This document shows positions 1 to 64,000 of a stretch of DNA of 64,000 bases, piece after piece. The notes under the pieces were generated by a model that searched no databases, was not told where the DNA came from, and saw only the letters and a program-made list of their open reading frames with translations. Position numbers and translations under genes: made by a program. Source of the DNA: Pyxidicoccus sp. MSG2 (GTDB taxonomy: Bacteria; Myxococcota; Myxococcia; Myxococcales; Myxococcaceae); NCBI RefSeq assembly GCF_026626705.1, contig NZ_JAPNKC010000001.1:8264001-8328000 (forward strand), read 5' to 3'. Position 1 is the stretch's first letter. Each line of letters begins with the position of its first letter.

Positions 1-211
1 CGCTGAACACCTGCGCGTGGTCATTCACGTCGAGCGCCCGCACGGAAATGGTGAGGCCCGGGTGCTTCTGGAGCAGCTCCGCCTTGAGCGCGTCCAGCCG
101 CTCGGTGCGGCGCGCGCAGAGGGCCAGGTTGCGCCCGAGGGCGGCGAACTCGCGCGCCATGCCCTCACCCAGGCCGGAGCTGGCGCCGGTAATCAGGATG
201 TTCTTTCGCAT
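1..211 (-). CDS. SDR-family oxidoreductase, N-terminal part only
   Basis: The first 70 residues of a short-chain dehydrogenase/reductase. The start is the ATG complementary to 209-211 and the frame runs off the left edge, so the C-terminal two thirds is missing. The N-terminal Rossmann glycine motif TGASSGLG is visible at residues 7-14, followed by a charged CARRTERL stretch typical of the cofactor-binding second strand. It lies 13 bases downstream of the histidine phosphatase and is probably the last gene seen of the same leftward operon. The substrate cannot be inferred; an NADP-dependent alcohol/ketone conversion is the family norm. Confidence 0.85.
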
Positions 212-224
212 GGGAGGCGGGCCC

Positions 225-917
225 TCAGCGGTAGGTGAGGAGGGCACGCTGCGCGCCCTCGAAGTGGCCGTGCTCGTTGAGCGTGGACAGGAACCGGGTG
301 CGCTCGCTGTAGACGACCTTGGTGACGCCGCAGTTCGCCAGGGCCGTGTTGAGGCGGAAGGCGTGCTCGTCGGGAATGCGCAGCAGGTCCTGGCAGATGG
401 CCGTAATCGGGCCGCCGGAGGTGAACACCAGCGCCGTCTTGGAGGCGCCCAGTTCCTGGATGAGCGCGTCCAGTGCCCGGATGCAGCGCTCGCGGAAGCC
501 AGGCCAGGGCTCGGCGTATTCGTCATCGTGCCGGCCGCTCACCCAGCGGGCCACGGCCTCCGTGAACAACTCCTGGAACGCGCGGCGAGGCTCCGGCGCC
601 GCGGCGATGTCCTGCATCAGCAGCGTGCGGTCCGCGTAGCGCGGCGCGTGGCGGACGATGAGCTCGTCGAGGTCGAACTCGTCGAAGGCCGCCAGGCGCT
701 TCGGGCTGGCCTCCACCTTGAGTGCGGCGAGGCACGCGTCGGCCGTCTGCCGGTGGCGCGTCAGGGTGCCCGTGACGACGGCGTCCACGCGCGGCAGCCG
801 GGCCCGTAGCGTCTCCCCGAGCACCCGCGACTGCGCCACGCCCGTCTCCGAGAGCTGGTCATAGTCCGCGGCCCCGAAAGAGGCCTGTCCGTGGCGGACG
901 AGGTACACGACGCCCAT
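225..917 (-). CDS. histidine phosphatase family protein
   Basis: A 230-residue protein of the phosphoglycerate mutase/histidine phosphatase superfamily. The catalytic RHG motif is at residues 8-10 (LVRHGQASF), and a later SGG segment ([10 protein letters not shown]) occupies the place of the second catalytic region. These enzymes remove phosphate through a phosphohistidine intermediate. The start overlaps the stop of the upstream phosphotransferase gene by one base (TGATG), which implies translational coupling. With a small-molecule kinase and an acyl-CoA dehydrogenase in the same operon, it may hydrolyse a phosphorylated acyl intermediate. That role is inference from context. Confidence 0.85.
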
Positions 918-1993
918 CAGCGCGCTCCCTTCGTGCGGATGAGCCGCTCACAGCGCAGGCCGAGGTAGTTGGCCAGCACCCAGAAGTTCTTGAACGCCGG
1001 GTTGCGCGTCTGCTTGTGGTGATAGCGGTAGTAGATCTGCTGGATGATGACCACGAGCCGGAACAGGCCGTAGACCTCGTAGAAGGTCCAGTTGCCCGGC
1101 TTCAGCTTCATCTTGTCGAGGTAGTACTCCACCACCTCTTCACGCCGGAGCATCCCAGGCAGGTGCGTGGGCTGGCGCCGCGTCATGCGCAGCATGAAGT
1201 TGTCATCCGCGTGGACCCAGTAGGCCAGGGCATTGCCCAGGTCCATCAGCGGGTCGCCCAGCGTGGCCATCTCCCAGTCGAGCACGCCGATGACGCGCGT
1301 GGGCTCGGACGCGTCGAGCACCACGTTGTCGAAGCGCCAGTCATTGTGGATGACGCAGGTGGCGACGTCGTCCGGCGTGTGGGCCTTGAGCCAGTCGCGC
1401 ACGTACTTGAAGCTCAGGACGTTCCAGGTGCGGGCCTTCTCGTACCGGTCGGACCAGCCTTCAATCTGCCGCTTCGGATAGCCCGGCCCCTTGCCCAGCG
1501 AGGACAGCCCCACGGCCGCCGCGTCCACCTGGTGCAACTCCACCAGCTTGTCGATGACGTTGAGGCACAGCTGCCGCGTCGTGGCAGTGTCGAGCTGCAG
1601 GCCGCGCGGCATGTGCTTGCGTGGGATGATGCCCTCGATGCGCTCCATGACGTAGAAGTCAGAGCCGATGACGGACGCGTCCTGGCACAGCCCCACCATG
1701 GTGGGTACGGCCGGGTAGGCCGGCTTCAGCGCCTGCTGGACGTTGTACTCGCGGGCCATGTCGTGCGCGGACTTCGCCTTCGTCCCCGAAGGAGGCCGGC
1801 GCAGGATGAGGTCCCGGTTCGGGTACTTCAGCCGGTACGTCCAGTTGGAGGCGCCGCCCGAGTACTGGGTGATTTCCGGCGTGCCCTCCAGCGAAGGGAC
1901 GCGGGCCTTGAGCCAGGCATCCACGGCGGGGACGTTCAGCTCCTCGCCGGGGCGGACGGCGCCGGACGGGTCGATGGGGGTGGTGGAAGGCAT
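917..1993 (-). CDS. phosphotransferase (APH-like, ACAD10/LvaA-type) family kinase
   Basis: A 358-residue protein-kinase-fold small-molecule kinase of the aminoglycoside phosphotransferase enzyme family. The catalytic loop reads HNDWRFDN and the metal-binding segment reads VLDWEMATLGDP, both near residues 215-245. Known relatives include the kinase half of ACAD10/ACAD11 and LvaA, which phosphorylate the 4-hydroxyl of 4-hydroxyacyl-CoA, so antibiotic resistance is unlikely. It sits between an SDR and the histidine phosphatase, in one operon with an acyl-CoA dehydrogenase. That is the gene combination expected for 4-hydroxyacyl-CoA breakdown. The start ATG (complement of 1991-1993) follows a purine-rich stretch. 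Confidence 0.85.
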   Translation of the reverse strand: MPSTTPIDPSGAVRPGEELNVPAVDAWLKARVPSLEGTPEITQYSGGASNWTYRLKYPNRDLILRRPPSGTKAKSAHDMAREYNVQQALKPAYPAVPTMVGLCQDASVIGSDFYVMERIEGIIPRKHMPRGLQLDTATTRQLCLNVIDKLVELHQVDAAAVGLSSLGKGPGYPKRQIEGWSDRYEKARTWNVLSFKYVRDWLKAHTPDDVATCVIHNDWRFDNVVLDASEPTRVIGVLDWEMATLGDPLMDLGNALAYWVHADDNFMLRMTRRQPTHLPGMLRREEVVEYYLDKMKLKPGNWTFYEVYGLFRLVVIIQQIYYRYHHKQTRNPAFKNFWVLANYLGLRCERLIRTKGAR

Positions 1994-2008
1994 GGCGCGT
2001 TCTCTCCC

Positions 2009-2827
2009 TCAGGTCGTCGGTGCGGGGCCGGGGCGCGGGCGCATCCGGGCGGTGCTCTTGCGCATGACCCTGGCGTAGATGGCGCGCGGAAGGAAGCGCT
2101 TCATCAACCAGGCCCTGCGGCCCTCCGCATGGGACAGGACGTAGAACCGCCGCTTCTCCACCGCCTGGAAGACGTCGTTGGCCACGTCATCCGCGGTGAT
2201 GGCCGAGCGCTCCAGCAGCCGCGCCATGGTGGCGCCCAGCCGCGGGTCCGTGGTGCGCAGCGAGTCGCCCAGGTTCGTCTTGAAGAACGACGGGCACACG
2301 ACGCTGACGTCGATGTTCGCCTCCGCCAGCTCGTTGTGCAGCGTCTCCGACAGCGAGACGACGGCCGCCTTGGTGGCGTTGTAGCTGCTCATCATCGGCA
2401 CATCGAGCAGGCCTGCCATGGAGGCCACGTTGACGAAGTGCCCGTGGCCCTGCCGCCGGAACACGGGCGTGAAGACCTTGCAGCCCCGCACCACGCCCAG
2501 CAGGTTGATGTCGATGATCCACCGCCAGTCGTCGATGGATACGTCCTCGATGGCGCCGGCCTGGGCGACACCCGCGTTGTTCACCACCACGTCCACGCCG
2601 CCCCAGCGGGCCTGGAGCGTCTCCGCGGCGGCGCGCAGGTCCTCCTCGCGCGTCACGTCGCAGCGCAGGAAGTGCCCGTCCGCGCCGAGGGCGGCCAGTG
2701 TCTCGGCGCCCCGGGCTTCGTGGAGGTCGGCGATGCAGACCTTCCACCCCGCGCGCGCGAAGCGCAGGGCAATGGACTTGCCGAGCCCGCTGGCGCCGCC
2801 GGTGATGAAGATGCGCTGGTCGGCCAT
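2009..2827 (-). CDS. SDR-family oxidoreductase
   Basis: A 272-residue short-chain dehydrogenase. It has the cofactor motif TGGASGLG near residue 10, NNAG near residue 88, and the catalytic pair SYNATK around residues 152-157. This start (ATG complement of 2825-2827) puts the Rossmann motif at the usual distance from the N-terminus; a longer open frame upstream overlaps the dehydrogenase gene and is not needed. It starts 5 bases after the acyl-CoA dehydrogenase stop, so the two are co-transcribed. In an acyl-CoA operon it would plausibly oxidise a hydroxyacyl intermediate or its precursor. The substrate is not shown by sequence. Confidence 0.88.
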   Translation of the reverse strand: MADQRIFITGGASGLGKSIALRFARAGWKVCIADLHEARGAETLAALGADGHFLRCDVTREEDLRAAAETLQARWGGVDVVVNNAGVAQAGAIEDVSIDDWRWIIDINLLGVVRGCKVFTPVFRRQGHGHFVNVASMAGLLDVPMMSSYNATKAAVVSLSETLHNELAEANIDVSVVCPSFFKTNLGDSLRTTDPRLGATMARLLERSAITADDVANDVFQAVEKRRFYVLSHAEGRRAWLMKRFLPRAIYARVMRKSTARMRPRPGPAPTT

Positions 2828-2832
2828 GGCGT

Positions 2833-4068
2833 TCAGCTCCGGGAGTGGCCGCGCTTCGCCAGCTCGATGCGGGCGATGAGGCCCTTGTGGACCTCGTCCG
2901 GGCCGTCCGCGAGCCGCAGGGTGCGCGCCTGCGCGAAGAAGCCGGACAGCAGGGTGTCCTGGGACACGCCCGCGCCGCCGTGAATCTGGATGGCGTCGTC
3001 CACCACCTTCTGGAGCACGTTGGGCGCGGCCACCTTGATGGCGGAAATCTCCGTCATCGCCCCGAGTGCGCCGACCTGGTCCATCTTCCACGCGGCGTAG
3101 AGCGTCAGCAGCCGAGCCTGGTCGATGGCGACGCGGGCCTCGGCGACGCGCTCGCGGTTGCCGCCCAGGTTGAGCAGCTGCTTGCCGAAGGCAGTGCGCT
3201 TCATGCCCCGGTCAATCATCAACTCCAGCGCCTTCTCCGCCGCGCCGAGGCAGCGCATGCAGTGGTGGATGCGTCCGGGCCCGAGCCGTCCCTGGGCAAT
3301 CTCGAAGCCCATGCCGGGGCCGGAGATGATGTCGGAGGCGGGCACGCGCACGTTGTCGAAGTGGACTTCGCCGTGGCCGTGCGGGGCGTCGAAGTCGCCG
3401 AACACGGGCAGCATGCGCTTGATGTTGACGCCCCTGGCGTCCATGGGCACCAGCACCATGGAGTGCTGGTGGTGGCGGTCGCCTCCGGTGTCGGGCGTGC
3501 GGGCCATGAAGATGATGACCTTCGCGTTCGGGTGGCCCAGGCCGGAAGACCACCACTTGCCGCCGTTGAGGACGACGTCATTGCCGTCCACGACGGCGGT
3601 GGCCTGCATGTTGGTGGCGTCCGACGAGGCCACCTCGGGCTCCGTCATGCAGAACACCGAGCGGATTTCGCCCGCCAGCAGAGGGGTGAGCCAGCGCGCC
3701 TGCTGTTCCTCGGAGCCGTACTTCCAGAGCACCTCCATGTTGCCGGTGTCGGGGGCGCTGCAGTTGAAGACCTCGGGGGCGATGAAGCTGCGGCCCATCT
3801 CCTCGGCCAGCGGCGCGTACTCGAGGACGGTGAGGCCCGCGCCGAGCTTCGTGTCGGGAAGGAAGAGGTTCCACAACCCCTCCGCCTTCGCCCGGGCCTT
3901 CAGTTCCTCCATCACCGCCGGCACCTTCCACGTCTTCCAGTCGCCGCCGTGGCAGGTGGCGTTCACCTCCTCGCGGTAGCGGGACTCGACGGGGTCGACG
4001 TGCTCGCGCATGAACCGCTTGATGCGCTCCAGGTAGTCCTTGGTTCGGGCGCTCGGCTCGAAGTCCAT
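2833..4068 (-). CDS. acyl-CoA dehydrogenase (ACAD10/11-like)
   Basis: A 411-residue FAD acyl-CoA dehydrogenase that transfers electrons to ETF. Family landmarks are FCMTEPEVASSDATN in the middle beta domain, GGKWWSSG, the GMKRTAFGKQL region that lines the flavin, and the C-terminal RLADGPDEVHK. The start MDFEPSART (ATG complement of 4066-4068) follows a strong GGAGGA ribosome site; an upstream in-frame start would run into the regulator's promoter. It is the first gene of the leftward operon, divergent from a LysR regulator. The fused or adjacent kinase arrangement points to the ACAD10/11/LvaC subgroup, which acts on 4-phosphoacyl-CoA. That assignment is inferred from neighbours. Confidence 0.88.
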   Translation of the reverse strand: MDFEPSARTKDYLERIKRFMREHVDPVESRYREEVNATCHGGDWKTWKVPAVMEELKARAKAEGLWNLFLPDTKLGAGLTVLEYAPLAEEMGRSFIAPEVFNCSAPDTGNMEVLWKYGSEEQQARWLTPLLAGEIRSVFCMTEPEVASSDATNMQATAVVDGNDVVLNGGKWWSSGLGHPNAKVIIFMARTPDTGGDRHHQHSMVLVPMDARGVNIKRMLPVFGDFDAPHGHGEVHFDNVRVPASDIISGPGMGFEIAQGRLGPGRIHHCMRCLGAAEKALELMIDRGMKRTAFGKQLLNLGGNRERVAEARVAIDQARLLTLYAAWKMDQVGALGAMTEISAIKVAAPNVLQKVVDDAIQIHGGAGVSQDTLLSGFFAQARTLRLADGPDEVHKGLIARIELAKRGHSRS

Positions 4069-4150
4069 CGCGGGTCCTCCTCCAGCTTGAGTGCCCCCAT
4101 CCTCCGTATCCGGGCTTGATGCATCCAGTGAATGTTGGTCATGTGTTCCC

Positions 4151-5077
4151 ATGAACCCAGTTCAGGATTCCGCCCGGCTCGCACGGCTGGACCTCAACCT
4201 CTTCCGGGTGTTCGACGTCGTCCTCCGGGAGCGGAGCCTCACCCGGGCCGCGGAGGTCCTCTTCCTCAGTCAGTCGGCGGTGAGCCATGCGCTCGCCCGC
4301 CTGCGGGACCAGTTGAGGGAGCCGCTCTTCGTGCGCGAGGGCCGGGGTGTGGCCCCCACGCCCTTCGCGGAGCGACTGGCGCCGGAGATTCGCGAGGCGC
4401 TCGCGCTGCTCGACGGCGCCGTCCACCACACGCGCGGCTTCGAGCCCCGGCGGGACGTGGGCCACTTCACGCTCGCGATGAACGACCTGCTGGAGCCGTC
4501 CATCCTTCCGCACCTCGTGACACGCCTGCGCGAGCGGGCCCCCGAGGCGCGCGTCGCCAGCGTCCGGTTGGACAGGGCGCGGCTGGAGCGAGACCTCGCG
4601 TCGGGGCGGTTGGATTTGTCCGTCGACGTGGAGCAGCCGACGGGCGCGGACCTGCGGCATGCCCCGCTGCTGCGCGACACCTTCTGCGTGGTGAGCCGGC
4701 GGCGGCGCAGGCTGGACGTGGCGGCCTACATGGCCGCACGGCACGTCACCCGGTCCTCGCGCCGCACGGGCCTGGCCGTGGAGGACCTGGTGCTCAGCCG
4801 CCTGGGCTACCAGCGCGAAGTCACGGTGCGCTGCCAGCACTACGAGGCCGCCTTCCACATCGTCTCCGGCTCCGACCTGCTCCTCACCATGCCCCGGCGC
4901 CGCGCGGAGGCGCTGCACGCGCTGTTGGGCAATCACATCCTGCCCATGCCGCTGGCCCTCCCTCCGCTGGAGCTGCATCTCTACTGGCATCGGCAGTCGG
5001 ACTCGGAGCCGCGCAACAAGTGGTTGCGCTCGGAGTTGCTGGCTCTCGCGGGTGAGCTGGAGAAACGGGCGCGGTAG
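4151..5077 (+). CDS. LysR-family transcriptional regulator
   Basis: A 308-residue LysR-type regulator. The N-terminal winged helix-turn-helix is clear at about residues 10-65 (LDLNLFRVFDVVLRERS, then SQSAVSHALARLRDQL), followed by a substrate-binding-like effector domain. The LDLNLLxxF form of the N-terminus is typical of the NodD/SyrM-like branch. It is divergent from the acyl-CoA dehydrogenase operon with an 82-base gap, the usual layout for a LysR protein that controls its neighbour. ATG 4151 puts the HTH at the normal position, but I see no good ribosome site before it. The inducer is unknown. Confidence 0.9.
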   Translation: MNPVQDSARLARLDLNLFRVFDVVLRERSLTRAAEVLFLSQSAVSHALARLRDQLREPLFVREGRGVAPTPFAERLAPEIREALALLDGAVHHTRGFEPRRDVGHFTLAMNDLLEPSILPHLVTRLRERAPEARVASVRLDRARLERDLASGRLDLSVDVEQPTGADLRHAPLLRDTFCVVSRRRRRLDVAAYMAARHVTRSSRRTGLAVEDLVLSRLGYQREVTVRCQHYEAAFHIVSGSDLLLTMPRRRAEALHALLGNHILPMPLALPPLELHLYWHRQSDSEPRNKWLRSELLALAGELEKRAR

Positions 5078-5187
5078 CGGGGGCTCACACTGGCGGCGGT
5101 GCCCGCAGCGACAGTCAGTTGAAGCCGGCCGTGTCGGCGAATACCCCGGTTCCCTGCGGGCCCGCACCCGGGCGAGGATTCGCGCCC

Positions 5188-6384
5188 ATGAGTGGACGTG
5201 TGAACCTGCTGGTGCCCGAGGTCCGGGCCAATCCCTATCCGACGTATGCGGAGCTGCGCCGTTCGTCCGTGTGTCAGGTGGACCCGGGCGGCTACTGGGT
5301 GCTCACCCGGCATGACGACGTGGTGGCGGCCTTCAAGAACCCGCAGGTGTTCTCCAGCATCGGCATGCGCGTGGTGACGAAGCCGGCGTGGCTGGGGCAC
5401 AACCCGTTCGCGGACTCGATGATTGGCATGGACCCGCCGAACCACACGCGGCTGCGGACGCTGGTCAACCGCGCCTTCGGCCCGCCCGTGCTGGCCCGCC
5501 TGGAGCCGCGCATCCGCGCCTTCGCGGGCGCGATCGTGGACCGCATCCCCGAGGGCACGCCGGTGGACTTCGTGGATGCCTTCTGTCTGCCGCTGCCCGC
5601 GAGCGTCATCGGCGAGCTCATCGGACTGGACCCCACGCAGCACCACCTGTTCAAGCGCTGGGCGGATGACCTCACCAGCATCACCTCCATCGGTCCCAGC
5701 CCCGGGCAGGAGACGGCCCGCATGGCGGAGATTCGCGCCACGGTGAAGGAGACGGAGCAGTACATGGGCCGCGTGCTGGCCAGCCGCCGCGCCGAGCCCC
5801 GCGATGACGTGGTGACGGACCTCATCAACGCGCGCGTGGACGGTGAGTCGCTCAGCGACGCGGAGTTGATGAACTTCATGTTCCTGCTGCTGGTGGCCGG
5901 GCTGGAGACGACCATCCACCTGATGAGCCACTCGCTGCGGCTGCTGATGGAGCACCCGGACGTGCTGGAGCGGCTGCGCAAGGACACCTCGCGCATTCCG
6001 CGCTTCCTGGAGGAGGTGCTGCGCTACGAGCCGCCGGTGCAGGCCATCATGCGCGTCACAACCACGGACACGGAGATTCGCGGCGTGACGATTCCGAAGG
6101 GCTCGCCGGTGGCGCTGATGATGGGCGCGGCCAACCGTGACGAGTCGCACTTCCCCGGCGCGGAGACCTTCGACATGGACCGCGAGGGGACGAACAACCT
6201 GCCTTTCGGGCACGGCGTTCACTTCTGCCTGGGCGCGCCGCTGGCGCGGCTGGAGACGCGGCTCGGGCTGGAGGCGCTGCTGACGCGCTTTGCCCGCTTC
6301 ACGCCGGCCGGGCCGATGGAGTGGAACCGCTCGATGACGGTGCGCGGCCCGGTGAAGATGCCCGTGGTGGCCCACGCGAGGTGA
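5188..6384 (+). CDS. cytochrome P450
   Basis: A 398-residue soluble bacterial P450. The heme-thiolate loop FGHGVHFCLGAPLARLE is near residue 345, the I-helix oxygen-activation segment AGLETT near residue 238, and the K-helix ExxR (EEVLRYE) near residue 278. ATG 5188 is preceded by GGCGAGGA; a TTG start at 5119 would add a 23-residue tail with no family character. No ferredoxin or ferredoxin reductase gene lies next to it, so redox partners must come from elsewhere. The substrate is unknown. It may be under the downstream TetR regulator, but the palindrome lies after this gene, so that link is weak. Confidence 0.92.
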   Translation: MSGRVNLLVPEVRANPYPTYAELRRSSVCQVDPGGYWVLTRHDDVVAAFKNPQVFSSIGMRVVTKPAWLGHNPFADSMIGMDPPNHTRLRTLVNRAFGPPVLARLEPRIRAFAGAIVDRIPEGTPVDFVDAFCLPLPASVIGELIGLDPTQHHLFKRWADDLTSITSIGPSPGQETARMAEIRATVKETEQYMGRVLASRRAEPRDDVVTDLINARVDGESLSDAELMNFMFLLLVAGLETTIHLMSHSLRLLMEHPDVLERLRKDTSRIPRFLEEVLRYEPPVQAIMRVTTTDTEIRGVTIPKGSPVALMMGAANRDESHFPGAETFDMDREGTNNLPFGHGVHFCLGAPLARLETRLGLEALLTRFARFTPAGPMEWNRSMTVRGPVKMPVVAHAR

Positions 6385-6509
6385 GGTGCGTGGGTCCCAC
6401 GCGCTGACTCGATGAAATCGAGAGGATGAGCTGGCCGCGAGGGCCTACCTCACGGGAGGCGCGCCCCCTTCCAACCTGCCATGTCAGCCCCCTCCGGTAG
6501 AAGGGAATG

Positions 6510-6531
6510 GTGGAAGGAACATTCCTTCCAC
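6510..6531. promoter_or_regulatory. 22-bp palindrome, likely TetR operator
   Basis: The sequence GTGGAAGGAA-CA-TTCCTTCCAC has two perfect 10-base arms around a 2-base centre. An overlapping inverted repeat, GGAATG at 6505-6510 against CATTCC at 6519-6524, is nested in it. It sits 40 bases upstream of the TetR-type regulator's start, the normal place for autorepression by a dimeric TetR protein. The assignment as its operator is inference. Confidence 0.6.
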
Positions 6532-6571
6532 GGGACGGCCGCCCCGGAAGGGGGGCAGGAGGGGGTAGGGG

Positions 6572-7180
6572 ATGGGGTTCGCGGAGCATTACCTCTCGGG
6601 GATGATGCAGAGCTCGGCGGAGGTGCTGGGCCGGCATGGCTACGAGCACGTGAAGGCCGAGGAGCTGGCCCGGTCCGTGGGGATGTCGGTGGGCAGCTTG
6701 TACCGGCGCTACGGCAGCAAGCAGCACTTCGCCCAGACGGTGCGGAGCTTCCACGAGGACACCTTCTGCCGGGAGGTGGACTGGGCCTTCTTCTGCAAGC
6801 ACGGGGCGGACGGCGTCAGCTTCCGCGAGGCCTTCTTCACCTTCTGGAATGCGCTGACGCACTGGGCTCTGGGGCTGCCCGGCCCCTTCGCCTTCACCTT
6901 CCTGCACCGGCACCCGGAAGTCGAAGGACATCCGGCGCCTGGCAGTGCGGCGCGGGCCATGGTGCGCGAGGTGCTCCAGAAGGGAGAGCAGGAGGGGGCG
7001 CTGGTGCCTGGCTGCGCCAGGGTGGGCGAAGCGCTGGTGTGGGGCACGCTGGCGGAGTGGGTGCGCGTGCTGACGGAGAGGAACAAGGAGGTGTACCGGG
7101 AGGACGTCCTCGAATCGGCGGAGGCCCTCTGGCGCGCGCTGGCGAAGGCGGACGACTCCGGCGGCTCGCGCCGAGGCGGC
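6572..7180 (+). CDS. TetR-family transcriptional regulator (frame stays open to 8467)
   Basis: A TetR/AcrR-type repressor. The N-terminal HTH is clear at residues 7-50 (HGYEHVKAEELARSVGMSVGSLYRRYGSKQ gives the helix-turn-helix and the conserved YxxxxSK turn), followed by a helical ligand domain ending at about residue 200. A strong AGGAGGGGG ribosome site precedes ATG 6572. The frame has no stop at the expected end and continues to 8467, antisense through the bactofilin-like gene. That tail is Q/E/H-rich, as expected from reading a membrane protein backwards. The listed end is therefore where TetR-like sequence stops, and the true C-terminus is uncertain. A frameshift or a genuine long overlap are both possible. 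Confidence 0.7.
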
Positions 7181-7303
7181 ACTCCTCCCGACCACGCGCA
7201 GCCGGGGCCGGACGACGCACCGGGCGAGGGCTCTGACGTCCCTCATGGGGACGGCCCTCTGCTTTCTGGTGCAGTCCGGCCCGAGTTCTCGGCTCCACCT
7301 GAC

Positions 7304-8491
7304 TCAGGCGGGCGCGCTGACCGGGGTGCCGGGGCCGCGCTGGCGCCGGAGGGCGAGCAGCAGTGCGCCCAGGCCGAAGAACATGGTGACCAGGGCGACC
7401 ACGCCGCCAAGGTACGGCACCCGCCGCAGGAGCGTCAGCAGGACGAGGCCCGTCAGCAGGGCCAGCACCAGCGAAGGGCCGTGCTTGCCGAAGCGCTCCA
7501 GCAATTGCCTGCCGATGAGCATCCCCACCACGGGGAAGCTCGCCAGGAGCGCCAGCGCGTAGAGGCCCAGCACGAACACGCCGAGCCACCAGCCCCCCAC
7601 TATCAGCCCCACCCCGAAGAGGAGGGAGGCGACGATGGGGGCGGCCACGAAGGCCATCAGTCCCAGGCCCAGGCTCTGCCACGGCTTCTCCCTCAGCACC
7701 GCCGGTGCGCTCCGCGCGAGCCTTGGCGCCAGCAGCGCCAGCAACAGCCCCAGCGCGAACAGTCCGATGATGGAGCGCACCCAGAGATAGAGCACGCCGA
7801 GCGCGGTGCTCCCCGCGCTCTCCTCGTGGGCCGGTATGCGCTCCACCTTGCCCGCCACCGCCCCGGGAGGCACCTGCACCGAATGCTCGGAGGTGACGCT
7901 CAGGTCTCCGCCGATACTGGCCCCCTCGGCCAAGTCCAGCGTGTTCACCTCGGCATTCACGGTGCCCCGCACCGGCGCGGCCAGGGTGACCTTCTGCGCG
8001 GCGACCCGCATGTCCCTCCCCACGGGCGTGCGGATGTCCACCGAGTTCCCGGCGATGAGGAGGTCACCCGGGATGTTCCCCTGGGGCAGCAGGCGCAGTT
8101 GGTTGCCGGCGAGCAGCGCGTCCTTGCCCACCGTGGCCCCCAGCACGAGGTCACTCGTGGCGCTCCGGAGGCTGCCGCCCACCTGGCCCTTCGCCACCGT
8201 CTTCGCCGCGGCCGCGAACACGTCGCCTTCCACGTTGCCCTGAAGCGTGACCCTCCGCGCCGCCGTCACCACGTCGCCGCGCACCGTGCCCTGGATGTCC
8301 ACCTCCTGGGCGAAGACATACAGGTCATCGTCGATGACCTCCTGCGCGCCCACCACCACCTTGTCCCCGGTGCGCACGTCAGCGGCCCGCGCGATGCCGG
8401 GGAACGCCACGCCCAGCACGAGCATGGCGAGCACCCAGGCGACCGGCACCCGTCCCCCTCCGCGTGACTGCATGGACCTGACCGTGGACAT
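7304..8491 (-). CDS. exported bactofilin-like (polymer-forming) membrane protein
   Basis: A 395-residue protein. Residues 1-36 form a signal peptide ending in IARA. Residues about 38-220 are a short-period beta-helix repeat (GDV, GDL and GDLS turns every 15-20 residues) like the polymer-forming bactofilin/DUF583 fold. From about 235 to 390 there are four or five hydrophobic segments, including GLFALGLLLALLAP and a long run around residues 270-330. Classical bactofilins are cytoplasmic and lack a signal peptide, so here the beta-helix should lie outside the cytoplasmic membrane. It may scaffold envelope components. The gene stands alone on this strand and overlaps the open tail of the TetR frame. 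Confidence 0.75.
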   Translation of the reverse strand: MSTVRSMQSRGGGRVPVAWVLAMLVLGVAFPGIARAADVRTGDKVVVGAQEVIDDDLYVFAQEVDIQGTVRGDVVTAARRVTLQGNVEGDVFAAAAKTVAKGQVGGSLRSATSDLVLGATVGKDALLAGNQLRLLPQGNIPGDLLIAGNSVDIRTPVGRDMRVAAQKVTLAAPVRGTVNAEVNTLDLAEGASIGGDLSVTSEHSVQVPPGAVAGKVERIPAHEESAGSTALGVLYLWVRSIIGLFALGLLLALLAPRLARSAPAVLREKPWQSLGLGLMAFVAAPIVASLLFGVGLIVGGWWLGVFVLGLYALALLASFPVVGMLIGRQLLERFGKHGPSLVLALLTGLVLLTLLRRVPYLGGVVALVTMFFGLGALLLALRRQRGPGTPVSAPA

Positions 8492-8622
8492 GGCGCGCTC
8501 CCGTGCTGGTGGCCTTCAAGGCAACCGCTGGGGACGCCCACTCCCAGGAGCAAGCCGAGACGGGCGGCTGGAGGCTCCAGCGCCCGGCTCGCCCCCCGGT
8601 CGACATCCCGGGAGGCCAGCGC

Positions 8623-9474
8623 TCACGCCTCGATATCGAACGCGAGCGACGCCCGCTCTCCCGGCTGCACGTGCAGCAGCCCTTCACCCGTGGCGAGCGC
8701 GCCCGCCGCCGCCGTCCAGGGCTCCACGCAGACGAAATCCCTGCCCTTCAGCGTCCACACCACGAGCAGGCGGAACTCCGGGCTCCAGGACAGGTGCACC
8801 GGCCGGCTCCCCGGCCCGCGCTCCAGCTTCGTCCCCGGGCCCGAGTGGTCCCTCAGGTGCAAATCCACCTCGTCCCGCGTGAGGTCCAGCCCGGTGAAGG
8901 GCACCTCGCGCTTGAGGCGGTTGTCCCAGGCGTGCGTGGCGTCCGTCTCCACGGTCGCGCGCGCCTTCATCGCCTCCGGCACCCGGAAGTAGGGGTGATA
9001 GCCCAGGTGCAGTGGCAGGGGCCGGCGGTCGTCCTTGTTCTCCAGGTCGAAGTCCAGCGTCAGCCGCGTGCCCACCAGCGAGAAGGTGAGCTGCGCGTCG
9101 AACTCCCAGGGGAACTGGCGCAGCGTCTCTTCACTGGAAGAGAGGCCCACCACCAGGAGGGACTCCTCTGCCTGCCGCACCTTCCATGGCAGCCGCCGCG
9201 CGAAGCCGTGCTGCGGCAGCGAGTACGTCTGGCGGTCCGCGGGGTACGTATCCCCGGGCAGCGGCCCGGCGATGGGGAAGAGGACGGGAATGCCGCCGCG
9301 CACGTTCTTCGCCGGGTCGGCGACGGTGGCCTCGTCGAGGTAGAGCACCTCGTCGCCGTCCACCGTCATCCGCGTGACGAGGGCGCCGCGCGAGGGAATC
9401 ACCTCCACGCGGCACCCGCCGTCCACCAGCGCGTACGTGTCCAGGCCGCCGATGCCGGGGAATGGACCGCTCAT
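8623..9474 (-). CDS. aldose 1-epimerase / D-hexose-6-phosphate mutarotase family protein
   Basis: A 283-residue protein of the galactose mutarotase superfamily. Family features are the VEVIPSRGALVTRM strand near the N-terminus, NVRGGIPVLFPIAGP, the histidine in LPQHGFAR, and the LHLGYHPYFRVP segment with a second histidine. These enzymes interconvert anomers of aldoses or hexose phosphates through a Glu/His pair. It starts just after the stop of the pruA gene on the same strand (about 7 bases), so it may be co-transcribed with proline catabolism, although no pathway link is obvious. The exact sugar is unknown. Confidence 0.8.
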   Translation of the reverse strand: MSGPFPGIGGLDTYALVDGGCRVEVIPSRGALVTRMTVDGDEVLYLDEATVADPAKNVRGGIPVLFPIAGPLPGDTYPADRQTYSLPQHGFARRLPWKVRQAEESLLVVGLSSSEETLRQFPWEFDAQLTFSLVGTRLTLDFDLENKDDRRPLPLHLGYHPYFRVPEAMKARATVETDATHAWDNRLKREVPFTGLDLTRDEVDLHLRDHSGPGTKLERGPGSRPVHLSWSPEFRLLVVWTLKGRDFVCVEPWTAAAGALATGEGLLHVQPGERASLAFDIEA

Positions 9475-9481
9475 ACGCTCC

Positions 9482-11137
9482 TCAGATGGCGCCCTCGTGC
9501 GGGTCGCTGTCCATGAAGGGATAGGACACCTTCGTGGGCGGCACGAAGTTCTCCTTGATGGTGCGGGGGCTCGTCCAGCGCAGCAGGTTGAGCGCCGAGC
9601 CTGCCTTGTCGTTGGTGCCGGACGCGCGCGAGCCGCCGAAGGGCTGCTGGCCCACCACCGCGCCCGTGGGCTTGTCGTTGATGTAGAAGTTGCCCGCCGC
9701 CTGGCGCAGCTCGCTCAGCGCCGTGTCGATGGCCTTCCTGTCCCGGGCGAAGACCGCGCCGGTGAGGGCGTAGGATGCGGCCTGGTCGACCTCGCGCAGC
9801 GTCTCCACGTACTTCGCATCCGGGTAGACGTGCAGGCCGACGACGGGCGCGAAGATTTCCTCCCGCATGATGCGGTGCTTCGGGTCCGCGAGCTGCACCA
9901 GCGTGGGCTTCACGAACCAGCCGTCCTTGCGGTCCACCTCGCCGCCGGCGACGACGGTGGCGTCCTTGTCGCCCTTCGCCAGGTCGATGTAGCCCGAGGT
10001 CTTCTTGAAGGAGCGCTCGTCGATGACGGCGCCCATGAAGTTGCGGAAGTCCGTCACGTCGCCCATGCGAATCTCGCTGATGAGCGCCTGGAGGCGGGGC
10101 TTGAGCTTCGGCCACATGGACTCGGGGACGAAGATGCGGCTGGGTGCGGAGCACTTCTGGCCCTGGTACTCGAAGCCGCCGCGGACGATGGCCACCGCGA
10201 GCGCCTCCACGTCGTCCGCCGCGGACGGGTGGGCGACGATGAAGTCCTTGCCGCCCGTCTCACCCACCAGCCGGGGGTACTGCTTGTACTTGGAGATGTT
10301 CTCTCCCACCGTCTTCCACATCGCGTTGAACGTGGGCGTGGAGCCGGTGAAGTGGATGCCGCCCAGGTGGGGGCTGGCCAGCACGGGGTTGCCCACCGTG
10401 GGGCCGTCACCCGGCAGCATGTTGATGACGCCGTCGGGCAGGCCCGCCTCGCGCAGCAGCTCCATGACGTACCAGGCGCTGTAGGCGGCGGTGTTGGACG
10501 GCTTGAAGAGCACCACGTTGCCCATCAGCGCCGGGGCCACGGCCAGGTTCATGGCGATGGACGTGAAGTTGAACGGCGCGACGGAGAAGACGAACCCGTC
10601 CAGTGGGCGGTAGTCCGTCATGTTCCACGTCTGCGGCGAGTTCTCCGGCTGCATGGCCAGAATCTGCTCGGCGAAGTGGACGTTGTAGCGGAGGAAGTCC
10701 ACCGCCTCGCACGTGGCGTCGATTTCCGCCTGGTGGGCCGTCTTGGACTGACCCAGCATGGTGGCCGCGTTGATGATGGGGCGGTAGCGCGTGGCCAGGA
10801 GCTCCGCGGCGCGCAGGAAGATGGCGGCGCGCGACTGGAACGGCATGCGCGCCCAGTCCTCCTTCACGGAGAGCGAGTTCTGGATGGCCTTCTCCACGGT
10901 GCCGGCGTCGGCCTCGTGCAGCGTGGCCAGCACGTGCGAGTGCTTGTGCGGCATGCGCACCGAGTCCGTCTTCCCGGTGCGCACGTGCTTGCCACCGATG
11001 AGGACGGGAATCTCGATCTGCTCGGCGCTCATGCGCTTGAGCGTGGCCTGCAGCTCACGACGCTCGGGCGAGCCGGGCGCGTAGGAAAGGACGGGCTCGT
11101 TCTTCGGAGCCGGGACGCGGGTGGTGGCGTTGATCAC
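9482..11137 (-). CDS. pruA: delta-1-pyrroline-5-carboxylate dehydrogenase
   Basis: A 551-residue NAD-dependent aldehyde dehydrogenase that oxidises L-glutamate gamma-semialdehyde (P5C) to glutamate in proline degradation. The catalytic cysteine lies in YQGQKCSAPSRIF and the general-base glutamate in LVGETGGKDF. The N-terminus INATTRVPAPKNEPV, with internal AQSKTAHQAE- and NFTSIAMNLAVAPALMGN-type segments, is typical of the stand-alone PruA form. The start is the GTG at 11137; the frame is open far upstream but that part is antisense to the divergent operon. No proline dehydrogenase is next to it. It is divergent from the purine operon across about 160 bases. Confidence 0.92.
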   Translation of the reverse strand: MINATTRVPAPKNEPVLSYAPGSPERRELQATLKRMSAEQIEIPVLIGGKHVRTGKTDSVRMPHKHSHVLATLHEADAGTVEKAIQNSLSVKEDWARMPFQSRAAIFLRAAELLATRYRPIINAATMLGQSKTAHQAEIDATCEAVDFLRYNVHFAEQILAMQPENSPQTWNMTDYRPLDGFVFSVAPFNFTSIAMNLAVAPALMGNVVLFKPSNTAAYSAWYVMELLREAGLPDGVINMLPGDGPTVGNPVLASPHLGGIHFTGSTPTFNAMWKTVGENISKYKQYPRLVGETGGKDFIVAHPSAADDVEALAVAIVRGGFEYQGQKCSAPSRIFVPESMWPKLKPRLQALISEIRMGDVTDFRNFMGAVIDERSFKKTSGYIDLAKGDKDATVVAGGEVDRKDGWFVKPTLVQLADPKHRIMREEIFAPVVGLHVYPDAKYVETLREVDQAASYALTGAVFARDRKAIDTALSELRQAAGNFYINDKPTGAVVGQQPFGGSRASGTNDKAGSALNLLRWTSPRTIKENFVPPTKVSYPFMDSDPHEGAI

Positions 11138-11232
11138 GCGGGCTGACCTCGGGACGGAAATGAAGGGCAGGGGAGCATAACCAACCCACTCCTCCAAGAC
11201 AGCGAGGAAGCAGGCGGGGTCTGTCGACAACC

Positions 11233-11247
11233 CCTGGATTTTCCAGG
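11233..11247. promoter_or_regulatory. inverted repeat between divergent pruA and the purine operon
   Basis: CCTGGA-TTT-TCCAGG is a perfect 6-base inverted repeat in the 160-base divergent intergenic region. It could be an operator shared by, or specific to, one of the two transcripts. No regulator gene is adjacent, so the binding protein is unknown. Confidence 0.35.
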
Positions 11248-11299
11248 AGCTCCCTGTCCTACGGGTGACATTGGCTGATGGACTCCATGCACGGGTACG

Positions 11300-12754
11300 A
11301 TGTGCGTCATGCGCATCCTGCCTCGCAGCCCCGAGCTTCCGTCGGCCCCCGGCCTGTCCGCGCTGGAAGACGCGATTCGGAAGGACCTGGAGCGACTGGA
11401 GTACCCCCGCCGGCCGTGGGTGCTGCCCCGCTGCACGCGGGCCGGGCAGCCGGTGCTGGACGTGCTCGTCATCGGAGGCGGGCAGAGCGGGCTCACCGCC
11501 GCCTTCGGCCTGATGCGCGAGCGCGTCACCAATCTGCTCGTGGTGGATGACAGCGAGCCGGACCTCGCGGGGCCGTGGAAGACGTTCGCGCGCATGCACA
11601 CGCTGCGCACGCCCAAGCACCTCACCGGGCCGGACCACAACCTCCCCAACCTCTGCTTCCAGTCCTGGTACGAAGCCCAGCACGGCGAGGCCGCGTGGCA
11701 GGAGGTGGAGCGCGTCCCCAAGGAGATGTGGGCGGACTACCTCAACTGGTACCGCCGCACGCTGGAGATTCCGGTGCGCTGTCGCACCCGGGTGGGCGCG
11801 CTGGCCTGGAGCGCGGAGGAGGAGTGCTTCGTCGCTCCCCTCCACCACACGCGAGAGGGCGACGCGGGCGTGCTGCATGCACGCAAAGTCGTTCTGGCCA
11901 CCGGCATCGACGGCTCGGGCCGCTGGGAGGTGCCGTCCGTGGTGGCCGGCCTGCCCCGTGAGTTGTACGCCCACACGCGCGACGACATCGACTTCGAGGC
12001 CCTGCGCGGTAGGAGCGTGGGCGTGCTGGGCGCGGGTGCGTCCGCCTTCGACAACGCGGCGGTGGCGCTGGAGCATGGCGCCGCCGAGGTGCGCCTGTTC
12101 TACCGCCGCAAGTCGCTGCCCAACGTGAATCCGTACCGCTGGGCGGAGTTCGTGGGCTTCCTCAAGCACCACGCGGACCTGCCGGACGCGGACCGCTGGC
12201 GCTTCATCCACCGCATCATGGAGATGGGGCAATTGCCGCCCGCGGACACCTTCCGCCGCGCCCGCACCTTCCCCCAGTTCCACCTGCACGGCGGCAGCCC
12301 GTGGCTCTCCGCCGAAGAAGTCGGTGGCCGGGCCCGCGTCCGCACGCCCCAAGAGGAATTCACCTTCGACAAGCTCATCGTCGGCAGCGGTACTGTGACG
12401 GACCTGTCGCTGCGCCCGGAGCTGGCGCTGCTGCACGAGGACATCGCGCTGTGGAAGGACCGCTTCACCCCGCCGAAGGGACAGGAGCACGCGGACCTGC
12501 TGCGCCACCCGTACCTGGGCGAGCACTTCGAGTTGCAGGAGAAGCAGCCGGGCCGTGCGCCGCACCTGTCGTCCATCTTCAACTTCACCTTCGGCTGCCT
12601 GCTGTCGCTGGGCTTCGGCGGGGCCAGCATCTCCGGGATGAAGTACGGCCTGCCCCGGTTGGTGAGCGGGGTGACGCGGCAGCTCTACCTGGATGACCGG
12701 GACGCGTTCTTCGAGTCCCTGGAACGTTACGACGAGAAGGAATTCGAGCCATGA
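11300..12754 (+). CDS. FAD/NAD(P)-dependent monooxygenase, likely HpyO-type urate hydroxylase
   Basis: A 484-residue flavoprotein with two Rossmann folds: an FAD site VLVIGGGQSGLTAAFG near residue 53 and a second dinucleotide site GVLGAGASAFDNA near residue 236. This is the class B monooxygenase arrangement. It is the first gene of a five-gene purine operon, and its stop overlaps the allantoinase start by 4 bases (ATGA). All later steps from 5-hydroxyisourate are present but no uricase is seen. Flavoprotein urate hydroxylases (HpxO, and the unrelated HpyO of Xanthomonas) are known to replace uricase in such operons. Oxidation of urate to 5-hydroxyisourate is therefore the best guess. An alternative start lies at 11309. 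Confidence 0.7.
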   Translation: MCVMRILPRSPELPSAPGLSALEDAIRKDLERLEYPRRPWVLPRCTRAGQPVLDVLVIGGGQSGLTAAFGLMRERVTNLLVVDDSEPDLAGPWKTFARMHTLRTPKHLTGPDHNLPNLCFQSWYEAQHGEAAWQEVERVPKEMWADYLNWYRRTLEIPVRCRTRVGALAWSAEEECFVAPLHHTREGDAGVLHARKVVLATGIDGSGRWEVPSVVAGLPRELYAHTRDDIDFEALRGRSVGVLGAGASAFDNAAVALEHGAAEVRLFYRRKSLPNVNPYRWAEFVGFLKHHADLPDADRWRFIHRIMEMGQLPPADTFRRARTFPQFHLHGGSPWLSAEEVGGRARVRTPQEEFTFDKLIVGSGTVTDLSLRPELALLHEDIALWKDRFTPPKGQEHADLLRHPYLGEHFELQEKQPGRAPHLSSIFNFTFGCLLSLGFGGASISGMKYGLPRLVSGVTRQLYLDDRDAFFESLERYDEKEFEP

Positions 12755-14121
12755 GTGGAGAGCAGTTCGTGCTGCGCAGCCGGCGGGTGCTGGCACCGGG
12801 AGGCCTGCGCGAGGCGGCGGTGGTGGTGAAGGACGGGAAGGTGGCCGCGGTGGTACCGCCCTCGGAGATTCCGGCGGGCCTGCCGGTGACGGACGTGGGC
12901 GACAAGGTGGTGATGCCCGGCGTGGTGGACAGCCATGCGCACATCAACGAGCCCGGCCGCACCGAGTGGGAGGGCTTCGAGACGGCCACGCGCGCGGCGG
13001 CGGCCGGCGGCATCACCACCGTGGTGGACATGCCCCTCAACTCGCTGCCGCCCACCACCACGTTGGACGCGCTGCTGCTCAAGGCGCGCACCGCGGAGGG
13101 GCGCTGCCAGGTGGACCACGCCTTCTGGGCCGGGGTGATTCCGGGCAACGCGGACCAGTTGGAGGCGCTCATCGACGCGGGCGTCGCCGGCTTCAAGTGC
13201 TTCCTGTGTCCCTCGGGCGTGGATGAGTTTCCGCACGCGGACCGCGCGGTGCTCGACGTGGCCATGCCGGTGCTGGCGCGGCGGGGCGTGCCGCTCATCG
13301 TCCACGCGGAGCTGGAGTCGCCGGTGCGCCGCGCCCCGCCGGACGCGAGCCCGCGCACGTACCGCGGCTACCTGGACTCCCGGCCGAAGCGCTGGGAGAA
13401 CGACGCCATCCGGATGATGGTGGAGCTGGCGCGCAAGCACGGCGCCCGCGTGCACATCGTCCACTTGTCCTCGGCGGACGCGGTGCCCATTCTTCGCGAC
13501 GCCCGTCGCGAGGGGCTGGCCATGTCGGTGGAGACGTGCCCGCACTACCTCTCCTTCTCGTCAGAGGAGATTGAGGACGGCGCCACCCACTTCAAGTGCG
13601 CGCCACCCATCCGCGAGGCGGAGAACCGCGAGAAGCTGTGGGCCGGGCTGGCGCAGGGGGACATCGAGCTGGTGGTGTCGGACCACTCGCCCTGCACGCC
13701 GGCACTGAAGCACCTGGAGAAGGGAGACTTCGGCGCGGCGTGGGGCGGCATCGCCTCCCTGCAGCTCAGCCTTCCGGCGGTGTGGACGGAGGCGCGCAAG
13801 CGCGGCCTGGGGCTGGAGCACCTGGCGCGGTGGATGTGCGAGGCCCCCGCGAAGCTGGTGGGGCTGGCCGGCGTGAAGGGCACGCTGACCCCCGGGGCGG
13901 ACGCGGACCTCGTGGTGTTCGACCCGGAGGCTTCCTTCACCGTGGAGCCCTCGCGCCTGCTACACCGTCATCCGATAACACCCTACGCGGGCCGGTCGTT
14001 GACGGGCGTGGTGGAGATGACGTTCCTGCGGGGGATGAAGATTCACGAGCGTGGCCATCCGTTGCCGCGCCCGGTTGGACGCTGGGTGCGCCGCCCCGTC
14101 GCGGCGCGTGTCACTGCCTGA
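12751..14121 (+). CDS. allB: allantoinase
   Basis: A 456-residue amidohydrolase-superfamily enzyme that hydrolyses allantoin to allantoate. Metal-site elements are VDSHAHINEPGR (first HxH) near residue 63, the lysine to be carboxylated in GFKCFLCPSGVDEFP, the later histidines in HAELES and VHIVHLSS, and the aspartate in VSDHSPC. The NEPGR and CPHYLSF segments separate it from dihydroorotases. It overlaps the upstream monooxygenase by ATGA. It feeds the downstream allantoicase, so the two act in sequence in the cytoplasm. Length is normal for AllB. Confidence 0.93.
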   Translation: MSGEQFVLRSRRVLAPGGLREAAVVVKDGKVAAVVPPSEIPAGLPVTDVGDKVVMPGVVDSHAHINEPGRTEWEGFETATRAAAAGGITTVVDMPLNSLPPTTTLDALLLKARTAEGRCQVDHAFWAGVIPGNADQLEALIDAGVAGFKCFLCPSGVDEFPHADRAVLDVAMPVLARRGVPLIVHAELESPVRRAPPDASPRTYRGYLDSRPKRWENDAIRMMVELARKHGARVHIVHLSSADAVPILRDARREGLAMSVETCPHYLSFSSEEIEDGATHFKCAPPIREAENREKLWAGLAQGDIELVVSDHSPCTPALKHLEKGDFGAAWGGIASLQLSLPAVWTEARKRGLGLEHLARWMCEAPAKLVGLAGVKGTLTPGADADLVVFDPEASFTVEPSRLLHRHPITPYAGRSLTGVVEMTFLRGMKIHERGHPLPRPVGRWVRRPVAARVTA

Positions 14122-14152
14122 AACACTCAGGACACCTGGAGACAGACACACC

Positions 14153-15175
14153 ATGCACGCACCCGAAGAGGGCAAACTGCGCGTTGGCTTCACCGAGCTC
14201 ATCGACCTCGCGGCCGAGCACGTCGGCGGCCGGGCCCTGCTGGCCAGTGATGAGTTCTTCGCGGGCAAGGAGAACCTCCTGAAGCCCGGCCGGGGCGTCT
14301 TCATCCCCGGCAAGTACACCGAGCAGGGCAAGTGGATGGACGGCTGGGAGTCGCGCCGCAAGCGCGTGCCGGGCCATGACTGGTGCATCCTCCAGCTCGG
14401 CCTGCCGGGCGTGGTGCGCGGCGTGGACATCGACACCAACCACTTCCTCGGCAACTTCCCCGAGTTCGCCTCGGTGGACGCGCTGGAGGTGGAGGGCACG
14501 CCTTCGCCCGAGTCGCTGGTGGACGCGAAGTGGACGCGCATCCTCCCGCAGCTCCGGCTGCAGGGCGGCTCGCGCAACCTGTTCCCGATTGCCAGCGAGC
14601 AGCGGTGGACGCACCTGCGCCTCAACATCTACCCGGACGGCGGCGTGGCGCGCCTGCGCGTGCACGGCGAGGTGCGGCCGGACTTCGAGCGCCTCACGCG
14701 TGCGAGTGGCACGGTGGACCTGGCGGCGGCGGAGCACGGCGGCACGGTGGTGGCCTTCAACGACGCCTTCTTCGGCGGCAAGGACAACCTCATCCTCCCG
14801 GGCCGCGCGGCCAACATGGGCGAGGGCTGGGAGACGCGCCGCAAGCGGACGCTGCCCGGCTTCGACTGGATTGTGGTGAAGCTCGCCGTGCCGGGCACCG
14901 TGCAGAAGGTGGAGGTGGACACCGCGCACTACAAGGGCAACTTCCCGGAGTCCGCGTCGCTGGAGGGCTGCTACCTGCGCGAGCCGGTGGTGGACTTCGC
15001 CAACGCGCACGACATCGCATGGACGGAGCTCTTGCCGCGCACGAAGCTGCAGGCGGACCACCGGCACTTCTACGAGTCCGAGCTGCGCGCGCAGGGCCCC
15101 TTCACCCACGTGCGCTTGAAAATCTTCCCCGACGGCGGCGTCAGCCGGCTGCGGGTGCACGGGCGGCCGGCATGA
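14153..15175 (+). CDS. alc: allantoicase
   Basis: A 340-residue allantoicase, which converts allantoate to ureidoglycolate and urea. Two homologous jelly-roll repeats are visible. In the first, LASDEFFAGKENLL is followed by GWESRRKR, VDIDTNHFLGNFPE and HLRLNIYPDGGVARLRVHG. In the second, FNDAFFGGKDNLI, GWETRRKR, VEVDTAHYKGNFPE and HVRLKIFPDGGVSRLRVHG recur. ATG 14153 gives the family N-terminus; an upstream in-frame start overlaps allantoinase. The stop overlaps the next gene's start (ATGA). Using allantoicase rather than allantoate amidohydrolase means nitrogen is released as urea; no urease or ureidoglycolate lyase is in view. Confidence 0.93.
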   Translation: MHAPEEGKLRVGFTELIDLAAEHVGGRALLASDEFFAGKENLLKPGRGVFIPGKYTEQGKWMDGWESRRKRVPGHDWCILQLGLPGVVRGVDIDTNHFLGNFPEFASVDALEVEGTPSPESLVDAKWTRILPQLRLQGGSRNLFPIASEQRWTHLRLNIYPDGGVARLRVHGEVRPDFERLTRASGTVDLAAAEHGGTVVAFNDAFFGGKDNLILPGRAANMGEGWETRRKRTLPGFDWIVVKLAVPGTVQKVEVDTAHYKGNFPESASLEGCYLREPVVDFANAHDIAWTELLPRTKLQADHRHFYESELRAQGPFTHVRLKIFPDGGVSRLRVHGRPA

Positions 15176-15681
15176 GCGCGCTCGAGCGGCTCAACAAGCT
15201 GCTGGCGTCGGAGGCCCGCGCGGAGCTGATGCGCTGCTGCGGCTCCTCGCGCTGGGCGGACGGCATGGTGCGGGCGCGGCCCTTCCAGGACGCGGAGCAC
15301 CTGTTCGCGGAGGCCGCGTGGCTCTGGAAGCAGACGGGGCCGGAGGACTGGCGCGAGGCCTTCACGCACCACCCGCGCATCGGCGACGTGTCCCAGCTCC
15401 GGGCGAAGTTCGCCGCCACCGCCAACTGGTCCTCGCAGGAGCAGGGCGGGGTGAGTGGCGCGGACGAGGCGGTGCTGCAGGGGCTGGCCGAGGGCAACGC
15501 CGAGTACGAGAAGCGCTTCGGCTTCATCTTCCTGGTGTGCGCCACCGGGAAGAGCGCGGCGGAGATGCTGGGCCTGCTGCGCGCACGCCTGGACAACGCT
15601 CCGGACGAGGAGCTGCGCATCGCCGCGGAAGAGCAGGCGAAAATCACCCGCATCCGACTGGAGAAGCTGCTGGCGTCATGA
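15172..15681 (+). CDS. uraD: 2-oxo-4-hydroxy-4-carboxy-5-ureidoimidazoline (OHCU) decarboxylase
   Basis: A 169-residue all-helical OHCU decarboxylase, which converts OHCU to S-allantoin. Family motifs are the catalytic histidine in FTHHPRIGDV, the SSQEQGGV segment, and the C-terminal EKRFGFIFLVCATGKSAAEML. An N-terminal CCGSSRWADGMV stretch corresponds to the usual active-site CGS-W region. It overlaps both neighbours by ATGA, so expression is coupled to allantoicase and to the HIU hydrolase. The length matches bacterial stand-alone enzymes. Confidence 0.93.
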   Translation: MSALERLNKLLASEARAELMRCCGSSRWADGMVRARPFQDAEHLFAEAAWLWKQTGPEDWREAFTHHPRIGDVSQLRAKFAATANWSSQEQGGVSGADEAVLQGLAEGNAEYEKRFGFIFLVCATGKSAAEMLGLLRARLDNAPDEELRIAAEEQAKITRIRLEKLLAS

Positions 15682-16022
15682 GCACTCTTTCCACCCACGT
15701 CCTCGACACGCACCGGGGCCGCCCGGCCTCCGGAGTCCCCATCTCACTGGAGCTCCAGGGCCCCGGTGGCACCTGGAAGGAGCTGGCTCGCGGAGTCACC
15801 AACGATGACGGCCGCGTGCGCGACTTCCTGCCGCAGGGCGCCCGCGTGGAGCCGGGCGTCTACCGCATGGCCTTCGACACCGGCGTGTACTTCCGCGCGC
15901 AGGGCGTGAAGGGCTTCTACCCGTCGGTGACGGTGGTGTTCGAGCTCACCGCGCCGGAGGAGCACTACCACGTGCCGCTTCTGCTGAGCCCCTTCGGCTA
16001 CTCCACCTACCGGGGGAGCTGA
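15678..16022 (+). CDS. uraH: 5-hydroxyisourate hydrolase (transthyretin-like)
   Basis: A 114-residue transthyretin-related protein that hydrolyses 5-hydroxyisourate to OHCU. Diagnostic features are the N-terminal STHVLDTHRGRPA with the catalytic histidine, the central arginine region, and the C-terminal YRGS tetrapeptide that distinguishes HIU hydrolases from hormone-binding transthyretins. The last gene of the purine operon, it overlaps the decarboxylase by ATGA. No signal peptide is present, so it is cytoplasmic. The stop at 16022 nearly abuts the convergent response regulator, leaving no room for a separate terminator. Confidence 0.95.
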   Translation: MSTLSTHVLDTHRGRPASGVPISLELQGPGGTWKELARGVTNDDGRVRDFLPQGARVEPGVYRMAFDTGVYFRAQGVKGFYPSVTVVFELTAPEEHYHVPLLLSPFGYSTYRGS

Positions 16023-16023
16023 G

Positions 16024-16431
16024 TCAGACCTTGCGGCCCACGGCCTGGGCGGGAGGAGGGAAACCCCCGTCCCTGCGCAGCAGGGCGTGGATCTGGGCGA
16101 TGAGGACCGGCGGCTTCACCGGCTTGACGAGGTACACGTCCGGCCGGGGCTGGTCCGGAGGGCCCAGGTCGCGGGGCGGGTAGCCGCTGACGAAGACGAC
16201 GGGGATGTCCTTCAGCGACGGCTCGGCGCGGAAGCGGCGGCACAGCTCGTAGCCGTCCATCCCGTCCATGTTCACATCGGACAGCAGCACGTCCGGAGGG
16301 TGGGCGAGCGCCTGCGCGAGCCCCGACTCACCGTCGGCTGCCGTGGTGCAGTCGAACTCGCCGGACAGCAGGAGGCGCAGCGTCTCCCGCATCGTCCACG
16401 AGTTCTCGACGATGAGAACCTTTGGCTTCAC
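16024..16431 (-). CDS. single-domain response regulator
   Basis: A 135-residue CheY-like receiver with no output domain. The phosphoacceptor aspartate is in LLSDVNMDGMDGYEL, the conserved Ser/Thr in VFVSGYPP, and the lysine in YLVKPVKPP. The start chosen is the GTG at 16431, preceded by GGGAG; longer in-frame starts add a proline-rich leader without family similarity. The short tail after the receiver (GFPPPAQAVGRKV) has no recognisable function. No histidine kinase is adjacent, so the partner is unknown. Orphan receivers are common in myxobacteria. Confidence 0.88.
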   Translation of the reverse strand: MKPKVLIVENSWTMRETLRLLLSGEFDCTTAADGESGLAQALAHPPDVLLSDVNMDGMDGYELCRRFRAEPSLKDIPVVFVSGYPPRDLGPPDQPRPDVYLVKPVKPPVLIAQIHALLRRDGGFPPPAQAVGRKV

Positions 16432-16614
16432 GGCACACCGACTCCCAGGGTGGGGAGGTGGCGGGTGTCTCCCGGCGCTCCCGCGTTCAATCAGCGACAC
16501 CTCCAGCATCACCGCACCGCGCACGGCGAGCAAGGGGTCCGCAACGCCCCCGGTCGGGGCGGAAGGGCCCCGGGGCTCCCATGCCACATGGGTGCGCGGG
16601 TGGAGCCCGGTGGA

Positions 16615-16884
16615 CTACTCCTCGGGTGGGGGATTCACGAGGCCCCGGCGGGACACCTCGGAGTCGGGCTCCTCGTCGCCGCGCGCCTCGCGCTCGGGGA
16701 CCTTCTCCGTGGTCCACTCCTCGCCGCGCTCCACGCGGGCCTCCCAGTCGGTTTCCTCGGTGGGGCCCGGGTTGACATCGCGCTCCTGGCCCAGCCGCCG
16801 GGCCGTCTCGGCCGCGCCCCGGTCCTGCGCGTCCTCGACCTGGCCCCGGTTGCGCGGCTGGAAGTCCCTGGTGTTGCCCGCCAT
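16615..16884 (-). CDS. small highly charged hypothetical protein
   Basis: An 89-residue protein beginning MAGNTRDFQPRNRGQ. It is dominated by Arg, Glu and Asp with no hydrophobic core segment, so it is probably disordered in isolation. The ATG is preceded by GGAGGCGAC at good spacing. The composition looks like stress-related hydrophilin-type small proteins, but I do not recognise a family. It stands alone between the response regulator and the serine protease on the same strand. A longer start at 16953 is possible but has no ribosome site. Confidence 0.6.
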   Translation of the reverse strand: MAGNTRDFQPRNRGQVEDAQDRGAAETARRLGQERDVNPGPTEETDWEARVERGEEWTTEKVPEREARGDEEPDSEVSRRGLVNPPPEE

Positions 16885-16980
16885 GGTGTCGCCTCCGTGC
16901 GTGCCTTTGCTGCCCGACTCAAGTTCGGAAGCGGCGGCGCACCGGGCAAGCACGGCCCGTCCGGCCGTCCGGGTGGTGGG

Positions 16981-17655
16981 CTAGCGGGACGGCGCCGTGC
17001 CCTGGTGCGCCAGCGTCGGGCCGCCCCGGGACAGTTCCTCCACGAGCGTGCCCAGCCCGGCGGTGGGCGTGGCGATGCGGCACGCCGCGCCCCCGTGGAC
17101 GAGCCCCACCACCTGCATCCGCGAGTCCACCAGCGGGGCGCCCGAGTCCCCCGGCTGGCCCCGCATCGTGGTGAAGAGGGCGGCCGGCACCTCCGGCAGC
17201 GAGGGGCAGCGTCCCAGCCGCTCCAGCAGGGCCTCCTGGGCGTCGCCGGGCCTGTCGTTCCGGCCCGTGAAGACCAGTGGCTCACCCGGCGTGGGCAGCG
17301 CGTCCGCCACCTCCAGCGCCCGCACCGGTGCCCGGGAATCCAGCCGGATGACGGCCACGTCCCGGCCCCGGTCCACGTGGACGTAGGTGCCACCGAGCCG
17401 CTGTCCGTCGATGAAGGACAGGTCCACCCGCGTCTCCCGTGGCTGGACGCAGTGTGCCGCGGTGAGGGCATGGTGCCCGTCCTCCACCACCACGCCCGCG
17501 CAGTGGCCCGGCTCCAGCGTCACCGTGGCGGCCGCCACGTCCTCCACGTCCAGAGGGGTGTCGTCCTCCGGGGCGCCTCCGTCGCAGGCCGCCAGCGCCA
17601 GGACGCCCAGCGCTCCCGCGCATGCCAGCCATCGCCTCGAGCCCGCGCGCATCAT
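16981..17655 (-). CDS. trypsin-like serine protease, predicted lipoprotein
   Basis: A 224-residue S1-family peptidase. A lipoprotein signal peptide ends in the lipobox LAAC (Cys at about residue 24). The catalytic triad is visible: His in TAAHC, Asp in RDVAVIRLD and Ser in GDSGAPLV. The enzyme should be anchored to a membrane and face the periplasm or the surface. The start is the first of two adjacent ATGs (17655), preceded by GGAGGTGG. The family norm is endoproteolysis after basic residues, but the substrate is unknown. A short gap separates it from the small charged protein downstream. Confidence 0.85.
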   Translation of the reverse strand: MMRAGSRRWLACAGALGVLALAACDGGAPEDDTPLDVEDVAAATVTLEPGHCAGVVVEDGHHALTAAHCVQPRETRVDLSFIDGQRLGGTYVHVDRGRDVAVIRLDSRAPVRALEVADALPTPGEPLVFTGRNDRPGDAQEALLERLGRCPSLPEVPAALFTTMRGQPGDSGAPLVDSRMQVVGLVHGGAACRIATPTAGLGTLVEELSRGGPTLAHQGTAPSR

Positions 17656-17912
17656 CCACCTCCGTCGCGGGGGCGCCACCCAGCGCTGGCGCCCCTGCCG
17701 GAGAGGATGCGCACCCACCGTGCGGGCCTGTCAGGAAGGGCCGTCCGGCAGGCACGCGACCAGGGCGCGCGCCGGTTGTCGCTTGCCTGGGCACGACACG
17801 GTGGAGGTCCGTTGTTACCCGCATCAGCCCCATCGAACGTGCTCGTACCGTAGAAACGTGATATTCCATTGACCTCTGGATTCCGCTAACCCCCGGGTCC
17901 CACCGCACCTCC

Positions 17913-20900
17913 GTGAGCGACGAGGAGAAGACAACCGTCCTGGACGAGCGCAGCCGTCCTCCAAGCTCGTGGGGGGACCGCATCCGTACGCCCATCACCC
18001 TTCCGGGAGCCACGGGAGAGCGCCGCTCGCTGGATGTGGGCATGGTGGTGACGGGGCGCTACCAGGTGGAGGGGCTGCTCGGTGAGGGGGGCATGGGCCG
18101 CATCTGGCTCGCGTCGGACCTGCACGAGAAGCGCCGCGTGGCGCTCAAGGAGATGCAGGTCCCCGCGGGGCTGACGGCGGCGAAGACGGAGGAGCTGGTG
18201 CTGATGTTCCGGCACGAGTTCTTCGCGATGAAGAAGCTGCAGCACCCCGGCACCCTGAAGGTCTTCGACTGGGGGATGACGGAAGCCGGCAACCGCTTCA
18301 TCACCATGGAGGTGGTGGACGGGAAGGATTTGAGCTCGCTGGTGGGCGACGAGCCGCTCGACACGCGCACGCTCTACCGGGTGCTCATCCAGATGGCGCA
18401 GGTGCTGGCCTTCCTGCACTCGCGGCTGTACGTGCACTGCGACATCAAGGCCAGCAACGTGCGCATCACCCGCTCCGGCGCGGTGAAGCTGATGGACTTC
18501 GGGGTGATGCACCAGCTGGGCACGCCCAGCCCCGGCCGGCTCAAGGGCACGCTGGAGTACCTGGCCCCGGAGTGGCAGCGCGGCGCGAGCATCGACGGGC
18601 GCGCGGACCTGTACTCGCTGGGGGTGATGGCCTACTACCTCGTCACCCGGCGGCTGCCCTTCAAGCGCAACACGCCCGCGGCGCTGCTCGCGGACCACCT
18701 GACGCGCCCGCCGCCGCGGCCGTCCACCCTCTGCCCCGTGGACTCGCAGCTGGAGGAGCTGATTCTCCTGCTGCTGGCCAAGGACCCGCGCGAGCGCTTC
18801 CAGGACGCCGGTGAGCTGCTGGAGGCGCTCTGCCACGCCAGCGGCGAGCCGCTGCCGGAGGAGCCGCTGTCCGCGCGCGCCAGCTACCTGCACGTGCCGG
18901 AGGTGGTGGGGCGCGGCGCGGAGCTGGAGGCGCTGATGAACGGGCTGGCCGAGGCGGACTGGGGCCAGTCGCGCGCGGTGCTCATCGGCGCGCCCGCGGG
19001 CGTGGGCAAGACGCGGCTGCTCCAGGAGTTCGAGCTGCAGGCGAAGCTGGCGGAGCTGCCCTTCGGACGCGGGCAGTGCCGCGCGGAAGGGCAGGCGCCG
19101 CTGGTGCCGATTTCCCAGGCGCTGCGCAGCCTCGTGCCGCACACGCCGGTGGAGATGATGGAGCGGCTGTCGCCGAAGCTCTCGCGGCTGCTGCCCGGGC
19201 TGGGGGGGACGGAGGGCGGGCCGGCGCCGCAGGCGGTGGGCGAGGAGAAGCTGGCCTTCTTCGGCGCGCTGGCCGAGTGGGTGCAGGCGCTGGGGCGCCA
19301 GATGACGCTGGTGCTGTGCTTCGAGGACCTGCACTGGGCGGACAGCGCCACGCTGGAGGTGCTCAACGTCCTCATCCGCACGCTGCACGGCACGCGCGGC
19401 ATGGTGGTGGGCACGTTCCGCTCCGGCGAGCTGAGCCGGCTGAGCCTGGCCTTCCAGACGGTGGACGAGAAGCTCACCACGCGCATGGACCTGGAGCCGC
19501 TGGCCGCCGAGCACGTGGGCACGCTGGTGGAATTGGTGCTGCCGGGGCTGTCGGTGCCGGCGGGCTTCGTGGCGCGGCTGCACGCCACCACGGGCGGCAA
19601 CGCCTTCTTCGCCACCGAGTGCCTGCGCGCGCTGGTGGAGGCGGACGCGCTCAAGCGCGTGGGTGGGCGGTGGAGCGCGGCGGAGGGGCTCGACACGCGG
19701 CCATTGCCGCCCAGCATCCAGGACGCGGTGCTGGCCAGGCTGGCCACCGCGCCGCCGGAGCAGGTGGCGCTGCTGCGGCGGCTGGCACCCGCGGGGCGCA
19801 GCCTGGATCTGCCCATGGTGCGCGCGCTGGCGGAGCTGCCCGAGGTGGAGCTGTTCGCGGTGCTGGACGGAATCGTCGAGCGGCAGTTCCTCCAGGAGGT
19901 GGAGGGGCGCTACGTCTTCACGCACGACACCGTGCACCAGGCCGTCTACGACAGCACGCCGGAGTCCGAGCGGCGGGTGGCGCACGGCCAGGTGGCGCTG
20001 GCGCTGCAGACGCTGCACTCGCAGCGGCCCGATTTGTCACGCACGGTGGGCTGGCACTACCTGCGCTCGTCGGAGCCGGAGCTGGCCATTGGCCCGCTGC
20101 TGGACGCGGGCCGGGCGGCGATTGAAGCGCAGGCGCTGCTGGAGGCCACGCTGCTGCTGAAGGAGGCGGCGGCCCTGCTGGAGGCCGCGCCGGACTTCCC
20201 GGGGCGCGACAGGCTGCTGCTGCGCATCTGGGTGACGATGGTGGAGGTGGGCTACGCGAGCGACCCGCCCACCTCGCTGGCCTTCGCGGAGAAGCTCTTC
20301 GCGCACTGGGCGTCCACGGTGGACGTGGAGGAGGGACGGCGGCAGGCGGTGGAGGCGCTGGAGGCGGCATGTGCCGCGCCCGAGGCGGAGCGCCCCGCGC
20401 GGCTGCGGGAGCTGTTCCGCGAGCGCGAGGCGGATGCGTACGCGTCGCCCGCGGACGTCTTCTGGAAGCAGGCGGAGCTCCAGATTCTGCAGGGCATGGC
20501 GCTGGCCATCGTCGGGCGCACGGCGGACCTGTCGGCGCTGCTGACGCGCGTGCAGGCCGAGCAGCCGGAGGTGTCGCCCTACCGGGCCGGGGTGCTGCTG
20601 TCGCCGGCGGTGCTGTGCGCGTACACGGGCCGCTTCGCGGGCGTGCTGGAGACGCAGTACGAGCAGCTGGCGCGCCTGCGCGGGCTGCGCGAGGCGATGG
20701 GCCGCCTCCCCCGGCGCCTGGCCTGGGCGCTGGGCATGGGCGGCTACATGATGAACATGAACCTGGCGCTGCGCGGCGAGCCGCTGGACGCGCAGGCCAC
20801 GCGCGACGGGTACGCGGTGGCGGAGGCCCACGGATTCACCGACGTGCGGGCGTTCCACCTGTTCTCGTTGGTGACGCGCGCGGCCTTCACGGGAGACGCC

Positions 20901-21620
20901 GCGGCCTTCGTCCCGGCCTTCACGGAGAAGACGGACCTGGTGCGGCGGCTGGGCAACCCCCGGCTGATGGAGCGCAACCTGGCCATCTTCACGCCGCCCT
21001 ACTACCTGGAGCGCGGCGAGCACGAGCACGTGGCCGCGGTGGTGGCGCGCGCGGAGACGCTGGCCGGGGTGCTGCCCGGCGACAGGTGGCTGCAGTGCCA
21101 CGTGCAGGTGTACCAGGCGTGCCGGGACGTGCTCTTCGAGGACGCGGCGTCGGCGCGCAGGTCGCTCCCGAAGGCGCTGGAGGCGGCCCGCGAGGGTGGC
21201 CTGCGCATGGAGACGCTGCTGCGCGTGTACCAGTCGCGGTTCGAGCGGGAGCAGGGGAATCTGCTGGCGGCCTCGGAGGCGGCGGAGGCCGCGCTCACGC
21301 GGGCGTTGGACCCGGTGCTCGCCAACCCGTGGGACGAAATCGTGGCCCGCCGCGCGGTGGCGGTGCTGCTGCCCGGCGAGGAGGGCGCCGTGCACCTGCG
21401 GCGCGCGCTGGCGCTGGCGGAGCTGACGGGCAACGTCCTGCAGATGGGGCTCGTGCGCCTGGCGCTGGCGGAGCGCGAGCCCGCGAGCGAGGCCTCGGTG
21501 GTGGAGTTGGAGGCCGCGGAGGCGCTCTTCACCGAGGCGCGCGCCACCAGCCTGCTGTCGCTGACGAGCTCCGTGCGAGGCGCCCTGCAGCGGCGCGCGG
21601 GTGTCCGACAGAGCGCGTAG
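17913..21620 (+). CDS. Ser/Thr protein kinase fused to AAA-type ATPase and TPR-like region
   Basis: A 1235-residue cytoplasmic signalling protein. Residues 50-305 form a Pkn2-like kinase: glycine loop GEGGMG 57-62, ATP lysine K79, catalytic HCDIKASN 175-182, DFG 195-197 and APE 218-220. The usual HRD arginine is Cys176, so this is a non-RD kinase. Residues about 330-620 are a STAND-like ATPase, with Walker A GAPAGVGKT at 359-367 and Walker B LVLCFED near 466-472. From about 650 to the end is helical, alanine/leucine-rich and resembles degenerate tetratricopeptide repeats. The GTG start has no clear ribosome site. It is an orphan gene; fusions of this type are characteristic of myxobacteria. 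Confidence 0.88.
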   Translation: MSDEEKTTVLDERSRPPSSWGDRIRTPITLPGATGERRSLDVGMVVTGRYQVEGLLGEGGMGRIWLASDLHEKRRVALKEMQVPAGLTAAKTEELVLMFRHEFFAMKKLQHPGTLKVFDWGMTEAGNRFITMEVVDGKDLSSLVGDEPLDTRTLYRVLIQMAQVLAFLHSRLYVHCDIKASNVRITRSGAVKLMDFGVMHQLGTPSPGRLKGTLEYLAPEWQRGASIDGRADLYSLGVMAYYLVTRRLPFKRNTPAALLADHLTRPPPRPSTLCPVDSQLEELILLLLAKDPRERFQDAGELLEALCHASGEPLPEEPLSARASYLHVPEVVGRGAELEALMNGLAEADWGQSRAVLIGAPAGVGKTRLLQEFELQAKLAELPFGRGQCRAEGQAPLVPISQALRSLVPHTPVEMMERLSPKLSRLLPGLGGTEGGPAPQAVGEEKLAFFGALAEWVQALGRQMTLVLCFEDLHWADSATLEVLNVLIRTLHGTRGMVVGTFRSGELSRLSLAFQTVDEKLTTRMDLEPLAAEHVGTLVELVLPGLSVPAGFVARLHATTGGNAFFATECLRALVEADALKRVGGRWSAAEGLDTRPLPPSIQDAVLARLATAPPEQVALLRRLAPAGRSLDLPMVRALAELPEVELFAVLDGIVERQFLQEVEGRYVFTHDTVHQAVYDSTPESERRVAHGQVALALQTLHSQRPDLSRTVGWHYLRSSEPELAIGPLLDAGRAAIEAQALLEATLLLKEAAALLEAAPDFPGRDRLLLRIWVTMVEVGYASDPPTSLAFAEKLFAHWASTVDVEEGRRQAVEALEAACAAPEAERPARLRELFREREADAYASPADVFWKQAELQILQGMALAIVGRTADLSALLTRVQAEQPEVSPYRAGVLLSPAVLCAYTGRFAGVLETQYEQLARLRGLREAMGRLPRRLAWALGMGGYMMNMNLALRGEPLDAQATRDGYAVAEAHGFTDVRAFHLFSLVTRAAFTGDAAAFVPAFTEKTDLVRRLGNPRLMERNLAIFTPPYYLERGEHEHVAAVVARAETLAGVLPGDRWLQCHVQVYQACRDVLFEDAASARRSLPKALEAAREGGLRMETLLRVYQSRFEREQGNLLAASEAAEAALTRALDPVLANPWDEIVARRAVAVLLPGEEGAVHLRRALALAELTGNVLQMGLVRLALAEREPASEASVVELEAAEALFTEARATSLLSLTSSVRGALQRRAGVRQSA

Positions 21621-21659
21621 CTCCCGCTCGCGGTGGTCCGCTCCCCGGCGGGCGGGAGC
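21620..21659 (+). terminator. hairpin after the kinase gene
   Basis: GCTCCCGC (21620-21627) can pair with GCGGGAGC (21652-21659) just after the kinase stop codon. There is no T-run, so it could be a Rho-linked or mRNA-stabilising hairpin as well as a terminator. Confidence 0.35.
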
Positions 21660-21673
21660 GGTAGAGTGTCCGC

Positions 21674-22330
21674 ATGGCCCAAGCCCCCCTGCGCTTCTGT
21701 CTGGACTACCTGTCCCCCTACGCCTACCTCGCGTGGACGCGCATGCCCGCCCTCGCCGCGCGCCATGGCCGTGTCGTGGAGCCCGTGCCCGTGCTGCTGG
21801 CGGGGTTCCTCAATGCGCTCGGCAGCACGGGGCCCGCGGAGATTCCGCCCAAGCGCGTCTACGTCTTCAAGCACACGTCCCGCATCGCCCATGAGTTCGG
21901 CGTGCCGCTGGTGCCGCCGCCGTCGCATCCGTTCAACCCGCTGCTCGCGCTGCGGGTGACCGCGGCCGTGGAGGACCTGGAGGCCCGGGGCCGGCTGGTG
22001 TCCGCCCTCTTCGACTCCACCTGGGGAGGAGGGAAGGGCTCCGAGACACCCGAGGCCGTGGCCGCCGCCATCCAGGTCGCCGGGTTGGATGCGCCCGCGC
22101 TGCTCGCCGCCGCGCAGACGCCGGCGGTCAAGGACCGCGTGCGCCGCAACACGGAGGAGGCGCTCGCCGCGGGCGCGTTCGGCGTGCCTTCCGTCCTCGC
22201 GGATGGGGAGCTGTTCTTCGGCGTGGACTCGCTCGGCCACCTGGAGCGGTTCCTGCGTGGCGAGGACCCCCTCTCCAAGGTGGACCTGGAGCGCTGGCGC
22301 GACCTGCCCTCCAGCGCGTCCCGGCGTTGA
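21674..22330 (+). CDS. DsbA-fold 2-hydroxychromene-2-carboxylate isomerase family protein
   Basis: A 218-residue protein of the kappa-class glutathione transferase/HCCA isomerase branch of the thioredoxin superfamily. The N-terminus LRFCLDYLSPYAYLAWTRM gives the first strand and the SPYAYL active-site motif. FGVPSVLADGELFFGVDSLGHLE gives the cis-proline loop and the C-terminal dimer segment. HCCA isomerase acts in naphthalene degradation, but most homologues are general glutathione-dependent isomerases or oxidoreductases. No aromatic-degradation genes are adjacent, so the real substrate is unknown. It is cytoplasmic; no signal peptide is seen. Confidence 0.82.
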   Translation: MAQAPLRFCLDYLSPYAYLAWTRMPALAARHGRVVEPVPVLLAGFLNALGSTGPAEIPPKRVYVFKHTSRIAHEFGVPLVPPPSHPFNPLLALRVTAAVEDLEARGRLVSALFDSTWGGGKGSETPEAVAAAIQVAGLDAPALLAAAQTPAVKDRVRRNTEEALAAGAFGVPSVLADGELFFGVDSLGHLERFLRGEDPLSKVDLERWRDLPSSASRR

Positions 22331-22403
22331 AGAGCTGGCGCACGGAGCCGCCGCTTTCCGCTAGGGTGGCCGGACCGCCGCCACTTCGAGGTCTCCTCCC
22401 CGC

Positions 22404-23051
22404 ATGAACGTCCTCGTCGAGCTGGGCATCGCCGTCGCCGGCCTCGTGCTCGCCATCGTCCTGCTGTCGCTCAACCTCTGGCGCGCCATCCTCTTCCTCT
22501 TCCCCGCCAGCGTCCGCGTGGAGCCCGAGGCCCCCGCCGACCAGATGGACCTCCCCGTGGAACTGGAGCCCCTGGCCACCCAGCTCCAGGCGCTCGGCTT
22601 CGTGCCGCTCGGCAGCCACGACGAGAAGCCGCGCCTCCAGAAGGCCTCGCGCTCCTACGACTGGGCCCACCCGGGCGAGCGCGTCTTCGCCACGCTCCAC
22701 GAGGGACAGGATGACTCGCCCCGGCTCTACCTCCTCACGCCGGTGGCGCCCCACGGCTTCGTCATCACCGCCGGCTACCGCCGCCCCGCGCTGGAAATCC
22801 CAGGCGTCTACCGCTCCGGTTCACTGGATGACGCTTCCCCCGAGCGCCTGCTGCGCGCCCACCTCCGGCGCCTGGAGGGCTTCACCCTCACGGGCGACTT
22901 CACGTGGGAAGGCCGGGTGGAGGCCGGGCGTTCCTGGTACCAGGGGCTCGGCCGCAAGGAGATTCGGCGGCAGAACCTGCAGGGTTTGTTGTGGACGGTC
23001 ATGGCCCTGGCCATCGTCGCCAGCGCCTTCCTGGGCAGCCGGGTGCCCTGA
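22404..23051 (+). CDS. hypothetical protein with N- and C-terminal membrane segments
   Basis: A 215-residue protein not recognised as a family member. A hydrophobic helix spans about residues 7-32 (GIAVAGLVLAIVLLSLNLWRAILFLF) in two abutting parts. A soluble alpha/beta-looking region follows from about 45 to 185, and a second hydrophobic segment near the C-terminus (VMALAIVASAFLGS) ends the protein. The soluble part should face one side of the membrane with both ends anchored. It lies between the isomerase and the thiolase on the same strand, with gaps of over 70 bases on both sides, so operon membership is unclear. Confidence 0.6.
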   Translation: MNVLVELGIAVAGLVLAIVLLSLNLWRAILFLFPASVRVEPEAPADQMDLPVELEPLATQLQALGFVPLGSHDEKPRLQKASRSYDWAHPGERVFATLHEGQDDSPRLYLLTPVAPHGFVITAGYRRPALEIPGVYRSGSLDDASPERLLRAHLRRLEGFTLTGDFTWEGRVEAGRSWYQGLGRKEIRRQNLQGLLWTVMALAIVASAFLGSRVP

Positions 23052-23082
23052 CGACCCTCCCCCACACCTCACGACGTCACGG

Positions 23083-23103
23083 CGTGCGTGCACCGCGCAC
23101 GCG
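23083..23103 (+). promoter_or_regulatory. hairpin upstream of the thiolase
   Basis: GCGTGCG and CGCACGC form a 7-base stem with a 7-base loop between the hypothetical membrane protein and the thiolase start. It may end the upstream transcript or shape the thiolase leader. No T-run follows. Coordinates are good to within a base or two. Confidence 0.25.
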
Positions 23104-23126
23104 TTGAGAGTAGGTAGACCACCACC

Positions 23127-24323
23127 ATGAAGAGCGTGTCCAAGACCGAGGAGATCTACTTCCTGTCCGGCAAGCGCACCCCATTCGGAACCTATGGGGG
23201 CAGCCTGAAGGACCTCAGCGCCACCGACCTCGCCGTGGAGTCCGCGAAGGCCGCCTTCGCCCAGGCGAAGGTGTCTCCCGGGGACGTCCAGCACGTCGTG
23301 TACGGGAACGTGGTGCAGACCAGCTCGGATGCCATCTACCTGCCGCGCCACGTGGGCCTGCGCACCGGCGTGCCCGTCCCCGTGCCCGCCCTCGGCGTCA
23401 ACCGGCTGTGCGGCTCCGGCTTCCAGGCCTTCGTCACCGCGGCCGAGCTGATGCTCACCGAGCAGGCGAGCTGTGTGCTGGCCGGCGGCACCGAGTCCAT
23501 GAGCCAGGCCCCCCACGTCATCCGAGGTGCCCGCTGGGGCCTGCCGTTGGGCAAGGGGGGGCTCGAGGACATGCTCTGGACGGCCCTCACCGACAGCTAC
23601 ACCGGTCAGCCCATGGCGCTCACCGCCGAGCAGCTCGCGGTGGACTACTCGCTCACGCAGGACCAGGTGGACGAGTACGCCGTCCTCACCCAGAAGCGCT
23701 TCGCCGCCGCGCAGGAGGCGGGCCGCTTCAACGACGAGATTGCCCCCATCACCCTCAAGGGGAAGAAGGGCGACACCGTCGTCTCGCGCGACGAGCACAA
23801 CCGCCCGGACACCACGGTGGAGGGCCTGCGCAAGCTGCCCAAGGTCTTCAAGAAGGACGGCGTGGTGCATGCGGGCGCGGCCAGCGGCATCTGCGACGGC
23901 GCGGGCTCCATGGTGATGGCGACCCGGAGCTTCGTGGAGAAGCACGGCGTGAAGCCCATTGCCCGGCTGGTCAATTGGGGCATCTCCGGGTGCGACCCGA
24001 AAATCATGGGCATTGGCCCCGCGCCGGCCATCCGCCAGCTGCTGGAGCGCGCGCAGTGCAAGCTGTCCGACGTGGACCTCTTCGAGGTCAACGAGGCCTT
24101 CGCGCCGCAGTTCCTCGCGGTGGAGAAGGAGCTGGGCCTGCCGCGGGACAGGACGAACGTCAATGGCGGTGCCATCGCCGTGGGCCACCCGCTGGGGGCG
24201 TCCGGGGCTCGCATCACCACCACGCTGGTGTACGAGCTGAAGCGCCGCGGTGCTCGCTATGGTATCGGGTCGGCCTGCATCGGTGGCGGCCAGGGCATCG
24301 CGGTACTGGTCGAGGCGCTCTGA
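23127..24323 (+). CDS. acetyl-CoA acetyltransferase (thiolase)
   Basis: A 398-residue thiolase that condenses two acetyl-CoA or cleaves 3-ketoacyl-CoA. The nucleophilic cysteine is in NRLCGSGFQAF near residue 95, the histidine in GAIAVGHPLGASGAR near residue 355, and the C-terminal acid/base cysteine in ACIGGGQG near residue 387. The length fits the biosynthetic/PHB-type thiolase. Residues before FLSGKRTPFGTYGG form a short leader. Its stop codon overlaps the start of a small zinc-finger-like gene by one base. No 3-hydroxybutyryl-CoA dehydrogenase is nearby. Confidence 0.93.
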   Translation: MKSVSKTEEIYFLSGKRTPFGTYGGSLKDLSATDLAVESAKAAFAQAKVSPGDVQHVVYGNVVQTSSDAIYLPRHVGLRTGVPVPVPALGVNRLCGSGFQAFVTAAELMLTEQASCVLAGGTESMSQAPHVIRGARWGLPLGKGGLEDMLWTALTDSYTGQPMALTAEQLAVDYSLTQDQVDEYAVLTQKRFAAAQEAGRFNDEIAPITLKGKKGDTVVSRDEHNRPDTTVEGLRKLPKVFKKDGVVHAGAASGICDGAGSMVMATRSFVEKHGVKPIARLVNWGISGCDPKIMGIGPAPAIRQLLERAQCKLSDVDLFEVNEAFAPQFLAVEKELGLPRDRTNVNGGAIAVGHPLGASGARITTTLVYELKRRGARYGIGSACIGGGQGIAVLVEAL

Positions 24324-24565
24324 TGGCCGCACAAGACACGGGACGCGAGATGAGCAACGAGGTGGACGCGAAGACGGCCCGTGAGCGGGCCAAGGCCATC
24401 GCCGAGCAGCGCCGCGCGGAGCGCCGCAACCGCAAGCGCAAGTGCGTGGTGTGTGGGGTGGAGGAGAGCGACAAGACGCCGTTCCACGCCCACCCCGAGG
24501 GCATCGGCCCCGCCTGCAAGGACGAAGTCGCCTGCCTGTCGCGCAAGGACGCCAGCCGGCGGTGA
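24323..24565 (+). CDS. small cysteine-motif protein downstream of the thiolase
   Basis: An 80-residue protein. It has a basic helical N-terminal half (ARERAKAIAEQRRAERRNRKRK) and a C-terminal part with CVVCG followed by HAH and two further cysteines (PACKDEVACL). The spacing suggests a small zinc-binding knuckle. ATG 24323 overlaps the thiolase stop (TGATG), implying translational coupling; a second start at 24350 gives 71 residues. I do not recognise a named family. The basic helix plus zinc knuckle could bind nucleic acid, which is inference. Confidence 0.6.
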   Translation: MAAQDTGREMSNEVDAKTARERAKAIAEQRRAERRNRKRKCVVCGVEESDKTPFHAHPEGIGPACKDEVACLSRKDASRR

Positions 24566-24632
24566 AGTCCCGGGCCAGCCCGGGCCGACTGTCCGGCGAA
24601 GGACGGCGGGCCCTCTGTTCAGGGGAAGGCAG

Positions 24633-24675
24633 GGCCCCGGCCCGGGCGCGCCGGGGCCGGTTTGTCGGCCCCGTT
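24633..24675 (+). terminator. strong GC hairpin followed by T-rich stretch
   Basis: GGCCCCGGC (24633-24641) pairs with GCCGGGGCC (24650-24658), with TTTGT and then GTTTCTT following. This is the best candidate for the end of the thiolase/small-protein transcript. Confidence 0.6.
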
Positions 24676-24737
24676 TCTTGATGGCGGAATCGTCTCGGGG
24701 TAAACGTCCAGAATCTCTGGTTTAGACGAGGGTCGGA

Positions 24738-24935
24738 ATGGGCGTTATCAGCTTCACGGGAGTCAAGGTGTTCTCCACCACTCTCGCGAGAGATCGCGAG
24801 AACATGGGTGAGAACATCACCAAGTGGCTCAAGGAAAACCCCAACGTCGAAGTGGTGGACAGAGTGGTGACGCAGTCCTCCGACAAGGAGTTCCACTGTC
24901 TGACCATCACGCTCTTCTACAAGCCGAAGGCCTGA
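24738..24935 (+). CDS. 65-residue conserved-looking hypothetical protein
   Basis: A small soluble protein beginning MGVISFTGVKVFSTT. It has an alternating strand-helix-strand pattern (VKVFSTT, then RENMGENITKWLKEN, VEVVDRVVTQSS, CLTITLFYKP) that looks like a compact alpha/beta fold. The codon bias is less extreme than its neighbours but still high GC. The ATG is preceded by GAGGGTCGGA. It stands alone between two intergenic gaps of about 150 bases and follows the GC hairpin, so it should have its own promoter. I do not recognise a function. Confidence 0.65.
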   Translation: MGVISFTGVKVFSTTLARDRENMGENITKWLKENPNVEVVDRVVTQSSDKEFHCLTITLFYKPKA

Positions 24936-25085
24936 GCGGCCCCACGGCAGTCGAGTGAAGAGTCGGTGCGAGGGCGCTCTCCCTGGTGACGGGGATGGGC
25001 GCTCTTCGTCGTTTGGGGTTGCGAAGCGGGCGGGGTTCCACCACCTTTGGTCGGCTCTTTGAGCGGCGAGTGGGAGGAGTACTGA

Positions 25086-25816
25086 ATGCGACCGATGCGC
25101 AGCTTCGGCGGTAGGGGTGGAGGCGGGCTGCCCGGCCTGGAAACGACGGCGTCCAAGCTGGCCGCCGCGCTGGTGGCTGGCTCCATCCTGTACCACCTCA
25201 CCAAGGGCGGGCAGGGAGGCCTGCTGCTGCTGCTGCCGGACTTCGTCTTCAGCCGGCTCTTCCTCTGGCAGCCGCTCACCTACGGGTTCATCGAGGCGAG
25301 CCCCTTCGGCATCATCTTCGGCGCCATCATCACCTGGTCCATTGGCGGCTACCTGGAGTCAATCTGGGGAGGCAAACGCCTGCTGCTGGTGGCGGTGGGC
25401 GTCACCGTGCTGGCGGGCGTGCTCACGTCGCTGCTGGCCATGGTGGTGCCCGGGGCGACGGTGCAGGCGTACACCGGTGGCAACGTCATGACGACGGTGC
25501 TGTGGGTGGCGTATGGCCTGAGCATCGGCCGGGGTGAGACGAACTTCTGGGGCATCCCCCTGTCGGGCAACGCGCTGGCGGGCGTGGGCGCGGGCTTCGT
25601 GGTGCTGATGGCCATCATCGGGCCGTGGCAGGCCAGGTGCCGGACCTGCTCGCGCTGGGCATGGTGTTCGCCTACGTGCGCGGCGCCAACCCGCGCCGGC
25701 TGATGCTGCACTTCCAGCACTGGCGCCTGCAGCGGCAGCTGAGAGACCGCTCCAAGCACCTGCGCGTGGTGCCGAAGAACCAGAGCCGCCCGGACCGGGA
25801 CCAGTTCCTCAACTAG
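25086..25816 (+). CDS. rhomboid-like membrane protein, frame interrupted near 25625
   Basis: The first frame (25086-25703, 205 residues) has five or six hydrophobic segments. Its WQPLTYGFIEASPFG and GGYLESIWGGKRLL segments resemble the rhomboid core. The expected GxSG serine region reads AYTGGNVMTTVL instead, so it looks like a catalytically dead rhomboid/derlin-type protein. Hydrophobic sequence stops abruptly at GPWQ and becomes junk (CRTCSRWAWCSP). The natural continuation VPDLLALGMVFAYVRGANPRRL lies in the -1 frame from about 25631 and ends at 25816 with a basic tail. This means either a one-base sequencing or assembly error, a true inactivating mutation, or recoding. Confidence 0.65.
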
Positions 25817-25835
25817 GCCCGGGCCCGCTCCGGAA

Positions 25836-25857
25836 GGCCGCCCTTCAGTGGGCGGCC
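25836..25857. terminator. bidirectional hairpin between convergent genes
   Basis: GGCCGCCC-TTCAGT-GGGCGGCC is a perfect 8-base stem. It lies between the rhomboid-like gene and the convergent sigma-54 regulator, whose stop codon is inside the loop. It probably limits transcription from both sides. Confidence 0.5.
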
Positions 25858-27482
25858 TCGGGGTGCCCGTACTGCTTGAGCTTGCGGTAGAGCGTGGCCA
25901 CGCCGATGTCGAGCTGCTCGGCGGTGCGCGCGCGGTTGCCGCCGTTCTGCGACAGCACCGCGAGGATGTACTCCTTCTCCATGTCCTCCAGCCGGCGGGG
26001 GTTGCCGGTGGGTACGAGGCTGGGAGGCGCGGCCCGGACCTCCTCGGGCAAATCCTCGCGCTCCACGCGCTGGCCCTCGCACAGGGCCACCGCGCGCTCC
26101 ACGGCGTTGCCCAGTTCACGCACGTTGCCGGGCCAGCCGTAGCGCAGGAGCTGATCCGCGGCCTCGGGGGCGAGGCCCGCCACCTTGCGGCCCAGCCGCT
26201 CCGACGCCTCGGCGAGCAGCAGCCGCGCCAGGGGGAGGATGTCCTCGCGCCGCTCGCGCAGCGGGGGAATCTTCAGCTCGATGACGCGCAGGCGGTAGTA
26301 GAGGTCCTGGCGGAAGCGGCCCAGGCGCACCTCCTCGGCGAGCTCCCGGTTGGTGGCGGCCACCACGCGCACGTCCACCTTGCGGCTGGTGTTCTCCCCC
26401 ACGCGCCGCACCTCCTTCTCCTGCAGCGCGCGCAGGAGCTTGGCCTGCATGGACGCGGGCACCTCGCCCACCTCGTCCAGGAAGAGGGTGCCACCGTGGG
26501 CCGCCTCGAAGAGGCCGGCGCGGTCATGCGTGGCGCCGGTGAAGGCGCCGCGCGCGTGGCCGAACAGCTCGCTCTCCAGCAGGCTCTCCGTGACGGCCGC
26601 GCAGTTGACGGCGACGAAGGCCTTGTGCGCGCGGGTGGACTCGTCGTGGATGAGGCGGGCGATGCGCTCCTTGCCCACGCCGCTTTCGCCGGTGACGAGC
26701 ACCGTGGAGTCCACCTTCGCCGCGCGGCGCGCCAGGTTGATGACCCGCAGCATGGCCTCCGAGCGCGCCACCATGCCCGCCGGGTCCTCCGTCACGCCCG
26801 CGCGCGCGAGCGACTGGCGCTTCGCGCGCAGCTTGCGCTCGGCCTGCTTCAGCGCGTCCGTCACCTGCGCCAGCACGCCCTCCATGCACTGCGTCTCGTA
26901 GAAGCGCAGCACCTCGGTGCACTCGGTGCTCCACTCCTCGGCGGGGCGGCCGACGAAGTGGCAGGCCGCGTCGCCCTGGCCCACGCAGCGCAATTCCGTA
27001 CCGTAGATGGGCTTGCCGTTGACGAAGCTCATGTAGCCGGACGCGAAGCCGGTGAGGCTCCAGCACACCGGCTGGTCCGCCCGGCCCAGGTGCAGCAGGT
27101 GCTGCTCGGCCTCGTAGGAGTCGCGCCACTGCGCCTCGGCGAAGGGCTCGGGGCCCTCGTCGGGCCGGCGCTCCACGCGCTCCACGCGGACCTGCCCCTG
27201 GAGGGTGTGCAGGCGGCCACCGGCCCGGCGCCACACCGACTCGTCCGGCCAGGGCACCGCCGTCTTGAGCGCCTCCGCCGTCCGCCAGCCGTGCGCGTAG
27301 CCCAGCCGCGTGAAGATGCCTCGCGCCGCCGTCATCCCCACCAGGTCGATGAGCTCCTTGCGCAACAGCCCCAACGCCACCGGGTCCATCAGCACCGCAC
27401 GCTGCCCCGCGAAGTGGATGAGTCCGCCTCCCGGCTCGAAGGACAACAGCTCGTTCAAGCCCAGCTCGAATCCGCCAGCCAC
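25845..27482 (-). CDS. sigma-54-dependent activator with XylR_N/V4R sensor domain
   Basis: A 545-residue NtrC-family activator. Residues about 10-120 look like the XylR N-terminal domain and about 125-185 the V4R domain (CWSLTGFASGYMSFVNGK and RCVGQGDAACHFVG). The AAA+ module has Walker A GESGVGKE at 265-272 and the sigma-54 contact loop GAFTGA at 312-317. A Fis-type HTH ends the protein (RTAEQLDIGVATLYRKLK). V4R/XylR_N proteins such as XylR and DmpR bind aromatic compounds directly. The GTG at 27482 is preceded by GGAAGGGAG; a GTG at 27542 would add 20 residues. It is divergent from an extradiol dioxygenase carrying a -24/-12 promoter. Confidence 0.88.
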   Translation of the reverse strand: MAGGFELGLNELLSFEPGGGLIHFAGQRAVLMDPVALGLLRKELIDLVGMTAARGIFTRLGYAHGWRTAEALKTAVPWPDESVWRRAGGRLHTLQGQVRVERVERRPDEGPEPFAEAQWRDSYEAEQHLLHLGRADQPVCWSLTGFASGYMSFVNGKPIYGTELRCVGQGDAACHFVGRPAEEWSTECTEVLRFYETQCMEGVLAQVTDALKQAERKLRAKRQSLARAGVTEDPAGMVARSEAMLRVINLARRAAKVDSTVLVTGESGVGKERIARLIHDESTRAHKAFVAVNCAAVTESLLESELFGHARGAFTGATHDRAGLFEAAHGGTLFLDEVGEVPASMQAKLLRALQEKEVRRVGENTSRKVDVRVVAATNRELAEEVRLGRFRQDLYYRLRVIELKIPPLRERREDILPLARLLLAEASERLGRKVAGLAPEAADQLLRYGWPGNVRELGNAVERAVALCEGQRVEREDLPEEVRAAPPSLVPTGNPRRLEDMEKEYILAVLSQNGGNRARTAEQLDIGVATLYRKLKQYGHPEAAH

Positions 27483-27512
27483 GGTGTACGACTCCCTTCC
27501 AGAGTGAGTTGT

Positions 27513-27571
27513 CTCTCTATCGTTATGAGAGGCCCGTTGCACGCGCCGCCAGAGGACTGGAGTAATTCCAG
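27513..27571. promoter_or_regulatory. two inverted repeats, candidate activator-binding sites
   Basis: CTCTC-N9-GAGAG (27513-27531) and CTGGA-N5-TCCAG (27557-27571) lie between the sigma-54 activator and the dioxygenase promoter, 23 to 80 bases upstream of the -24 element. NtrC-family proteins bind such dyads. They sit closer to the promoter than usual, so confidence is limited. Confidence 0.35.
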
Positions 27572-27593
27572 GGGGTTGTCATGTCACGTGCCC

Positions 27594-27609
27594 TGGTCCT
27601 GGGGTTGCA
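27594..27609 (+). promoter_or_regulatory. sigma-54 (-24/-12) promoter of the dioxygenase gene
   Basis: TGGTCCTGGGGTTGCA has the invariant GG and GC pairs separated by exactly 10 bases and the TTGCA form of the -12 element. Transcription should start near 27621. It lies beside a divergent sigma-54 activator gene. Confidence 0.7.
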
Positions 27610-27673
27610 GTAGAAGGCGCCCATCATGGGCGACGGACTGGACAGGCGCGAGGTACTGCAAGGAGCGGCAGCC

Positions 27674-28495
27674 ATGGGAGTGTCGGGCGTGCTGGGCGCC
27701 GGCCAGGCGGGCAGCCGGGCGCCGGCGGTGTTCGTGTCGCACGGCTCGCCCATGGTGGCGCTGGACTCGGACGACTACCCGAAGGCGCTGAAGACCTTCG
27801 GCGATGGCGCGGCGGCGGCGCGGGCGCTGGTGGTGGTGTCTGCGCACTGGGAGACAGAAGGCGAGGTGCGCGTCACGACGAGCGCCACGCCTCCGCTCAT
27901 CTATGACTTCTATGGCTTTCCGGAGCCGCTCTACCGGCTGAAGTACGCGGCGCCGGGAGCGCCCGCGCTGGCCGGGGACGTGGTGGCGCGGCTGAAGGAG
28001 GCCGGCCTGCCGGCGGTGGCGGACGCGGAGCGCGGGCTGGACCACGGCGCCTGGGTGCCGCTGCTGCACGCCTTCCCGGACGCGAAGTTGCCGGTGGTGC
28101 AGGTGTCGATGCCGCTCGGCGCGAGCCCCGCACAGGTGGCGCGGATGGGCGAGGTGATGCGGCCGCTGCGCGCGCAGGGCGTGCTGCTCATGGGCAGCGG
28201 CGGCATCGTCCACAACTTGCGCCGGCTGAATTTCCAAGAGAAGAACGCGTCCGTGGAGCCGTGGGCCCAGGCTTTCGACGGTTGGGTCGCGCAGAAGCTG
28301 ATGGCGCGGGATTTCTCCGGCCTCCAGCAGTGGTTGGATGCACCGAATGCGCGGCTCGCGCATCCGAGAGCCGAGCACCTGATGCCGCTGTATTTCGCCC
28401 TCGGCGCCGCCCTCCCCGAGGACCGTCTCACCCCCGTATTCGAGGGCTTCCATCACGGAACCTTGTCGATGCGCAGCTTCGCGCTGCGCGCCTGA
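27674..28495 (+). CDS. class III extradiol ring-cleavage dioxygenase (4,5-DOPA dioxygenase-like)
   Basis: A LigB/DODA-family dioxygenase of 273 residues from this start. Iron-ligand regions are FVSHGSPM and VVSAHWE near the N-terminus, with GLDHGAWVPL further on and the late histidines VHNLRRL and FHHGTLSMR. Such enzymes open catechol-type rings using Fe(II). ATG 27674 has an AAGGAG site 8 bases upstream and leaves a leader of about 53 bases after the sigma-54 promoter. The alternative ATG at 27626 would lie only about 5 bases after the predicted transcript start. That longer form would carry a twin-arginine-like DRREVLQG N-terminus. The physiological aromatic substrate is unknown. Confidence 0.85.
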   Translation: MGVSGVLGAGQAGSRAPAVFVSHGSPMVALDSDDYPKALKTFGDGAAAARALVVVSAHWETEGEVRVTTSATPPLIYDFYGFPEPLYRLKYAAPGAPALAGDVVARLKEAGLPAVADAERGLDHGAWVPLLHAFPDAKLPVVQVSMPLGASPAQVARMGEVMRPLRAQGVLLMGSGGIVHNLRRLNFQEKNASVEPWAQAFDGWVAQKLMARDFSGLQQWLDAPNARLAHPRAEHLMPLYFALGAALPEDRLTPVFEGFHHGTLSMRSFALRA

Positions 28496-28525
28496 AACCG
28501 CAGAACCCCAAGGAGCACGCACCCC

Positions 28526-29173
28526 ATGAAGACGTCTCTGAAGAGCGCTGTTGCCCTGATGTTCGCCCTCCCGTCGCTGGCCCTGGCCTCCACCTGGGAT
28601 GTGGACAGCGCGCACTCCGCCGCCGGCTTTTCCGTGCGGCACATGATGGTGTCCAACGTGAAGGGCTCGTTCGGCGACGTGAAGGGCGCCGTGAACCTGG
28701 ACGACAAGGACATCACCAAGTCCACCGTCGAGGCGACCATCGACGTGTCCACCATCAACACCGGCAACGCCAAGCGCGATGAGCACCTGAAGGCCCCGGA
28801 CTTCTTCGACGTGGCCAAGTTCCCGACCATCACCTTCAAGTCGACGAAGGTTGCCAAGGCCGGCCAGGGCAAGCTGAAGGTCACCGGCGACCTGACCATG
28901 CACGGCGTCACCAAGGCCGTCGTCCTGGACGTCGAGGGCCCCTCCAAGGAGGCCAAGGACCCCTGGGGCAACACCCGCACCGGCGTGGCGGCGACCACCA
29001 AGCTGAACCGCAAGGACTTCGGCCTGACCTACAACCAGGCGCTCGAGACGGGCGGCGTGGCGGTGGGTGAGGAAGTCACCGTGAACCTGGAGCTCGAGCT
29101 GGTGAAGAAGGCCCCCGAGGCCGCTGCCAAGCCGGCCCCGGCCCCGGCCCCGGCGGCGACGGACAAGAAGTAG
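28526..29173 (+). CDS. YceI family periplasmic protein
   Basis: A 215-residue protein with a signal peptide (residues 1-21, cleaved after LALA). It then carries the YceI lipocalin-like barrel: WDVDSAHSAAGFSVRHMMVSNVKGSFG, LKAPDFFDVAKFPTITFKST, GDLTMHGVTKAVVLDVE. YceI proteins bind long isoprenoid-type lipids in the periplasm. A 25-residue Ala/Pro tail (PAPAPAPAATDKK) is extra to the domain and may be a flexible linker. It lies 30 bases after the dioxygenase with an AAGGAG site, so it is probably part of the same sigma-54-driven transcript. A strong terminator follows. Confidence 0.9.
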   Translation: MKTSLKSAVALMFALPSLALASTWDVDSAHSAAGFSVRHMMVSNVKGSFGDVKGAVNLDDKDITKSTVEATIDVSTINTGNAKRDEHLKAPDFFDVAKFPTITFKSTKVAKAGQGKLKVTGDLTMHGVTKAVVLDVEGPSKEAKDPWGNTRTGVAATTKLNRKDFGLTYNQALETGGVAVGEEVTVNLELELVKKAPEAAAKPAPAPAPAATDKK

Positions 29174-29201
29174 TCCGAAGCACAGCCCACGCTGAATGAC
29201 G

Positions 29202-29240
29202 GAGGGGCCTCCCACGCTGGTGGGGGCCCCTCTTTCATTT
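29202..29240 (+). terminator. Rho-independent terminator after the YceI gene
   Basis: GAGGGGCC plus CCCAC pair with GGTGGG plus GGCCCCTC around a GCT loop, followed by TTTCATTT. It ends the dioxygenase-YceI transcript and faces the convergent giant gene. Confidence 0.8.
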
Positions 29241-29303
29241 GCGGGCTGTCTCGTGGAGGAGGGCGCGCCCGGAGTGGAGCGCGCCCCTTCCGAGGTGTGG
29301 GCC

Positions 29304-32300
29304 TCAGCCCTCCGCCACCGCCTGCACGCTGGAGCGGTAGATGAAGATGCGGGCGGTGTTGGTGCGCTGGTCCGCGGGGATGACGAAGAAGCCCGGGGTG
29401 GCGCCCTTGAAGTCCTGCGAGAAGCCCGCGACCTGGCGGCCGTCGTTGAAGGTGACGCGAATCTTCTGCCCCTCGGCCTGCGGCTGGCGCGAGCCGGCGG
29501 TGAGCATGAAGAAGATGGCCTTCACGCGCTTGCCTGGAATCTGCTCGGGCGCGTAGCCGCTCTGCTGCTCCAGGGAGATGACCTCGTCGAGCAGGTCCGC
29601 GTCGCGGATGGTGCCGCGCTTCACCTGGCCCTCGACGGTGTGGATGATGACGCGGTGCTCGCCCTCCACGAAGGAGGTGATGGGCGCCGAGTCCACCACG
29701 GCCGGCTGGGCGAAGAACGGCTCGCGCGCGGCGCGGAGCTGGTTGGCGGGCGGCGTGGGCTCGGCGACGGCGGGGGCCACGGCCGGCACGGCGACGGAAG
29801 CCCGGGTGTTCGGGGCGGCCGTCACGACGGGCGAGGGCGGGATGACGACCGGGGTGCTCGCGGAGGCCCTGGGCGCCGGGGCGGCGCTGGCGGGAGTCCG
29901 GAGGACGGACGACACGGCGGAGGAAGCCACGGCGGCGGCGGCCATGACGGCGGCGACAGGCGCGGGCGGAGGCGGCGCGTAGGCCGCGGGCGGCGGCTCC
30001 ACGGACTCCTCCACGAGGTCGATTTCAGCGAGCTCCTGCTCGGACTCGAGTTCCACCGGGACTTCTTCCTCGGCGGGCGAGGGCGGCGGGGCGTCGAGGC
30101 TGACGTCCACGGCGTCATGCTCCGCCGAGGCGAAGTCCTGGGCCTGGGTGCCGAAGGGGCTGCTGCCGGACTGCCAGGCCGGAGCCGCCGGGGGCTCCTC
30201 GGCCCACGGCTGCTCGGGAGTGGCGGGCTCCTGCTCCCAGGGCACCGCCTGGGCGGGCGCGCCGAAGGGCGAGTCCGTCTGCGCGGGCGTGGAGTTCCAT
30301 TCCGGCTCGACTTCGACCGGTGCGTCGCTCCACTCGGACTGGGCGGCCTCGGTGGGCGCGTCGGTGACGGAGATTTCCTCGGCGGGCGTCTCGCTCCACT
30401 GCGAGGAGGCGGCGGACTGCTGCGCGCTCCACTCGGGAGCGGGCTCGGCCTCCGGCGTCACCCACTCGGGCTGGAGCTCCTCGGGAGCGGCCTCGGCCGC
30501 GGGCGTGGCCCACTCGGCCTGGACGGCGTCGGCGGGGAGCTCCTCCATGGGGGAGGCCCACTCGGCCTGGGCGCTCTCGGGAGCGGCTTCGGCGGTGGGG
30601 GCGCTCCACTCGGGCTGCGCGGGCGTGGCGGCGGCCCACGCGGGCTGGGCACCGTCGGCCGCGGGCTCGGACCACTCGGCCTGGACGTCCTCGGGCGCGA
30701 GCTCCTCGACGGGCGTGGCCCACTCGGGCTGGGCGGCCTGCGGAGCGGCGTCGGGGGTCCACTCGGCCTGGACGGCCTCGGGAGCCAGCTCTTCGACAGG
30801 CGTGGCCCACTCGGGCTGTGCCTCGGCGGGAGCGGCTTCAGCGGTGGGGGAGGCCCACTCGGCCTGCACATCCTCGGCGGCGACTTCTTCGGACGCGCTC
30901 CACTCGGCCTGGGGGGCGGCTTCGGTGGCAGGCGTGGCCCACTCGGACTGAACGGCCTCGGGAGCGAGCTCCTCGGCGGGCGTGGCCCATTCGGCCTGAA
31001 CCGCTTCGGCCGGAACTTCCTCGGCGGGCGTGGCCCACTCGGCCTGGGCAGTCTCGGGGGCGAGCTCCTCGGCGGGCGTGGCCCACTCGGACTGCACGGC
31101 GTCGGCGGAGATCTCTTCCGCGGGAGTGGCCCACTCGGGCTGGGCGGCCTCGGGCGCGGCTTCGGCAGGCGTGGCCCACTCGGGTTGCACGGCGTCGGCG
31201 GCGACTTCTTCCGCGGGAGTGGCCCACTCGGGCTGGGCGGCCTCGGGCGCGGCTTCGGCAGGCGTGGCCCACTCGGACTGCACCGCGTCCGCGGCGACCT
31301 CTTCAACAGGCGTGGCCCACTCGGGCTGGGCGGCCTCGGGTGCCGCCTCCTCGACAGGGGGCGCCCACTCGGCCTGGAGCTCGACGGGTGCGGATTCTTC
31401 GGCGGGGGCGGCGGTCCACTCGGACGGCGCGGCCTCGGTGGCGGGAGTCGCCCACTCGGCCTGCTGGGCGTTGGCGGACGCGTCGTCCGTCTCCGCGCTG
31501 GCCCACTTCGACGCCGTGGCGGCGCCCGGGTCGGTCGCGGGCGTCTCGGCCGACACCCATTCGGGCTGCAGCTCGATGGCCGCTGACTCCTCGGAGGTGC
31601 TGGACGTCGCGGTGTCCGGCGTCCACTCGGACTGGAGCTCCACCGCCGAGGTGTCGGCCGTGTTGTTCCAGGCCTCGCCGGTCGTACCCATTTCCGACAC
31701 GAAGTCGGCATTGCTCGCGAGCGGCACGGCGTCCGCCGAGTCCCCGCTCCAGCCGGCAACAGTGGACTGTCCGTCGCTCCGGAGCTCCATGCCCCGGTCA
31801 TCGGCGGACGTGAAGCTGCGGTACTCGACGAACTCGCCCGCGGCTGCGAGCGGCACCGCCTCCTCGGGGTTGCCGCTCAGGTCGAACATCTCCTGGGAGG
31901 AAGGCGGGCCCACGTACTCGCTCGCGGCGGGAGCGGCAGACCCACCGGCAATCTCGAGCGTGTCGGCCTGGAGGTCCGGGCCCACCTGCACCGAGCGAAT
32001 CTCGAGCGACGGCACGTCAGACGTCGCGAACGGAGACCCGGCCTGTGCCTCGGGCTCCACCTCGGTGCCGAGGTCGGCCGCGTCGAACGTGGGCGGCTCC
32101 GAGCTCTCGGGGGCCGACTCGATGTCCATGACATCGAGCGACGGTTCCTCCGCGCCGGGGGCAGAAGCCTCCATCGAGGCGAAGTCCGTCGCGTCGGCGG
32201 CACCCAGCTCCATCGTGGGCACGCTCTCCTCGGAGCCAACAGACGAGGCGGGAGCGGACTCCTCGCTCACGTCGGAAGCGTCGAGCGCAATCTCCTCGGC

Positions 32301-35141
32301 CGTTGCCGACGCGCCCTGCTCCCAGGTCGCGCCCGCTGCGTCCGGAGACTCCACCGCGGCAGACACTTGCGCGTCCTCGTAGCCGGAGTCCGCGTAGGGC
32401 TCGGCCTCGCTCACGTCGGAAGCGTCGAGCGCAATCTCGGCCGGGGCGGCCTCGCTCACGTCGGACGCATCGAGCGCAATCTCGGAGGAAGACGCCTGCG
32501 ACTCGCTGACGTCGGAAGCGTCGAGTGCAATCTCCGCCGGGGCGGCCTCGCTCACGTCGGAAGCGTCGAGCGCAATCTCGGCCGGGGCGGCCTCGCTGAC
32601 ATCGGAAGCATCGAGTGCAATCTCCGCTGGAGCGGCCTCGCTCACGTCGGACGCATCGAGTGCGATTTCCGCCGCACCCGTCAGGTCCTCGGGAGCGCTC
32701 TCGCTCTCGGCGGACTGGGTGAGCTGCACCGAAGAGGCCTCGGCCTCCGTGCTCGCCAAGTGCGCAGTGCTCTCGGTGGACGCATCGAACTCCGCGGACG
32801 TCTGGGCCTCGGCAGGAGTGCCCGAGTCCCAGGCGCCTGCCGCGTTCTCTTCGAACGAGTTCGGTTCACCCGAAGCGCCCGCGTTCCACTCGGTCGCCGT
32901 GTTCTCCTCGAACGAGGTCGCCTCGCCAGGCGTTACCCACTCACTTGCCGCGTTCTCGGCGACCGGAGCCGTCTCGCCCGATGCGCTCGCGTCCCACCCA
33001 CCGGTTGCGTTCTCAGTGCCCGGAGCCGCCTCGCCCGAAGCGCCCGCGTCCCAGTTGTTCTCCTCGAACGACGACGTCTCGGCAGGCGTGCCCGAGTCCC
33101 ATGCACTCGCGGCGACTTCCGCAACGGGAGTCGCCTCGGCCGGAGTGCCGGAGTCCCAGGTGCTCTCCGCGTTCTCGGCGAAGGTGCCCGTCTCGGGCGG
33201 GGTGCCGGAGTCCCAGGTGCTCGCGGCAGCCTCGGCAACCGGAGTCGCCTCGGCCGCAGTGCTCCACTCACCCGCCGCGCCCTCTTCGAGAGAGGCCGTC
33301 TCGCCCGGCGTGCTCCACTCGCCCGCCGCGTTCTCCACGGCCGGAGTCGCCTCGGCCGCGGCGCTCCACTCACCCGCCGCGCCCTCCTCGAACGAGGCCG
33401 GCTCCGCCCCGACCGAGCTCCAATCGTTCGACGCAGCCTCCGCAGCCGGCTCCGCCTCGACCGAGCTCCAATCGTCCGACGCAGTCTCCGCGACCGGAGC
33501 GGCCTCGTCCGCAGACGCGGCCTCGATCATGTCGGAGGCATCGAGCGCAATCTCCGCGCCCGCCTGCGCTGCATCCGTGGCGACCGCCCCGGTCTCCTCG
33601 GAAGCCCCCGAAGTCGTCGCGCCCATGTCCTGGGCCATGAACTCGACGTCGGCATCCTCGGCCGGAGTGGCATCCTCCATCGCCGCGACCTCGATGAGGT
33701 CACCCGCGTCCGCGACCTCACCCTGCGCGGCCTCCACGGCGAGCGGGGCGGATGCCCACGCTTCGTCCATGGGCGTGTGCTCCTCGGCCAGCAGGGGCTC
33801 GCTCTCGGCCGTTGCGTCGACCAGCTCGACCTCGGAGGACGCCACCTCCAGCTCGGCGGACGCCGACTCCACGTTCTCGGGCGCGGCGGGAGCCTCCGGC
33901 TCCGACTCGACCTCCATCGACAGGTCGGCGAACGACGCCTCCAGCGACGCCTCGGGCTCGGTGGCGGAAACGGACTGGGCCTGCTCCGGCTCGCCGATCG
34001 AGGAGAAGTCATCCTCCGCAACCGTCGCGCTCGAAGCCTGGGGCAGCGGCTCCGCGCTCTCGGCCGCCGCGTCCGACTCCATCAGGTCCACGCTGACGTC
34101 CGCGAACGAGGCGGACGGGTCCGGGGTGGTGTCGACCGAAACGTCCCCTTCCGACACCTCGAGCACGTCCTCGGCGGGGGCCGCGGCCTCGACGGCCGGC
34201 TGCTCCTCGGAGCCCTGCGTCTCCTGCTCCGGAGCGGCCGGGGTCTCCGCGGCGCCAGGGGTCATCCACGGCGCGGGCTCGCTCAGCGCGGGGATGTCGA
34301 TGTCGTCCGCACTGAGGGCCAGCGCATCCTGCTCGGCGGGAGCCTGCGGCGCGTAGCCGTTCGGGTCCTGCTGCCCATAGCCGGAGTAGGGCTGCTGCTG
34401 CGCATGGCCCGCATAGGCCTGCTGCTGCGCGGGGTCCGCGGCGTAGCCCTGCTGCGCGTTCGGATCAGTCTCCCAACCGGCATGGCCCTGCGGCGCGTTC
34501 GGGTCATAGCCCGGCTGCGCATAGCCCTGGTTCGGGTCGTACCCGCCCTGCGCGTTCGGGTCATACGCCTGCTGATTCGGGTCGTACCCGCCCTGCTGCG
34601 GGTAGCCCGCGTAGGCCTGCGCGTTCGGGTCATAACCCGGCTGCGCATAGCCCTGGTTCGGGTCATAACCCGGCTGGGCGTAGGCCTGCGCGTTCGGGTC
34701 ATAACCCGGCTGCGCATAGCCCTGGTTCGGGTCATAACCCGGCTGGGCGTAGGCCTGCGCGTTCGGGTCGTAACCCGGCTGCGCGTAGCCCTGGGCGGGG
34801 TAGGCGTACCACTGGCCGTCCGCGCCGTAGTAGCCCTGGGGCTGCTGCTCGGCGTAGCCAGCGGGGTAGGCGTACCACTGGCCATCCGCGCCGTAGTAGC
34901 CCTGGGGCTGCTGCTCGGCGTAGCCGGCGGGGTAGGCGTACCACTGGCCATCGGCGCCGTAGTAGCCCTGGGGCGCCGCCTGCTGCTGCCAGGCGGCCTC
35001 GGACACGGGGGCCGCATCCTGGATGCCCAGGAGCCCGCGCAGCTCATTCCAACGAGCCTCCTCCACCGGAGACAGGCTTCCCAGCTTCCGCTTCTCGTCC
35101 AAGAAGCGAAATTCTCTCATCGCCGCGCGCGTGTCCGACAT
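29304..35141 (-). CDS. 1945-residue repetitive protein: prion-like N-terminus, acidic repeats, C-terminal domain
   Basis: Layout: residues 1-40 form a charged helical head (REFRFLDEKRKLGSLSPVEE). Residues 50-265 are Q/Y/G/P-rich, with three copies of GYYGADGQWYAYPA (59-72, 81-94, 103-116) and about ten YDPN units (roughly 123-215). Residues about 270-1750 are Ala/Ser/Glu/Pro-rich, strongly acidic and almost free of lysine, with EIALDASDVSEAAP units (about 820-960) and many EWATPAEE units (about 1190-1640). Residues about 1800-1945 look folded (GEHRVIIHTVEGQVKRGTIRDAD, then GQKIRVTFNDGRQVAGFSQDF). There is no signal peptide and no membrane segment. I do not recognise the family. A scaffold or condensate-forming role is inference from composition. 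Confidence 0.85.
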   Translation of the reverse strand: MSDTRAAMREFRFLDEKRKLGSLSPVEEARWNELRGLLGIQDAAPVSEAAWQQQAAPQGYYGADGQWYAYPAGYAEQQPQGYYGADGQWYAYPAGYAEQQPQGYYGADGQWYAYPAQGYAQPGYDPNAQAYAQPGYDPNQGYAQPGYDPNAQAYAQPGYDPNQGYAQPGYDPNAQAYAGYPQQGGYDPNQQAYDPNAQGGYDPNQGYAQPGYDPNAPQGHAGWETDPNAQQGYAADPAQQQAYAGHAQQQPYSGYGQQDPNGYAPQAPAEQDALALSADDIDIPALSEPAPWMTPGAAETPAAPEQETQGSEEQPAVEAAAPAEDVLEVSEGDVSVDTTPDPSASFADVSVDLMESDAAAESAEPLPQASSATVAEDDFSSIGEPEQAQSVSATEPEASLEASFADLSMEVESEPEAPAAPENVESASAELEVASSEVELVDATAESEPLLAEEHTPMDEAWASAPLAVEAAQGEVADAGDLIEVAAMEDATPAEDADVEFMAQDMGATTSGASEETGAVATDAAQAGAEIALDASDMIEAASADEAAPVAETASDDWSSVEAEPAAEAASNDWSSVGAEPASFEEGAAGEWSAAAEATPAVENAAGEWSTPGETASLEEGAAGEWSTAAEATPVAEAAASTWDSGTPPETGTFAENAESTWDSGTPAEATPVAEVAASAWDSGTPAETSSFEENNWDAGASGEAAPGTENATGGWDASASGETAPVAENAASEWVTPGEATSFEENTATEWNAGASGEPNSFEENAAGAWDSGTPAEAQTSAEFDASTESTAHLASTEAEASSVQLTQSAESESAPEDLTGAAEIALDASDVSEAAPAEIALDASDVSEAAPAEIALDASDVSEAAPAEIALDASDVSESQASSSEIALDASDVSEAAPAEIALDASDVSEAEPYADSGYEDAQVSAAVESPDAAGATWEQGASATAEEIALDASDVSEESAPASSVGSEESVPTMELGAADATDFASMEASAPGAEEPSLDVMDIESAPESSEPPTFDAADLGTEVEPEAQAGSPFATSDVPSLEIRSVQVGPDLQADTLEIAGGSAAPAASEYVGPPSSQEMFDLSGNPEEAVPLAAAGEFVEYRSFTSADDRGMELRSDGQSTVAGWSGDSADAVPLASNADFVSEMGTTGEAWNNTADTSAVELQSEWTPDTATSSTSEESAAIELQPEWVSAETPATDPGAATASKWASAETDDASANAQQAEWATPATEAAPSEWTAAPAEESAPVELQAEWAPPVEEAAPEAAQPEWATPVEEVAADAVQSEWATPAEAAPEAAQPEWATPAEEVAADAVQPEWATPAEAAPEAAQPEWATPAEEISADAVQSEWATPAEELAPETAQAEWATPAEEVPAEAVQAEWATPAEELAPEAVQSEWATPATEAAPQAEWSASEEVAAEDVQAEWASPTAEAAPAEAQPEWATPVEELAPEAVQAEWTPDAAPQAAQPEWATPVEELAPEDVQAEWSEPAADGAQPAWAAATPAQPEWSAPTAEAAPESAQAEWASPMEELPADAVQAEWATPAAEAAPEELQPEWVTPEAEPAPEWSAQQSAASSQWSETPAEEISVTDAPTEAAQSEWSDAPVEVEPEWNSTPAQTDSPFGAPAQAVPWEQEPATPEQPWAEEPPAAPAWQSGSSPFGTQAQDFASAEHDAVDVSLDAPPPSPAEEEVPVELESEQELAEIDLVEESVEPPPAAYAPPPPAPVAAVMAAAAVASSAVSSVLRTPASAAPAPRASASTPVVIPPSPVVTAAPNTRASVAVPAVAPAVAEPTPPANQLRAAREPFFAQPAVVDSAPITSFVEGEHRVIIHTVEGQVKRGTIRDADLLDEVISLEQQSGYAPEQIPGKRVKAIFFMLTAGSRQPQAEGQKIRVTFNDGRQVAGFSQDFKGATPGFFVIPADQRTNTARIFIYRSSVQAVAEG
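30520..31640 (-). repeat. imperfect EWATPAEE-coding repeats
   Basis: An array of imperfect 24- to 69-base units inside the giant gene, each encoding a Q-[AP]-EWATP-x-EE core with variable alanine/proline spacers. Unit lengths are multiples of three, so the frame is kept. The spacing alternates between short and long forms, which suggests higher-order duplication of blocks. Confidence 0.7.
32245..32675 (-). repeat. 45-bp tandem repeats coding EIALDASDVSEAAP
   Basis: Seven units encode EIALDASDVSE, four of them in adjacent 45-base copies that differ at only a few positions (for example GGGGCG against GGAGCG). An isolated eighth copy (EIALDASDM) lies near 33540. The near-identity of the adjacent copies suggests recent duplication. 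Confidence 0.75.
34490..34968 (-). repeat. tandem repeats in the prion-like N-terminal coding region
   Basis: Two kinds of unit sit side by side. One is about 66 bases, encodes GYYGADGQWYAYPAGYAEQ and is present three times between about 34798 and 34968. The other is about 63-66 bases and encodes AQPGYDPNQGYAQPGYDPNA, repeated between about 34620 and 34790 with further degenerate copies to 34490. Nucleotide identity between neighbouring copies is very high. Confidence 0.75.
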
Positions 35142-35266
35142 CCGTCACCTTGCTGCGGACAGCGTACTTCGCAGGGTACTGCCGCAGCGTGAATGGGGGG
35201 CTGCGAGTGTAGGGGACTCCCGGGGAGGGGTAAACCAATTGGACCGGGCTCGGTTGGCAGCCTCCC

Positions 35267-36661
35267 CTACTGGAGAGCAGCCCGCACGTCCTCGTCGAGG
35301 GAGGCCAGGGTCTCCCCGTAGTGGTCCCGCAGGGCCTCCTCGATGGGTCTTCCCCCTCCCACCTCTCGGATGAAGGTGATGAGCCGCTCGGCCCCCCCCC
35401 GCCGCACCAGCTCCCTCACGGCGATGGCGGACGTCGCATAGGCAACGCTCGGGTTCCTGGAGAAGATGAGGGACTGATCCGCCATTTCCGCCAGTCGGGG
35501 CAGCTTTCCGGCCTTGGCCGCGCTGGTCATCGCGTTGCGGACGATGCGGTTCGGCGGGGACTCCTCCCCCAGGTAGCGCCACTCCACGTACTCGGCCAGC
35601 CCCTCGTTGAGCCAGACGGGCAGGGTGTCCCGAGCCCCCTGGGTGTAGCTGTCGAGCACGGCGTGGACGTACTCGTGCACCAGCGTGGCCCGGGTCTCCT
35701 GGCTCATCTCCGCCGCGTCGTTGATGCGGATGGCGTCGTCCGAGTAGAGCCCGGCGATCATCTGGGCCCGCTGCTTGCCGAAGTGGAGGCTGAACTCCTC
35801 GCGGGTGTAGAGGATGACGTCCACCGGTCTTTCACGCGTCTCGCCAATCTCGCGCAGGGTGAAGTCGTAGGCCTCGTCCAGGGCGGCGACGACGCGGCCC
35901 TCGTAGTCGGCGCGCTGGCCGAAGTCGCGCTGGTTGTTGAAGTAGCGGATGACGAAGCGGCTGTTGGAGCGTGTTCGCATGCCCCCCGTGTCCGTGCCGG
36001 ACTCGTAGGTGAGGCTGGCCGAGCGCGTCTCGCCCTTGTCCCCACGCCCCGTCGCCGGGGCGACCTCCAGCTCCGTCCCCGCCGGCCGCCGTCCTCCCCC
36101 CTTGCCATTCATGAGCTGCTCCAGCCGCTCCGCCTCCTTGCGCGCCGCGCCCTCCTCGTTCGTCTTCGCGCGGGCCTGCTGCACCAGTCGCTTCGCCTCG
36201 GCGGCCTCGCGCGAGCGGGGCGGCACCTTCTCCAGCACCGCCAGGGCCCCCGCGGCGTCCTGCTCCTCCAGCAGCAGCCGGCCCAGCTCCAGGGGGAAGG
36301 CGCCGTCCTTGGGGTGCTTCTCCATGCCCTTTCGCAGGGCGGCCTCGGCGGAGGCCCGCTGGTCCGTCTTGCGCGCCGAGCGGGCCAGGCACCGCAGCGC
36401 ACCGGCGGACTCGTCGTACACGGCGGCGCGCTCGCCCAGCGAGTACGCCATCACCGGGTCCTCGCCCAACAGGGCCTCGCACCCCTTGAGGAGCGCGCCG
36501 GAGATGGTGCGGCGCTGCGCGTCCGGCACGTCCTTCACCTCACCGGAGGCGAAGGCGAGGTACAGGTCCTCCCAGGCGCGGCTCGCGGCCAGCTCCTTCG
36601 CCTTCTGGGCGGACGGCGGCGGGGCGGCGGCGAGGACCAGGGCGACGAGCAGGGCACGCAT
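35267..36661 (-). CDS. secreted MA-type gluzincin metallopeptidase with TPR-like region
   Basis: A 464-residue protein with an N-terminal signal peptide (residues 1-18). Residues about 20-180 are helical and TPR-like. From about 230 on there is a peptidase-MA domain: zinc motif HEYVH in TLVHEYVHAVL near residue 330, and the third ligand glutamate in NEGLAEYVEW about 25 residues later. It should act as a zinc protease in the periplasm or outside the cell. It lies upstream of the giant gene on the same strand, with 125 bases between them. Its start ATG (complement of 36659-36661) has no strong ribosome site. The substrate is unknown. Confidence 0.82.
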   Translation of the reverse strand: MRALLVALVLAAAPPPSAQKAKELAASRAWEDLYLAFASGEVKDVPDAQRRTISGALLKGCEALLGEDPVMAYSLGERAAVYDESAGALRCLARSARKTDQRASAEAALRKGMEKHPKDGAFPLELGRLLLEEQDAAGALAVLEKVPPRSREAAEAKRLVQQARAKTNEEGAARKEAERLEQLMNGKGGGRRPAGTELEVAPATGRGDKGETRSASLTYESGTDTGGMRTRSNSRFVIRYFNNQRDFGQRADYEGRVVAALDEAYDFTLREIGETRERPVDVILYTREEFSLHFGKQRAQMIAGLYSDDAIRINDAAEMSQETRATLVHEYVHAVLDSYTQGARDTLPVWLNEGLAEYVEWRYLGEESPPNRIVRNAMTSAAKAGKLPRLAEMADQSLIFSRNPSVAYATSAIAVRELVRRGGAERLITFIREVGGGRPIEEALRDHYGETLASLDEDVRAALQ

Positions 36662-36720
36662 GCCCGCCAGTATGGCCGAGCCCCCGCGCAGTCATGCAAG
36701 ACCCCCTTGCCGTCCCGGTG

Positions 36721-37938
36721 TTACTTGCGTGCCACCTGCCAGCCGAGCTGGTGCAGGGCCTGCATCAGCTCCTCGATGTGGCCGGGGCCGGTGGTCTCCA
36801 GCGTCACCTCCACCATGGCCTCGCCCAGGCCCGCCTTGGAGAAGGCGCGCTCGTGATGGATTTCCACCACGTTGGCGCGCAAATCCGCCACCTGGCTGGT
36901 GAGCTTCGCGAGCATGCCGGGCCTGTCGGGCAGCCGCACCTCCAGCTGCACCAGGCGCCCCGTCTTCACCAGGCCGCGCTCGATGATGCGGCTGATGACG
37001 TTCATGTCGATGTTGCCGCCGCTGAGGATGATGGCGGTGCGCTTGCCCTTCGCCTGCGGCACGTCGCCGCTGAGCAGCGCGGCCAGGCCCACCGCGCCCG
37101 CGCCCTCCACCACGCTCTTCTCCTGCTCCAGCAGCGTGAGGATGGCGGCCGCGATTTCCTCCTCGTCCACCGCCACCACGTCATCCACGTACCTCTGCAC
37201 CATGGGGAAGGTCAGCTCGCCCACGCGCTTCACGGCGATGCCGTCCGCAATCGTGGTGCCCGCGGCGGTGAGGTCCATCAGGCGGCCGGCTTCGATGGAC
37301 GCCTTCATGCTGGCGATGGTGGCCGTCTGCACGCCCACCACGCGGATGCCGGGCTTCTTCTCCTTCAGCGCGCAGGCGATGCCGGAGATGAGCCCGCCGC
37401 CGCCGATGGGCACGAGCACCACTTCCAAGTCCGGGCACTGCTCCAGGAGCTCCAGGCCGATGGTGCCCTGGCCGGCGATGACGTGCGGGTCGTTGAAGGG
37501 GTGGACGAAGACGGAGTCCTCCTCCTTCTGGATGCGCAGCGCCTCCGCGTAGGCCTCGTCGAAGTTGGAGCCCTTGAGCACCACGCGCGCCTTGTACTCG
37601 TCACGCGTGCGCGACACCTTGATGAGCGGCGTGCGCTCCGGCATCACGATGGTGGCTTTGATGCCGAGCCTCAGCGCGTTGTACGCCACGCCCTGCGCGT
37701 GGTTGCCCGCCGACGCGGCGATGACGCCCCGGCGCCGCTCGTCCGGCGACAGCGTCAGCAGCTTGTTGAGCGCGCCGCGCTCCTTGAAGGCTCCCGTGCG
37801 CTGGAGGTTCTCCATCTTGAAGAACACCGCCGCGCACTCCGTCTTCTCCGTGAAGTAGTCGGACTGCGGGCACGGGGTGGGGCGGATGACCTGACGCAGG
37901 CGCTCCCGCGCGGCAAGGATGTCCTGGAGGGTGACCAT
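36721..37938 (-). CDS. ilvA: threonine ammonia-lyase with ACT domain
   Basis: A 405-residue PLP enzyme that deaminates threonine to 2-oxobutyrate, the first step toward isoleucine. The PLP lysine is in RTGAFKERGALNKL near residue 56, the phosphate loop VPIGGGGLISG near residue 180 and the catalytic core ends near 325. A single C-terminal ACT domain (VQLEVRLPDRPGMLAKLTSQ) follows for allosteric control. The start ATG at 37938 fits the family N-terminus; the frame is open upstream but unrelated. It lies about 130 bases downstream of the glutamate dehydrogenase on the same strand. The size matches short, one-ACT (TdcB-plus-ACT) bacterial enzymes. Confidence 0.9.
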   Translation of the reverse strand: MVTLQDILAARERLRQVIRPTPCPQSDYFTEKTECAAVFFKMENLQRTGAFKERGALNKLLTLSPDERRRGVIAASAGNHAQGVAYNALRLGIKATIVMPERTPLIKVSRTRDEYKARVVLKGSNFDEAYAEALRIQKEEDSVFVHPFNDPHVIAGQGTIGLELLEQCPDLEVVLVPIGGGGLISGIACALKEKKPGIRVVGVQTATIASMKASIEAGRLMDLTAAGTTIADGIAVKRVGELTFPMVQRYVDDVVAVDEEEIAAAILTLLEQEKSVVEGAGAVGLAALLSGDVPQAKGKRTAIILSGGNIDMNVISRIIERGLVKTGRLVQLEVRLPDRPGMLAKLTSQVADLRANVVEIHHERAFSKAGLGEAMVEVTLETTGPGHIEELMQALHQLGWQVARK

Positions 37939-38021
37939 GTGGGGCGCGTGTACCGGATGCGGGCCCCGGGCGGAAGAGACACGCGCCGGGCAGCCGTCCT
38001 GTCGAGCGTCCCGCTGCAATG

Positions 38022-38060
38022 CGGCACGTCCACCGGAGGACACCCGGTGGCACCGTGCCG
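38022..38060 (-). terminator. extended hairpin just after the glutamate dehydrogenase gene
   Basis: CGGCACG pairs with CGTGCCG on the outside and CCACCGG with CCGGTGG inside, around a 7-base loop. It lies 7 bases after the gdhA stop, in the gap before ilvA. No T-run follows on the minus strand, so it may stabilise the gdhA mRNA end as much as terminate. Confidence 0.5.
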
Positions 38061-38067
38061 GGCCGCG

Positions 38068-39297
38068 TCAGATGCCGCGCAGCACCGTGGCCTTGCCCAC
38101 CCGGCCGATGGCCAGGATGTAGGCGGCCGTCCGCATGGAGACCTTCCGCGAGCGGGCAATCTGCGCCACGCGCTCGTAGGCCTCCTTCATCGTCTTCTCC
38201 AGCTCCGCGTTGACGCGCTCTTCTTCCCACGACAGGTGCTGGAGGTTCTGCACCCACTCGAAGTAGCTCACCGTCACGCCGCCCGCGCTGGCGAGCACGT
38301 CCGGCACCACGAAGATGCCGCGCTTCTCGAAGATTTCGTCCGCCTCCGGCTGGGTGGGGCCGTTGGCGCCCTCGATGATGAGCTTCGCGCGCACCGCGTT
38401 GGCGTTGTCCCGCGTCAGCACGTGGCCCAGCGCGGCGGGGATGAGCACCTCGCAGTCCGCGGTGAGCACGTCCTCGTTGGTGCACGGCGTGCCGCCCGTG
38501 AAGCCCGTCACCGTGCCGGTGCGCTTCACGTGCTCGAAGAGGGAGGGGATGTCCAGGCCCTGCGGGTTGCGCACGCCGCCCAGCACGTCCGCCACCGCCA
38601 CCACCACGCCGCCGTCCTCCCAGAGGAGCTGCGCGGTGTGGCTGCCCACGTTGCCAAAGCCCTGCAGCGCGAAGCGCGTGCCCTTCACGGGCAGGCCCAG
38701 GTCCCTCATGATTTCACGGCACACGTAGAGCAGGCCGCGCCCGGTGGCCGCCTCTCGGCCCTTGGAGCCATAGAGCTCCAGCGGCTTGCCCGTCACCACC
38801 GCCGGCGAGTGGCCGTGGTAGCGCGAGTACTGGTCCATGATCCACGCCATCACCTGGGGGTTGGTGTTGACGTCGGGGGCGGGGATGTCACGCGTGGGGC
38901 CGATGACGTCCTGTATCTGGTCCACGAACTTGCGGGTGAGCCGCTCCAGTTCCTTGATGGACAGCTGCGACGGGTCGCACGCGATTCCGCCCTTGGCGCC
39001 GCCATAGGGCACATTCACCACCGCCGTCTTCCACGTCATCAGCGACGCGAGCGAGGCGCACTCGTCCTGGTCCAGCAGCGGGTGGTAGCGCAGGCCGCCC
39101 TTCATGGGGCCGCGGCTGTTGTCGTGCTGAATCCGGTAGCCGAGGAACGTGCGAATCTCCCCCGAGTCCATCTCGATGGAGACCTGCACCTTCACCTCGC
39201 GCAGGGGCGTGGCGAGCAGCGTCTCGATGGGGGTGCCGACGTCCATGATCCGCGCGGCCTTGCGGAAGAAATAGTTGGTGCCGTCGACGGCGCTCAT
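38068..39297 (-). CDS. gdhA: Glu/Leu/Phe/Val dehydrogenase (glutamate dehydrogenase)
   Basis: A 409-residue amino-acid dehydrogenase that interconverts glutamate and 2-oxoglutarate plus ammonia. Landmarks are the substrate loop RGPMKGGLRYHP, the catalytic lysine in VPYGGAKGGI, DIPAPDVNTN and the cofactor motif LQGFGNVGSHTAQLL. ATG 39297 starts the family N-terminus; a longer frame overlaps the divergent regulator. Cofactor preference (NAD or NADP) is not settled by eye. It is divergent from an XRE regulator with a 61-base gap, which may control it. Threonine ammonia-lyase follows downstream. Confidence 0.9.
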   Translation of the reverse strand: MSAVDGTNYFFRKAARIMDVGTPIETLLATPLREVKVQVSIEMDSGEIRTFLGYRIQHDNSRGPMKGGLRYHPLLDQDECASLASLMTWKTAVVNVPYGGAKGGIACDPSQLSIKELERLTRKFVDQIQDVIGPTRDIPAPDVNTNPQVMAWIMDQYSRYHGHSPAVVTGKPLELYGSKGREAATGRGLLYVCREIMRDLGLPVKGTRFALQGFGNVGSHTAQLLWEDGGVVVAVADVLGGVRNPQGLDIPSLFEHVKRTGTVTGFTGGTPCTNEDVLTADCEVLIPAALGHVLTRDNANAVRAKLIIEGANGPTQPEADEIFEKRGIFVVPDVLASAGGVTVSYFEWVQNLQHLSWEEERVNAELEKTMKEAYERVAQIARSRKVSMRTAAYILAIGRVGKATVLRGI

Positions 39298-39358
39298 GGC
39301 TCGAATGCTCCTCGCGCGAGACCTTAACAGAAGGGGTGCGCTACCATAGGAAACTGCC

Positions 39359-39862
39359 ATGCCGGCCGGCCCGCCAGACCTCGCCTCCGCGAGCGGATAC
39401 CTGAAGGAACTGGCCCGGCGCATCCGCGCGCTGCGCGAGCGACGCGGACTCACTCAAGAGGACTTCGCCGCCCGGTGCGGCATCTCCGTCTCCTTCGCGT
39501 CCCTGCTGGAGCGCGGCGAGCGCAGCCCCAGCTACGAGACGCTCCTCCAGGTGGCCTCCGCGCTGGAGATGCCCCTGTGGGAATTGCTCCGGCTGGACGA
39601 CACGCAGGACGTGGGCCTGCACCGGCTGGAGGCCTTCGCCCGGGCCCGCCGCCTGTCGCGGATGGACCTGGACCGGCTGCTGGCGGTGGCGGAGGTGCTG
39701 TTCAGCGAGGACGGCGCCCCTGGAGTGGCGGCGTCCCGCCCCGAGCCCGCCCGCTGCGGCGAGCCCGGGTGTGGCAAGCCGGTGCTCGCCCGGAGCCTGT
39801 GCACCGCCCACTACCATCGTGAGCGGCGCAGGAAGGCGGCCGGAGCGGGCACCGCGGGCTGA
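39359..39862 (+). CDS. XRE-family regulator with C-terminal cysteine/histidine tail
   Basis: A 167-residue protein. Residues 17-75 are a Cro/C1-type HTH (IRALRERRGLTQEDFAARCG, then ISVSFASLLERGERSPSYETLL). A helical middle follows. The C-terminus has CGEPGCGKPVLARSLCTAHYHRERR, with C-x4-C and C-x2-H spacing expected of a small zinc knuckle. It is divergent from glutamate dehydrogenase, a natural target. The cysteine knuckle may give metal or redox sensing, or extra DNA contact; both ideas are inference. ATG 39359 is followed by a leader typical of this type. Confidence 0.82.
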   Translation: MPAGPPDLASASGYLKELARRIRALRERRGLTQEDFAARCGISVSFASLLERGERSPSYETLLQVASALEMPLWELLRLDDTQDVGLHRLEAFARARRLSRMDLDRLLAVAEVLFSEDGAPGVAASRPEPARCGEPGCGKPVLARSLCTAHYHRERRRKAAGAGTAG

Positions 39863-39873
39863 CGGCCCGCGCG

Positions 39874-42333
39874 CTACTTCTTCTTCGCGCGCTCCACCTT
39901 CAGCGTCCGGTCGCCGTGCGGCTTGCCGTGCGTGGTCTCGAAGCCCGCCACGTCCTCGTCGGCGACGAAGACGTACGCGTACGTGGGGCGCAGGTCCATG
40001 CGCACCACCTTGCCGGCGGGAGCCCCCGCGGCCTCGAGCGCGGCGGTGACGGCCGCCTCGTCCAGCCCGTCCTGGCGGCCCAGGCCCACCCACAGGCGCG
40101 TCTGGCCCGGCACGTCCGGCAGGGCGTCGCTCCTCGGACGGCGCTCCTCGCGGGCGCCGCGAGGGCGGTGGCGCTCCACCTTCAGCGGCTTCTCGCCGTG
40201 CGGCTTGCCGTTGAGGGCCTCGAAGGCCGGGGCGTCCGCCTCGGCCACGTAGGCGTAGCCGTAGGTGGGGCGCATCACGACCTTCAGCACCTTGCCCGCG
40301 GGCGCGCCCAGGGCCTCCAGCGCGGCGGGCAGCTTCGCCTCGTCCATGCCGTCATCGGTGCCCAGGTTCGTCCACAGCTTCGCCTCGCCGGGGGCCGCGT
40401 CCGGAGACGGGGGCGGGCGGGGCGCGGAGTCGCGCTCGGTGCGCGGCTTGCTGCGCTCCACGCGCAGCACCTTGGAGCCGTGCTGCTTGCCGTTGAGGGC
40501 CTCGAAGCCGGGCACGTCCTCTTCCGCGACGAAGACGTACGCGAAGGTGGGGCGCAATTCGGCGCGCACCATCTTCCCCAGCGGAGCGCCCGCGTCCTCC
40601 ATCGCCGTGGCGATGCTGCCCGGCCCGAGGCCATCCGCGGTGCCCAGGTTGACCCACAGCTTCACCTCGCCGGGGCCGGCCTCCAGCGCCGCCGCGCCAC
40701 GGGCACCCTCGCCGCGCTCACGGCGGGGCTCGTCCCGTCGGGGGCGCCGCTCGCGCTCCGGGGCCGCTTCCGCGCGCTCCGGCCGCTCGGTGCGCTCCGG
40801 CCGCTCGGCGCGGGGCGGACGCTCCCGGCGCTCCTCGCGGTCTCCACGCTCGCGCCGCTCTCCGCCGCGCTTGTCGCCGCGCCCGCCGCGACCGCTGTCG
40901 CGGCTCTCGAACTTGCGCTCCTGGGGAGGCTCGCGCCCCTCGGCCGCGAATTGCGCCGCCGCCTTCTCCATGCGCAGGTGGCTGAAGAAGTACTTCAGCA
41001 GGAAGGCGATGAGGTCTTCGGCGTCCGTGCGCGTCTTGAGCTGCGAGGCCAGCGGCAGGAAGCCCTCGAAGATGGAGGAGCCCGCCGCCTCGTGGATTTC
41101 GCGCACGTGGCGCTCGGTCCACAGCCGCATCGCCTCCTCGGGCGCCGGCATCTCGCGCATCTCGAACTTGATGCCGTACTTCTTCTCCAGCGTGGTGAAC
41201 GTCGCCAGCTCACGCCCGGAGAAGAGGTTGATGGCGGTGCCCTTGTTGCCGATGCGGCCGGTGCGGCCCACGCGGTGCAGGTACACCGCCGCGTCCTCCG
41301 GCAGCGAGTAGTTGATGACGTACTCCAGGCCGGAGATGTCGATGCCGCGCGCCGCGATGTCCGTGGCGACCATGAAGGCCACCTCGCCGCGCTTCACCTT
41401 GCCCATCACCCGCTCGCGCTCCTTCTGCGGCAGGTCTCCGTTGAGCAACTCCGCGTCGAAGCCGTTGCGGTTGAGCACCGCCGTCACCAGCGCCGTGTCG
41501 TCGCGGGTGTTGCAGAAGATGATGGCGTTCTGCGGCTCTTCCTTCTCCAGCACGTAGATGAGGTTGCGCGGCTTGGGGAAGGCGTCCGACACGTCGTAGC
41601 GGATGTGGTGGATGTGCTCCACCGTGAAGACGTCGCCGGACAGCAGCAGCGTCTCCGCGTTCGTCGTGTAGCGGGCGATGAGGTTCTGGATGTCGGTGGG
41701 GACGGTGGCGCTGAAGAGCAGCACCTGCCGGTTCTTCGGAAGGCGGTCGAGGATGCGGGTGACTTCCTCGTAGAAGCCCTGGTTGAGCATCTCGTCCGCT
41801 TCGTCCAGGACGGCGTGGTCACACCCGTCCAGCTTCAGGTTGCCGCGGTTGATGTGGTCGAAGACGCGGCCCGGGGTGCCGACGATGATGGGGGTGCCTT
41901 CCTCGAGCGCGTCCTCCTGCTGCTTCATGGAGGCGCCGCCGTAGATGGCCGCCACCTTCACGCCCTTGTACTTGGACAGCGTCCGCAACTCTTCCGCCAC
42001 CTGGATGGCCAGCTCGCGGGTGGGACAGAGGATGAGGGCGCGCACGCGCTTCTCGTCCGCGGGAATCTTCTCCAGCAGGGGCAGGCCGAAGGCGGCCGTC
42101 TTGCCGGTTCCCGTCTTGCTGCGGACGATGAGGTCTCGTCCTTCCATGGCCGGCTTGAAGGCGCGGGCCTGGACAGGGGTGGGGTTGGTATAGCCGACAT
42201 CCGCCAGCGCGCGGCGGAGGGGCTCGGAGAGGTTCATCTCGTCGAAGCCGATGTCCGCGACGTACTCGGCGGGACGGGTCGGGGCTTCGTCAGGTGCCGG
42301 GCTTCCCGGCATGGGCTCTTGGTTGTCGCTCAT
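39874..42333 (-). CDS. DEAD-box RNA helicase with three C-terminal DbpA-type RNA-binding domains
   Basis: An 819-residue ATP-dependent RNA helicase. The core (about 28-380) shows the Q-motif region PTPVQ 51-55, Walker A SKTGTGKT 72-79, DEAD 177-180, SAT 208-210 and HRVGRTGR 353-360. An Arg/Glu-rich linker spans about 471-545. Three homologous modules then follow at about 555-627, 649-723 and 742-816, each with LW[VT]NLG at its start, AP-GK, RPT[FY]-Y-[FY]V and HG-LKVER. DbpA normally has one such module, which binds 23S rRNA hairpin 92. Roles in ribosome assembly or cold adaptation are usual for the family. ATG 42333 is chosen; 42357 is also possible. Confidence 0.88.
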   Translation of the reverse strand: MSDNQEPMPGSPAPDEAPTRPAEYVADIGFDEMNLSEPLRRALADVGYTNPTPVQARAFKPAMEGRDLIVRSKTGTGKTAAFGLPLLEKIPADEKRVRALILCPTRELAIQVAEELRTLSKYKGVKVAAIYGGASMKQQEDALEEGTPIIVGTPGRVFDHINRGNLKLDGCDHAVLDEADEMLNQGFYEEVTRILDRLPKNRQVLLFSATVPTDIQNLIARYTTNAETLLLSGDVFTVEHIHHIRYDVSDAFPKPRNLIYVLEKEEPQNAIIFCNTRDDTALVTAVLNRNGFDAELLNGDLPQKERERVMGKVKRGEVAFMVATDIAARGIDISGLEYVINYSLPEDAAVYLHRVGRTGRIGNKGTAINLFSGRELATFTTLEKKYGIKFEMREMPAPEEAMRLWTERHVREIHEAAGSSIFEGFLPLASQLKTRTDAEDLIAFLLKYFFSHLRMEKAAAQFAAEGREPPQERKFESRDSGRGGRGDKRGGERRERGDREERRERPPRAERPERTERPERAEAAPERERRPRRDEPRRERGEGARGAAALEAGPGEVKLWVNLGTADGLGPGSIATAMEDAGAPLGKMVRAELRPTFAYVFVAEEDVPGFEALNGKQHGSKVLRVERSKPRTERDSAPRPPPSPDAAPGEAKLWTNLGTDDGMDEAKLPAALEALGAPAGKVLKVVMRPTYGYAYVAEADAPAFEALNGKPHGEKPLKVERHRPRGAREERRPRSDALPDVPGQTRLWVGLGRQDGLDEAAVTAALEAAGAPAGKVVRMDLRPTYAYVFVADEDVAGFETTHGKPHGDRTLKVERAKKK

Positions 42334-42401
42334 CAAGCATGGGCATAGCCCCTGCATTACCCTCTGGCAACAATCGCAGCACTTTGCTGTATGGAGCGCC
42401 C

Positions 42402-43508
42402 ATGGCGAATGGGAGGAAGAGAACCAAAGAAGCGACCCCCCGCTCTCGCGCGAAGCGCCCGGTCACCCCGGCCGTGGTCGACGCGGAAGGGGGCGACGCC
42501 CAGCCCGAGGAGGCCGAGGCGCAGGTCGACCCGGACGCCGTGGAGCCGGACCCGGCCGAACTGGCCGAGGTGGAGCCCGAGGTGGACGTGAGCGCCCCCC
42601 TCGTCCCCACCCGGGCCCTGGCCCGGGCGGAGTCGTCCAGCCTCACCACGAAGGACCCCCTCCAGGCCTACATGGCGGAGGTGCAGCGCCACCCCCTGCT
42701 GACGCGGGAGGAGGAGATGGCCCTCGCCCGGAAATACCGGGACACGGCGGACGTGGGGGCGGCCTACCGGCTGGTGGCCTCCAACCTGCGCCTGGTGGTC
42801 AAGCTGGCGCACGAGTACCACCGCAACCCGCTGTCCCTGCTGGACCTGGTCCAGGAGGGCAACATCGGGCTGATGCAGGCGGTGAAGAAGTACGACCCGG
42901 AGCGGGGCGTGAAGCTCAGCAGCTACGCCGCGTGGTGGATTCGGGCCTACATCCTCCGCTACATCATGGACAACTGGAAGATGGTGAAGCTGGGGACCAC
43001 CGAGGCCCAGCGCAAGCTCTTCTTCAAGCTGCGCCAGGAGCAGGAGAAGCTCATCTCCCAGGGCTTCGAGGCCAGCCCCAAGCTGCTGGCGGAGCGGCTC
43101 AACGTCTCCGAGCAGGACGTGGTGGAGATGGACCAGCGGCTGGGGCACGACGAGATGTCCATCGACGCGCCGCTGCGCGGGGACGAGGACTCCGGCGCGA
43201 CGCGCGCGGACCGCTACCTGCCCTCGGGCGCCATGGCCGTCGACGAGCGGCTCGGCGCCGAGCAGCTCAAGGCCCTCTTCCGCGACAAGCTGGCCGAGTT
43301 CGCCCGCACGCTGGAGGGCAAGGAGCGCTACATCTTCGAGAACCGGCTCACCTCCGACGAGCCCCTCACCCTCCAGGACATCGGCGACAAGTACGGCGTC
43401 AGCCGCGAGCGCGCCCGGCAGATCGAGGCCGCCCTCATCAACCGGATGCGCGAGTTCATGCGCGAGCACATCCCCGACTTCGACCTGGTGGCGACCCCCA
43501 AGGCCTGA
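42402..43508 (+). CDS. RpoH-type (sigma-32-like) RNA polymerase sigma factor
   Basis: A 368-residue sigma-70-family factor. An acidic, disordered N-terminal extension (about 1-80) precedes region 1.2 (DPLQAYMAEVQRHPLLTREEE), region 2 (NLRLVVKLAHEYHRNPLSLLDLVQEGNIGLMQAVKKYDP, SSYAAWWIRAYILRYI), the RpoH box QRKLFFKLRQEQ near residue 205, region 3, and region 4 with TLQDIGDKYGVSRERARQIEAALI. The RpoH box places it with heat-shock-type sigma factors; myxobacteria carry several (SigB/C/D/E types) linked to development and stress. ATG 42402 fits; earlier in-frame starts overlap the helicase promoter. It is divergent from the DEAD-box helicase with a 68-base gap. Confidence 0.88.
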   Translation: MANGRKRTKEATPRSRAKRPVTPAVVDAEGGDAQPEEAEAQVDPDAVEPDPAELAEVEPEVDVSAPLVPTRALARAESSSLTTKDPLQAYMAEVQRHPLLTREEEMALARKYRDTADVGAAYRLVASNLRLVVKLAHEYHRNPLSLLDLVQEGNIGLMQAVKKYDPERGVKLSSYAAWWIRAYILRYIMDNWKMVKLGTTEAQRKLFFKLRQEQEKLISQGFEASPKLLAERLNVSEQDVVEMDQRLGHDEMSIDAPLRGDEDSGATRADRYLPSGAMAVDERLGAEQLKALFRDKLAEFARTLEGKERYIFENRLTSDEPLTLQDIGDKYGVSRERARQIEAALINRMREFMREHIPDFDLVATPKA

Positions 43509-43645
43509 CGGGCCCGCCGGGAGGCAGGGGCTCGGAGGCCAGGCGGGCATTCCCCGAAAGCCGGGAGCCCCTGGGATACATGGCCGGACGGCGGCGATAT
43601 GCTGTCCGTCCGGCACCGTTCATCTCCGACCCCAGGGGGCCCCTC

Positions 43646-44194
43646 ATGCACCGCTTCACCCGCACCGCGGGACTGTGTCTCGCCATCGCCACGCTGGCGC
43701 TCGCCGGCTGCTCCAACACGTTCCGGCACAACTACATGCGCGACCAGGCGTCGCACCACGTCTACCGGAAGGAGCTGGTGGAAATCTGGCCGGCGGTGCA
43801 CCAGGAGCTGAAGGAGCGGGGCCTCTCGTGGCGGGAGAACCCGGGCGTCTTCGTGCTGGAGACGGAGTGGCGGGAGTCGGGGGGCGGCACGCTGGGCCCC
43901 ACCACCTCCTCGCGCTTCCTCGTGGAGGGCCTCCGGCTGGCCAATGGCGGCGTCAGCCTGCGGGTGACGCGGCTGGACCGCACCTCGCAGTCCATTGGCG
44001 TGGGCTACACGGATGGCGTGGTGCGAAACAGCCGGGAGCGCGCCGCGGCCGCCAACGGCAGCACCGCCAGCGGCTCGCTGCCCACGGAGAATCGCTCCTC
44101 GCGGGACACGGAGCTGGAGCTGGCGCTGCTCCAACGCATCGACCCGGAGGGGGCGGCGAAGCTGGAGGCGGACGCGAAGTCCGCCCACCCCTGA
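43646..44194 (+). CDS. hypothetical lipoprotein
   Basis: A 182-residue protein with a lipoprotein signal peptide and lipobox LAGC (Cys at about residue 22). The mature part starts with SNTFRHNYMRD, and a mixed alpha/beta region to about residue 125 ends in a Ser/Asn-rich stretch (AAANGSTASGSLPTENRSS). It should be anchored to a membrane in the periplasm. No named family is recognised. It stands 137 bases after the sigma-factor gene with a gap of low character in between, and its stop lies 4 bases from the convergent ketosynthase. Confidence 0.72.
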   Translation: MHRFTRTAGLCLAIATLALAGCSNTFRHNYMRDQASHHVYRKELVEIWPAVHQELKERGLSWRENPGVFVLETEWRESGGGTLGPTTSSRFLVEGLRLANGGVSLRVTRLDRTSQSIGVGYTDGVVRNSRERAAAANGSTASGSLPTENRSSRDTELELALLQRIDPEGAAKLEADAKSAHP

Positions 44195-44198
44195 GCGG

Positions 44199-45764
44199 CT
44201 ACTTCCAGGGCCGCGAAATCACGCAGGCGTTGATGCCACCCACGCCCATGGACAGCTTGCCCGCGCAGCCCGCGGGCGTGGCCACCGCCTCGTCGAAGAC
44301 GAAGCGGCCATGGACGCGGGAAATCTGCTTGTTGAGCTCCGCCTGCTTCAGCGGCGTGGGGAACACCTTGCCGCTGCCGTAGCCCAGGTACTGGGCCGTC
44401 AGCTCCCAGCCGCCGCCCGCGGACATGCCGTGGCCGAAAGTCCCCTTGCGCGCGGTAATCAGCACCGTCTCCGGCAGCACGTCCCGCAGGTTCTGCACCT
44501 CCAGGAAGTCACCCGGGGTGGCGGTGGCGTGCAAATCCCAGCTGCCCACGTCCTGGGGCGTGAGGCCGGCGCCGGCCAGCGCCTCGCGGATGGCCAGCGT
44601 GGGGCCTTCCTTGGACGGGGTGATGATGTGGTCCGCGTCGGCGGTGACGCCCACGGCCACGGGCTCCATGCCCAGCGGCTTGAAGCCCTTGGACAGGAAG
44701 TGCTCCAAATCCCCCAGCACCCAGACGACGGAGCCGCCGGCGATGTGCGTGCCGCGCAGCGCGGTGAGGGGCTTGGAGACGGCGGCGTCCGCGGAGATGA
44801 CGCGGGCGTTGTAGAAGCCGCCCACGACGAGCGGGGTGGGCGGCGGGTCCGTCATCCCCATGACAACGGCCTTGGCCTGGCCCAGCTGGATGGCGTTGAT
44901 GGCCAGCCGCAGGCCGTAGCCGAAGGACGAGCACGCGGCCACCGGGGCGAACGTCATGCCGGTGATGCGCCCCATCATCGAAATCTGCGAGGCCGGCGTG
45001 TTGTGGATGTTCCACAGCACGTTGGAGGAGACGGCGTTCCATGGCGGCTCCGGCGACATCCACTTCTTCTGCAGCCGGGCGTTGCGGGTGCGCTTCTCCT
45101 TGATGACGGCCAGCTTGGCGGACTCGACGTCGCCCTCGTCCGGCACGCCAATGGCTTCGATGTCGCGCAGCTCCGTCAGGTACTCGCGCAGCTCGGGGGA
45201 GCGGCCGGCCCAGAAGTGCCACCACGCGTCCTCGGCCTCGTCGCGCGTGGCCTCTTCGACGGTGGAGGGCTCCGGGGGCAGGCCGGGCAGCGGCTCGCGC
45301 GTCTCCAGCCACTGGCGCAAAGCGGCGTTGCGCTCCGGGGCGGACCAGAAGCGGTCCCACCGGCGCTGCGCGCGGTACAAGTCGAGGGAGATGGACTGGA
45401 TGGTGGGTAGGTCACCCAGGCCGGTGCCCACATAGACGTGGGCGCGGGGCCCCAGCGCCTGCAGCTCCTGCTCCAGCCCCGGGTTCTGCTGGAGCGACTG
45501 GATGAACGCGCCGATGGCGAACTGCGTCGGCTGGCCCATCTTCCGCTCGAGCTGGGAGAAGCGGCTGCCGGGGAAGCGCGCGTCAATCCACGGCTTGTAG
45601 TCGGCCAGCTCGAACTCCGGCATGCCGACGAGGAAGTTGTCCGGCCCGAAGCCGTTGAAGGGGGACAGCCAGCTTTCCGAGGACGTGAGGTTACGCTCGA
45701 AAGCTTCGATGTTCCTGGACTTGGGGGCGACGACGCCCCAGCCGAAGATGCCAACTCTGCGCAC
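44199..45764 (-). CDS. beta-ketoacyl synthase-like protein with a large insertion
   Basis: A 521-residue thiolase-fold ketosynthase. The catalytic triad can be placed: Cys278 in APVAACSSFGYGL, His412 in DLHATATPGD and His445 in GTFGHGMSAGGGWEL. The protein is about 100 residues longer than FabF. The excess lies at about 125-245 as a polar, tryptophan-rich helical insertion (for example RRWDRFWSAPE and AWWHFWAGRSPELR). The region before the cysteine (QISMMGRITGMTFAPVA) is KAS-like. There is no acyl-carrier protein, malonyl transferase or reductase nearby, so its partner pathway is unknown. It lies just downstream of the duplicated-domain membrane protein on the same strand. Confidence 0.75.
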   Translation of the reverse strand: MRRVGIFGWGVVAPKSRNIEAFERNLTSSESWLSPFNGFGPDNFLVGMPEFELADYKPWIDARFPGSRFSQLERKMGQPTQFAIGAFIQSLQQNPGLEQELQALGPRAHVYVGTGLGDLPTIQSISLDLYRAQRRWDRFWSAPERNAALRQWLETREPLPGLPPEPSTVEEATRDEAEDAWWHFWAGRSPELREYLTELRDIEAIGVPDEGDVESAKLAVIKEKRTRNARLQKKWMSPEPPWNAVSSNVLWNIHNTPASQISMMGRITGMTFAPVAACSSFGYGLRLAINAIQLGQAKAVVMGMTDPPPTPLVVGGFYNARVISADAAVSKPLTALRGTHIAGGSVVWVLGDLEHFLSKGFKPLGMEPVAVGVTADADHIITPSKEGPTLAIREALAGAGLTPQDVGSWDLHATATPGDFLEVQNLRDVLPETVLITARKGTFGHGMSAGGGWELTAQYLGYGSGKVFPTPLKQAELNKQISRVHGRFVFDEAVATPAGCAGKLSMGVGGINACVISRPWK

Positions 45765-45782
45765 GTGAGGCTTTCCTTGCCG

Positions 45783-47231
45783 CTAGGGGGAGAGCGGCTC
45801 GATTTTCAGATTGTCGAAGTGCACGCGGGTCTTCCAACCCGAGAACCCGAAGAACTGGTTGCGCGCGCCCTCCAGCGGGGCGGAGTCCTGGAGGGTGAGG
45901 AAGGGCTGGCCATCCAGCTCCCACGCGATGTGGCCGCCGCGGCGGGTAATCTTGAAGTGGTGATGCTTGCCCGGCACCACCACCTGGCCGTCGCGCAGCG
46001 CGCGGTCGGGGGTGTGCTCGGTCTGCCGGGCGATGGCGGACTGGGTGTTGCGCCAGCCGCCGAGGATGAAGACGTAGCCGGTGGCGGTGTACTGCAGGCG
46101 CAGGTCGCCCGCGTAGAAGGAGCGGCCGTCGCCCCAGGCCTCCACCTTGATGTCGCCCTCGGGGCTGTCCGACCAGGCGTCGAACTCAATCGTCGCGTTG
46201 GCGGGGATGGGCTGCTTCAGCCACACGGGGCGGTTGTGGATGAGCTCCACCACCAGCGCGCCGTCCTCCAGCTTCGTCGCGGAGGGGTTGGTGACGTTCC
46301 ACGCGTCGCCCAGCGTGGCGCGGTTGAAGTCGTCCGCGTAGGGGCCGGGCGGCGGCAGGGGCGCGGCGGCCACGGGGGCGGCGGCGGCCAGCCGGTCCGG
46401 CGTGTCCACGCGCAGGTTGTCGAAGAAGATTTGAGACTCGTTGCCGGAAAGGCCCAGCCTGTCGTTGCCGGGGCCCTTGAGGGGCAGCGGGTCATCCAGC
46501 TCGAGCATGAGCTGGCCGTCGATGCTCCACTTGAGCTTCTGGCCGCGCCGCTCGACGCGCCAGTGGTACGTGCGGCCCGCCTGCACCGGCGTGCCGCGCG
46601 CTTCCACGCGCACCCGGGTGTCTTCGTCGTAGACGCCGGAGGCCACCAGGTCGGCCGTCCCGTCGCCGCGGCTGGCGCGGCGCTTGAGGGCGTCCATGCT
46701 GGGGGCGCCCACGTCCTTGCGGGCGATGACGGACAGGGAGTTGTTCCACCCGCCGTGCACCAGCACGTAGCCCGAGGCCGGGTCCATGCCGTCGCCGAAA
46801 ATCTCCAGCCGCACGTCACCCTCCGGGAACTCGGAGCGGACGTCGAACTCGACGGCCACGTCGTCCGGCAGCGGGGCCTGGAGCCAGAGCGGGTTGTTCT
46901 TCACGCCCGGGGCGAGCAACGCCCCGTCCACGGTGCGCCAGAAGCCGCCGGTGGAGAAGAAGTCGCGCTTCACCACGGCCGGGTCCGAGAAGTCCTGGGA
47001 GTAGGGCACCGCGGCCGTCACGTCGGCGCGGCCCCGGATGAGGGCGTGGTGGATGAGGGGGAACTGGATGAGGAGGATGATGCCGGCGAGCAGGAACCAG
47101 CCACGACGGGACATCCCCTGCGGCTTCACCCACACATCAGAAGACACGGGAGCTTCCTGTCCGGGCGCGGGCTCCGGGGGGGGCTCCTGCGGCTTCTCCT
47201 TGTCCTTGTCCTTGCGCCTGACCTGGCCCAT
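45783..47231 (-). CDS. membrane-anchored protein with two tandem jelly-roll (LamG/DUF1080-like) domains
   Basis: A 482-residue protein. A cytoplasmic Lys/Pro-rich head (1-45) is followed by one transmembrane helix (about 45-65: FLLAGIILLIQFPLI). Two homologous extracytoplasmic domains follow at about 80-285 and 310-480. Each has [AE]VEFD or TIEFD, SPEGDIKVEAWGDG or FPEGDVRLEIFGDG, a GGW[NR]N loop, a WxxDGQ strand and a FDNL end. The fold resembles LamG/3-keto-disaccharide hydrolase domains that bind or cut glycans. No catalytic residues can be named. It lies 18 bases upstream of the ketosynthase on the same strand, so the two are probably co-transcribed. Confidence 0.7.
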   Translation of the reverse strand: MGQVRRKDKDKEKPQEPPPEPAPGQEAPVSSDVWVKPQGMSRRGWFLLAGIILLIQFPLIHHALIRGRADVTAAVPYSQDFSDPAVVKRDFFSTGGFWRTVDGALLAPGVKNNPLWLQAPLPDDVAVEFDVRSEFPEGDVRLEIFGDGMDPASGYVLVHGGWNNSLSVIARKDVGAPSMDALKRRASRGDGTADLVASGVYDEDTRVRVEARGTPVQAGRTYHWRVERRGQKLKWSIDGQLMLELDDPLPLKGPGNDRLGLSGNESQIFFDNLRVDTPDRLAAAAPVAAAPLPPPGPYADDFNRATLGDAWNVTNPSATKLEDGALVVELIHNRPVWLKQPIPANATIEFDAWSDSPEGDIKVEAWGDGRSFYAGDLRLQYTATGYVFILGGWRNTQSAIARQTEHTPDRALRDGQVVVPGKHHHFKITRRGGHIAWELDGQPFLTLQDSAPLEGARNQFFGFSGWKTRVHFDNLKIEPLSP

Positions 47232-47316
47232 CAGTCCTTTACGGGGGGATTCCGGGGGGAAAGGCGGCGGAATGTACGCGCCAGGGAGGTGGACGTAAAG
47301 CGCGCCGCGGTCGGGG

Positions 47317-48024
47317 CTACTTGACCCCCCAGCGCTTCTCGAGCGCCCGCTGCTCCGCCTGGCGCTGCTTCAGCCGCTCGCGCTCGGCGCTCTGCTTGTC
47401 CGCATCCTCGGGCGAGGGACGGACGGCCAGTTGGTACACCGCGCCGGCGATGGCGAAGAGGCCCGCCGCGACGATGACGCCCCACGGGCGGCTGGCCACG
47501 GCGGCCACCAGTCCGCCGAACTGGTGCAGCGCCGCGAGCGCGCCGATGACGAGCACCCATGCGCCCACCGACGACGCGACGAGCGTGGCCACCACGCGAT
47601 GCAGCAGCGCGCCCACCAGTCCGCCGATGATGAAGCCCGGCGCGAAGCCCAGCAGGAAGTCCTGGGGCCCGGCAATCTGCCCGGCGACCAGGCCCAGCGG
47701 CACGCCCAGGCCCACGAAGGTGATGGCCGGGGGGAAGAGGAAGCCCAGCGCCAGCAGCACCGCCGCGACGATGGTGGGCAGCCTCGGCACCACCTCCGGC
47801 ATGCCGAGCTTCGTGGTGACGATGCCGGTGCACCACACGCCCAAGAGCGCGCCGAGGGGCCCCGCGAGCACGCGAAATATCCGCCCGCCACCCGCCAGCA
47901 GCAACGTCACCCCGACGACACAGCAGATGATGCCGGCCCACATGGGCAGCAGCCGGTAGATGCCCACCCAGCCCGAGGGGTTGAACGTCTCGTACGCCCT
48001 GAGGGCCTGGAGAAGGCCTTCCAT
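47317..48024 (-). CDS. multi-pass membrane protein (TMEM198/DUF4203-like)
   Basis: A 235-residue integral membrane protein. About seven hydrophobic segments fill residues 20-205 (AGIICCVVGVTLLLAGG, LGALLGVWC, PTIVAAVLLALGFLFPP, LLGFAPGFIIGGLVGALL and others), with many small-residue GxxxG contacts. A charged C-terminal tail of about 30 residues (SAERERLKQRQAEQRALEKRW) should be cytoplasmic. It resembles TMEM198/DUF4203 proteins in pattern. ATG 48024 is preceded by a GGAG-like run; upstream in-frame sequence is not coding. Its function is unknown, and it shares the strand with a small tail-anchored protein. Confidence 0.65.
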   Translation of the reverse strand: MEGLLQALRAYETFNPSGWVGIYRLLPMWAGIICCVVGVTLLLAGGGRIFRVLAGPLGALLGVWCTGIVTTKLGMPEVVPRLPTIVAAVLLALGFLFPPAITFVGLGVPLGLVAGQIAGPQDFLLGFAPGFIIGGLVGALLHRVVATLVASSVGAWVLVIGALAALHQFGGLVAAVASRPWGVIVAAGLFAIAGAVYQLAVRPSPEDADKQSAERERLKQRQAEQRALEKRWGVK

Positions 48025-48092
48025 GACTTGGGTCTCCTTGCTTCTGCGATGCGAAGCGGTGCGCGTCCGGAACGGGACGCGCGCTGATGAGC

Positions 48093-48356
48093 TTACGCGT
48101 AACGGGACAGCGCGAGCACCACCAGCACGACGAGGATGGCGGCGCCCAGCAGGGCGAAGCCGAACAGGTGGCGGGGCGTGGAGGTGCGCCGGAGCAGTTC
48201 CTCGGCCTCGGCCCGGTCCTCGGGGGAGGGGTTCTGGGCCAGGATGCGCTCGGCGTCCCGCCGGGCCCCGGCCACGTCGCCGGCCTCCTTGCGGGCCCAG
48301 GCGGCCCTCACGTCCGCCGAGCCGGGGTCCGGGGGCGTCTGTCCGCCTTTTGCCAT
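48093..48356 (-). CDS. small tail-anchored protein with TPR-like helices
   Basis: An 87-residue protein. A polar helical part (ADVRAAWARKEAGDVAGARRDAERIL and SPEDRAEAEELLRR) has the shape of one tetratricopeptide unit. A single C-terminal transmembrane segment (FGFALLGAAILVVLVVLALS) ends three residues from the C-terminus. It would be anchored with its helical part in the cytoplasm. It lies upstream of the multi-pass membrane protein on the same strand and divergent from the DUF4159 gene across 57 bases. No family name can be given. Confidence 0.65.
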   Translation of the reverse strand: MAKGGQTPPDPGSADVRAAWARKEAGDVAGARRDAERILAQNPSPEDRAEAEELLRRTSTPRHLFGFALLGAAILVVLVVLALSRYA

Positions 48357-48413
48357 GGGGGCCTTCTATACCGGGGAATGCGAGTACCCGTCGACGGTAT
48401 ATAGGAACGCTCC

Positions 48414-49172
48414 ATGTCCTCACGGCGACTGACGCGTCGAAACCTCCTGCTCGGCACCGCCGCGCTCGCCCCGCTGCTGGCCCGGCGAGCGGACGCCTTC
48501 GGCGAGAAGAGCCGCTTCATCCCCGCGGTGGCCCGGCACGGAGGCCGCTGGGACCTGCGCATGTCCGGGCTGCGCCGCATCGCCTGGGAGCTGCAGCGCC
48601 GCACCTCGGTGGAGGTGGTTCCGGACGCGCGCGGCTTCCCGCTCAGCTCGCCGGACCTCTTCGAGTACCCCTTCCTCTACATGGGCGGCGAGGGCTCCTT
48701 CCCCGCGCTCACCGACGCCGAGGTGTCCAACCTGCGGCGCTACCTGACGTACGGCGGCTTCATGCTGGCGGACGCCAACGACGGCAGCGACGGGGACGGC
48801 TTCGACGCGTCCTTCCGCCGGGAGATGGCGCGGGTACTGCCGCAGAGCCCGCTGGCCGAGGTGCCCTCCGGGCACGTGGTGTTCAAGTCCTTCTTCCTGC
48901 TGGACGCGGCGCCCGGGCGGCTGCTCAACAAGCCCCAGATGGCGGCGTGCATGCTGGGCAAGCGCGCTGCTGTGCTGTACTCGCAGAACGACCTGGCCGG
49001 GGCGTGGAACCGCAGCGAGTCCGGCGACTACGAGTTCGACGTGTCTCCCGGAGGGGAACCCCAGCGTGAGCTGGCCGTGCGCCTGGGCATCAACATCTGC
49101 ATGTATGCCCTCTGCCTCGACTACAAGGACGACGCCGTCCACCTGCCGCTCATCCTCAACAAGCGGCGCTGA
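48414..49172 (+). CDS. DUF4159 protein with twin-arginine signal
   Basis: A 252-residue exported protein. The N-terminus SSRRLTRRNLLLGTAALAPLLARRADA has a twin-arginine motif, so export by Tat is likely. The mature domain FEYPFLYMGGEGSFPALTDAEVSNLRRYLTYGGFMLADAND is the DUF4159 signature, a Rossmann-like fold related to glutamine-amidotransferase-like domains. DUF4159 genes are commonly linked to MoxR/BatA-type VWA modules, and a VWA-like gene follows 27 bases later on the same strand. Its role is unknown. Confidence 0.82.
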   Translation: MSSRRLTRRNLLLGTAALAPLLARRADAFGEKSRFIPAVARHGGRWDLRMSGLRRIAWELQRRTSVEVVPDARGFPLSSPDLFEYPFLYMGGEGSFPALTDAEVSNLRRYLTYGGFMLADANDGSDGDGFDASFRREMARVLPQSPLAEVPSGHVVFKSFFLLDAAPGRLLNKPQMAACMLGKRAAVLYSQNDLAGAWNRSESGDYEFDVSPGGEPQRELAVRLGINICMYALCLDYKDDAVHLPLILNKRR

Positions 49173-49199
49173 AGCACCGGCCTGACGCTGAAAGCCTGG

Positions 49200-51479
49200 A
49201 TGAACTCCCCCACCTTCAACGCCTGGAAGCTCGTCAGCCTCTCTCCGCTCCCGCAGTGGGCGCTGGTGCTGCTCGCCCTCGGACTGGTGCTGGGTGTGGC
49301 GCTGGCCGCCTGGGGCGTGCGCCGCGAGCCGTCGCGCATGCGCCGGGTGCTCCTGTGGACCCTGCGCGTGGGCGCGGGCGTGGCCGCGCTCTTCTTCCTT
49401 TTGGAGCCCGGCATCCGCCACCTGCAGGTGGCACGGATGAAGAACCGCATCGCCGTGCTGGTGGACCGCTCCGCCTCCATGAGCTTCCCCTCGGAGCCCG
49501 GCGGCCCCACGCGCACCGCGCAGGTGGCCTCCTTCCTGGAGAAGGCCGCGCCGCAGCTGGCCGCCCTGCAGGACCGCTTCACGGTGGAGATGTACGGCTT
49601 CGACCCGGAGCTGGCGCCGGTGACGCCCGCGTCGCTGGCGAAGGAGCCGGCGCGCGCGGGCACCACGGACCTGCTCGCCGCGGTGCGCGCGGCGGCGGGG
49701 GCGGGGCAGGGCGCTCGCAAGCTGTCGGGGATGCTGCTGTTCAGCGACGGCGCGGACAACCAGGACCTGAAGGCGGGCGTGGTGGGCCGGGCGCGCGCGG
49801 CGCTGGCGGATTTGAATGTCCCCGTGTCCACCTTCACCGTGGGCCAGGAGGCGCTGAAGGACCTCGCGGTGGAGGGGCTGAAGGTGGATGACTTCGCCTT
49901 CGTGCGCAACTCGCTCACCGTGGAGGTGGAGATTCACGGCCGCGGCTTCAGCGGGCGCGAGATTCCGGTGGTGCTCAGCCAGGAAGGCAAGACGGTGGCG
50001 AGCAAGACGGTGCGCCTGGAGTCCTCGGACGACATGAAGCCGGTGTCCTTCACCTTCACGCCGGACCAGACGGGGCGCTTCGTCTACACGGTGACGGTGC
50101 CCACCTTCCCGGACGAGGCGGTGGCGGACAACAACACGCGCTCCTTCACGCTGAAGGTGATTCGAGACCGCGTGCGCGTGCTGCTCGTGGTGGGCCGTCC
50201 CTCGTGGGACGAGCGCTACCTGCGGGGCCTCTTGCGCCAGGACGCCAACGTGGACCTGGTGTCCTTCTACATCCTGCGCACGCTGTCGGACGACCCGGGC
50301 GTGTCGAGCGAGCGCGAGCTGTCCCTGATTCCCTTCCCCATGGAGGAGATTTTCGACACGAAGCTGGACACCTTCGACGTCGTCATCTTCCAGAACTTCG
50401 GGCACGCGGACCCGTCGCTCTCCATCGCCGAGTACGAGCGCAACCTGGAGCGCTACATCCACAACGGCGGCGCCTTCGTGATGATTGGCGGCGACAGCGT
50501 GCTGGGCGAGGGCCGCGCGATGATGCCCACGCTGATGGAGGCGCTGCCCGTCGCCGCCGCCGGCCCCGCCAACCCGGAGCCCTTCAAGGCCCGCCTGACG
50601 CCGGAGGGCCTGCGCCACCCGATTACGGCCATTGGCACGGGGGCGGCGAGCACCGAGGCCGCGTGGGGCGAGCTGCCGCCCATTCCGGGGGCGAATCTCA
50701 CGACGGCGCGTCCCGGGGCCACGGTGCTGCTGGACGTGCCGCACATGACTGCGAACGGGAAGAACGTGCCGCTGGTCGCGGTGTGGGACTACGGCCGGGG
50801 CCGGGCGCTGGTGATGGCGACGGATGCGTCCTGGTACTGGGCCTTCGCGGCGCACCGGGATGGCTCGCCGAGCCGCGCATATGACCGCTTCTGGGGCAAT
50901 GCGCTGCGCTGGCTGGTGAGAGACCCGGACCTGACGACGCTGAAGGTGACGGCGGACCCTCCGTCCGTGGAGCCGGGGCGGCCCGTGGGCGTGGTGGTGC
51001 AGGCGCGCATGGCGGACTACCAGCCCGCGCAGGACGCGCAGGTGCGCGTGGAATTGTTCTCCGTGGCTTCGCAGAAGCCCGTGGCGGTGCAGACGGGGGC
51101 GACGGGCTCGGATGGCGTGGTGCGGCTGGAGTTCGCGCCGCCCGCGCCGGGGCCGTACAAGCTTCTGGCCTCGGCGAAGAAGGGTGAGACGGATCTGGGC
51201 TCGGGCGAGGACGCGGTGGCCGTGCGCGCCGTGGGGCCGGAGCTGTCGGATGCCTCGGTGCGGCCGGAGTTGATGGAGGCCATCGCGAAGACGACGGGTG
51301 GCAAGGCATACAAGCTGCCCCAGGACGGGCTGCCGGATGTGCCGCTGCTGGACCCGCCGGTGGTGGAGGTGGGCCGCGCCAAGGACCAGCCGCTGTGGGA
51401 CCGCTGGTACTACCTGGTGGCGCTGATTGCGCTGCTCGGCGCGGAGTGGTTCGCGCGGCGCCGGTTCGGCTACGTCTGA
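49200..51479 (+). CDS. VWA-like membrane protein with glutamine-amidotransferase-like domain
   Basis: A 759-residue protein. Two membrane helices lie near the N-terminus (about 19-40 and 50-69) and one near the C-terminus (YYLVALIALLGAEWF). A VWA-like domain follows with the MIDAS motif DRSASMS (Asp89). From about 330 there is a GATase1-like domain (RVRVLLVVGRPSWDERYLRGLL, NGGAFVMIGGDSVLGEGR), and an Ig-like stretch near 600-690. Such proteins sit beside MoxR ATPases and DUF4159 proteins; the upstream DUF4159 gene fits, but no MoxR is in view. They may act in envelope protein maturation. The ATG at 49200 lies 28 bases after the DUF4159 stop. Confidence 0.8.
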   Translation: MNSPTFNAWKLVSLSPLPQWALVLLALGLVLGVALAAWGVRREPSRMRRVLLWTLRVGAGVAALFFLLEPGIRHLQVARMKNRIAVLVDRSASMSFPSEPGGPTRTAQVASFLEKAAPQLAALQDRFTVEMYGFDPELAPVTPASLAKEPARAGTTDLLAAVRAAAGAGQGARKLSGMLLFSDGADNQDLKAGVVGRARAALADLNVPVSTFTVGQEALKDLAVEGLKVDDFAFVRNSLTVEVEIHGRGFSGREIPVVLSQEGKTVASKTVRLESSDDMKPVSFTFTPDQTGRFVYTVTVPTFPDEAVADNNTRSFTLKVIRDRVRVLLVVGRPSWDERYLRGLLRQDANVDLVSFYILRTLSDDPGVSSERELSLIPFPMEEIFDTKLDTFDVVIFQNFGHADPSLSIAEYERNLERYIHNGGAFVMIGGDSVLGEGRAMMPTLMEALPVAAAGPANPEPFKARLTPEGLRHPITAIGTGAASTEAAWGELPPIPGANLTTARPGATVLLDVPHMTANGKNVPLVAVWDYGRGRALVMATDASWYWAFAAHRDGSPSRAYDRFWGNALRWLVRDPDLTTLKVTADPPSVEPGRPVGVVVQARMADYQPAQDAQVRVELFSVASQKPVAVQTGATGSDGVVRLEFAPPAPGPYKLLASAKKGETDLGSGEDAVAVRAVGPELSDASVRPELMEAIAKTTGGKAYKLPQDGLPDVPLLDPPVVEVGRAKDQPLWDRWYYLVALIALLGAEWFARRRFGYV

Positions 51480-51547
51480 GCGGGGCGTGGCTGTAGCGGA
51501 GTGTCCGGGTGCGGTAGACAGTCGCCTGTCCCCCACCCGGAGCTCCC

Positions 51548-53143
51548 GTGCGATACGCCCTCGCGCTTCTCCTCTTCGTCCTCCCGCTCACGCCCTTCGC
51601 GCAGCAGCAGGTTTCCCAGCCGGACATCGACGCCGCGCTTCAGCGGACGATGGAGGCCTTCGAGGTGCCCGGCATCGCCATCGCCGTCGTGAAGGACGGG
51701 AAGGTGGTGCTGGCGAAGGGCTATGGGGTGCGGAAGCTCGGTGAGCGCGCGCCGGTGACGCCGGACTCGCTGTTCGGCATCGCCTCCAACACCAAGGCCT
51801 TCACCGCGGCGGCGCTGGCCATGCTCGTGGACGAGGGCAAGCTCGCGTGGGACGACCGCGTCATCGACCACCTGCCGTCGTTCCAGATGTTCGACCCGTA
51901 CGTCACGCGCGAGCTGACGGTGCGTGACTTGCTGGTGCACCGCAGCGGACTGGGGCTGGGCGCGGGCGACTTGCTCTACTTCCCGCAGACCACGTTCACC
52001 GAGGAGGAGATTGTCTCGCGGCTGCGGCGCATCCCCCCGGCGAGCAGCTTCCGCAGCCGGTACGCGTACGACAACATCCTGTATCTCGTCGCGGGGAAGG
52101 TCATCGAGAGGGCGACCGGGAAGACCTGGAGCGCGTTCATTCGTGAGCGCATCTTCATGCCGCTCGGGATGCGCACGAGCAACACCAGCGTGACGGCCTT
52201 CCGCCCCGGCGCCAACGTGGCGATGCCGCATGCGAAGGCGGATGGCGTGCTGAAGGCCATTGCCCCGGTGCCCTTCGACAACAACGCGCCGGCGGGTGGC
52301 ATCAACACCAGTGTGAATGAGCTGTCCCGGTGGATGCTCGCGCAGTTGGAGCGCGGCGTGGTTCCGGGCACGGAGGGGAAGAAGCGGCTCTTCAGCGAGG
52401 AGCAGTCGCGCGAGATGTGGTCCGCGCAGACGGTGCTGCCCATCAAGGAGCCGTCGCAGGCGCTGGCCGGGACGCGCGCGAACTTCGCGGCGTACGGGCT
52501 GGGCTGGACGCTGCGCGACTACCGGGGACTCAAGCTGGTGGGGCACACGGGCGGACTGGCGGGTTACGTGTCGCGCGTGGTGCTCGTCCCGGAGCAGCGG
52601 CTGGGCATCGCCGTGCTGACGAACCAGGAGGCTCGCGGCGGGTACGAGGCGCCCACGTGGACGCTGCTGGACGCGTACCTGGGCGCGCCCGCCACGGACT
52701 GGGTCGCCGCGTTCAAGGCGGACGAGGTGGAGAAGGAGGCCAAGGCGTATGCGGCGATAGGTCTGGCGAGCGCGGGACGGAATGCGCAGTCGCGGCCGTC
52801 GCTTCCCATTGATGCCTATGTGGGGCGGTACCGCGATGCCTGGTACGGGGACGTGGCCATCGCGAAGGAAGGGGAGAAGCTGGTCCTCCGCTTCAGCCGC
52901 ACGCCCGCGTTCACCGGTACGCTGGAGCATTGGCAGTACGACACCTTCGTGGCGAAGTGGAAGGACCGGGCGCTGAACGCGGATGCGTACGTGACGTTCT
53001 CGCTGAAGCCCGACGGCTCCATCGGCGAGATGCGGATGCAGCCCGTGTCACCGCTGACGGACTTCAGCTACGACTTCCAGGACCTGCTCTTCACGCCCGT
53101 GAAGGACGACGCGCCCGGAGCCGTCGCTCGTCCCGTGCACTGA
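51548..53143 (+). CDS. exported class C beta-lactamase-like serine hydrolase
   Basis: A 531-residue protein with a signal peptide (cleaved after PFAQ-like residues near 19). The serine-hydrolase domain has the SxxK motif in ASNTKAFTAAAL near residue 79, the YxN motif in YAYDNILYLV near residue 176, and a KTG-equivalent HTGG near residue 340. A C-terminal lipocalin-like DUF3471 domain follows (from about 415: PIDAYVGRYRDAWYGDV). Family members are peptidases or esterases more often than antibiotic-hydrolysing enzymes. The GTG at 51548 is followed directly by the hydrophobic signal core. No regulator lies nearby. Confidence 0.88.
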   Translation: MRYALALLLFVLPLTPFAQQQVSQPDIDAALQRTMEAFEVPGIAIAVVKDGKVVLAKGYGVRKLGERAPVTPDSLFGIASNTKAFTAAALAMLVDEGKLAWDDRVIDHLPSFQMFDPYVTRELTVRDLLVHRSGLGLGAGDLLYFPQTTFTEEEIVSRLRRIPPASSFRSRYAYDNILYLVAGKVIERATGKTWSAFIRERIFMPLGMRTSNTSVTAFRPGANVAMPHAKADGVLKAIAPVPFDNNAPAGGINTSVNELSRWMLAQLERGVVPGTEGKKRLFSEEQSREMWSAQTVLPIKEPSQALAGTRANFAAYGLGWTLRDYRGLKLVGHTGGLAGYVSRVVLVPEQRLGIAVLTNQEARGGYEAPTWTLLDAYLGAPATDWVAAFKADEVEKEAKAYAAIGLASAGRNAQSRPSLPIDAYVGRYRDAWYGDVAIAKEGEKLVLRFSRTPAFTGTLEHWQYDTFVAKWKDRALNADAYVTFSLKPDGSIGEMRMQPVSPLTDFSYDFQDLLFTPVKDDAPGAVARPVH

Positions 53144-53221
53144 CTCAGACCTCCTGCGCGCACCGCCCAGCCATGTCGCATGCGGGAGCTACTCAAGGGC
53201 TGGAGGGGCAGGACGCGTTCC

Positions 53222-54304
53222 ATGCCGAGGTACGAGGAAGAAGCGCACGCGCGTGAGCTGCTGGCCCTGCTGGAGTTGCGGTTCGCGCGCCCTTCGGCTC
53301 CCGTGGCACTCGCGATGGAAGGGGCGGGCGTTCACTGGCACGTCGACGCGAGGGCAGGGGCGCGGTCCTGCCGGGTGCACACGTTCCATTACAACCGCGA
53401 GGGAGCGGAGTACTACCTCGTGCTCTCCGAAGGAGAAGGCGCGCCAGCGCTGGCGAAGGGGCGGACGCGCTCGCTCGACGTGGTGCCTCACGTCCTCCAG
53501 GCCTGGCTCCTGGATGAGACGCCGCTCCATGAATTGTACTCACGCTTCCCCTTCATCGACCGGCAGAAGCGGGCACTCGAGGCGCTGCGCGGGAAGGTGG
53601 ATGTCGTGCTGGAGCGCCTGGGGTCATCCCGCCGGTGCTCCTTCAAGAGAGAGATTGGGGACTTCTACACGTTGACCGTGGAGGGGGATGGCCGCTCCTG
53701 TGAACTCGAAGCGCCCCAGCCGGGCTCCGAAGCACGCTGCACGTTCAGCCACCTGGGCACGAACCTGGCCGTGGGAGCAACCTCGGATGTAGACGCGCTC
53801 GCCACCGCCGTCGGGCAATGGCTGGACTCCGGGGCTCGCGTCGACCCGCTCACGCGCGAGTTCTCCTTCGTCCAGGGCGAACCGCACGCTTCGTCCTACG
53901 AGCAGGGCCGCTACGCGGAGTGGCTCTGGGATTTCCACATTGCACACGCGCGGCGGAGTCAGGCCTCGGGAAGCTGGGACCCGATGGTGGCGCATCTTCC
54001 TCTGCTGGAGCGAATGGCGCGGCACCCCACCATCCGGCGCTTCTTCGTGTTCACGAGCCACGAGGTGCTTTGCTTCTCCCGCTGCCCCGTTTACCCGTTC
54101 TCGACGGCAGGGCTCCCGGCCGTCATTCCCGACCAGCGCTCCCGTGCCCCCGGGGCTGGCTCGGGACTGGCGCGATACACGGTGCGCGCGAGTGACCGGA
54201 AGCTGGAGGGAAGCGCGGAGGAGGTCCTCCAGTTCGTCGAGGAGATTCTGACGGCCGAAGGTGACACCACCTTCTACGGAAGCGTCGAACGCCGGGAGTC
54301 CTGA
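53222..54304 (+). CDS. unrecognised hypothetical protein next to the IS30 element
   Basis: A 360-residue soluble protein with no signal peptide or membrane segment and no motif I can name. It has a strand-rich middle (CSFKREIGDFYTLTVEGDGRSCELEAPQPG) and helical ends, with several aromatic/charged segments such as RRFFVFTSHEVLCFSRCPVYPF. ATG 53222 follows AGGA at 8 bases; an upstream ATG at 53180 has no ribosome site. It lies 76 bases before the left end of an IS30-family element, and codon use is slightly less GC-extreme than its neighbours. That would suit recent acquisition, although this is weak evidence. Confidence 0.6.
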   Translation: MPRYEEEAHARELLALLELRFARPSAPVALAMEGAGVHWHVDARAGARSCRVHTFHYNREGAEYYLVLSEGEGAPALAKGRTRSLDVVPHVLQAWLLDETPLHELYSRFPFIDRQKRALEALRGKVDVVLERLGSSRRCSFKREIGDFYTLTVEGDGRSCELEAPQPGSEARCTFSHLGTNLAVGATSDVDALATAVGQWLDSGARVDPLTREFSFVQGEPHASSYEQGRYAEWLWDFHIAHARRSQASGSWDPMVAHLPLLERMARHPTIRRFFVFTSHEVLCFSRCPVYPFSTAGLPAVIPDQRSRAPGAGSGLARYTVRASDRKLEGSAEEVLQFVEEILTAEGDTTFYGSVERRES

Positions 54305-54379
54305 CCCGGGAATGCGGGCGGGCTTGCGTGGCGGAAGCTCCTGCCGGACCTCGCGGGAGCTCCCCGGGGAGGCGAAGGG

Positions 54380-55688
54380 AGCGTCCTGTTCGGAAATGTC
54401 GGGGGGTTTGTGGCGCGGCGGTCTCAACCGGTGAACGCACCAGTCGGGATGCACGGCATAGCGGCGTGCATCCGGGGAGGTGTCCGGTGCAGAGGCGAGG
54501 CAAGCTCGGCAGGATGAGTGCAGAGGACTGGCTGGCGGTGCGGCGCTCGGTAGCGGCCGGGCAGACGCTGGAGGCGGCAGCGCGGGCGGCTGGGGTGAGT
54601 GAGCGCACGCTGCAGCGGCTGCGCCCTGGGGCTGGCAGCATGATGCAGAGGGCCCACGTGCGTTCCGCTTTGCGGCTGTCGGTGCAGGAGCGCGAGGAAA
54701 TCTCGCGGGGGCTGCGGGCGGGCGACTCGCTGCGTGCCATCGCGAGGCGCCTGGGCCGGGCGGCCTCCACGCTCAGCCGTGAAGTGGCCCGTACCGGTGG
54801 GCGCAAGCGCTACCGGGCGTGGCGCGGCGAGCGGGGCGCAACGCACCGGGCACGGCGTCCCAAGCACACGAAGCTGCAGGAGTACCCACGGCTGCGCCAG
54901 GAGGTGGAGCGGCGGCTGGAGGAGTGCTGGAGTCCTCAGCAGGTTGCCGCCAGTCTCAAGCGAGACTTCCCGCACTGCCCCGAGCTGCACGTGTCCCACG
55001 AAACCCTTTACCGCAGCCTCTACGTCCAGACGCGCGGCGCCCTGCGCAAGGAGCTCACCGCGTGTCTGCGCACGGGCCGCACCCAGCGCCGGCCCCAGGG
55101 GCGCACGGACCTACGCGGCCAGTTGCCGGACAAGCTGATGCTGAGCGCGCGTCCACCCGAAGTCGAAGACAGGGCCGTGCCGGGCCATTGGGAGGGTGAC
55201 CTCATCCTCGGTAAGCAAGGCAAGTCCGCGGTGGGCACGCTGGTGGAGCGCCACAGCCGCTACGTCATGCTGCTGCACCTGCCCGAGGGCCGCACCGCGG
55301 GCCACGTGCGCCAGGCCCTCACCCACAAGATTGGCCAGCTGCCTGACGCCCTGCGCCGCAGCCTCACCTGGGACCAGGGCAAGGAGATGTCCGAGCACGT
55401 GCGCTTCACCCTCGACACCGCCGTGCAAGTCTACTTCTGCGACCCGCACAGCCCCTGGCAGCGCGGCAGCAACGAGAACACCAACGGCCTGCTGCGCCAG
55501 TACATGCCCAAGGGCATGGACTTGAGCCACCTCTGCGCGCAGCAACTCGATGCTATCGCCGCCCAACTCAACAGCCGCCCGCGCCAGACACTCGACTGGC
55601 ACACCCCCGCCGAGGTATTCGCCCGAGCCGTTGCGATGACCGGTTGAGACCGCCCGCGAAATGTCCCGACATTTCCGAACAGGACGCT
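54380..55688. mobile_element. complete IS30-family insertion sequence
   Basis: A 1309-base element bounded by 24-base perfect inverted repeats: AGCGTCCTGTTCGGAAATGT at the left end (54380-54403, continuing CGGG) and its reverse complement at 55665-55688. A second matching block (GGTCTCAACCGGT) lies further in at both ends. The right end also contains a perfect internal palindrome, GAAATGTC-CC-GACATTTC. One transposase gene fills the element. The immediate flanks show no obvious duplicated target. Confidence 0.85.
54514..55647 (+). CDS. IS30-family transposase
   Basis: A 377-residue DDE transposase. The N-terminal HTH region (residues 1-95) includes EEISRGLRAGDSLRAIARRLGRAASTLSREV. The catalytic triad is Asp229 in GHWEGDLI, Asp287 in TWDQGKEM and Glu321 in RGSNENTNGLLRQY. 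Length and motif spacing match IS30, and the frame is intact, so the enzyme could be active. ATG 54514 is chosen; upstream in-frame starts (54328) would extend across the left inverted repeat and add no family character. The stop codon falls in the inner repeat block of the right end. Confidence 0.9.
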   Translation: MSAEDWLAVRRSVAAGQTLEAAARAAGVSERTLQRLRPGAGSMMQRAHVRSALRLSVQEREEISRGLRAGDSLRAIARRLGRAASTLSREVARTGGRKRYRAWRGERGATHRARRPKHTKLQEYPRLRQEVERRLEECWSPQQVAASLKRDFPHCPELHVSHETLYRSLYVQTRGALRKELTACLRTGRTQRRPQGRTDLRGQLPDKLMLSARPPEVEDRAVPGHWEGDLILGKQGKSAVGTLVERHSRYVMLLHLPEGRTAGHVRQALTHKIGQLPDALRRSLTWDQGKEMSEHVRFTLDTAVQVYFCDPHSPWQRGSNENTNGLLRQYMPKGMDLSHLCAQQLDAIAAQLNSRPRQTLDWHTPAEVFARAVAMTG

Positions 55689-55741
55689 GCCAGGCAGGGT
55701 GCCCCTCCCCGGCATGGGAGAGGCACTCGCCGCGCTGCCTG

Positions 55742-56365
55742 CTACTGCGCCTTCTCCACCACGCCGCAGGCGATGCGGCCACCGGCGTCGCCAGTCGGGT
55801 CGGTGAAGTAGTCGTCCTCCTTGGTGTGCACCATCACCGCCGAGCCGTCCTTGTCGAACAGCTGCTTCAGCTTGAGGCCGTTCTGCGCGAAGGTGTCGAA
55901 CTTCACGCTCCCGTCCTGGCCCACGTAGAGGTTGGGCAGGTCACCCTCGTGCTTGCCCTTGGGCGACATGATGCCGTGGGCCTTCTTCGTCGGGTTGAAG
56001 TGGCCCCCCGCCGTCTTGAAGTCCGGGGCGTCGCACTTGCCCGTCTCGTGGATGTGGAACGCGTGCTGGCCCGGCGGCAGGTTGCTCAGCGTGCCCTTCA
56101 CCACCACGCCCTTCGCCGTCTGCTCGAACGTGATTTCCCCCACGTCCTTGCCCTGGGCGTCCTTCACCATCGCCTTCGCCATCTCACCCTTCGGCGGCGC
56201 CTTCTTCTCCGGAGCCGCGGCCGGAGCCGGAGCGGCCGGCGCACCCGTGGCCGGCTTGTCCTGACCCGGGGCCTGAGCGGCGGGCGGCGCGGCCTGCGGG
56301 GCCTGGGCCATCGCGGGCATGGCGGCGGTGAGGGCGGCGGCGGTCAGCAGGGCTCGAATCTTCAT
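55742..56365 (-). CDS. sodC: superoxide dismutase [Cu-Zn], periplasmic
   Basis: A 207-residue protein with a signal peptide (about 1-21, MAQA) and a Pro/Ala-rich linker (about 22-60). The SodC barrel shows the metal-ligand pattern HAFHIHETGKCDAPDF, GGHFNP, HG, HEGDLPNL, VMVHTKEDDYFTDPTGDAGGRIACG. The two cysteines of the structural disulfide are in GKC and IACG. It removes superoxide in the periplasm. It sits just to the right of the IS30 element, convergent with it. The ATG (complement of 56363-56365) has AGGAAGGAC upstream. Confidence 0.93.
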   Translation of the reverse strand: MKIRALLTAAALTAAMPAMAQAPQAAPPAAQAPGQDKPATGAPAAPAPAAAPEKKAPPKGEMAKAMVKDAQGKDVGEITFEQTAKGVVVKGTLSNLPPGQHAFHIHETGKCDAPDFKTAGGHFNPTKKAHGIMSPKGKHEGDLPNLYVGQDGSVKFDTFAQNGLKLKQLFDKDGSAVMVHTKEDDYFTDPTGDAGGRIACGVVEKAQ

Positions 56366-56419
56366 AGGTCGGTCCTTCCTCCTGGGGGGTACTAGGGAGA
56401 AGAGGCGACACTAGCCACA

Positions 56420-56452
56420 GCCCGCACACGTTGTCGGAGAAACCGTGCGGGC
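56420..56452 (-). terminator. hairpin between the methyltransferase and sodC
   Basis: GCCCGCAC (56420-56427) pairs with GTGCGGGC (56445-56452) across a 17-base loop. It lies after the methyltransferase stop on the minus strand and upstream of sodC. A terminator is likely, although no T-run follows. Confidence 0.35.
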
Positions 56453-56478
56453 CTTCGAGCAGGACGCGCTGGAAGCGT

Positions 56479-58056
56479 TCACTGCTTCGCGGGAGCCCCG
56501 AGCGGCACCGGCACCACGCGCGAAGCGCCGAAGGCCGGCGCCCAGACGTCCTGCACCTCGGGCCCGTTGAGGAACGTCACCAGCGCCCGGAAGGCGGACA
56601 GCGGGCCTCCCAGGCTTTCCGCCCACGCCTGTCCCCGAGGCGAGAGGTTGGGCACCAGCGGCCCCAGTTCCTCCAGCGTTGACGCGGAGCGGGTGACGGC
56701 GAGCCCCTCATCTCGCAGCCGCTGGGGCACGTACAGCGGCGCGAAGCGCGCGTGCCGGTGGTCGTGCACGCAGCCCTCCTCTTCCAGCAACGCGGCCGAC
56801 AGTGGCAGCTCGCGCACGTTGAAGAGGAGCTTCACCGAGCCCAGGTGCGGGTCATACGGCCCGCGCAGCCGGTGGTCGCCCCGGGGGATGAGGCGCCGGT
56901 CCAGGTAGCAGTACGCCAGCGCCTCGTGCGGCACCGTGCCCCGGTGGCGCGCGCCTCCGTAGCGGAAGAAGGGACGCACGTGGCTCGGGTCCACCTCCAG
57001 CGGCGGGCCCGCCTTCAGCTCGCGCAGCTTGGGGAGCAGCGTCTCCGGCAGTCCATGCGCCCGCGCGAAGTCGGGCAGCTCTTCCTTTCGGGCCGCGGCG
57101 AAGGCTCGCAGGCGCGCCAGCAGTCGCTCCGCGTCCGCATCCACCAGCAGCTCGTCGAAGCGTGTCTTCACGCCGGGCAGGCTCACCGGAACCAGCGTGC
57201 TCAGCGGTTCGCCCTCCGCCCGCCAGCGCGCGTCCAGGTCCGCGGCCTCCGGGGCCGTGGGCGCGAGGCGCCACTCCGGGGATGCGGGCGTGAAGCCCTG
57301 CCAGACGCCCCGGCGCTCGTAGCGCGGTGCCCCCCGAGGGCCCGGCAGCGAGGACCACACGGTGATGCACGTGCGCACCTGCGTGCCGGAGAAGGCGCCG
57401 GGGCCCAGGTCCACGACCTCGCGCAGGGACAGCGTGGCCAGCAGGGACTGGCGCAGCGGAGCGTAGAGGAACGCGTCCAGAAGCGTCGCCGGGGTGATGA
57501 AGGCGAGCACTCCGGGACGCGAGACGAGCCGGTGCGCGGCCACCAGCAGGAAGAAGGCGAAGTCGTCGCGCAGGCTGGTGCCCGGCGGCAGGGCCAGCGG
57601 GAGCAGGGCGCGCAGGCGCGCGTAGGTGCTCGCGTCCTTCAGCACCGGCGACGTGCCGTTGTAGGGCGGGTTTCCCACCCACAGCTCCCGGTGCTCCGGC
57701 GGCGTGGCGGCGAGCAGCGGCTCCAGCCCGCCGCGCAGCGAATCTCCCACGCGGATGTCCGCGCCGGGCACGCGGGACTGGCAGACGCGCGCCACCTCCG
57801 GGTCCAGCTCCAGGCCGCACAGTCGCGCATCGGGCCGCCGCTTCGCCGCCGCCGCGAGGAAGGCTCCCGCGCCGCACGCCGGGTCCACCACGGTGAGCGG
57901 GCCTCCACCCAGGTGCTCCAGCGCGAGCGCCAGCGTGCGCTCCACCAGCGGCGCGGGCGTGAAGAACGCACCCACCGCCTTGCGGTTCAGCCCGGGGAAC
58001 TGACGGACGAGCTTCTCCTCGTCCACCTCCAACGGGCTGTTGGCAGCGCGTCGCAT
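56479..58056 (-). CDS. N6-adenine DNA methyltransferase, apparently orphan
   Basis: A 525-residue class I methyltransferase. The SAM-binding motif I DPACGAGAF is at 58-66 and the catalytic motif IV NPPYN at 129-133, the order of gamma-type N6-adenine enzymes. An N-terminal KAVGAFFTPAPLVERT segment matches Eco57I/type IIG-like enzymes. The C-terminal part (about 240-525) should hold target recognition. There is no PD-(D/E)xK nuclease motif in the protein and no endonuclease gene beside it. The ATG at 58056 follows GGGGGGA; 58068 and 58083 are alternatives. The gene stands alone. Confidence 0.8.
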   Translation of the reverse strand: MRRAANSPLEVDEEKLVRQFPGLNRKAVGAFFTPAPLVERTLALALEHLGGGPLTVVDPACGAGAFLAAAAKRRPDARLCGLELDPEVARVCQSRVPGADIRVGDSLRGGLEPLLAATPPEHRELWVGNPPYNGTSPVLKDASTYARLRALLPLALPPGTSLRDDFAFFLLVAAHRLVSRPGVLAFITPATLLDAFLYAPLRQSLLATLSLREVVDLGPGAFSGTQVRTCITVWSSLPGPRGAPRYERRGVWQGFTPASPEWRLAPTAPEAADLDARWRAEGEPLSTLVPVSLPGVKTRFDELLVDADAERLLARLRAFAAARKEELPDFARAHGLPETLLPKLRELKAGPPLEVDPSHVRPFFRYGGARHRGTVPHEALAYCYLDRRLIPRGDHRLRGPYDPHLGSVKLLFNVRELPLSAALLEEEGCVHDHRHARFAPLYVPQRLRDEGLAVTRSASTLEELGPLVPNLSPRGQAWAESLGGPLSAFRALVTFLNGPEVQDVWAPAFGASRVVPVPLGAPAKQ

Positions 58057-58299
58057 CCGTCCCCCCATCCTAGCCACCGACATACCGCGCCCGGGCCGGG
58101 CCCACCCCGAGGTCCTCCACTCAGACGCGCTGGTGTGTCCTTCGCGTCAACTCACCTGCCCTGGAGGGCGATACGCGTCGCGGCGTGCCTTCGCGGCCGA
58201 CCCACGGCGCAAGGGCCGTCGCGCGTTGGGCGGTGGCAGCAGGGCCCGCGCTGGCGGGTCATGGCGGGAATGGCCGGGGGGCTCGACCCTGCGGCCACC

Positions 58300-60609
58300 A
58301 TGAAGACCCCCACCCGCCGCAGGGCCCTGTCGAGAGCCCTCGCCGCATGCTGCCTGCTGGTCGTCGTCCTCGCTGCTTCACCCGCCCAGGGACTGCCGCG
58401 CCTTCCTCCCGTGGCCGCCGTGACGCTGTCGCAGGCGACGCCGCCCCTGGACCTCGAGCCTGGACAGGTGGTGGTCACCTTCACCTTCGCGGACACGCTG
58501 AAGACCCAGGTGCTCGTAGGGCCGCTGTTCGCGAAGTACGGGATGCACGCCACGTTCTACATCAGCGCCGGGCGCATCGGCCGGTCGGGCTATCTCACGC
58601 TGGCGGACCTGCGCGCGCTCGCGGCCGCAGGGCACGAGATTGGCGGACACACGCTGGACCACGAGGACCTGGACCCGCTACCCCTGGCGGAGCAGCGGCA
58701 TCAGGTCTGCGACTGCCGCGTGGCCCTCATGGGCTACGGATTTCCCGTCACCTCGTTCGCCTACCCCTTCGGCTCGGAGGGCGCCACGGCGAAGCAGACG
58801 GTCATCTTCTGCAACTACAACAACGCGCGCCACACGGGCCGCATCCGCTCGCCCACGGGGTGCAACTCCTGTCCGTTGGCGGAGAGCGTCCCTCCCGCGG
58901 ACGCGTTCAGCATCCGCTCGCCCACCTCCATCAAGTCGGACTGGACGCTCGCCAATCTGCAGAGCCTCGTGCTCCAGGCGGAGAACGGCGGTGGAGGGTG
59001 GATCATGATTTCCCTCCACGACATCTGCTCGGGCTGTGGCACCTATGCCATCACCGAGTCCCTGCTGGACTCGTTCCTCGCCTGGCTCGCGCCGCGCGTG
59101 TCCCGAGGCACCTTCGTCCGCACCGCGCATGAGGTGGTGGGCGGGGCCGTGAAGCCGCCCATCCGCGCCGATGGTGGTGTGGTCGACGGGGGCGTTCCCG
59201 ATGCGGGCGTGCTGGACGCCGGGTCACCGGATGCGGGCACTCCGGATGCGGGCACTCCGGATGCCGGGACTCCCGACGCGGGCATCCCCGACGCGGGCGT
59301 ACCGGATGGAGGCTCGCCGGACGGTGGTGGGCCCCAGTTGCTCCCGAACCCCTCGCTGGAGGTGGACGCCGATGGCGACAACGTCCCGGACTGCTGGAAG
59401 CGCACCAATGCCGGCACGCAGTCCGGAAGCTGGAGCCGGACGACGGACGCGCACAGCGGGAGCTGGGCGCAACGGGTGACCCTCACCAGCCTCTCCACCG
59501 GCGGCGAGCGGCGGCTGGAGATTCGTCAGGACTTCGGCACGTGCCCGCCCTCCGTCGTGGTGGGGCGCCGCTATCGCGTCTCCGCCTGGTACAAGACGAC
59601 GGCTCGCGCGGGCTTCAGGGCCTTCTACCGGACGGCCTCGGGCTGGGTGGCCTGGAGCGCGGGGCCGGACCTGCCCACGAGCACCAGCTACAGACAGGGA
59701 GAGTGGCTCACCCCACCGGTGCCCTCGGGCGCGGTGGCCATCAGCGTGGCGCTGGCATTGCGCTCCACGGGCACGCTCACCATGGATGATTTCAGCCTCG
59801 TGGACGCGGGCACTTCACCCACCTCGACGCTCACCGTCCTGTCGCCTCGTGGCGGTGAGAGCCTGTCCGAGGGTGCTCCGATGGGCCTGCGCTGGAGCGA
59901 CACCGGCTCGGAAGCCACGGTGGACCTCGCCTGGTCTCCCGACCTGGGGAGCACGTGGACGCCCATTGCCTCGGGTGTGCCGAACACGGGTCGCTACACC
60001 TGGAGGGTGCCAGGGATGCTCACCACGCGCGGGTTGCTGCGCGTGTCCCATCCTGCGGCGTCCGGCATGTCGGCCCAGAGCCAGGGGCCGTTCTCCATCT
60101 TCCTGCCCGCCCTGGGCCGCGTGGTCCGGTTCGGCGACGTGTGGCGCTATGACGCGAGCGGCGTGGACCCCGGGCCGGACTGGTTCCTGCCTGCCTTCGA
60201 CGACTCCGCGTGGGCCACGGGGCCCGGCGAGCTGGGCTACGGAGACGGCGACGAGGGCACGGTGCTGCTGCGCACGTTCTCCGCGCAGCCCAGCATCTAC
60301 TTCCGCAAGAAGGTGATGCTCGCCCGTCCCATCTCCTCCGCCACCCTGCGCGTCCGCTTCGATGACGGAGTGGCCGTGTGGGTGAATGGCACGCTCGTCT
60401 TCAGCCGCGAGGTGGATGGAGGGCTGGCGCACACGGCCTATGCGAGCGCCTCCCTGGACAACGCCGTGGTGGACGTGGCGCTCCCCGCTTCGGTGTTCGT
60501 CGCCGGGGAGAACACGGCGGCGGTGATGGTGAAGCAGGTCGGGCCCAACTCGCCAGATGTCTCGTTCGACCTGCAGCTCGACACGGTGGCCGCGCCTGCC
60601 GCTGAGTGA
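58300..60609 (+). CDS. exported NodB-like polysaccharide deacetylase with carbohydrate-binding modules
   Basis: A 769-residue secreted protein. A signal peptide (1-30) is followed by a NodB-type domain (about 55-285). Its two metal histidines are in GHTLDH (H117, H121), but the usual TFDDG reads TFADT, keeping Asp65 and lacking the catalytic-base Asp. A Pro-Asp-Ala-Gly repeat linker spans about 290-345. After it come a CBM-like module (LLPNPSLEVDADGDNVPDCW), a Kre9-like Ig module (VLSPRGGESLSEGAPMGLRW) and a galactose-binding-like C-terminus (about 605-769). A surface-polysaccharide target is likely. ATG 58300 starts the signal peptide; the longer frame upstream is spurious. Confidence 0.85.
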   Translation: MKTPTRRRALSRALAACCLLVVVLAASPAQGLPRLPPVAAVTLSQATPPLDLEPGQVVVTFTFADTLKTQVLVGPLFAKYGMHATFYISAGRIGRSGYLTLADLRALAAAGHEIGGHTLDHEDLDPLPLAEQRHQVCDCRVALMGYGFPVTSFAYPFGSEGATAKQTVIFCNYNNARHTGRIRSPTGCNSCPLAESVPPADAFSIRSPTSIKSDWTLANLQSLVLQAENGGGGWIMISLHDICSGCGTYAITESLLDSFLAWLAPRVSRGTFVRTAHEVVGGAVKPPIRADGGVVDGGVPDAGVLDAGSPDAGTPDAGTPDAGTPDAGIPDAGVPDGGSPDGGGPQLLPNPSLEVDADGDNVPDCWKRTNAGTQSGSWSRTTDAHSGSWAQRVTLTSLSTGGERRLEIRQDFGTCPPSVVVGRRYRVSAWYKTTARAGFRAFYRTASGWVAWSAGPDLPTSTSYRQGEWLTPPVPSGAVAISVALALRSTGTLTMDDFSLVDAGTSPTSTLTVLSPRGGESLSEGAPMGLRWSDTGSEATVDLAWSPDLGSTWTPIASGVPNTGRYTWRVPGMLTTRGLLRVSHPAASGMSAQSQGPFSIFLPALGRVVRFGDVWRYDASGVDPGPDWFLPAFDDSAWATGPGELGYGDGDEGTVLLRTFSAQPSIYFRKKVMLARPISSATLRVRFDDGVAVWVNGTLVFSREVDGGLAHTAYASASLDNAVVDVALPASVFVAGENTAAVMVKQVGPNSPDVSFDLQLDTVAAPAAE

Positions 60610-60612
60610 CGC

Positions 60613-61122
60613 TCAGGGCGAGGAGCCCACGTGCTGGCGTCCGCCTTCGCCAGCACTCGGTCCGCCGGTGGGAAGCCCATCGGGCCCGACGGACTTGCGC
60701 CGCATCACGGCTGCCTCCCATCCGCGGAAGAGCCCCATGCCCGCCAGCATGGCCGCGACGAAGAGCAGCACTGTGGGCGCGCCCTTCGCGAGCGAGACGA
60801 GCGCCGGCCCCGGGCAGTAGCCCGCCAGCCCCCAGCCGATGCCGAACAAGGCTGCTCCGCCAACGAGCCGCCGGTCCACTGGCGTCTGTGCCGGCTTGGG
60901 GAAGGCCGGCGCGAGCACCGGCTGCGGCCGCTTCAGGATGAACCGTCGCAGAACGGCGTGTGTCCCCACGGCCCCGGCCATGAGGAAGAGGAGGCTCGGG
61001 TCCCAGTCGCCAGCGACGTCGAGGAAGCCCATGACCCGGGCCGGGTCCGTCATTCCTCCGATGCCCAGGCCCAGCGCGAAGAGCAGGCCGGTCAACCCGG
61101 CCATCAGCACCGCCTTCATCAC
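60613..61122 (-). CDS. YeeE/YedE family protein, second half
   Basis: A 169-residue integral membrane protein with four hydrophobic segments and the family motif GWGLAGYCPGPAL with its conserved cysteine, plus GLGIGGMTDPARVMGF. This half-size unit pairs with the preceding gene to make the equivalent of a full YeeE/YedE transporter, which moves sulfur compounds such as thiosulfate. Its ATG overlaps the upstream gene's stop by a few bases. The C-terminal tail (GPDGLPTGGPSAGEGG) is hydrophilic. It belongs to a cluster with a persulfide dioxygenase. Confidence 0.85.
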   Translation of the reverse strand: MMKAVLMAGLTGLLFALGLGIGGMTDPARVMGFLDVAGDWDPSLLFLMAGAVGTHAVLRRFILKRPQPVLAPAFPKPAQTPVDRRLVGGAALFGIGWGLAGYCPGPALVSLAKGAPTVLLFVAAMLAGMGLFRGWEAAVMRRKSVGPDGLPTGGPSAGEGGRQHVGSSP

Positions 61123-61541
61123 GCACCTCCCATCAGGTGACGCATCACGAAGGCAGTGCCTATGCCGGTGGCCACGAAGACGCAGGTGGCCACGAGCGAG
61201 CGCGTGGCGCCGCGTGCCACGCCACAGACGCCGTGCCCGCTGGTGCAGCCTCCGCCCAGCCGTGAGCCGAAGCCGACGAGCAGGCCCGCGAGGACGGTGA
61301 CTCCCACACCCGAGACGACCGGGGCTCCCAACGCCCGGGGCAGGAAGACCGCCAGCAGCGCGCCCCCGAGGACGAGGCCGCCGATGAAGGCCGCGCGCCA
61401 GGCGATGTCACCGCTCGCGGGCGTGACGATGCCCGCGGTGATGCCGCTGACGCCCGCGATGCGGCCGTTGAAGAGGAGCAGCAGGGAGGCGCTGATGCCA
61501 ATGAGGACGCCGCCCAGGAGCGAAAGGAGGAATGGATTCAT
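61119..61541 (-). CDS. YeeE/YedE family protein, first half
   Basis: A 140-residue integral membrane protein. It has about four hydrophobic segments with the motifs LLLLFNGRIAGVSGITAG and LGGGCTSGHGVCG, whose cysteines are the conserved YeeE/YedE signature for sulfur-substrate handling. The start MNPFLLSLLGG (61541) fits half-size YeeE; a longer frame upstream is proline-rich and unconvincing. It overlaps the second half by ATGA-type overlap. With the persulfide dioxygenase upstream it forms a small sulfur operon. Confidence 0.88.
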   Translation of the reverse strand: MNPFLLSLLGGVLIGISASLLLLFNGRIAGVSGITAGIVTPASGDIAWRAAFIGGLVLGGALLAVFLPRALGAPVVSGVGVTVLAGLLVGFGSRLGGGCTSGHGVCGVARGATRSLVATCVFVATGIGTAFVMRHLMGGA

Positions 61542-61715
61542 CGTCGGATCACCTGAGAGCATGAAGGCCCGCCCAGGGCTTCGGGGCGAGGAAGGAGAAG
61601 GCGCGCGTCGCGCACGTTGATGCGACACCCGGTGGTGTGTCGGCGCCGGGGGGCACGCGGCTCGCCGCGCCGCGGGAGGAGGGGCTGTTGTCGGGAGTGG
61701 GCATGGTGCGGGGCC

Positions 61716-62420
61716 TCACTGCATCGCGTGCTGGGAAGACGGCGGGAGCCCGCAGGCGCGGTTCGCGGGCACGGCCACGTCGATCTGCTTGGGCTTCGGC
61801 AGGTCGAGGTGGTCCATGATGCGGATGAACTCCTCACGGCTCCTGCCGGCGACGCGCGGGTTGTGGTGCTTCTCCTCGCCAATCGTCGTCACCGTCAGGC
61901 CCTTGTAGTCATGCGCGGGGTAGACGAGCGTCTCGTCGGGAAGGGCGAACAGCACCCGGGTGATGGAATCATAGAGCACGCTCGCGCTCCCGTTCTGGAA
62001 GTCGGTGCGCCCATTGCCCCGGATGAGCAGCGCGTCCCCGGTGAAGACGCGGTCGCCCAGGAGGTAGCTCACGCTGTCATCGGTGTGGCCCGGCGTGGCG
62101 AGCACCCGGAGTTCCACCGCTCCCACGCGCACCACGTCACCGTGATTCACGTGGACGTCGGCGCAGCCCGCGCCCGCCGCGCCTCCCACCACCGTGGCGC
62201 CCGTGCGCTGACGCAGGAGCCCCGACGCCGTGACGTGGTCCGCGTGCACGTGCGTGTCGAAGACATGGCTGAGCGTGAGGCCGAGCTGGCGCACCAGGGT
62301 GAGGTCGCGCTCCGCCTGCTCGGCCACCGGGTCGATGAGGAGCGCCTTGCGGCTGGCCAGGTCGGCGATGAGATAGGTATAGGTCGACGACGTGGCATCG
62401 AAGAGTTGTCGGAAGAGCAT
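61716..62420 (-). CDS. MBL-fold persulfide dioxygenase (ETHE1-like)
   Basis: A 234-residue metallo-beta-lactamase-fold protein. The metal motif THVHADHVT, the TPGHTDDS, FTGDALLIRG and YPAHDYKG segments, and the ETHE1-type GRTDFQNGSA loop identify it as a glutathione persulfide dioxygenase, which oxidises sulfane sulfur to sulfite. The second of two close ATGs (62420) lies 8 bases after AGGAGG and is preferred; the first (62426) lies only 2 bases after it. It leads the sulfur cluster and is divergent from an ECF sigma factor. It ends 174 bases before the YeeE pair on the same strand, a gap in which I see no gene. Confidence 0.9.
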   Translation of the reverse strand: MLFRQLFDATSSTYTYLIADLASRKALLIDPVAEQAERDLTLVRQLGLTLSHVFDTHVHADHVTASGLLRQRTGATVVGGAAGAGCADVHVNHGDVVRVGAVELRVLATPGHTDDSVSYLLGDRVFTGDALLIRGNGRTDFQNGSASVLYDSITRVLFALPDETLVYPAHDYKGLTVTTIGEEKHHNPRVAGRSREEFIRIMDHLDLPKPKQIDVAVPANRACGLPPSSQHAMQ

Positions 62421-62455
62421 CGGCATGGCCTCCTCACGGTGAGAGTCAGGCCGAT

Positions 62456-62479
62456 GGAAAAAGGATTCAGCGGGGCGTC
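62456..62479 (+). promoter_or_regulatory. candidate ECF-type promoter upstream of the sigma factor
   Basis: GGAA (62456-62459) and CGTC (62476-62479) are separated by 16 bases, close to the GGAAC-N15/16-CGTC pattern of many ECF sigma factors. It points at the ECF gene at 62545, which would then be autoregulated. The -35 lacks the C, so this is provisional. Coordinates are good to within a base. Confidence 0.4.
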
Positions 62480-62544
62480 CGGAAGAGGGCGTCTGCTCCC
62501 CAGCCGGGCGGCCCCCGGGCCGGGCGGCCGAGAGAAGGACTCCC

Positions 62545-63360
62545 ATGGCGGCGAGAAGTGAGGCGGAGCTGTTGGCGGCGGCCCGGGAGGGAGATGGCGA
62601 GGCGCTGGAAGCGCTGCTCGTCCGGCATGAGCGTCAGGTGTACCGGTTCGGGCTGCGCATGTGCGGCTCGGAGGAGGACGCGAAGGATGTGCTCCAGGAG
62701 ACGCTGCTGACGGCCTTCCGGGGCCTGCACGCCTTCCGTGGGGACGCGGAGCTGTCCACGTGGCTCTACCAGGTGGCCAGGACGCATTGCTTCCGCGCGC
62801 GGCGCAGGAGGGCCGGCGTGCCCGAGGAGCACCTGCCCCTCGACTCACCCGCCGCGGCCGATGTGCCCGTCGAAGGCCCGCCGCCCGACGAGAAGGCGCA
62901 CGCCCGGCAGATGGGTGAGGTCCTCCAGGCCGCCATCCTCGCGCTGCCAGACGCGTACCGCGAGACGCTCATCCTCCGGGACGTGGAGGGGCTCTCCGCA
63001 GAGGAGGCCGCGCGCGTGGTGGGCATCGAGGTGCGGGCGCTCAAGAGTCGGCTGCACCGCGCGCGGATGCAGCTCCGTGAGCACCTCTCCACGCTGCTCG
63101 GCGAGGACGCGGCGGCGGGAGGCCAGGGCTGCCCGGAGCTGGCCCAGGAGCTCTCCGATTACGCCGGCCAGGACATCGACCAGGCCACCTGTGTCCGTAT
63201 CGAGGACCACCTGGGACGCTGCCCGCGCTGCGCCGAGGAGTGCGAGTCTCTCAAGCGCACCGTCTCCCTGTGCCGCCGTATTCCCGGCGACGAGGTGCCC
63301 GCGCCCGTGCGCGCGGCGGTGCGGCAGGCGCTCCACGGCACCGTGGCGCCGCGGGCCTGA
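62545..63360 (+). CDS. ECF sigma factor with fused C-terminal zinc-finger (zf-HC2-like) domain
   Basis: A 271-residue protein. Regions 2 (about 20-85: QVYRFGLRMCGSEEDAKDVLQETLL, RGDAELSTWLYQVART) and 4 (about 125-185: ALPDAYRETLILRDVEGLSAEEAARVVGIEVRALKSRL) are standard ECF sequence. The C-terminal 75 residues carry CPELAQELSDYAG and HLGRCPRCAEEC (His222-x3-Cys226-x2-Cys229), the pattern of anti-sigma zinc fingers. Putting both in one chain implies self-inhibition through metal or thiol chemistry. It is divergent from the persulfide dioxygenase, so a sulfide or persulfide signal is a reasonable guess. ATG 62545 follows AGAAGGA. Confidence 0.85.
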   Translation: MAARSEAELLAAAREGDGEALEALLVRHERQVYRFGLRMCGSEEDAKDVLQETLLTAFRGLHAFRGDAELSTWLYQVARTHCFRARRRRAGVPEEHLPLDSPAAADVPVEGPPPDEKAHARQMGEVLQAAILALPDAYRETLILRDVEGLSAEEAARVVGIEVRALKSRLHRARMQLREHLSTLLGEDAAAGGQGCPELAQELSDYAGQDIDQATCVRIEDHLGRCPRCAEECESLKRTVSLCRRIPGDEVPAPVRAAVRQALHGTVAPRA

Positions 63361-63386
63361 GCTTCACGTCGAAGACGGGCGCGGGA

Positions 63387-63447
63387 CCCGGGCCCCTTGG
63401 TGGCCCGGGCCCCGTCCCTGCCCTCCCATCGAGGAGGAGTGGGAGGG
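63387..63447. terminator. two hairpins between convergent genes
   Basis: CCCGGGCC (63387-63394) pairs with GGCCCGGG (63402-63409), and CCCTCCCA (63421-63428) with TGGGAGGG (63440-63447). They lie between the ECF gene and the convergent symporter gene and probably stop transcription from either side. Confidence 0.55.
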
Positions 63448-63454
63448 CGAACCT

Positions 63455-64000
63455 TCAGGCCTTGCTCGGCTGGACTCCCGACGGCGGCGTGGCGACGGCC
63501 GCGGAGGCCGGCACCTCCGGCGCGGGCAGGCCCTCCGTGGGCGCGCCCACGTGCATCCGGTGCCGCACCTCGGCGAAGCGCTCGGAGGCCTCGCGCTCCG
63601 GGAAGAGCAGCGACACCACCACGCCCACCACGAAGGCCAGGGGGATGGTGATGACGCCCGGGTTCTTCAGCGGGAAGAACGCCTCGGTGTTCTTCAGCAG
63701 GTCCACCTGCACCGTGGGCGACAGGAAGATGAGCACCACCGCGCTGAACGTGCCCACCAGCATGCTGGCCACCGCGCCATTCGTGGTGAACTTCTTCCAC
63801 GACATGGACAGCAGCAGCGCGGGGAAGTTGCCGCTCGCGGCGATGGCGAAGGCCAGTCCCACCATGAAGGCCACGTTCTGCCCCTTGAAGATGACCCCGA
63901 GCACCACCGCGAGCACTCCCAGCAGGAGGCTGGCGAGCCGCGCCACCTTCAGTTGCTCGTGCTCGGGTGCCTTGCCCTTGCGCACCACGGTGGACCACAA
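63455..64000 (-). CDS. actP: sodium:solute (acetate-type) symporter, C-terminal part
   Basis: The last 181 residues of a solute:sodium symporter, cut by the right edge of the window. Hydrophobic helices (VARLASLLLGVLAVVLGVIF, VAFMVGLAFAIAASGNFPALLLS, IPLAFVVGVVVSLLFP) and the segment SWKKFTTNGAVASMLVG resemble ActP, which imports acetate and other short acids. The C-terminus ends in a long Ala/Pro-rich tail (PTEGLPAPEVPASAAVATPPSG) and an EREASERFAEVRHRMHVG segment. Substrate specificity cannot be settled from this fragment. Confidence 0.8.
   Translation of the reverse strand: MWSTVVRKGKAPEHEQLKVARLASLLLGVLAVVLGVIFKGQNVAFMVGLAFAIAASGNFPALLLSMSWKKFTTNGAVASMLVGTFSAVVLIFLSPTVQVDLLKNTEAFFPLKNPGVITIPLAFVVGVVVSLLFPEREASERFAEVRHRMHVGAPTEGLPAPEVPASAAVATPPSGVQPSKA

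Follow-up and report, generated by a model that had tools for sequence, protein, structure and literature searches.

A giant myxobacterial protein with a helical head, a long acidic chain and a DUF6982 tail, a candidate two-ended scaffold

Introduction

Caulobacter PopZ has a short client-binding helical end, an acidic linker and a separate C-terminal assembly region. In the eukaryotic LSm/P-body proteins LSm4, Scd6/LSM14 and Edc3, an Sm-like domain is joined to a low-complexity chain, and P-body LSm proteins concentrate RNA-protein complexes via a prion-like chain. Prion-like domains of the FUS type are rich in Ser, Gly, Tyr and Gln, low in charge, with Ser abundant. Repetitive Tyr/Trp-rich chains occur in adhesins.

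The protein described here, from Pyxidicoccus sp. MSG2, joins a helical head to a DUF6982 tail through a very long, acidic, repetitive chain. Its overall plan appears undescribed in the literature searched; the tail family is already named, without a function. A literature search for DUF6982 gave no paper, and none on this protein was recognised by title among the matches listed, most matches lying beyond those listed. The gene is widespread and mostly single-copy in myxobacteria, which draw study for their development, motility and predation, and it has no described function.

Results

Gene and reading frame

The window is a stretch of 64,000 nucleotides (contig 1, bases 8264001-8328000) of a genome of 13.34 Mb. 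The gene and its parts are placed as follows, in window coordinates.

29304-35141, minus strand: whole gene; 1945 aa, 200 kDa, pI 4.05, no Cys.
35013-35141, minus strand: head, residues 1-43; helical hairpin by AlphaFold from an 18-row alignment.
34296-35012, minus strand: Tyr/Gln/Gly/Ala/Pro-rich region, residues 44-282; no Lys/Arg.
34795-34974, minus strand: three 22-aa GYYGADGQWYAYP repeats within the Tyr-rich region.
29697-34295, minus strand: acidic middle, residues 283-1815; net charge -316, one Lys.
32397-32675, minus strand: EIALDASDVSE repeat array, in the middle.
30432-31378, minus strand: PEWATPAEE-type Trp repeats with 48- and 93-bp periods.
29307-29681, minus strand: tail, residues 1821-1945, DUF6982; ten predicted beta strands in two Sm-like halves.

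The giant frame is real. Coordinates, length and strand given in an earlier sequence-only reading were exact, and codon-position GC (0.73/0.57/0.88) resembles that of the two neighbour genes tested (0.72/0.49/0.94 and 0.60/0.44/0.95). Four long antisense ORFs lie over the gene; they are probably shadows of its repeats and could be mis-annotated as genes. In 29196-31586(+) and 32367-35192(+) codon GC is highest at position 1. In 30148-30951(+) and 31030-32382(+) position 3 is highest, but position 2 exceeds position 1, unlike in the neighbours. Elsewhere in the window, a 1285-aa ORF at 56752-60609(+) has 15-, 30- and 45-bp tandem repeats at 59184-59308.

Distribution and divergence

DUF6982 is present in 155 of 195 genomes of the phylum (a single match in 150, more than one in five), in 128 of the 149 of good quality, and in none of 14 control genomes. 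Among 145 genomes of the order, 108 have head and tail, 24 the tail only and four the head only (head E up to 0.01). Tail places are listed for 107 of the 108 (the exception is G086): head and tail share one frame in 80 and stand on different contigs in 27, which we read as assemblies broken in repeats. Frames with both ends are 316 to 2358 aa long and form a natural series for what a giant disordered chain contributes; in the 25 genus genomes with both ends in one frame the length is 1837-2358 aa. Genome size was rejected as the driver of length: Spearman correlation is +0.52 over the 80 genomes but -0.50 over the 25 genus genomes, neither value being corrected for phylogeny.

Scanning genome contigs with the tail gave 37 loci; 20 are full-length and include the head, while 17 are open at the 5' end. 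Among relatives that bear a name, Pyxidicoccus caerfyrddinensis is the nearest, its tail being 99% identical. Myxococcus xanthus strain AM003 has a full-length ortholog (L013) of 1973 aa, which puts experiments within reach in an established model. Paired with nine relatives, the window protein shows 68-98% identity over the head and 63-99% over the tail; over the middle, identity is 34-86% and 199 to 843 columns are gaps, 199 being the count for the closest relative, L005. The Corallococcus ortholog L015 is 91% identical in the head, 89% in the tail and 48% in the middle. Among 20 far loci the hairpin is recognisable in L072, L074, L076, L081, L083, L088 and L090, and is not seen by eye in, for example, L071, L073, L077, L079 and L080. 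The spacer between head and tail shrinks to about 40 residues in L072, the shortest measured, and is 134 in L074. One locus, L016, is titled Comamonas sp. KCTC 72670 (BNCN01000001.1); the gene is present, with a tail 94% identical and Myxococcus-like neighbours, and the record is probably mislabelled.

Head

Helices are predicted at residues 3-19 and 25-38 (AlphaFold, 18 aligned rows), with block pLDDT 94-97 over residues 11-40 and pTM 0.64. The head had been called conserved, which is true in part: its profile matches 112 of the 145 genomes of the order (E up to 0.01), and 24 of the 132 tail-bearing genomes show no head. The two-ended plan is therefore not that of the whole family. Extra head matches are found in G078, G087, G094 and G155. 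In G094, contig C2 has two further copies (8530-8661 and 11138-11269, in frames of 472 and 163 aa) that score the same as the copy on C1. The genome of the window has one significant head match and one significant tail match, the next head match being at E 4.96. Against the PDB, the head profile matches 12 chains, best E 0.1.

A PilZ protein (Pfam) of the same genome, G000:C1:9267967-9268371, begins with a helical-looking stretch that resembles the head (head profile E 0.066; hhalign probability 83.8 for this single chosen pair). The likeness may point to a shared partner; it counts for little, because 15 matches lie outside the gene, this being the best of them, and inspection by eye shows no such head in five other PilZ-like frames.

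Tyr-rich region

Nine YDPN units are present. Residues 61-300 consist of Ala 18.8, Gln 16.7, Tyr 14.6, Gly 13.8, Pro 13.3, Asp 7.9, Asn 4.6 and Ser 1.2%; within residues 46-282, which lack Lys and Arg, Tyr makes up 15.2%, Gln 18.6%, Gly 13.9% and Pro 12.2%. The FUS-like composition proposed from sequence is thus only partly borne out: Tyr, Gln and Gly are high and Lys and Arg absent, as in FUS, but Ser amounts to about 1%, Ala and Pro are abundant, and Asp stands in every YDPN unit. DGQWY occurs exactly three times in 13 of the 14 proteins with at least three copies (21 proteins read; those with fewer fall outside the count). The block is absent from the full-length ortholog L039 and the spacer is very short in distant relatives, so the prion-like part is not universal.

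The Pfam family Ephrin_CRD scores on the DGQWY repeats (window protein E 5.8e-6, 26.7 bits, just under the cut-off of 27; L015 E 0.0016) and was judged compositional because the protein has no Cys. OCRE and choline-binding-like repeats were considered and dropped, the repeats giving no such Pfam match. Elsewhere in the genome the Tyr repeats have one match (E 0.056) and the EIALDASDV array three at E up to 1 (0.0059, 0.33, 0.74); the frames holding the best outside match of each are uninformative.

Acidic middle

As had been claimed, the middle is acidic and nearly free of Lys: its 1533 residues include ten Lys plus Arg, one of them Lys. Outside the tandem-repeat arrays (865 of 1428 codons, residues 301-1728), counts against the codon-position expectation are Lys 1 versus 18.4, Arg 4 versus 24.1, Glu 129 versus 66.9, Trp 22 versus 6.7 and Asp 60 versus 65.8, and the Poisson figures for them are a guide only, as they assume independent codons where related repeats are not independent. 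The acidity thus comes from Glu, which exceeds expectation, and not from Asp, which has no bias. The spacing of Trp is most commonly 16 residues (16 of 56 Trp-Trp intervals in the protein).

The same bias is kept in 15 of 21 full-length proteins (Lys 0-3 versus 18-42 expected, Trp 31-85 versus 5-12; Lys and Arg rare, no Cys, Glu and Trp common), in a comparison that ignores relatedness, repeats and orthologs descending from common units. It is weak in the shorter-type proteins L032-L036 (Lys 4-12 versus 11-14 expected, in one of them 12 versus 12; Trp 7-10 versus 2-4); the remaining exception, L039, is too short for a judgement. The charge-hydropathy index marks 86% of residues 44-1815 as unfolded, versus 10% of the tail; it is near zero around 801-900 and positive at 1701-1800, an Ala/Pro stretch. 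The chain between the ends is thus by identity and composition fast-changing and of a disordered type, in agreement with the flexible spacer first suggested. Since the sequence diverges (34-86% identity) while the Lys-poor, Trp-rich composition holds, the persistent bias speaks more for a functional disordered region than for neutral slippage.

Tail

Residues 1828-1942 belong to Pfam PF22478 (DUF6982): E 2.7e-28, 99.1 bits over a curated cut-off of 24.5, covering profile positions 2-130 of 134. The model has ten strands (AlphaFold, pLDDT 89.9, pTM 0.84) and the pI is 8.3. The folded C-terminal domain announced earlier is accordingly distinct, conserved and confidently modelled as beta; the statement that no family is described fails for the tail, which carries a Pfam name, and stands in that no characterised family was found. 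In other proteins DUF6982 stands alone or behind an FHA-like domain recognised by eye (L084, L085; in L085 the distant DUF6982 protein is at 5594-5959).

By Foldseek against the PDB, the first five matches are Tudor (FXR1, FXR2, FMRP) and KOW domains (E 0.029-0.11, the best to a Tudor domain), with Hfq and LSm next; none has E <= 0.001. VIA-align, confined to Foldseek's list of structures, places YaeO first (Z 5.9), then a cytochrome c; at ranks 6-50 of the 50 matches listed, 36 are titled Hfq, LSm or Sm and nine are spliceosome, snRNP or decapping chains, which we take to be Sm/LSm. One half of the tail model is covered by 42 of these 45: the first half by 6gwk_A Hfq (Z 5.1, 57 residues, 1.7 A), for example, and the second by 4emk_C (Z 5.1, 54 residues, 2.4 A). 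The tail profile has a sole PDB match at E up to 10, LSm7 (E 1.5), and no LSM/Hfq Pfam match at E up to 1. A viral fold library gave three matches at <= 1e-3 (best 4.2e-4) that superpose poorly (TMq 0.36-0.58, rmsd 7-15 A). As modelled, the shape is likely a tandem Sm-like barrel, each half aligning best to Sm/Hfq-type chains at a modest Z of about 5; RNA binding does not follow from it.

Signal and membrane segments

No hydrophobic N-terminal stretch or signal peptide is visible by eye. An Ala-rich segment at residues 1729-1747 has a Kyte-Doolittle value of 1.99. Among the 36 of 38 proteins scored, the pre-tail segment has a maximum of 0.33-1.99, above 1.6 in five. A membrane anchor was rejected: the segment is Ala/Pro/Val-rich, varies among orthologs and is unfavourable in all 36 on a membrane-insertion scale. 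The reported absence of signal and membrane segments probably stands.

Neighbourhood

Two neighbours recur beside the gene.

35267-36661, minus strand: TPR + Peptidase_MA_2 protein; upstream neighbour on the same strand, 125 bp away, syntenic.
25086-25703, plus strand: rhomboid-like membrane protein; nearby, conserved in synteny.

The TPR-Peptidase_MA gene is upstream in 19 of 20 full-length loci (the miss is L039) and also beside the far loci L081 and L090; its product starts with a hydrophobic, export-like stretch (by eye). The rhomboid-like gene is downstream in 35 of 37 loci, the misses being L013 and L014, whose contigs end less than 2 kb past the tail. Its rhomboid/DUF1751-like product reads YTGGNV, and its synteny with the giant gene extends to distant relatives. 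Active rhomboids have the motif GxSG; this one is perhaps inactive. Both linkages are old and perhaps functional; they are not evidence of interaction. The remaining neighbours belong to ordinary families: threonine ammonia-lyase, glutamate dehydrogenase, thiolase, YceI and a DOPA-dioxygenase-like protein. A sigma-32-like gene is at window 42294. In M. xanthus, sigC is MXAN_6209 (PMC2875238), and MXAN_6208 is a hypothetical protein divergent from sigC (PMC4320627). A literature search on twelve MXAN tags near sigC gave a match for MXAN_6208 only, which could not be tied to the giant gene.

Discussion

The protein is tentatively read, at a little short of even confidence, as a cytosolic two-ended scaffold that possibly clusters partners. 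The reading is drawn from two constrained ends and a chain constrained more in composition than in sequence. Parts, conservation, composition bias and predicted folds are computational observations, from which binding at both ends, a cytosolic location and scaffolding go a step further. The helical-hairpin head and the tandem Sm-like tail would each bind something fixed. Between them, about 1780 residues of disordered chain would form a flexible, strongly negative brush with aromatic stickers, Tyr in the front part and Trp, often every 16 residues, behind. Through the stickers, a loose cluster or condensate could form from many copies or with a basic client. The net charge of -316 works against self-condensation, so that clustering would need either a basic partner to neutralise the charge or crowding. 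Formation of a condensate in the cell is plausible and speculative.

The main rival, somewhat unlikely, is a passive entropic spacer grown by repeat slippage. The middle would set distance or solubility only, with neither stickers nor condensates, and the two ends would do the work of a compact head-tail protein like the short relatives. The wide range of frame lengths, the short spacers of L072 and L074, and a middle full of DNA-level tandem repeats, with many gap columns even against L005, are what slippage would give. However, Lys, Arg, Glu and Trp depart strongly from expectation outside the arrays, frames of the genus stay within narrower bounds, and the DGQWY count is exactly three in 13 of the 14 proteins with at least three copies, all of which tells against a passive spacer.

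The tail could instead be a tandem Sm-like RNA module, with the prion-like chain concentrating RNA-protein complexes. The Hfq, LSm and Sm titles among the VIA-align matches, LSm7 as sole PDB match of the tail profile and a basic tail agree with this RNA-binding scaffold, which is nevertheless improbable. A Z of about 5 can reflect merely a common barrel, with YaeO and a cytochrome c in the top rows; Foldseek gives nothing significant and puts Tudor/FMRP and KOW domains first; LSM/Hfq Pfam matches are absent; a strongly acidic chain should repel RNA; and other DUF6982 proteins have the domain alone or behind an FHA-like domain. The boldest version is a long shot: a bacterial RNP-body scaffold spread across the phylum, in which an acidic chain, prion-like and studded with Trp, links a tandem Sm-like RNA module to a helical docking head. 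It would have arisen without common descent with the LSm/P-body proteins of eukaryotes and grown to about 2000 residues in the Myxococcus lineage, whose members are multicellular predators.

A secreted or surface adhesive or matrix protein made of repeats is very improbable: the chain recalls adhesins and the adjoining TPR-metalloprotease starts with an export-like stretch, but the giant protein itself has no signal peptide by eye, a helical hairpin at its very N-terminus and no conserved membrane segment. That the frame is an artefact of GC-rich repeats, as overlapping antisense ORFs might suggest, is already refuted: the window protein and its 20 full-length orthologs all retain the open frame with head and tail, and one frame is common to both ends in 80 genomes.

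Comparison with known systems

Pfam PF22478 covers the 134-position domain of unknown function only, neither the head nor the giant chain. From the eukaryotic LSm proteins the giant protein differs in having two predicted Sm-like halves, not one, and no significant sequence match. PopZ is roughly a tenth of the size, has no Tyr/Trp repeats, and ends in a helical tail where the giant protein has a predicted beta barrel. The likeness to it is one of description: Caulobacter PopZ is a disordered condensate scaffold (PMC9512792). PomX/PomY/PomZ of Myxococcus are other proteins, likened here by description and with no homology claimed; they form a myxobacterial intracellular complex, and the title of the paper on them speaks of a biomolecular condensate (PMC10307791).
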